Source: a virus
Length of the DNA stretch: 22,117 bases
Strand: one strand, 5' to 3'
Virus record (IMG/VR): IMGVR_UViG_3300037247_000478
Span: 1 to 22,117 of that record
The position numbers were made by a program, and so were the translations under genes. Positions within the stretch are counted from its first letter, which is position 1. Each line of letters opens with the position of its first letter. Below are positions 1-22,117 of this stretch, one piece after another. The notes below the pieces were generated by a model. That model made no database searches. It saw only the letters and a program-made list of their open reading frames with translations, and was not told where the DNA came from.

Positions 1-350
1 ACAATAATATTATTACAAAAATAACTTGGAAAGTTATGGATAGCAAAAACAAAGAAGGATATATGGTGATATCGTTACCGATGAATGTTGAATGGCGCGT
101 AGCACGAATAGGAAGTGCTACTAAAACAAGTGAAATGGTTAAGGCGGGTCATGTTGATATTGATCGCTGGGTAGGTAAAAAAGGAATGGGTCAAATAAAA
201 CATGAAGAATATCAAGGTGAAAAAAGAGCATCATGGGCTTATTTTGTTAAACCAAAAGACGATCAATTTAGTGGGTCGCAATTTAAAGAAGCACCGACTG
301 CTCCAAAATCTCCAGTTTCACCCATGCTTGATGATGACATACCTTTTTAG
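1..350 (+). CDS. Probable phage single-stranded-DNA-binding protein, C-terminal part (5' end outside window)
   Basis: The reading frame is open to the left edge (first whole codon at 3), so the ATG at 36 is probably internal: residues NNIITKITWKV run directly into it. The visible part is about 115 residues. It ends in an acidic, proline-containing tail with terminal DDDIPF after a flexible Pro/Ser-rich linker. This is the hallmark of bacterial and phage SSB-type proteins, whose tail recruits replication and repair partners. The preceding Trp/Lys-rich segment would be the end of the fold. It is followed after 9 nt by a small membrane protein and then by a nuclease, which fits an early DNA-metabolism cluster. 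The OB fold itself cannot be checked because the N-terminus is missing. A different phage protein family with a similar acidic tail is the main alternative. Confidence 0.55.
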   Translation, partial: NNIITKITWKVMDSKNKEGYMVISLPMNVEWRVARIGSATKTSEMVKAGHVDIDRWVGKKGMGQIKHEEYQGEKRASWAYFVKPKDDQFSGSQFKEAPTAPKSPVSPMLDDDIPF

Positions 351-359
351 GGAATACCA

Positions 360-554
360 ATGAACGATCTATCTGCTATCAATACAGGGATTGCATTTTG
401 TGGAATACTTAGCATTGTCTATACTTTGTTAAAATTAACACATGTGATTCAATGGCCTTGGTTGTGGGTGTTAGCGCCGATATGGATACCCTTTGCAGTT
501 ATTACAGTATTGCTATTAATAGCTCTTGTAGCTTTCATTAGCCGATCATTATAG
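360..554 (+). CDS. Small two-helix membrane protein, phage 'transmembrane Fragile-X-F protein' type
   Basis: A 64-residue protein with two hydrophobic segments (about residues 8-26 and 34-60). The central signature LKLTHVIQWPWLWVLAPIWI, with the Trp-rich turn 'W.W.WVL.P.WIP', is a pattern I recognise from the small phage proteins annotated as transmembrane Fragile-X-F proteins, whose function is unknown. It would sit in the host inner membrane. The start is supported by an AGGGA ribosome-binding site that overlaps the preceding TAG stop. The next gene begins about 10 nt after its stop, so the three genes probably form one transcript. Family recognition is from memory of the motif. Confidence 0.75.
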   Translation: MNDLSAINTGIAFCGILSIVYTLLKLTHVIQWPWLWVLAPIWIPFAVITVLLLIALVAFISRSL

Positions 555-558
555 GAAG
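553..558 (+). promoter_or_regulatory. Ribosome-binding site that places the VRR-NUC start at an ATT codon
   Basis: AGGAAG lies 6 nt upstream of an in-frame ATT at 565. There is no ATG, GTG or TTG in this frame between the last upstream stop (529-531) and the TTG at 682, which lies inside the conserved domain. The site therefore favours initiation at ATT. Confidence 0.5.
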
Positions 559-564
559 AAAACA

Positions 565-921
565 ATTACTTTACTCGTTCCTACAGAAGACCAAGAACAA
601 GCCTCTCTTATCCAATGGGCGCGATTACATCCTATCTTAAGAGAGGGATTATATGCTATTCCTAATGGAGGCAATAGAAATTTGGCTGAGGCGGCTAAAT
701 TGAAGCGTACGGGGGTTTTGGCAGGTGTATCTGACTTACACCTGCCTTATCCTTCAAAAGGCTACCACGGCCTCTGGATTGAGCTTAAACGAAGGAAGGG
801 AGGCAGATTAACGAATCATCAACGTCTATGGCTAGATTTGATGGATGGATGGGGGCATAAAGTAGCTGTCTGCTATGGTTGGGATGAGGCTAGAGAAATT
901 TTGGAGGAGTATTTAAAATGA
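565..921 (+). CDS. VRR-NUC domain nuclease, apparently starting at ATT
   Basis: A 118-codon frame whose product matches the phage VRR-NUC family of PD-(D/E)XK-type endonucleases. An N-terminal 'PTEDQEQASLIQWA' element is followed by 'LYAIPNGGNRN' and 'KLKRTGVLAGVSDLHLP' (Asp of the active site), then 'GLWIELKRRKGG' (the E-x-K catalytic pair) and 'HKVAVCYGWDEAREIL'. Such proteins are predicted to cut branched or recombination-intermediate DNA. Homologues as I know them begin just before the PTEDQE element, which is upstream of the first conventional start (TTG at 682). Starting at 682 would delete the first conserved block. ATT at 565 with AGGAAG 6 nt upstream is the best start seen. Alternatives are a lost ATG through a base error, or +1 frameshifting at the end of the preceding gene. 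Domain assignment is firm; the start is not. Confidence 0.85.
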   Translation: MTLLVPTEDQEQASLIQWARLHPILREGLYAIPNGGNRNLAEAAKLKRTGVLAGVSDLHLPYPSKGYHGLWIELKRRKGGRLTNHQRLWLDLMDGWGHKVAVCYGWDEAREILEEYLK

Positions 922-925
922 TTTC

Positions 926-953
926 TTGATTTAATGTAGCTGCGTGCTATACT
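926..953 (+). promoter_or_regulatory. Sigma-70-type promoter with extended -10
   Basis: TTGATT (926-931) and TATACT (948-953) are separated by 16 nt, and TG at 945-946 makes an extended -10 element (TGCTATACT). It lies just after the VRR-NUC stop and faces five small AT-rich genes. Transcription would start near 960. This is the best promoter match on the + strand of the window. Confidence 0.6.
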
Positions 954-971
954 GGTTTTGGGTTGTGATAA

Positions 972-985
972 TAGAGTTGTCTCTA
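972..985 (+). promoter_or_regulatory. Small inverted repeat in the leader of the accessory gene cluster
   Basis: TAGAG (972-976) and CTCTA (981-985) are perfect complements around a 4-nt TTGT loop. They lie about 12 nt past the predicted transcription start and 16 nt before the first ATG. The repeat could be an operator half-site pair or a small RNA hairpin. A five-base stem is short enough to occur by chance. Confidence 0.25.
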
Positions 986-1001
986 CTTTGGTAAAAATAA
1001 A

Positions 1002-1343
1002 ATGAATAAAATTGATATAGAAAAACTGTTAAAAATATTAAAAAAATCTAATCCAACAAAAGATAGATGCCCCTATCATTATGTCGGTGCAGAAATAGAA
1101 ATTAAAGAAAATAATTATAATAAATCCGAAAGACCATCTATTGAAATTCATAACGAAATACAAAAAATTATTCCCGATTTATTCCATCAAATTCTATCTT
1201 TTTTATATGATAATGATATTAGTATAAATCCGTATGATGGAACGTGGCAACTCGAATGTATCATTCGTCCAACCGAAAGAGATGGAAAGATAATCCCAAA
1301 AAGATTTGATTGCATTTCAATACTAAGGAATTTAAAAAAATGA
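1002..1343 (+). CDS. Hypothetical protein (113 aa), first gene of an AT-rich accessory cluster
   Basis: I do not recognise this protein. It is soluble, with a Lys/Asn-rich N-terminal half containing predicted helices (residues 1-16 and 48-70). The C-terminal half carries 'NPYDGTWQLECIIRPTERDG', which looks like alternating beta strands. There is no signal peptide or membrane segment. The ribosome-binding site is weak (GGTAAAAATAAA before ATG). The promoter at 926-953 is directly upstream. Its stop codon overlaps the next gene's start as ATGA, so the two are probably translationally coupled. Codon use is strongly A/T-rich compared with the late genes. Confidence 0.7.
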   Translation: MNKIDIEKLLKILKKSNPTKDRCPYHYVGAEIEIKENNYNKSERPSIEIHNEIQKIIPDLFHQILSFLYDNDISINPYDGTWQLECIIRPTERDGKIIPKRFDCISILRNLKK

Positions 1344-1573
1344 TAGAATTTATAGTAACCGGTGTCGTTTACTTTGTTTATGGATTTGCCTGCTTGTGGA
1401 TTGGGTATGGGTGGGGAAGAGAAAAAACAGAAAAAGAAAAAGAGAAAACAAAAATAGATGAAAGTACTATAAAATTGGCAGAACGAGCACAAGCTGATAA
1501 TCAATGGAGACAGGACAGACAATACGAGATAGTGACTGGACAAAAACCAAGGCGTATGAAAACAATTAATTAA
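1340..1573 (+). CDS. Hypothetical single-pass membrane protein (77 aa)
   Basis: I start this at ATG 1340, which overlaps the previous stop (ATGA) and has AAGGAA 9 nt upstream. The in-frame ATG at 1310 lies inside the preceding gene and has no such site. The product has one N-terminal hydrophobic segment (about residues 3-23, IEFIVTGVVYFVYGFACLWI). A GYGWGRE turn follows, then a highly charged Lys/Glu tail likely to form a helix, ending in Arg/Lys. The topology would be a membrane anchor with a cytoplasmic or periplasmic charged domain. No family is recognised. The first residues MIEFI and 14 nt of DNA from the start codon are shared with the gene at 1803. Confidence 0.65.
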   Translation: MIEFIVTGVVYFVYGFACLWIGYGWGREKTEKEKEKTKIDESTIKLAERAQADNQWRQDRQYEIVTGQKPRRMKTIN

Positions 1574-1587
1574 GAGGTGAAGATAAA

Positions 1588-1806
1588 ATGAATGATAAAA
1601 CCATACCCATACTTGATTTTAAAAAAAATGAATTTAACAAAACAGAATTTTATTGGAATGAATTAAAAGCTCAGATGGATTTAGATGGGCATTATGTCCC
1701 AAAAGAGTCTTGGCTTTTTAATCACATGATGAAAATGATTAAAGAAATCCACGAAAATTTAGACAAGATAGCTAAACATATAAACATAGAGGTAGACTTA
1801 AAATGA
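1588..1806 (+). CDS. Hypothetical protein (72 aa)
   Basis: Small soluble protein with no recognised family. It begins 'MNDKTIPILDFKKNEFNKTEFYWNELKAQ' and ends in an amphipathic helical stretch (about residues 44-72). The start is well supported by AGAGGTGA 8-10 nt upstream. Its last codon and stop overlap the next ATG (ATGA), so it is probably co-translated with the membrane protein that follows. AT-rich, like its neighbours. Confidence 0.65.
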   Translation: MNDKTIPILDFKKNEFNKTEFYWNELKAQMDLDGHYVPKESWLFNHMMKMIKEIHENLDKIAKHINIEVDLK

Positions 1807-2264
1807 TAGAATTTATTGCTCAATTTATTTCAAGTACAACAGTTTTGTTGATTGCCTACGTATTGTTTTGGAAATCAATAAAAAAAATAATTCGTAGTGA
1901 AGTTGAATTGAAATGTCTTGAAAAGAAGATTGCTAAACTAGATGAACCGCGTGATGGATTAAAACTAGGTGATGTTGTGGCGGGGGGGAGCATGAGGCCC
2001 TTCGACGAATACCTAGGTATTTATATTGGAAAAAATAAATTTGGAACTAATGTTTGTTTAGATAAATTTGGAGGTGTCAATCCACAAGCCAGCTTTGTTA
2101 CTAAGTCGAAGAAAAAATATAACATCAAAATAAATTTCGAAGAAATCCCAACCGAAGAAGAAAAATTGAAAAAAAGAGTTGAAGACTTAGAAAGTATTAA
2201 TAAACCTAAATATGACAATAACAAACCAGAGACGAATAAAAATGAAACTACTAATAAAATATAA
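1803..2264 (+). CDS. Hypothetical membrane-anchored protein (153 aa)
   Basis: An N-terminal hydrophobic segment (about residues 3-23) is followed by a short basic helix. A middle region (about residues 53-110, 'LKLGDVVAGGSMRPFDEYLGIYIGKNKFGTNVCLDKFGG') looks like a small beta domain. The tail is highly charged and Asn/Lys-rich with coiled-coil character (about 113-153). No family is recognised. It starts by ATGA overlap with the preceding gene, and its 3' end overlaps the next gene. The codons for the 'AGGSMRPFDEY' stretch are unusually GC-rich and include a run of seven G (1982-1988) in an otherwise AT-rich gene. Confidence 0.6.
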   Translation: MIEFIAQFISSTTVLLIAYVLFWKSIKKIIRSEVELKCLEKKIAKLDEPRDGLKLGDVVAGGSMRPFDEYLGIYIGKNKFGTNVCLDKFGGVNPQASFVTKSKKKYNIKINFEEIPTEEEKLKKRVEDLESINKPKYDNNKPETNKNETTNKI

Positions 2265-2490
2265 AAATTATTACATTAATCCAACTTATATTAAGTATAT
2301 TACTAATATAGAAAAATTCAATGGTCGCTCATCATTTAGAGTTAAATTTATGGGGCCAACACTAGATTTTATTGCTTTTGATTTTGAGGGTTTTGATGAA
2401 ACATTAAGCGAACAAATCAAACTCATATCACTTATTGATAAGTATTCGAATGACAATAAGTCATCGTATCAAGGTTCAGGAAATTATTAG
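2242..2490 (+). CDS. Hypothetical protein (82 aa), last gene of the accessory cluster
   Basis: I prefer ATG 2242 over the in-frame ATG at 2212, because the protein then begins MKLLIKYKNYYINPTYI without the odd MTITNQRRIK prefix, and the overlap with the preceding gene shrinks to 23 nt. Neither start has a good ribosome-binding site. The product appears to be a small beta-rich protein ('YINPTYIKYITNIEKFNG', 'FRVKFMGPTLDFIAFDFEG'). No family is recognised. It ends 6 nt before the stop of the convergent holin gene. Confidence 0.55.
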   Translation: MKLLIKYKNYYINPTYIKYITNIEKFNGRSSFRVKFMGPTLDFIAFDFEGFDETLSEQIKLISLIDKYSNDNKSSYQGSGNY

Positions 2491-2496
2491 TAAATA

Positions 2497-3006
2497 TCAT
2501 TTTGCAGGTATGATTTTAGCTTTCAATTCAAAAGTTGAGCCAAACCAAAACTTAAAACCCATTCCTGTTAATGTTCCTAACGTTCCTATCAATATACCTA
2601 CTGCTTCTTGAGAATCGTCAGGAATAGGAAAATAGATTGAGGCGGCAATCGTAGCCAAAAAACCAAGAAGTGCGGTAATAGAAAGGAATGCGGGAACAAA
2701 GCTTCTTGTAACCTTTTGCATGTCTCGTGCACTATCTCTGTCTAATGCCGCTATTTTTTCCAGATTAAGACCGACTTCTAAGAAGTCCTTTTCTTTTTGC
2801 GCACTAATTTCTCTTAGTCTGATAAATTGTTCGGGAGAAGCTTTTGAAACAGCTTTCTCTATCTCTAAGAGAGACGCTTTCTCATCATTACAGAATATTT
2901 CGCCTAATATTGTTGTCGCTATTCCTGTAAACGGCCCCCCGATTAGAGTTCCTATAAATGGAGCAACTGATTGTATTATTTTCTTAATATTCACAAGTTG
3001 CTCCAT
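2497..3006 (-). CDS. Probable phage holin, 3TM type
   Basis: A 169-residue protein. It has an N-terminal Gly-rich hydrophobic segment (about 14-38), a charged middle (41-100) and two strong membrane helices (103-127 and 134-157) joined by a short PIPDD turn. The block 'LDRDSARDMQKVTRSFVPAFL' followed by 'GTLGTLTGMGFKFWFGS' resembles the family described as holins of three TMs (first noted in gene-transfer agents). It would sit in the inner membrane and form the hole releasing the endolysin encoded two genes upstream. ATG 3006 has only a weak upstream site. A GGAG sequence overlapping the ATG lies 6 nt before an in-frame GTG (2994), so two starts are possible. Function is inferred from family pattern and position. 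Confidence 0.7.
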   Translation of the reverse strand: MEQLVNIKKIIQSVAPFIGTLIGGPFTGIATTILGEIFCNDEKASLLEIEKAVSKASPEQFIRLREISAQKEKDFLEVGLNLEKIAALDRDSARDMQKVTRSFVPAFLSITALLGFLATIAASIYFPIPDDSQEAVGILIGTLGTLTGMGFKFWFGSTFELKAKIIPAK

Positions 3007-3018
3007 TCTTAAAAGGTA

Positions 3019-3423
3019 TTATCTTACGCAAACGATGATTTTATCATTCTGATCATCCAATGAAAACTCAAAGTCAGCACGCTGTAGTTGTCCGAATATA
3101 TTTCCAAGATTATTTTCATAGACCCCATTTCCTTTGTTAATATATTTTCCGTATACTGATGCATATACAACCATCGTCATATATCCTTTCTTTGGTGGAA
3201 TAAATGCAACTTGATCGGGATGGCATGACGTAGTCATTTGAGGTGTTCTATCACGACCATCTAATGACAAATAAACATAGGTGACTACTAACGTATTTTG
3301 AGTATGTGCATTAATGTGATCATTAAAAAAAGTTTGAATTGTACCAGATGTTTCACCTGACGCAAAAGCTACAGACGAGCACAACAATAAAGAAGCAAGC
3401 AATAATTTGACTAATATTTTCAT
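3019..3423 (-). CDS. Secreted hypothetical protein in the lysis cluster (134 aa)
   Basis: Has a classical Sec signal peptide: basic N-terminus, hydrophobic core (residues 4-18) and a cleavage site after AFA at residue 21. No canonical lipobox is seen. The mature part is about 113 residues, apparently beta-rich ('TLVVTYVYLSLDG', 'GYMTMVVYASVYG'), with two cysteines (67 and 132) that could form a disulfide in the periplasm. The start has a strong AGGGGA site. It lies between endolysin and holin, so a role in lysis, periplasmic blocking or superinfection control is possible, but nothing in the sequence proves it. It lacks the transmembrane segment or lipobox expected of a spanin subunit. Confidence 0.65.
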   Translation of the reverse strand: MKILVKLLLASLLLCSSVAFASGETSGTIQTFFNDHINAHTQNTLVVTYVYLSLDGRDRTPQMTTSCHPDQVAFIPPKKGYMTMVVYASVYGKYINKGNGVYENNLGNIFGQLQRADFEFSLDDQNDKIIVCVR

Positions 3424-3436
3424 GATATTCCCCTGA

Positions 3437-3460
3437 TTTATTAACGTTATTGTTAATAAA
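3437..3460 (-). promoter_or_regulatory. Perfect 9-bp inverted repeat, candidate operator or leader hairpin
   Basis: TTTATTAAC (3437-3445) and GTTAATAAA (3452-3460) are perfect complements around a 6-nt GTTATT spacer. The repeat covers the predicted start site of the promoter at 3463-3471 and ends 14 nt before the ATG of the secreted protein. All but two of the 18 arm bases are A/T and no clean U-tract follows, so an intrinsic terminator is unlikely. Confidence 0.45.
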
Positions 3461-3462
3461 TT

Positions 3463-3471
3463 ATTATATCA
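3463..3471 (-). promoter_or_regulatory. Extended -10 promoter element inside the lysis cluster
   Basis: On the - strand the sequence reads TGATATAAT, a perfect extended -10 box. The TGA is itself the stop codon of the endolysin gene. The -35 region is poor (TGGTTA at about 16 nt), as is tolerated for extended -10 promoters. Transcription would start around 3456 and drive the secreted protein and holin. Chance occurrence in AT-rich DNA is possible. Confidence 0.45.
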
Positions 3472-3972
3472 TGTTATGAATATATAACCATTTTTATCGC
3501 ACAATCCATTCTCATAACGCTTTTTGCATTCCTGCCATGTTAATCCATGAATCATTTGGAAATGAGAGAAATCATTGCTCAATCTTTTACCTTTCCAGTC
3601 ACCACTCCATTCAAAGCCCAATTTTTTAGCTATCTTAACAATCTGCATCCAGTCTGCCAAACCATCAAGATTATTGTCGGCCACCATATCCCAGCTTGCT
3701 TTCTTCCCATCCTTAAGCAGAATACAGAAATCTAGTGCCAATCTATAGTTATGGAAAGACTCACCTCCTTTTGCGTGGGTTACAATGTTCCCCGTAGAAC
3801 TTCTACCTTTGGCATACAAGAAATCTTGTTCTTGCCATGTTCTAAATGTGCTTGTAAATCGAACAAAAATATTGATTTCAGCAATTTTAACTAAAAGCTC
3901 TATAGCTGCGTGCTCTATAGAAGGATGAAGCATAAGAGCACGCTGCAAAGAAATGTAATCTATGACCTTCAC
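3469..3972 (-). CDS. Endolysin, M15-family zinc peptidase (L-alanyl-D-glutamate/D-Ala-D-Ala type)
   Basis: A 167-residue protein matching the M15 (VanY/CwlK/T5-endolysin-like) fold. The substrate-side block is 'FTSTFRTWQEQDFLYAKGRS' (39-58). The first zinc-binding motif is SFHNYRLALD, with His74 and Asp81. The catalytic-region motif is DFSHF, with Asp134 and His137. These spacings correspond to the His66/Asp73/Asp130/His133 layout of T5 endolysin as I recall it. It would cut peptide cross-links of peptidoglycan after holin triggering. There is no signal sequence, so it depends on the holin. The start is GTG, overlapping the previous gene's stop as TAGTG, without a clear Shine-Dalgarno site, which suggests coupled translation. 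Confidence 0.9.
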   Translation of the reverse strand: MKVIDYISLQRALMLHPSIEHAAIELLVKIAEINIFVRFTSTFRTWQEQDFLYAKGRSSTGNIVTHAKGGESFHNYRLALDFCILLKDGKKASWDMVADNNLDGLADWMQIVKIAKKLGFEWSGDWKGKRLSNDFSHFQMIHGLTWQECKKRYENGLCDKNGYIFIT

Positions 3973-4244
3973 TATAGAGTGGCAATTGTTACATTTGGAG
4001 TTACTGCTGTAATTTTATAAAGTTGTGCATCTTGTGCAGAATCAGTTACAGCAATCATGTCACCTTTCCGAATGCTATTAACAGCTATTTCACTAGCGAA
4101 TATATCATTAAAATAAGCACTAACAACAATCACGGCTAGCGCATCGTCTGTTGATCCAAACTTATGAATGGCAATTGAATTATCCGCAGCATTCGTGTTA
4201 TATTCTCCACGACCTAATTCAAAATCTTTTCTTTTTGCAGTCAT
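3972..4244 (-). CDS. Small beta-rich protein of the fibre/lysis junction (90 aa)
   Basis: No named family is certain. The pattern 'GSTDDALAVIVVSAYFND' followed by 'IRKGDMIAVTDSAQDAQLYKITAVTP' resembles small phage proteins often found beside tail-fibre genes, with a conserved 'D.la.I...gYF......l..GD.I.v' core. It is probably a virion or fibre accessory protein. The start has GGAG 8-9 nt upstream. The TAG stop overlaps the GTG start of the endolysin by one base, so it may set endolysin translation. Confidence 0.6.
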   Translation of the reverse strand: MTAKRKDFELGRGEYNTNAADNSIAIHKFGSTDDALAVIVVSAYFNDIFASEIAVNSIRKGDMIAVTDSAQDAQLYKITAVTPNVTIATL

Positions 4245-4271
4245 TATATTTCTCCAAGTTAAAAAAAAATA

Positions 4272-4541
4272 CTAAATAATAGTTGGTTCTCTATCACTTC
4301 TGTTTTTATATCCATCTTCATTTACACATAATGATACTTTTTCATCATCGGTTAATTGATTGTCAACTTTACCATTGCGCGACTCGTATTCATGAAGCAT
4401 TCTTTGTTTGCATTTGGTTATCTTATATTTAAGAGCTGTATCAACATCTTTAAAAATACCTTTATCAACAGCATTGGTAGCCCACTCATTATAATCAAGT
4501 AGATTGTGTTCTAAACATTTTATTTCAGATTGAGTTAACAT
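4272..4541 (-). CDS. Hypothetical protein (89 aa), tail-fibre region
   Basis: Soluble, charged and mostly helical. The N-terminal part 'LTQSEIKCLEHNLLDYNEWATNAVDKGI' and 'KYKITKCKQRMLHEYESR' resemble small phage proteins that often follow fibre genes and carry an 'ix.le...ld...Wv..a' helix followed by a 'kiz.ckkRm' helix. I do not know the function. The start has an AGGA site at good distance (TTAGGAAAAAATTTATG). A run of nine T (- strand) follows its stop codon, without a convincing GC-rich hairpin. Confidence 0.6.
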   Translation of the reverse strand: MLTQSEIKCLEHNLLDYNEWATNAVDKGIFKDVDTALKYKITKCKQRMLHEYESRNGKVDNQLTDDEKVSLCVNEDGYKNRSDREPTII

Positions 4542-4556
4542 AAATTTTTTCCTAAA

Positions 4557-5543
4557 TTAAAATTTTAAACATCCTGTAAAATAATGAACAAAAGCAGGGT
4601 TGATATCTACTGTCAATGTTCCACCGCCAAAAATTATATTTACCTTACATGTATCTCCAATATCCATTTCAGCTGGTATCGATCCATTTAGAAAAAATAG
4701 ATTTCCATTTGATGCACAAACAGTTGGTTCTAAATCTTGGAGTTGATATGTGAAGTTAGAAGTGAGTATCTGTGCAAATGCTCTTGTCGGTGTTCCAACA
4801 AAATCAGTTAATTGTACTCCGAATACAAAATCATATATTCCTTCTGTTTTAACTGTTACTATTCCTGTTGCATTGTCATAAATATTATCCCTATCAGTAA
4901 TTTCATTATTAAATATTGCTGTATAAGGTAATCCAGTCCCTGTAACATTTGTTGGAAATGATGACATATCCGCTAAAAAATAAGGTTGATTATTTATTGT
5001 ATTGATTCCAGTATTGGTTAGCTTTGATCCAAATCCTGTATCAACAAAAGTCTTAAATATAGCGTCATTCGGGCCGCCCTTAAATGATCCGCCACCATAG
5101 CCACCAGCAGTATTAATAGCCCAAGCCCAGTTAGTACCTGAGACTCCAATTGATAATGTATCTGTATTCTTTAAAAATGGTTTTGTAGTTAAAATAACAT
5201 CAGTTAAAGTATTATGCGGTGCTGTTATACCCGTTTCTTGAGATAATACAACGCCACCGCTTCCTATTCCTTCGTATATTGTGACTATAACGCTTGTTGC
5301 AGTAAGACCGGAGTTGTTTTGTATTGTTACTTTATCTAAACATCCAGTAACTCCTTGAGTAACTGATTGCCATTGATCGGAATCCGCACTTGACGCATTA
5401 TCTACTAGTTGAGATTGATCAATAGCTGAAATACCTGACGGTTTAGAAAAATTAAGTTGATTAGTAGATAAATCATTAATATTACCTATACCCTCAGTCA
5501 CAATTAATTCATCATCTAATTGTTTCCCATTAATGTTACTCAT
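4557..5543 (-). CDS. Tail fibre/receptor-binding protein with C-terminal C1q/TNF-like domain (328 aa)
   Basis: Residues 1-45 are a short linker. Residues about 50-170 form a beta-sandwich-like block ('SDQWQSVTQGVTGCLDKVTI', 'VTIYEGIGSGGVVLSQETG', 'LKNTDTLSIGVSG', 'WAWAINTAGGYGGGSFKGG'). This recalls carbohydrate-binding-type beta modules of bacterial surface proteins. Residues about 190-328 read as a C1q/TNF-like jelly roll: 'YTAIFNNEITDRDNIYDNAT' then 'GIVTVKTEGIYDFVF', 'GDTCKVNIIFGGGTLTVDI' and a final 'FTGCLKF'. Such domains form trimeric fibre tips that bind receptors. The C-terminal domain is clearly related to that of the next gene upstream. AGGAAA precedes the ATG. Confidence 0.7.
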   Translation of the reverse strand: MSNINGKQLDDELIVTEGIGNINDLSTNQLNFSKPSGISAIDQSQLVDNASSADSDQWQSVTQGVTGCLDKVTIQNNSGLTATSVIVTIYEGIGSGGVVLSQETGITAPHNTLTDVILTTKPFLKNTDTLSIGVSGTNWAWAINTAGGYGGGSFKGGPNDAIFKTFVDTGFGSKLTNTGINTINNQPYFLADMSSFPTNVTGTGLPYTAIFNNEITDRDNIYDNATGIVTVKTEGIYDFVFGVQLTDFVGTPTRAFAQILTSNFTYQLQDLEPTVCASNGNLFFLNGSIPAEMDIGDTCKVNIIFGGGTLTVDINPAFVHYFTGCLKF

Positions 5544-5559
5544 AATAATTTCCTATAAT

Positions 5560-6333
5560 CTATTGTTTGATTAATAAATACCCTGAAAATTTAACATCGA
5601 AAGCCCCGTCAATATCTACAGTAAGTGTACTACCGCCAGCTAAGGTGTTAACTCTTACAGTATCTGCAGCATTAAGTTTTGTCAATAAACTACCTGTTAA
5701 GCTAACTCTTGTTGCTGTTACAATGTTAGATGGATCGCCTCTCCATATCCTCGGAAGTTCGCTTGTTGTTTGAAAGTATAAATCTAAGAAGTTATGAGCC
5801 ACTAAATCACTGTAGGTAACTTGAGTGTTAAATAAATAGGTTCCTGTAAATGGGGCGGTAAAAATTCCTGTAGTATTATCATAATTACTTCCAATATCTT
5901 GTATCTCATTATCAAAAACAATCGTATAAACCGTTGCTCCATCTCCCGTGACATCTGACTTTGTTCCGGCAGATGCTTCAAATAGAGAAAGAGCTGGCGC
6001 AGCTGCTGAAAAATCATACCATGCTATTAATTCATCGGTAGTAAGAAGTATTAATCCACCCGGATCATTCCAAGTCAAAGCTGTTCCTGAAAAGGTATAA
6101 TCAGCCGGATTTGATCGAAGTTGCCCATTTAAAAATAATCCAAAGGCTGATGTGCCACTAGGTGTTTGACCTAATGTAAAAGCAGTCTGTCCATCCGATG
6201 TAATAGTTAATATTTCTTGATTAGCATTTAATGTTGAGTGTGTATCGTCTACATACCCTTTGGTTGTGACAGTATCATTATCTGCAACTCCTGTACTAAC
6301 TAGCATCTGTTCTGGTCTTAATTCATTCGCCAT
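5560..6333 (-). CDS. Tail fibre/receptor-binding protein with shared module and C1q/TNF-like tip (257 aa)
   Basis: Residues 1-38 are a short N-terminal region ('TTKGYVDDTHSTL') of the type used in virion attachment. Residues 40-109 are a beta module (DGQTAFTL, 'FLNGQLRSNPADYTFSGTAL', 'IAWYDFS') that is also present in the 360-aa fibre. Residues 115-257 form a C1q/TNF-like domain ('YTIVFDNEIQDIGSNYDNTT', 'GIFTAPFTGTYLFNTQV', 'AADTVRVNTLAGGSTLTVDI', 'FSGYLLIKQ'). The domain order (attachment, spacer module, trimeric tip) supports a fibre or fibre-tip role outside the cell. AGGAG precedes the ATG; the gap to the preceding gene is 2 nt. Confidence 0.75.
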   Translation of the reverse strand: MANELRPEQMLVSTGVADNDTVTTKGYVDDTHSTLNANQEILTITSDGQTAFTLGQTPSGTSAFGLFLNGQLRSNPADYTFSGTALTWNDPGGLILLTTDELIAWYDFSAAAPALSLFEASAGTKSDVTGDGATVYTIVFDNEIQDIGSNYDNTTGIFTAPFTGTYLFNTQVTYSDLVAHNFLDLYFQTTSELPRIWRGDPSNIVTATRVSLTGSLLTKLNAADTVRVNTLAGGSTLTVDIDGAFDVKFSGYLLIKQ

Positions 6334-6335
6334 GG

Positions 6336-6590
6336 TTATGCTCCTGTTTGAGCTTTATAAGTTGTAATGGTATTCGTCATCGTGGTTTCTTGTGCTGAAT
6401 CTAAAGCAATATCTGTTGTAATAGTTACAGTAGATCCAGAGCATTTCATACAAAATCCAACACCTGGTATTGCGCTATTTATATCGGTACCTAAATGAAT
6501 CATCTGCGATAAACCGTCAAGATATAATGTATTGTCAATATTATATTTACCTGTTGAATCTATCTCTCTTGCATAAATATATTCAGCCAT
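6336..6590 (-). CDS. Hypothetical protein between fibre genes (84 aa)
   Basis: A short beta-rich protein ('YIYAREIDSTGKYNIDNTLYLDGLSQMIHLG', written here only as a guide to composition, ends before residue 36). It has two cysteines (C-M-K-C near residues 47-50) and a Thr/Ala-rich C-terminal half. No family is recognised. It has its own AAGGTAA site and sits 2 nt before the start of the 257-aa fibre and 5 nt after the 360-aa fibre. A fibre accessory or virion role is inferred from position alone. Confidence 0.55.
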   Translation of the reverse strand: MAEYIYAREIDSTGKYNIDNTLYLDGLSQMIHLGTDINSAIPGVGFCMKCSGSTVTITTDIALDSAQETTMTNTITTYKAQTGA

Positions 6591-6595
6591 ATTAA

Positions 6596-7678
6596 TTACC
6601 TTGTATAGATTAGTTTGATAGCATATATGTTAATGGTTCCACCAACGCTATTGTTATCCCAATTCAATCCACAAATATCATTTGCACTTAACAAACTAAA
6701 TACACTCGAAACATCAATTGCTTTAAATTCACCTGCTGTTCCAAAATCATAAGTAGATGTCGTATCTGTTTCTGAATGAAAATTAGTGGTTTCTCCAATA
6801 TTTCCATAAGAAGATGACAAATCTAAATCTTTTCCACTTCCACCACCGCCTCCTGCAGGAGAAATAATTACCTCAATAGAGACTAAAGCATTAAAATCAT
6901 TTGGAACTGCAAACTCTAAATTAAAATTTGCACTTGCTCCAATAGTTCGGATTCGATGATTTCCATCATTTGAATTTGTATCTGGCAAAAAACATTTTGT
7001 AAATGAAATAGGAATTGCAGCTTCCAAATTATCTAAAGCAAGAGCTACATTCGCACCAGAAACGCCTGAATCATTATTAACTTCTGAGGCATCATAATCA
7101 TTAAGAACGGCTGACACTGCACCTGTTCGTCCAAATACAGAAGTCACGCCCGATTGTGCATTTAATGTATTGAGAGCATCGGATGTGAAAGCACCTGCAA
7201 CTCCTGAGTCATTATCAACTTGAGAAGCATCATAATCACTGGCCACAGCTACAACCATTCCCGTTCTACCAAAAACAGAGGCTATAGCTCCACCAGGACT
7301 AGAGAAGTTATACCAAACAATTAATGTATCTGTTGTTTTTAAGGTAAGTCCTCCTGGATTTCCCCACGTGAAAGCTGTTCCAACAAAGCTATAATCTGTC
7401 TGAGGTCTAAATTGTCCATTTAGAAAAGTACTAATTGCATCTACACCACTGGGAGTCGCAGATAATGTAAATGCTGTTTGTCCATCTATTGTAACTACAA
7501 GTGGTTCTTGTTCTGGCGTTAATGAAGACCCAACAATGTCAACAATTTGCTGATTCGTCATAAATTTAGTCGTGCCGGATGGCGCTTCTGCTAAATCAGT
7601 TGGATCGGTAATCGGTACTTTGTCTGTTAACAGAGCTGTTGCCGCAGGGGGTAGTGCCGATATTTTAACTTCTGCCAT
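6596..7678 (-). CDS. Tail fibre protein with duplicated 'VFGRTGxV' repeats (360 aa)
   Basis: The N-terminus 'MAEVKISALPPAATALLTDK' is the short attachment motif common to phage fibre proteins (KIS.LP.a..l...D.vp). Residues 58-125 are a beta module shared with the 257-aa fibre (DGQTAFTL, 'TFLNGQFRPQTDYSFVG'). Residues 135-162 and 181-208 are two copies of a VFGRTG..V....DYDAS.V.NDSGV repeat, a widespread phage fibre repeat. The C-terminal part (about 220-360), with a PAGGGGGSG loop and a final IYAIKLIYTR, has no family I can name and may be the receptor-binding tip. GGAG precedes the ATG. The product would be a trimeric fibre on the tail. Confidence 0.75.
   Translation of the reverse strand: MAEVKISALPPAATALLTDKVPITDPTDLAEAPSGTTKFMTNQQIVDIVGSSLTPEQEPLVVTIDGQTAFTLSATPSGVDAISTFLNGQFRPQTDYSFVGTAFTWGNPGGLTLKTTDTLIVWYNFSSPGGAIASVFGRTGMVVAVASDYDASQVDNDSGVAGAFTSDALNTLNAQSGVTSVFGRTGAVSAVLNDYDASEVNNDSGVSGANVALALDNLEAAIPISFTKCFLPDTNSNDGNHRIRTIGASANFNLEFAVPNDFNALVSIEVIISPAGGGGGSGKDLDLSSSYGNIGETTNFHSETDTTSTYDFGTAGEFKAIDVSSVFSLLSANDICGLNWDNNSVGGTINIYAIKLIYTR
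7055..7276 (-). repeat. Two copies of the VFGRTG repeat in the 360-aa fibre gene
   Basis: Repeat copies at 7193-7276 and 7055-7138 (28 codons each) encode VFGRTGMVVAVASDYDASQV and VFGRTGAVSAVLNDYDASEV, each followed by a D/N-N-D-S-G-V stretch. The spacer is 18 codons. The duplication offers homologous-recombination length variation of the fibre shaft. Confidence 0.8.
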
Positions 7679-7682
7679 GTCA

Positions 7683-7832
7683 TTACTCCGTTGTTATGAA
7701 AGTTCCGCTTTCAGTTGTGATTCTCTTTCCGCTTTCTGTCGTGATAAAACCTGTCGCTGGCGGAGGTGTTCCACCATGACGGTGCATAAAAAGAAAGAAC
7801 CATCCCGCTAAAGCCGATCCAATTCTTCTCAT
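7683..7832 (-). CDS. Small gene with TTESG repeats in the fibre region (49 aa)
   Basis: A complete 49-codon frame fills the gap between the 110-aa gene and the 360-aa fibre. Its ATG overlaps the preceding stop (TAATG). A perfect AGGAGG (- strand, positions 7839-7844) lies 6 nt upstream, the best ribosome-binding site in the region. The product begins MRRIGSALAGWFFLFMHRHG, with a short hydrophobic stretch (about 7-16), then GTPPPATG. It ends in three copies of an ITTESG-like motif (GFITTESG, RITTESG, FITTE), a beta-type repeat seen in fibre-associated phage proteins. I infer a small virion or fibre-associated protein. A frame on the opposite strand here is a shadow. Confidence 0.7.
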   Translation of the reverse strand: MRRIGSALAGWFFLFMHRHGGTPPPATGFITTESGKRITTESGTFITTE

Positions 7833-8164
7833 TACACACCTCCTAACCAGAATAATAGTGTTGCCGTTGTAGCTTGTAATCCCAGTGGAGCAGGAAAAGT
7901 ATGATCTGTTAATACCCTACGACCTAGCACAGGTATATAATCTCCCGCTAAACTACCGGCAAAAAATAATGCTTTCCCATCGCTATTTTCAACAATCACC
8001 TTTCCCGCACCGCCAACCATAATCATCTTACAAAATTCTTGAGTCGTCTCACCGTCTTCTGTAAAAAAGGCATCCAGAACTATAGTACCACCACGAGTTG
8101 CCATTATTCCCAATTGTTCTGTACGAGTTACTGGATTAATTGCTTGTGTATTAGTTCTTACCAT
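7832..8164 (-). CDS. Small virion-type protein (110 aa), fibre region
   Basis: A compact beta-rich protein ('RGGTIVLDAFFTEDGETTQE', 'MIMVGGAGKVIVENSDGKAL', 'GDYIPVLGRRVLTDHTFPAP') without signal peptide or membrane segment. I cannot name a family. Its place directly after the collar fibre gene, in the same operon, suggests a structural accessory such as a fibre or spike connector. GAGG precedes the ATG by a good distance. The stop overlaps the next small gene's start. Confidence 0.6.
   Translation of the reverse strand: MVRTNTQAINPVTRTEQLGIMATRGGTIVLDAFFTEDGETTQEFCKMIMVGGAGKVIVENSDGKALFFAGSLAGDYIPVLGRRVLTDHTFPAPLGLQATTATLLFWLGGV
7839..7844 (-). promoter_or_regulatory. Consensus Shine-Dalgarno site of the 49-aa gene
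   Basis: AGGAGG on the - strand, 6 nt before the ATG at 7832, inside the last codons of the 110-aa gene. It is the main evidence that the short gene is translated. Confidence 0.75.
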
Positions 8165-8175
8165 GTCATTTCCTC

Positions 8176-9666
8176 TTATTGTGCTTTAATAATAAATCTT
8201 ACATAAATATTTTTAGCACGGGTTTCTGCGCCGCCAGTAGCATCGGTTGTAAAATTAAAGTCTTGATCGGCCACATCTCCTCCGGCTGCCGATCCAACTC
8301 CTGCTAAATGCTGGTAACCATGCGTATGTGATTTAATTTCATCTTGCTGTGTTGAACCCACTCCATTGCTCGAACCACCAGGAACTGGTGTTCTAGTAGC
8401 TGCATCTGGATCTCTTCCAGAAGCCCCAGAAACACCACGCGGAAAATATCCCCTTGTATCAGGTAGATTGAAATTAAGTCCTGAGCCCCCATATACATAA
8501 CCAATAACAGCATGTAACTCCGGATAAGTTGCAACTAATAAAGATTGTCCCTCACAATTCAACCAACCCGTAGGAGGCGCTGTATCTAGCCACCATATAC
8601 CTGTAAATCCTACCGGAACTTCTACTCCCCAACTTAATAGTCCAGTCGCTCCAATTTGAAGGGCTCTATTTTTAAATCCAGGCTCAATAGGTGGAATAAC
8701 TTCTCCGACTGATTCATTAGTTGACCGATATTGAAACTCAAAAACAGCAGTTCCTAATGTCAATTGCATATTTGTAAATTTATAAGTTAATATCGCATCA
8801 AATGGAAAATTAAATCTAATAGATAAATAATCATCATTATTAGATCCAAGCGTTTTACCTCCTACCGATGGAACAATAAATGTAACATCAAATTTTGAAT
8901 AAACACCCGTTAAAGTAGGAGTTGAAATTACTAAAATATCCGTTGCAGAAGGAGATCCACCCGTTCCGAAGAATTGTACAGATTCTAATGTCAAATCGCC
9001 TGTACCTGACGTCTTTATTCCTTCAAAACTAAAATTAACTTGTTGTCCTTCTAACGATCTAACATCTCTCAATCTAATTTCTAAATATTTTATTGATTCA
9101 CCACTACCAGCACCGGTACAGTCATACACAAACTCATAAACAGGCGTATTGGTAGGATCGGAAGTTCCTAAAGCTAATCGATCAAATCGTATTTCATCAG
9201 TAGCAGATGTATTATTTTTAACAAAAAACCATTCTCCATGTGCCACTTCTTGATTTGTTTGAACTGGAGTTATTGATAAATTTGGAAAAAACCTAAATTG
9301 AGGATTAGGTATAAAATTATTGAAATCTTGATTGACCGTTACTGGCCCAGCACCCCCCTCTCCGGCAGGTTGAAAGTTCTCGAAAGTCTGTATCAAGTTA
9401 TCGTCTTTATCATAAATCTCCAAATAATATGGATCGGTATCAAGAGCTGGATCGTTAACCGTCCAATAGAAAGGCCCCCTTTGTGCCGCCGCTTGAAAAG
9501 AGATAGGTTGAGAATAAGGCGTAGTTCCCGTTGCATCGGTATAAACATCTTTAGGCGATCTATCTTTATTCTGAAAAGCCAACATATAACCATCGATATT
9601 AGGCAACCCTATTCTATTATTAGGTGTCCATAGCGGCGTTGGTGCTGTAATGAATGAAGCTGCCAT
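8176..9666 (-). CDS. Tail fibre protein with C-terminal phage tail collar domain (496 aa)
   Basis: The N-terminal part (1-110) starts 'MAASFITAPTPLWTPNNRIG' and may dock to the tail. The middle (about 115-325) is a beta-sandwich-like region resembling carbohydrate-binding modules ('FIPNPQFRFFPNL', 'GEWFFVKNNTSATDEIRFDR'). From about residue 353 it has a tail collar domain: 'GWLNCEGQSLLVATYPELHA', 'YGGSGLNFNLPDTRGYFPRG'. It then carries SHTHG (His447, His449), the H-x-H motif that binds metal in trimeric fibre tips, and ends ETRAKNIYVRFIIKA. It probably recognises the host surface. AGGAGG precedes the ATG. It is the first gene after the ejection-protein block, where P22-like phages carry tailspikes or fibres. 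Confidence 0.85.
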   Translation of the reverse strand: MAASFITAPTPLWTPNNRIGLPNIDGYMLAFQNKDRSPKDVYTDATGTTPYSQPISFQAAAQRGPFYWTVNDPALDTDPYYLEIYDKDDNLIQTFENFQPAGEGGAGPVTVNQDFNNFIPNPQFRFFPNLSITPVQTNQEVAHGEWFFVKNNTSATDEIRFDRLALGTSDPTNTPVYEFVYDCTGAGSGESIKYLEIRLRDVRSLEGQQVNFSFEGIKTSGTGDLTLESVQFFGTGGSPSATDILVISTPTLTGVYSKFDVTFIVPSVGGKTLGSNNDDYLSIRFNFPFDAILTYKFTNMQLTLGTAVFEFQYRSTNESVGEVIPPIEPGFKNRALQIGATGLLSWGVEVPVGFTGIWWLDTAPPTGWLNCEGQSLLVATYPELHAVIGYVYGGSGLNFNLPDTRGYFPRGVSGASGRDPDAATRTPVPGGSSNGVGSTQQDEIKSHTHGYQHLAGVGSAAGGDVADQDFNFTTDATGGAETRAKNIYVRFIIKAQ

Positions 9667-9669
9667 TTT

Positions 9670-10944
9670 CTAATATCCTCCTAATAATGCGTGCAAATAA
9701 TGATGACCACCTATCCCCAATCCTCCAAGAACCCCCAAACCGGCTGCTCTTCTTAATCCTTTTCCTCCTAACGCTCCTCTGTCAAGATTCATTAATTCTC
9801 TTAATCTTTTAGCACTATCCGCTCGTTTAGCTAAATCAGTAAAAAGAGTACGACTGATTTCATGGTCTTTTCCTAATAACTTCTTCACAGAATTATAAGT
9901 GTTGAAAGGCACCACATTCTCTCTCCAATGCTTTTGTGCACCTAAATATTTTGAGTAAGCATCGGGTGAAACATTACTCATATTTCGATCTAAATCACCA
10001 TGAATATTTTGTGATGATTCATTTAATAATGAACGTTTATTTATTTCCGACTGACTAAGTCCACTCTTTAATTCTTTAGAATCTAGTTTTGATGTCATTT
10101 TACCAAAATCACTTTTTAGAAAATGTAATCCTTCCAAAGTGGGATTTTGGTAAAATGTTTTTAATGCTTTGTTCACATCTGCATGAGTAGCCACTAAGGA
10201 TTGACTATCTCCTAATGATTGAACGGTTGGCGCGCTTAATCGTGGCTTTATATTTTGAGTTCCTTTAAAAGATTCTTTATATAAATTACCTCCAAGGGAT
10301 TCCTGTTCCTGTTTAGTCTTTGTAACCAATTGCGCTAATTTAGTTACCGATAAATGCTTGGGAAGAAAAGCGCGCAGTGTTTTTATTGCTCCGCGTCCTG
10401 CAATTGGTAATGCTGCACCCACACCACCGGCTATTGCTCTTTCTCCTGCACCACCAGGCGTCGTTGCTGCTCCCGCCGCACCGAAACCTAAACTTTCAGC
10501 CAACCAAGGAGCTGCGCCAGCCATCTTGGCTGCACCTCCTACACCACCTCCTAGTGCTGCTATACCTCCCAATTGTCCTGCTGTCTCCCCGATACGAGCC
10601 GGTAACCCACCTTTCAACTGAGCTGCTGGGCCTGCAAATACATCGGGTTCTGGTGCATGAAAGTGAGTAGGATGACCTAATAAAGCCATTAATTTATTAA
10701 CACCACCCGTTTCTAATTCACCTAATCCATGTCCAAGTTGAGCAACACCTTGAAGCGCACCTAATCCTAGACCGGCGCCAGCACGCCCTATTTTACCAGC
10801 CAATGAAGGTTTAGTTGCTGGTGTAGTTTGCTGCGATGGAGTTCCCCCTAGATGAGATTGTATGGCTGATTGCATTTCAGATTGACTCATACCATCAGGA
10901 AACTCGAAATCACCCACATCCGGAATGGTTACTAACTGCGTCAT
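9670..10944 (-). CDS. Probable internal virion/DNA-ejection protein (424 aa, gp16 position)
   Basis: The N-terminus 'PDVGDFEFPDGMSQSEMQSA' carries the short 'V.....FPDGMS..EM..AI' motif seen at the start of several phage virion proteins. Residues about 45-200 are very Gly/Ala-rich and hydrophobic, with potential membrane-inserting helices. Residues 200-390 are helical and charged. The C-terminus again is Gly-rich (LGVLGGLGIGGHHY). Composition and place, after two Gln/Pro/Gly-rich genes and before the fibres, match the ejection protein position of gp16 in P22. Recognition is by context, not sequence similarity. The start overlaps the previous stop as TAATG. Confidence 0.6.
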   Translation of the reverse strand: MTQLVTIPDVGDFEFPDGMSQSEMQSAIQSHLGGTPSQQTTPATKPSLAGKIGRAGAGLGLGALQGVAQLGHGLGELETGGVNKLMALLGHPTHFHAPEPDVFAGPAAQLKGGLPARIGETAGQLGGIAALGGGVGGAAKMAGAAPWLAESLGFGAAGAATTPGGAGERAIAGGVGAALPIAGRGAIKTLRAFLPKHLSVTKLAQLVTKTKQEQESLGGNLYKESFKGTQNIKPRLSAPTVQSLGDSQSLVATHADVNKALKTFYQNPTLEGLHFLKSDFGKMTSKLDSKELKSGLSQSEINKRSLLNESSQNIHGDLDRNMSNVSPDAYSKYLGAQKHWRENVVPFNTYNSVKKLLGKDHEISRTLFTDLAKRADSAKRLRELMNLDRGALGGKGLRRAAGLGVLGGLGIGGHHYLHALLGGY

Positions 10945-12098
10945 TACGAATCTCCCTTAAAAGTTTGAGTAGAAGGATCGTAAGTCCACTTTTTAGTATA
11001 TTTCGTTTTTGGCAGTCCTGATTCTTTCCCTGTACGTGTGCCTGCTTGTCTTATTTTGATGAGATTTTGATCGCGTTGACGCCCATATTCATTTATAGAA
11101 TTTTGTAATCTTTCTAAATAAGCGTCATTTGGTTCTCCGGCAAAAGGTTCTAATTGATTTAAAGCCACTTGTATCCCTTTTTCTGTAGAGGTAAGACCTT
11201 GAGCTTTTAAAATCTTTTCAACTGCTTTACTTGCAATATCTTCTTTCTTAGCTCTAGCTACAGGGTTAATAGCAAATCCCAGGGCAGTTTTACCTTTCAT
11301 CGTTTCCTTTAATTGTTTCAAAAGAGGAACTAATTTATCGATAGCAGCATTTTGGCCCTGCCATAAATCCAAATTGATTTTTGAATAAGGTGTGAAGGTT
11401 TTACCTTCTAGTGTTGTAAATTGTTTTCCTTGCGATCCCCTTCCCATTCCCGTCATCATATTTTGACTAAATGTTTTTGTGGGATCGGCACCCGCTATAG
11501 GCGTAGGCTGCTGAGCACCCATTTGAGCTATTGGAGGCGGCTGAAAAGGTGCGCCTCCTTGTTGCATAGGTTGTCCAGGCTGTCCTAGTGGAACGGCCTG
11601 TTGTGCACCCATTAATGATTGAGGTAATAATGATGGGGTTGGTTGTCCTGGTGGTGCTGTAGGGACAGGTGGTTGCGAAGCTACACCTCCTCCTGCAAGA
11701 TATTGTTGCAATACTTGTGGTGGGGGAGTCTGTGGAATACCGCCCGTTCCCCCCATCGTTAACGTAGGGCGACCTTGTGGATCGTATCCCGTTTGGACTC
11801 CTTGCTGTCGGGGTTGAAGTGCTTTATAAATATTAGATAATGCAATCATATGAACATCACGCGATTTTTGTGGATCTAATCCCATTAATGTTTTTTTATG
11901 AACATCTGCAGCCGCTTGCAACAATGCTTCTTGTTGGCGCGGTATATATTTCTCCATTATCTGAGACTTAATCAAATTTTGCTGAGCCTGCTTTCGTTGA
12001 ACTTCTCCTAGCTTTTCTTGCTGACGCTCACGAAAAAATTGCTGGGGAATATTAAACCCTTGAGCAAAGCTACTTATTAAACCTGGTGTTTTAAACAT
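10944..12098 (-). CDS. Probable internal virion/ejection protein, Pro/Gln-rich (384 aa, gp20 position)
   Basis: Residues 1-90 are helical and Gln/Lys-rich (FRERQQEKLGEVQRKQAQQN). Residues about 97-225 are a low-complexity Pro/Gln/Gly stretch (e.g. GGIPQTPPPQVLQQYLAGGG). Residues 230-384 are again helical, ending in a basic tail. Such elongated Gln-rich proteins are typical of podovirus ejection proteins that leave the virion with the DNA and cross the cell envelope. No direct family match is claimed. AAGGTGAT precedes the ATG. It overlaps the next gene by one base. Confidence 0.55.
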   Translation of the reverse strand: MFKTPGLISSFAQGFNIPQQFFRERQQEKLGEVQRKQAQQNLIKSQIMEKYIPRQQEALLQAAADVHKKTLMGLDPQKSRDVHMIALSNIYKALQPRQQGVQTGYDPQGRPTLTMGGTGGIPQTPPPQVLQQYLAGGGVASQPPVPTAPPGQPTPSLLPQSLMGAQQAVPLGQPGQPMQQGGAPFQPPPIAQMGAQQPTPIAGADPTKTFSQNMMTGMGRGSQGKQFTTLEGKTFTPYSKINLDLWQGQNAAIDKLVPLLKQLKETMKGKTALGFAINPVARAKKEDIASKAVEKILKAQGLTSTEKGIQVALNQLEPFAGEPNDAYLERLQNSINEYGRQRDQNLIKIRQAGTRTGKESGLPKTKYTKKWTYDPSTQTFKGDS

Positions 12099-12108
12099 TT
12101 ATATCACC

Positions 12109-12708
12109 TTATACTGCTGCTGCAGGTAAAAAATGAGCTGCCATAGCGGCAGCAGCCCCTACACCACCTGCAATGTTACCCCACATACCTGATTGTCCTT
12201 TTTCTTTTATCCATGCATCAAATTCACGGTGCTTCTCGTCAAGTTGTTGCTGCTGCATTTGTTGTTGCATTTGACCCATGACGCCTTGTTCACCCATTTG
12301 CGATATACCGCCTAATCCACCTAAAAATTGACCTTGTACACCCATTATATTTTGAAGATAACGTTGTTGATCTTCTTGTGAAATACCTTGAGCTTGTCTT
12401 GCAATCTGTGATTGCTCTGCACCACTTCCTAGCATTCCAGAAGCTGCTCCTGCTTGATTAGCCGATCTCATGGCTGCTTCTTGTTGAATCTGTGCTGACG
12501 GAGATTGACTATAACCTCCCATGATATTTTTCATCCAAGCCGCTGGATCTTTCATCCCCATAATCGATTGCAAATATTGCTGAATAGCTTGACTGCCCGC
12601 TCCCGTATAAGGAGATAAGCCACCGCCTCCGGCACCTGCTCCTGCTGTTGCCGGAGAGCCAGCTGCTCCTGCTGTTGCCGGAGAACCACCGTAACCTGCA
12701 CTAAACAT
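12109..12708 (-). CDS. Probable small ejection protein (199 aa, gp7 position)
   Basis: Low-complexity Gly/Ala/Gln/Met-rich protein. It has an N-terminal tandem GSPATAGA repeat (residues 8-25), a middle helical region with 'SQIARQAQGISQEDQQRYLQ', a poly-Gln segment (QMQQQMQQQQLDEKH, about 150) and a hydrophobic Gly/Ala tail (GGVGAAAAMAAHFLPAAAV). The architecture (small, Gln-rich, hydrophobic end, next to two larger ejection candidates) suits a gp7-like injection protein. The assignment rests on order and composition. GAGGA precedes the ATG. Confidence 0.55.
   Translation of the reverse strand: MFSAGYGGSPATAGAAGSPATAGAGAGGGGLSPYTGAGSQAIQQYLQSIMGMKDPAAWMKNIMGGYSQSPSAQIQQEAAMRSANQAGAASGMLGSGAEQSQIARQAQGISQEDQQRYLQNIMGVQGQFLGGLGGISQMGEQGVMGQMQQQMQQQQLDEKHREFDAWIKEKGQSGMWGNIAGGVGAAAAMAAHFLPAAAV
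12634..12687 (-). repeat. Tandem 27-nt repeat at the start of the gp7-position gene
   Basis: Two consecutive 27-nt units encode GSPATAGAA and GSPATAGAG. A 20-nt core is identical at 12638-12657 and 12665-12684. It keeps the reading frame, so copy number could vary without loss of function. Confidence 0.8.
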
Positions 12709-12719
12709 AATTTATGTCC

Positions 12720-13025
12720 TCAATGTAAATCTACCCATGTTGTACCATCGTAGACTTGTAGTTTCTTCGTTGTCGTATTGAACATTTGCATCCCTTCATC
12801 CAAATCAGTCGGCTCGATATCATCTCGTTGGGCTGTCGTTAAAATTGAATTTTGTAAAACTGCTACATGCTGATTCGGAGATGACGCCAGCCTTACTGAA
12901 ACAAAATATTCATTTGCAATTTCACTGAACGTTTGAAACCATTTCCTAAAAATGTCGCTCAGTTGTCCACCTGATTGAACAATAGGCTCATGACTAAAAA
13001 TAGGTGATATTCGTCTAAAACTCAT
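12720..13025 (-). CDS. Small virion protein of the tail-neck cluster (101 aa, gp26/gp14 position)
   Basis: The N-terminal half is helical ('SDIFRKWFQTFSEIANEYF'). The C-terminus 'EGMQMFNTTTKKLQVYDGTT' then WVDLH is the 'G...yNTttk.lqvyDG..Wv.l' ending frequent in fibre and virion proteins. It occupies the position of the tail needle (gp26) or gp14 of P22. It is much shorter than the 233-residue needle and has no long coiled coil, so equivalence is doubtful. Its ATG overlaps the stop of the gp10-like gene (ATGA), giving coupled translation. Confidence 0.55.
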   Translation of the reverse strand: MSFRRISPIFSHEPIVQSGGQLSDIFRKWFQTFSEIANEYFVSVRLASSPNQHVAVLQNSILTTAQRDDIEPTDLDEGMQMFNTTTKKLQVYDGTTWVDLH

Positions 13026-14530
13026 TGTGGTAAATCCTGATACGTTAAAACAATACCTGTAATATAAAGAGGTATTTTGCTATAAAATTCAATTTTTGGA
13101 ATTATATTTCTTCCTCTAAGTACTCCCAATCTTCTAAATATAACTCGCTTTTGAAAGTCTGATGTATTGCCTACTGAAACTTTTCTAATGTTCCCATACG
13201 TCTTCCCGCCATCTCTTGAAAGACTCAAAAATAATTGAGGTTGTTGAGATGGATCGGTTACCGGAACTGGTGGATCTATTAATCCAGTTACCATCACCAC
13301 TTCAAATCTATCTATTCGAATGCGCTTGTGACCTTCGGTTTCAATCAATGGACCAAACAATACATTCTTAATTAACTCACCATCATAAGTGCTGAACAAA
13401 TAGGAAAGCTCATAAAGCCTTTGATCTAAATAGCTCCCAATATAATGCTTTCTAGTAAAATAAAAATGGGTGCTTGCAATATGTCTATCACCGGCAGTCG
13501 TTTGTAATTCATGCCAACTTCCCATTTGTCGTGGAGTCGTATCAGGAAAGACATAAACGAATGTTTTATTGTCGGTTGAAAAACTTAGTTGATAAAAAAT
13601 AAGTCCATTTTCTTTGTAAAGAAGCGCTTGTGCATCTTCGATAGTTGTTAATTCTTGTAATGCTAAATCCATTGCCGGTGTACTTATCTTTTGAGGGAGT
13701 GTACCTTCGATCATTTGAATGCCACTTACACCACTACTATCATTCGAAATATAAAACATTAGTTCAAAAGCTTCTTTTAAACTTCCTCTCGCTGCTAACC
13801 CATGCTCTATCAAAATAGAGGTATCTTTAATAAAGGGGAATGGCACAACGCCAGGTGGATTAACTAACACCACTGGATTACTCCATACCTGAGTCGTTAG
13901 ATTTCCGAATATAAAGAGTCGCTCATGAAGAGCGCGACAACCTACTAGTATTGAGCCTGCACCTGTAAAAACTACACTATCTAGTGTTGCCCAATCTTTT
14001 GCACTATTGGGTTGTGATACATGCCATTTATTGGTTGTTGGATCTACGACAATTAAAAAATTATTGAGATTGGTAATATCAACTGGTAATATACCTATGC
14101 CTGGCCCAGGTTGTGGAAAAGGAGGGCCGCCAAAAAATATCTGACTAAAAGTTGCCCCTGCAATATCCCATCGCCACCCTGCTGTTCCATCGACAAAAAC
14201 AACTTCTTTCTCATTAGAACTAACGCCAACATATCCAGAAGTCGTTCCAATCGTTCCTAAAACAGTTTCAGCCAAAATGGTATTAAGTTCTATAACTTCA
14301 TTTCCGACAACAATATAACTAAATCCTTTGTCTTCTCTTACAAAACCCGCTCGATGTGCATCGGATGCCGTAATATCTTTAGCAAATTTATGACCGGATG
14401 CTGGGATGATTGTTTTTTTCTGAGTAATTGGATCCATAGATTGATATGAATTAATAGATCGCGTGCTGTCAATTTGACTGTCTCGCAATTTATTATAAAA
14501 ACCACCTATGTCATATCGTTTGATTGTCAT
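13022..14530 (-). CDS. P22 gp10-like packaged-DNA stabilization / tail hub protein (502 aa)
   Basis: Beta-rich protein of about the length of P22 gp10 (472 aa). Typical segments are GFVREDKGFSYIVVGNEV near the N-terminus, 'ALHERLFIFGNLTTQVWSNP' in the middle, 'TPRQMGSWHELQTTAGDRHI', and 'LSLSRDGGKTYGNIRKVSVG' followed by RLGVLRGRNIIPKIEF near the end. This family forms the hub below the gp4 ring that plugs the portal after packaging. The gene follows the gp4-like gene by 1 nt and precedes candidate ejection proteins, exactly the P22 order. Its ribosome-binding site is weak, so coupling to gp4 translation is likely. Confidence 0.85.
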   Translation of the reverse strand: MTIKRYDIGGFYNKLRDSQIDSTRSINSYQSMDPITQKKTIIPASGHKFAKDITASDAHRAGFVREDKGFSYIVVGNEVIELNTILAETVLGTIGTTSGYVGVSSNEKEVVFVDGTAGWRWDIAGATFSQIFFGGPPFPQPGPGIGILPVDITNLNNFLIVVDPTTNKWHVSQPNSAKDWATLDSVVFTGAGSILVGCRALHERLFIFGNLTTQVWSNPVVLVNPPGVVPFPFIKDTSILIEHGLAARGSLKEAFELMFYISNDSSGVSGIQMIEGTLPQKISTPAMDLALQELTTIEDAQALLYKENGLIFYQLSFSTDNKTFVYVFPDTTPRQMGSWHELQTTAGDRHIASTHFYFTRKHYIGSYLDQRLYELSYLFSTYDGELIKNVLFGPLIETEGHKRIRIDRFEVVMVTGLIDPPVPVTDPSQQPQLFLSLSRDGGKTYGNIRKVSVGNTSDFQKRVIFRRLGVLRGRNIIPKIEFYSKIPLYITGIVLTYQDLPQ

Positions 14531-14531
14531 A

Positions 14532-15278
14532 TTAACCGGCCAAAATGGGCAATCCTAATCCGTTGTATCTGTCGTTCTTACGTCCTACCGTATTAATAGG
14601 TCGTGATGTCAGGTCAATATCATTACCACTCATTCGTTCATTTTCCATTTTCTGATATTCATCTTCCGTTTTATCCGTCCAGGTTCCGCCAGGGAAAAAA
14701 TTTAACAATTCCCTTGCTAACGCATAGCGCAAGAACCTTTGCTCTCCTAGAGGTACATTCGTAATGTTTTGACCACTTTCAAACTTGTCGAGATAAAACT
14801 TACCTCTTAATGTCATAAAATAAACGGATGCTGGGTCGGGATAGAGTCTTACTGTCGAAAACAGTTCGCTCTTTTCTAAAAGATAAGCTCCTGGTATTGT
14901 TCCTTCTTTTTCTAAAATGGTATGGTCAAAAAGATTCGTCCTTGTTATTTCTTGTAATGGCCAAACCACCGTTTGATTTGGATCAAATTTTAATTGCAAA
15001 TATTCAATCGAAACTAATCGGTTAGAAACTACATCCGGTGTAATCGATGGCTCATTCGAGAAAGTATATTCAGCCTGTCCTGGAACAGTCTGAAATTCTA
15101 TTTTTTTTACAAACGGGATGAGATAAGCATTCTGTGAATAACTATTAATTAAATCGTTAAGACGTCTTATTCCCTTTGTAATATAACGACCAGGAATAAC
15201 TTCATTATCATCAAACTCACCAATCATATCGTGAGCTTCTTCAACTAATTCATTAACCGTTTGATTAGTTTGCGTCAT
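14532..15278 (-). CDS. P22 gp4-like tail accessory (head-to-tail connector) protein (248 aa)
   Basis: The N-terminal helical block 'TVNELVEEAHDMIGEFDDNE' with 'GIRRLNDLINSYSQNAYLIP' is followed by the strand motif 'IEFQTVPGQAEYTF'. This is the usual beginning of gp4-type adaptors that bind below the portal ring. The helix 'GEQRFLRYALARELLNFFPG' near residue 190 fits too. P22 gp4 is shorter (166 aa), so this version has an insertion or extension in the middle (about 85-170). The start has a GGGAAT site only, and lies 22 nt after a three-hairpin array that may affect expression. Confidence 0.8.
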   Translation of the reverse strand: MTQTNQTVNELVEEAHDMIGEFDDNEVIPGRYITKGIRRLNDLINSYSQNAYLIPFVKKIEFQTVPGQAEYTFSNEPSITPDVVSNRLVSIEYLQLKFDPNQTVVWPLQEITRTNLFDHTILEKEGTIPGAYLLEKSELFSTVRLYPDPASVYFMTLRGKFYLDKFESGQNITNVPLGEQRFLRYALARELLNFFPGGTWTDKTEDEYQKMENERMSGNDIDLTSRPINTVGRKNDRYNGLGLPILAG

Positions 15279-15300
15279 CTATTTATTCCCAGTGGTAGAA

Positions 15301-15380
15301 TGGGGGCAAGATATCTCCTACCCCCAGCAACAGGTAAGATGTTTCCTACCCGCTTCTGGGGGTAATATGTCTCACCCCCA
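15301..15380 (-). other. Three tandem related hairpins between coat and gp4-like genes
   Basis: The 114-nt gap 15279-15392 holds three related inverted repeats spaced about 28 nt. Unit 1 is 15301-15326 (TGGGGG/CCCCCA arms). Unit 2 is 15331-15352 (GGTA/TACC, degenerate). Unit 3 is 15357-15380 (a perfect 7-bp stem TGGGGGT/ACCCCCA with a 10-nt loop). Loops share a core like AAGATATCTCCTA. In mRNA sense the array begins 12 nt after the coat stop. No U-run follows, so it is not a standard intrinsic terminator. It could attenuate, protect or process the coat transcript. Confidence 0.75.
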
Positions 15381-15392
15381 AACCTTAATCTC

Positions 15393-16586
15393 TTACGAGA
15401 TAAAACGTACTGCATACTGAGGATGCCACTTAAAGCCCATCAAGATATCAACACGGAAAATGTTGATGTCATTCTTGATATCACCTTGTCGTGCAATCCG
15501 CATAGAACACAGCGCTTTTTTATCGATAGCCACATGAGAATCACTGCCATAGATTTTCTCAAGAGGCGGCGAAACGATATCAAGCGATTTGCGCGTATAA
15601 CCCACACTCACATTGTGAGAAGCCAAGAATGTAACGGCTAAACCATCAGCCAACGGAATGCTTACATTTTGTCTTGGGTTAGTTGGATCGGAGATAATAG
15701 TCGGAGCAATAGGCACAGGCGCATCACCAGCACCATCAGACGTTACGTTAGCGGTAACGATGAAGTCCATTACTTGACTCGTATCTCGTCTGCCGATAGG
15801 TGTTACAGAATTAACCGTAGCTACTCTGAAAATATCACCTTCAGTCGCAACTAGAGTTGTGAATGGGAAACCCTTCATATTAATAACGGCACCGCTGCTG
15901 ACCGTTCCATCAATTAGAACGGAACCGCCAGGAGCACCCGCTACTTGTCTAGCCAATGCTTGCGCTTGATACATATCAAATATATCCAGATGGCCTAAAG
16001 CGCCGCGCTCTGAGATATCTTTATTCAACATGTCATTGAAGCTATTTTGCAAAGAGCCTTTTAAAGTAGAGGTATCAAAAGGATTAAGCGCCATGTATGA
16101 CATTTGGGTGGGCATCATTAGATACGTCATCTTTGCATTAACATTAGCTATAGCTTGATAAGTATTGATAGGAGCACCGGCAGTACCAGAAGTAAAATAA
16201 AGTTGAGTTCTTGCTTGTTCAGCAATATCAGTTTCAGCTTTAAATTTAAGTTCCTGAATCATGTCATCAATATAACGTTCTTTGAATTGTCCAATAGACA
16301 AAGTTAAATCTTTGGTATTGAACTCAATAGCTACATTATATTGATGTGCAATCGTAAGCGTTTCAAATTGCTCATCAGTTGCTTGTATAGAAGCAACACG
16401 ACCGTCATCAGCTCGGTAGTGATTTTGTTTGCGAATATCGACCGATTGCCCTCGCTTGTATGTATCGCGTCCAAATTCTCCTTCGAATTGACGATTGCCG
16501 CTCATCAAAAATGGGAGTTCGTCCTGAAATACTGCTAGAGCTAATTCAGTAACTGCTTTAGTGGTTAAAATAGTATTAGCTACCAT
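15393..16586 (-). CDS. Major capsid (coat) protein, P22 gp5-like (397 aa)
   Basis: The N-terminus 'MVANTILTTKAVTELALAVF' followed by QDELPFL is close to the P22-type coat family (HK97 fold). Conserved family-like stretches include 'RKQNHYRADDGR', 'TIAHQYNVAIEFNTKDLTLS' and 'FKERYIDDMIQELKFKAETD' (spine-helix region), and a C-terminal 'DILMGFKWHPQYAVRFIS'. P22 coat has 430 residues, so this one is slightly shorter; whether it keeps the inserted I-domain cannot be judged by eye. It assembles on the scaffold encoded just upstream. The start overlaps the scaffold stop (TAATG), with AAGGT upstream. It is followed by the hairpin array at 15301-15380. Confidence 0.92.
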   Translation of the reverse strand: MVANTILTTKAVTELALAVFQDELPFLMSGNRQFEGEFGRDTYKRGQSVDIRKQNHYRADDGRVASIQATDEQFETLTIAHQYNVAIEFNTKDLTLSIGQFKERYIDDMIQELKFKAETDIAEQARTQLYFTSGTAGAPINTYQAIANVNAKMTYLMMPTQMSYMALNPFDTSTLKGSLQNSFNDMLNKDISERGALGHLDIFDMYQAQALARQVAGAPGGSVLIDGTVSSGAVINMKGFPFTTLVATEGDIFRVATVNSVTPIGRRDTSQVMDFIVTANVTSDGAGDAPVPIAPTIISDPTNPRQNVSIPLADGLAVTFLASHNVSVGYTRKSLDIVSPPLEKIYGSDSHVAIDKKALCSMRIARQGDIKNDINIFRVDILMGFKWHPQYAVRFIS

Positions 16587-17449
16587 TATAGTGTACCTTC
16601 TCTTAATGCCGCTTTGTAATCTTGAGCCGACATTTCATTGGGAGATTTTGAGAAAGATGTCCCACCATTGCCACGTGAATGACTGATAGGATTAGGTGCG
16701 CCACTCTTTGTCCTCTTGCCCATTTTAGCGGCTAGTTGACGTGAGTATTTACCCATCTCTCTCGCCTGTTGTATTTTTGGTAAAGACTGTATGCGTTTCC
16801 AATCACTTCCCGAACAAATAGTACGAAGTACACTCGCGCCATTATCAAGCATCATTGCATTATCAAACATGCTTTCGTTAACTTTAAATATCCCGTTAAC
16901 TTGACCAACACATGGATCAACATCGTTATTACTTGCGTCTTGTAATGCCTGTAATTCTGAGGCTAATTCAAGTCGATTTGTTTGTAGCTCAGAAAGTTGT
17001 GCGTTTTGAGCTTTTTGCAATTTCGCTTGTTCTTTTTGTTGTTCCCGTTGATCCATAATTGCATTAATAATGGCAACTGGATCGTCTGGATCAACTTTCG
17101 CTGGTTCCTGTACTTGCTGTTGAGGTTGATTCGACACCGTTTGATTACTCATAAGCGAGCGCATCTGTGTTAACTCATTATTTAACGCTTGAGTTTCACG
17201 TTGATGCCTTTCGTTCATTTTCTTCTGCTGTCGCTTTAGCCTCTTCTTCATCCATTCCGGATCGGTTTCTTCTGTATCATCTTGACCAGACTCGTCAGAT
17301 TCGTGGGTTACATCTTCCTCAGCATCATCTTGAGTCTCTTCACCCATTTCTTCGTTGACAACTTCTGTATCGCCATCCATATCTTCTTGAGATACTTCTG
17401 TATTTTCTTCAATAGTTTCATCAGAAACACTTTGATTGTCTTTATTCAT
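16586..17449 (-). CDS. Scaffolding protein, P22 gp8-like (287 aa)
   Basis: I start at ATG 17449, which has AAAGG 7 nt upstream. The in-frame ATG at 17500 has none and would add an unlikely Arg/Trp/Cys prefix. The first about 65 residues are extremely acidic (Glu/Asp-rich), followed by basic helical stretches ('KKRLKRQQKKMNERHQRETQ'), a Gln-rich helical middle and a C-terminus ending 'SKSPNEMSAQDYKAALREGT'. Composition, length (P22 gp8 has 303 residues) and position directly before coat identify the scaffold. It guides procapsid assembly and exits on maturation. The leader contains a small inverted repeat (17495-17512). Confidence 0.88.
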   Translation of the reverse strand: MNKDNQSVSDETIEENTEVSQEDMDGDTEVVNEEMGEETQDDAEEDVTHESDESGQDDTEETDPEWMKKRLKRQQKKMNERHQRETQALNNELTQMRSLMSNQTVSNQPQQQVQEPAKVDPDDPVAIINAIMDQREQQKEQAKLQKAQNAQLSELQTNRLELASELQALQDASNNDVDPCVGQVNGIFKVNESMFDNAMMLDNGASVLRTICSGSDWKRIQSLPKIQQAREMGKYSRQLAAKMGKRTKSGAPNPISHSRGNGGTSFSKSPNEMSAQDYKAALREGTL

Positions 17450-17456
17450 AACTTTA

Positions 17457-17461
17457 CCTTT
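17457..17461 (-). promoter_or_regulatory. Ribosome-binding site that decides the scaffold start
   Basis: AAAGG on the - strand, 7 nt before ATG 17449. No comparable site precedes the upstream in-frame ATG at 17500. Confidence 0.6.
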
Positions 17462-17494
17462 ACACCAGACTATAAAAGGCCGTCTGTTTGCCCC

Positions 17495-17512
17495 CATCAA
17501 ATCAGCTTGATG
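17495..17512 (-). other. Inverted repeat in the scaffold gene leader
   Basis: CATCAA (17495-17500) and TTGATG (17507-17512) are perfect complements with a 6-nt loop, in the 71-nt stretch between the portal stop and the scaffold ATG. The stem is short and may be chance; a role in scaffold translation control is only a possibility. Confidence 0.3.
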
Positions 17513-17520
17513 TTCGCTAT

Positions 17521-19620
17521 CTATAAAGCTTTTTCTGTACTAGCAATAAGCTTGTTTAGATCCGCTTGATAATTCATATTTGATTTATGAATCTCTGCGT
17601 GAATTTTGCCTGCATCAATAGCACTCTTTCCTTGTTGCGCCTCCATATCTGCCGCTAACTTAATAGCGTCAAAATGCAATTGTCTGTTTTTTGCAGCATC
17701 TTCGATTTGTAATGCTCTTTCTTTAAAAGCTCTCTCTTTGTCGGCTTCTTGAGTCTTTTGTTGCTCAATTAATAATTGTGGATCGGGAGGTGGAGGGGGA
17801 GGCGGTGCAGGGACACGACCGGCCTCCTTATCTTGTATGGGTTGAGGTACAAGTGACTTCAACCTTTCCACCAGTTGCTGTCGATTGCCTATATCGATGT
17901 TGTCAGCAACTAAATCAGCGACCAACGGGAATATTTGAGGATTAGTTCCTACCAATCCTATTAATATCTTCAAGTATTCTTGTTTCTGTAACTCATAACT
18001 TGGTCCCACCTCAATGATGACGTGGTATTCCCCTTTGGTCATATCATTTTGAACTGTATTATCTTCTTGTGGAACATTAATCCCTTCTTGTGTTTGTTCA
18101 CCATCTTGCTTCGTCAACATCACATTTCTAGTCGTGTCGTATAGCTTTGGAATAAGACTTAAGATGATTTGGCCGATTTCTTCCATTGCACGAACCAAAT
18201 TATCTTGGAAAATATAAGAAGCGACTGAACCTTCTCTAATTCGATTTGCAATTGCTATTCCGCTTTCTGCGCCATTAAAACTCGTTGCATTATTACGATT
18301 AAGGTTTGGATCGGTTCCCATCGATTGTTGTAAATCAACTATCAACTGTTGATAAGTATTTGATAATGACTGTGGAACTTCGGACGGAGGAATGGATTGT
18401 GGGCGCGATCCATCGCGCTGGGTGTTATATTGTAGTATTCCTTGTACGTTAGACGGCATTTTCCACTGTTGAGTAAATCCCTTTATCATCTCAGGCGTGC
18501 CGGTCCACGTTTCACGTCGTCCCTTTTGAAGCGCATCAGCTATTTCAACGGCACAATAATTTAAGAATCGTTGAATGTCTCTAGCATGATAAACGAATGA
18601 TTGTGTATGTTGACGTCCTTTACTGTAATAGCTATCTCCATCCACAAAGACCATTGGCATCTTTTTTGACGGCCACTCCCATCGCTCTAATACTTTATGA
18701 CCAATTAGCTTATAACAATAAACTTTGTAATCATCGACTTCTCGTTTATCAGCAATATCAGCTAATATTTTCTCATTGATATCATTGACGCCCAGTTGAG
18801 TATTGAGATCGACATGCGCTTGAGCGATCTCTTTTTGCCGCTGTTCATACTCATCTTTGAACATCGTTGTATTATCTGTAAGTTTGTACAGTGTTCTCTT
18901 TTTGTACTCACGCTTGTAATAATAAACGAGTGTTATTTGATCTTTGTCATACCATAAAAAATCGCCTTGATTCTCAAAACTAGGATAAGAGGGTGCCGTG
19001 GGTGGAACGTCAGGATATTCACGTTCAAAATCTGTCTTGTTAATGCTCTTATAGTAACCACAATATTTACTATCTGATTTTGTCGGTTTTTCTGCTTTAA
19101 CGTCAAAGAATGCCATCTCAAAAGGAACTGAATCGATGAAAGGCCGCTGGTCAAAACTACGTTCATCGACATAATCAGTTTTAATCATTAAGGCACCGAA
19201 ACCAGACGTTAAGGCATTTTCAAAGGCTCTTGCGTAGGCTAACTTTGCTTGTGAATCATAAGAGATGGTTCTAATGAGATTTTGAAGTAAATTGATTTTC
19301 TTTTGGTTGGCAATCAATGCTTGTTCGTCATCAGAGCTGACGAAATCTTTTGCCATGACTTTGATTTGTGGATCGATGCTGCGCTGCTGCCCAGTTATCT
19401 TTCTGATAGCACCGTGAATCTTGTTGATTTGAATTTCAGGTTTATTAAGAGTGGCGAACTGAGTTGACTCGGCTTCCGTCCACTGCGATTCATAGACGAA
19501 CTCTTTGTCATCTTGACCAACTTTGATATTTCCGCCAAATACGTCAAACCAGTCACCAATATTCTGGTGAGCTTCTTCGAGTATCTCGCGTTCTTTACTT
19601 TCGTCTATAGTAACCGTCAT
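17521..19620 (-). CDS. Portal protein, P22 gp1-like (699 aa)
   Basis: Length is close to P22 portal (725 aa). Diagnostic stretches: 'PEIQINKIHGAIRKITGQQR' (61-80), 'NALTSGFGALMIKTDYVDER' (135-154), 'YCGYYKSINKTDFEREYPD' (187-205) and 'NGAESGIAIANRIREGSVAS' in the C-terminal half. Residues 604-614 are a proline run (seven Pro in a row), followed by about 80 residues of Gln/Lys/Ala-rich helix, as expected for the barrel/crown region. The portal forms the dodecameric DNA channel at one capsid vertex and docks terminase. Its ATG lies 26 nt inside the terminase gene, with a rather distant AAAGGG site. Confidence 0.93.
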   Translation of the reverse strand: MTVTIDESKEREILEEAHQNIGDWFDVFGGNIKVGQDDKEFVYESQWTEAESTQFATLNKPEIQINKIHGAIRKITGQQRSIDPQIKVMAKDFVSSDDEQALIANQKKINLLQNLIRTISYDSQAKLAYARAFENALTSGFGALMIKTDYVDERSFDQRPFIDSVPFEMAFFDVKAEKPTKSDSKYCGYYKSINKTDFEREYPDVPPTAPSYPSFENQGDFLWYDKDQITLVYYYKREYKKRTLYKLTDNTTMFKDEYEQRQKEIAQAHVDLNTQLGVNDINEKILADIADKREVDDYKVYCYKLIGHKVLERWEWPSKKMPMVFVDGDSYYSKGRQHTQSFVYHARDIQRFLNYCAVEIADALQKGRRETWTGTPEMIKGFTQQWKMPSNVQGILQYNTQRDGSRPQSIPPSEVPQSLSNTYQQLIVDLQQSMGTDPNLNRNNATSFNGAESGIAIANRIREGSVASYIFQDNLVRAMEEIGQIILSLIPKLYDTTRNVMLTKQDGEQTQEGINVPQEDNTVQNDMTKGEYHVIIEVGPSYELQKQEYLKILIGLVGTNPQIFPLVADLVADNIDIGNRQQLVERLKSLVPQPIQDKEAGRVPAPPPPPPPDPQLLIEQQKTQEADKERAFKERALQIEDAAKNRQLHFDAIKLAADMEAQQGKSAIDAGKIHAEIHKSNMNYQADLNKLIASTEKAL

Positions 19621-21166
19621 TGACTAAACGAAACCCTTTCACTTCTTCATAAGAAGTGCTCGCTTGTCCCTGACTCTTTACATAAGACTCAAATAACATC
19701 ATGCACACATATTGATGTGCGTCATGAGGATGTGAAAATTCATTTTTATCTGGCACTTCGGTGTAGGCATCACCGTCACGCCTAAGAACCTTCTTATAAC
19801 AATACTTTCCGATAAATCCTTTACGAATAACATTACAATTACGTCTATTTAACACAAAAGCCGGGTTGCCGTCAACCAATCTGTTTAAAGTATATTCAAC
19901 CGATGCTAAACGTCGTGCTATCGAATTAGACCATGCTGGCTTAACAATCTCTTGAGTAAAATATTTATCGAGCACCTCAATGCAACTTTTCTCATCAGTA
20001 TCGTTCTTTTTGCTACCCGATGGATCGCAAGTCACCATCTCAATTTCATATCCATTAAAGTGCTTATTGAGATACGGCATCACAATATTATCTAAGAAGT
20101 CCTCTAATCCTGTATTATCACTCGTAAACTCATTTAACATAATCAATTGACCACTGGGCAACATTTGCTCAACAACGCAAGCAGGGGTACGTCCGAAATC
20201 GAAACCGAGAACCAGCGGTACTTCTTCAACAGGTTTTATCTCATGCGATGAATGAATATCGTCATTGTATGTTTTATAGACTGGCTTGTCGTGAGATACA
20301 ATTCCCCATTGGCCCATGCAGTATACTTTAATCCATTCTTTCGATGTGCCATGCGTCATCCGCATATAATATTTATTTCCAAGACGCTCATAGTTGTCTG
20401 CAAAGATATTAGGCTCATACGTTCCATCTTCATGCTCAATTAATCCTGCCGGCTGTTTGAATAAGTTGTGCTGTTCTATTTTCTGCTTTTCAAACATATC
20501 ATAGATCCATGACTCCTCCGGAGGTGGATTAGTATCAGCAATAATTCCTGTCCAATACGGTTCGCCTTCTCCTTCTGGCCACGGATAGCGACCAATACGA
20601 CCTTTTAAGTCACTGAGAATGTATGAGCGAAGTTCTGATAACTCATTGAGATATGCGCCTGTTAACTCTAAGGACAAAAGCTTACGTCTAGCATTCTCTA
20701 AGTCGAGCGGAAGAAAGATAAGGCGCAATTCAACGACACCATGCCCATCGTTGAAGGTATGAGTATATTCTAAGTTGGGTTTTTGATGGTGGTTAATGAT
20801 TCCGAGTCCTGTAGACCATTTAAACCACGACTCAAGCGTAGTTGACATAAGTTCACCGGTCGTATTCCGTATGACTGCAAATTTAGATCTTCGGATGCCA
20901 TCCGGCGAATGTGGCATTGATACTGCGCGGATAACGACTTCGTTAAGACAGGCTGTAGTTTTTCCTGACCCAAACGGCCCAAGAATGAGTCGAACATCTG
21001 CATTAGAAACATGGAATAGTTCTCCTGTTTTAGTCGGTTTGTAGATTAAGTCGCCATCGTCAGTATGATATGTCAGATTATAACCATCGACCGTGATGTG
21101 GTTTTGAGAAGTATAATTGAGCTGTTCGTTGATTTGTTTAATGTCTTTGTAGTATGAGCCTAGCAT
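19595..21166 (-). CDS. terL: Terminase large subunit (DNA-packaging ATPase/nuclease, 523 aa)
   Basis: Walker A GPFGSGKTT at residues 63-71 and a Walker B-like LELTGAYLNEL with catalytic Glu175 form the ATPase motor. IIADTNPPPEE (208-218) is the coupling-motif region. The C-terminal RNase H-like nuclease shows LGFDFG (Asp323), VTCDPSG (Asp381) and HPHDAHQY (Asp482) as its acidic metal-binding residues. The enzyme cuts the concatemer and pumps DNA into the procapsid through the portal encoded next. The start has no clear Shine-Dalgarno site; it lies 8 nt after the previous stop, so translation may depend on coupling. No convincing small subunit gene is directly visible upstream. Confidence 0.95.
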   Translation of the reverse strand: MLGSYYKDIKQINEQLNYTSQNHITVDGYNLTYHTDDGDLIYKPTKTGELFHVSNADVRLILGPFGSGKTTACLNEVVIRAVSMPHSPDGIRRSKFAVIRNTTGELMSTTLESWFKWSTGLGIINHHQKPNLEYTHTFNDGHGVVELRLIFLPLDLENARRKLLSLELTGAYLNELSELRSYILSDLKGRIGRYPWPEGEGEPYWTGIIADTNPPPEESWIYDMFEKQKIEQHNLFKQPAGLIEHEDGTYEPNIFADNYERLGNKYYMRMTHGTSKEWIKVYCMGQWGIVSHDKPVYKTYNDDIHSSHEIKPVEEVPLVLGFDFGRTPACVVEQMLPSGQLIMLNEFTSDNTGLEDFLDNIVMPYLNKHFNGYEIEMVTCDPSGSKKNDTDEKSCIEVLDKYFTQEIVKPAWSNSIARRLASVEYTLNRLVDGNPAFVLNRRNCNVIRKGFIGKYCYKKVLRRDGDAYTEVPDKNEFSHPHDAHQYVCMMLFESYVKSQGQASTSYEEVKGFRLVNDGYYRRK

Positions 21167-21174
21167 TGCATTGC

Positions 21175-21594
21175 TTATTTTTTGGTATACATTTCTAGAA
21201 AATTCTCTAGATAAGTTAAGCGTCCCTGAAAATCAAATAAACGTTTTTCGTAATCATTTTCTAATTTTGTCCAGCGCTCATTCAATATTCTAAGAGAGTC
21301 ATTAAATTCGTCTATGTGAACGCCTAACCGTTCAATCTTATTTTCTAATGCATTTATTCTTGCATGTATATCTGATATCACTATATTTTCATCTTCTTGT
21401 TGCGGGCCTCCGACTTCCCCTAATTCAGCGTAGTATACATAAATATTCGCCTGTTTCCCGCAATCTTCACACTCCAATAAATTGGTATCCCAGCTTATAG
21501 TAGCGTTTTCTTCTTTGCAAAAAGGACAAGTAACATTAAACATTCTTCCTTCAGACGGGTCTATACCATTAAATTTGATAGCAGCCTTATTCAT
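21175..21594 (-). CDS. Zinc-ribbon plus coiled-coil protein upstream of terminase (139 aa)
   Basis: Residues 23-26 (CPFC) and 42-45 (CEDC) form a four-cysteine zinc ribbon with a 15-residue loop. Residues about 72-135 are a heptad-like coiled coil ('ISDIHARINALENKIERLGV', 'LRILNERWTKLENDYEKRL'). A protein with a nucleic-acid-binding-type zinc ribbon and an oligomerising coil just before the large terminase could fill the role of a small terminase or packaging adaptor. That is inference from position; small terminases normally use a helix-turn-helix domain. The ATG overlaps the previous stop (ATGA). Confidence 0.7.
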   Translation of the reverse strand: MNKAAIKFNGIDPSEGRMFNVTCPFCKEENATISWDTNLLECEDCGKQANIYVYYAELGEVGGPQQEDENIVISDIHARINALENKIERLGVHIDEFNDSLRILNERWTKLENDYEKRLFDFQGRLTYLENFLEMYTKK

Positions 21595-21800
21595 TCCTTC
21601 CTATCCAATCTATCGCACATCAAATCATCTCTGCCGAAAAATCCATCAGATCGCTTTGGAAACTCACACCAGTATATTTCTTGGCCTTGACTTTCGAAAT
21701 ACTCAGCACGAGTAATCTTGCCTACTCCGGCCTGAGGCTCCATTCTTAATACGACAATATCATCGACTTTTAACTTGTTTGGATCTTCACCTATTCTCAT
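21591..21800 (-). CDS. Hypothetical small beta-barrel-like protein (69 aa)
   Basis: The ATG at 21800 is preferred; AAAGGA lies about 9 nt upstream, and the in-frame TTG directly before it adds one residue only. 'LKVDDIVVLRMEPQAGVGKI' followed by 'EIYWCEFPKRSDGFFGRDDL' reads like a compact SH3/KOW-type barrel of the sort found in small phage proteins ('GD.VvL......G.G.I....y..V.F......f...dL'). The function is unknown. Its stop overlaps the zinc-ribbon gene's start (ATGA). Confidence 0.6.
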   Translation of the reverse strand: MRIGEDPNKLKVDDIVVLRMEPQAGVGKITRAEYFESQGQEIYWCEFPKRSDGFFGRDDLMCDRLDRKE

Positions 21801-21812
21801 CAAAAGTATCCT

Positions 21813-22117
21813 TTAGTATAATAAATCACAGTATTTTATAGATTCTAACTTTTCCAGTTTCTCTAAATTTTTTTTATCACAAACGTGAATTATTCTTAAT
21901 ATTTCAAATTTTCTTTCTATCATTGATTTTAATCGACCGTGCAATTGTTGGTCATCTATAATTACATGCCTCGTCTCCTCATCCGGAAAATCAAGGAAAG
22001 TTATTTCATACTTCAATTTCTTCTTAAGTTCTGATATTTCAGCAAAATGCTTATCTACTCTTTCCTGCCGATCTATTCTTGCCTCTCTCTGGTGAGGACA
22101 CTCATAATAATCATCTA
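21813..22117 (-). CDS. Hypothetical protein, C-terminal part (5' end outside window)
   Basis: The frame is open through the right edge. A TTG at 22016 could serve as a start, but the 33 codons before it are stop-free and read naturally into it (...HFAEISELKKK then LKYEITFLDFPDEE), so the gene very likely begins beyond 22117. The visible part has a charged coiled-coil-like stretch (about the first 35 residues, with one C-x-H pair), a short beta region (YEITFLDF, HVIIDDQQL) and a helical Lys/Glu-rich end. No family is recognised. Confidence 0.55.
   Translation of the reverse strand, partial: DDYYECPHQREARIDRQERVDKHFAEISELKKKLKYEITFLDFPDEETRHVIIDDQQLHGRLKSMIERKFEILRIIHVCDKKNLEKLEKLESIKYCDLLY

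Follow-up and report, generated by a model that had tools for sequence, protein, structure and literature searches.

What an array of strong RNA hairpins does inside a phage late operon, directly behind the gene whose product is needed most, is the question raised by the locus described here. The virion of phage P22 is built from hundreds of coat subunits and about a dozen gp4-type subunits, and all of them are supplied by one late message. A hairpin lies between the coat and gp4 genes in most P22-type phages, and in the virus studied here there are three. The window, that is, the whole stretch of DNA that was analysed, is a virus record of 22,117 bases for which the phage collection contained no close match.

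The minus strand of the window carries a P22-type morphogenetic operon with genes for the terminase large subunit, the portal (a match to P22_portal, E = 5.6e-116), the scaffold, the coat, a gp4-type adaptor, and a gp10-type closure protein. The gene directly 5' of the hairpins (15393–16586, minus strand, 397 amino acids) encodes a P22-type coat (major head) protein and matches both PHROG 283, major head protein (E = 1.4e-42), and the Pfam family P22_CoatProtein, PF11651 (E = 9.8e-17). Next after it comes the gene for a gp4-type head-tail adaptor or tail accessory factor (14532–15278, minus strand, 248 amino acids), whose product shares 35% identity with its counterpart in the nearest relative, locus L025, and 19% with the tail accessory factor of Shewanella phage X14 (E = 1e-6). 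The 114 nt between the two genes form the sole long gap of the late operon, where the other gene spacings range from -26 to +45 nt, so that the next longest gap is 45 nt. The original prediction had counted two long gaps, but the other one, 7679–7831, is nearly filled by a 49-codon open reading frame (ORF; 7683–7832, minus strand) behind an AGGAGG motif, and the coat–gp4 gap alone remains. This ORF, which was absent from the ORF list, has a repeated ITTESG motif close to its end. At the far side of the operon, rightward ORFs, one of which ends at 2490, converge on the leftward late genes, which end at 2497; 6 nt separate the stop codons at 2490–2497, and there is no clear bidirectional terminator.

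Structure and kinship of the three hairpins

Three tandem, related hairpins had been predicted behind the coat gene, and three are present on the minus strand, each with 11 pairs and with loops of 6, 4, and 4 nt. The array begins 10 nt past the coat stop codon in the direction of transcription. Unit 1 (15355–15382, minus strand) has the structure UUUGGGGGUGA-GACAUA-UUACCCCCAGA, with 11 pairs and about -17.8 kcal/mol. It is followed by unit 2 (15329–15354, minus strand), AGCGGGUAGGA-AACA-UCUUACCUGUU, whose 11 pairs include three G-U pairs and give about -12 kcal/mol, and by unit 3 (15301–15326, minus strand), UGGGGGUAGGA-GAUA-UCUUGCCCCCA, with 11 pairs and about -19 kcal/mol. The limits first drawn for unit 3 stand, while those of units 1 and 2 have been revised to the values given here; the spacing, put at about 28 nt, measures 26 and 28 nt, and the middle unit, described as degenerate, keeps 11 of 11 pairs as a hairpin.

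Folding of the gap RNA, which had been proposed as a check, bore out its stability. The predicted folding energy of the transcript strand is -55.9 kcal/mol versus -32.6 ± 3.6 kcal/mol in dinucleotide shuffles (z = -6.56), none of 200 shuffles being equally stable, and the gap is the lowest-energy 114-nt stretch of the window on both strands (-55.5 kcal/mol; window-wide mean -19.0, s.d. 6.7). The array had no match in Rfam at E values up to 1. An intrinsic terminator consists of a G-C hairpin and then a U-rich tract, and such a tract follows none of the three units, the lack of which the original prediction had also noted: behind unit 3, the 8 nt after its final G-C pair read AUUCUACC, and the sequences behind units 1 and 2, AGCGGGUA and GCUGGGGG, contain one U in 8 nt each. 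A terminator scan left the array unreported and returned 13 terminators in the window versus 11.8 in shuffles, which is no excess.

The three units resemble one another closely. Between units 2 and 3, 16 of 19 positions agree, a score that none of 5000 shuffles of one unit equalled; the same count (0 of 5000) was obtained for units 1 and 3, which share a long match with a 2-nt indel, and 13 of 5000 shuffles scored as well for units 1 and 2. Since these matches extend to positions in and beside the loops, pairing does not fully account for the similarity of the units. Seven stem positions differ between units 2 and 3, yet all 11 pairs are kept, two of the changed pairs having changed on both sides (double compensation) and three on one side. 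Random substitution starting from unit 3 kept all pairs in 114 of 200,000 trials, and a transition-biased null did so in 1121 of 200,000, odds that take substitutions as independent and are based on one pair of units in one genome. The compensatory changes that the original prediction had called for are found here between the units. All 33 pairs are standard in the transcript; on the complementary strand only 26 of 33 are, because seven pairs are G-U. This strand bias of pairing points to an RNA element made from the minus strand, not a DNA palindrome. An operator or packaging site acting as a palindrome in DNA is unlikely, as 7 of the 33 pairs are G-U and are broken on the other strand, and the packaging signal that had been considered at the outset is disfavoured on the same ground.

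These comparisons support an origin of the array by tandem duplication, in which one G-C-rich hairpin would have been duplicated locally and the copies would have drifted with their pairs kept. Of the repeat-derived origin suggested at first, local duplication is the part supported. A repeat dispersed in the host was disfavoured by pattern scans of 84,980 species genomes; the unit pattern matched once in these genomes (a haloarchaeon) and once, in coding sequence, in viral contigs, and both matches are consistent with chance.

As had also been noticed, the arms of unit 1 can pair with those of unit 3. The resulting long fold (15301–15380, minus strand) encloses unit 2 and has 32 pairs, interrupted by one asymmetric internal loop and one 1×1 mismatch. 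It is the predicted minimum-energy structure, at -55.5 versus -52.2 kcal/mol for the three local hairpins. When the RNA was grown in silico from 5' to 3', hairpins 1 and 2 formed before unit 3 existed, and the best path found from three hairpins to the long fold climbs 14 kcal/mol; for both reasons we expect the three-hairpin form to predominate while the RNA is being transcribed. That the two folds make up a two-state device, with three short protective hairpins in fresh RNA and one long RNase-cleavable helix later, seems to us highly improbable; if it were true, the ratio of coat to tail message would shift over the infection.

Post-coat gaps in related phages

There were no near phage records, and single-protein scans with the coat, portal, and terminase gave no relatives. 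P22-type loci were collected from the phage collection and, by portal alignment, from viral contigs, the choice of relatives depending on how similar their portals were to that of the window and on similarity in the coat, and their coat genes were placed by profile. Portal alignment gave 80 loci, and alignments between the window and L025 gave one further locus, L106; dereplication at 70% coat identity left 27 loci, window included. In these 27 non-redundant P22-type loci the 70 nt 3' of the coat gene have a median folding energy of -22.1 kcal/mol versus -12.7 kcal/mol at 192 other gene ends of the same loci (Mann-Whitney p = 1e-8), a comparison that mixes coding and non-coding downstream sequence, for which reason the gaps were also examined alone. 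With gap ends set by a simple start-codon rule plus a few manual settings, 21 loci have a gap of at least 35 nt after the coat gene, and in 19 of them the script scored a hairpin. The remaining two, L058 and L062, escaped the script and fold into stems with a long span or a large loop. Behind coat genes with short gaps the script found a hairpin in none of six loci. A scan with a DNA pattern of the array layout returned 38 loci, all unrelated, none of which encodes a P22-type coat.

In the 8 nt behind the 19 scored hairpins there are at least five U in seven cases, four in six, and three or fewer in six. The 13 hairpins with at least four U fit termination in those phages, and the six with three or fewer imply that strong termination need not be the function common to all. 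Single G5/C5 stems resembling those of the window occur in L018, L021, L033, L040, L097, and L102, and a related triple array occurs in none of the other sampled loci. The relatives' hairpins share their position and, in several cases, G5/C5 stems, and they are too short and divergent to align past the stem; a MAFFT alignment of the gaps misplaces the stems, and no covariation was counted from it. In the annotation of L021 (Manatee Spring phage, MW202674), the coat gene (4493–6008) is split into two P22 coat pieces separated by a small ORF, which might reflect an insertion or a sequencing error.

The nearest relative, L025 (38% identity in the portal and 44–46% in the coat), has neither a gap nor a hairpin behind its coat gene. 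Instead, a 124-amino-acid ORF of unassigned function (L025 10345–10719) begins right after the coat stop codon, and the element is therefore dispensable over that distance. We also observed a single G5/C5 hairpin in post-coat gaps of about 50–57 nt in L033, L040, L097, L100, and L102, and gaps of 15–27 nt without a hairpin in L007, L032, L039, L044, L056, L063, L074, L075, and L076. The occurrence of hairpin-bearing and hairpin-free contigs among related P22-type phages suggests repeated gain or loss. The place and kind of the element recur, and its copy number, sequence, and even presence vary. A search of related genomes for the same element behind their coat genes, which the original prediction had proposed, thus recovered a recurrent post-coat hairpin but not a conserved sequence or copy number.

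Possible roles of the array

Among the functions first listed for the array, the comparative data support a post-coat regulatory hairpin acting in protection, partial attenuation, or both, and they weigh against a plain intrinsic terminator in this phage, in line with the original prediction, which had judged the array not to be a standard terminator. The role that we favour, tentatively and at close to an even chance, is that of a protector of the coat mRNA 3' end that works by analogy with the malE-malF element, with or without weak termination. During synthesis of the late transcript, the three hairpins would fold immediately after the coat stop codon. The portion of the message for gp4 and the tail would be cut and degraded from its 3' end, and the hairpins would halt the 3'-to-5' exonucleases, with the tandem copies as backup barriers. 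The coat message would then outlast the rest, and its longer life would provide the most needed protein in excess. We favour protection because the units lack a U-tract and because hairpins without U-tracts are documented behind the most needed genes of operons.

Next comes a leaky intra-operon terminator, or attenuator, at which some polymerases would stop after the coat gene and leave fewer messages for gp4 and the tail. This is a possible reading, and one that could act together with protection: the array lies in the same place as 't coat' of Sf6 and the putative terminator of phage L (PMC8022706), and the U-rich tails of 7 of the 19 scored hairpins (at least five U in 8 nt) point the same way. 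Against it stand the missing U-tract after every unit of the window and the silence of the terminator scan on the array. By established rules, efficient intrinsic termination without a U-tract is unlikely. The other readings are less likely than these two. RNase III cuts double-stranded RNA at intergenic sites of T7, and cleavage of the long 32-pair fold might similarly part the coat message from the tail message. Such processing would suit the predicted energy minimum with its asymmetric internal loop, but we consider it unlikely, as a fold of this kind is open to any three tandem related hairpins, hairpins 1 and 2 would form first and leave the 14 kcal/mol climb ahead, and most relatives have a single, shorter hairpin. 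Even less probable is a host or phage RNA-binding protein that would occupy the three loop regions and control gp4 translation or the coat message. The loops are unlike in length and sequence, Rfam offers no match, and it is their place, not their loop sequence, that the relatives' hairpins have in common, although the units do share loop-flanking sequence and their repetition would suit cooperative binding.

Two further readings were weighed. In one, the gap is not a gap but a small gene: a 46-codon frame (15275–15415, minus strand) is open across the whole gap, runs through the array, and overlaps the gp4 start in an ATGA, and a small gene separates coat from gp4 in both L025 and P22. However, the ATG of the frame has no ribosome-binding motif upstream, the repeats are spaced at 26 and 28 nt, neither of which is divisible by three, and its codon score of -0.12 per codon is lower than any obtained for 38-codon pieces of the large genes of this phage (mean 0.17, minimum -0.09; off-frame mean -0.26), and we give this reading the least credence of all. 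In the other, the array has little or no function and is a chance-expanded hairpin tolerated in the gap. The absence of the array from L025 and the presence of the hairpin in some related freshwater contigs but not in others would agree with this; it is nonetheless very doubtful in view of the pairs kept despite divergence, the strand bias, and the recurrence of a hairpin at one place. As for protection and termination, three hairpins without a U-tract are a natural variant that parts these two candidate roles, which makes the question directly testable.

Comparison with known systems

Post-coat stem-loops have been annotated in several P22-type phages. In P22 (NC_002371) a putative stem_loop lies at 6102–6119 behind gene 5, with similar ones noted in HK97 and lambda, and in Sf6 (NC_005344) the hairpin at 6147–6173 is annotated 't coat', a likely terminator. 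In phage L a putative intra-operon terminator closes the procapsid module; partial termination is one proposed role, and according to the authors it is not known what such intra-operon elements do (PMC8022706). Like these elements, the array is a strong G-C structure within the late operon, a few nucleotides past the coat stop codon, and it precedes a gp4-type gene, as they precede such a gene or a small gene ahead of it. It differs from them in having three tandem copies rather than one, in its 114-nt gap as opposed to about 40–60 nt, in its lack of a U-tract, and in its optional long fold. The array thus shares with them the position behind the coat gene, in the only sizeable gap, and, because it consists of three hairpins and not a single one, we file it as a variant of the P22-type post-coat stem-loop rather than as a plain member. 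Our best reading is that it represents a tripled version of that element.

The tandem, related palindromic units between genes also recall REP/BIME elements. In contrast to those, and with the pattern used, no dispersed copies of the array turned up in the virus or in the 84,980 species genomes. The malE-malF element likewise belongs to a dispersed family, and the array does not. The likeness to malE-malF lies elsewhere, in one or more stable hairpins without a U-tract behind the gene needed most in a polycistronic message. Among E. coli operons whose 5' gene is stabilised, a stable hairpin with no U-tract immediately precedes 26 of the 34 stable 3' ends; malE-malF serves as the model for differential decay of this operon-internal kind (PMC5927463). 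The array has the sequence features of a protective hairpin of this kind, being stable, free of a U-tract, and located behind the most needed gene, whereas malE-malF lies on the E. coli chromosome, where protection has been shown experimentally. A further parallel is offered by Clostridial cellulosome operons, in which stem-loops take part in selective RNA processing and stabilisation (PMC4423207). There the processing sites have been mapped; in both cases the stem-loops lie at the 3' ends of genes that are highly transcribed, within operons supplying the parts of one large complex in unequal amounts (PMC4423207).
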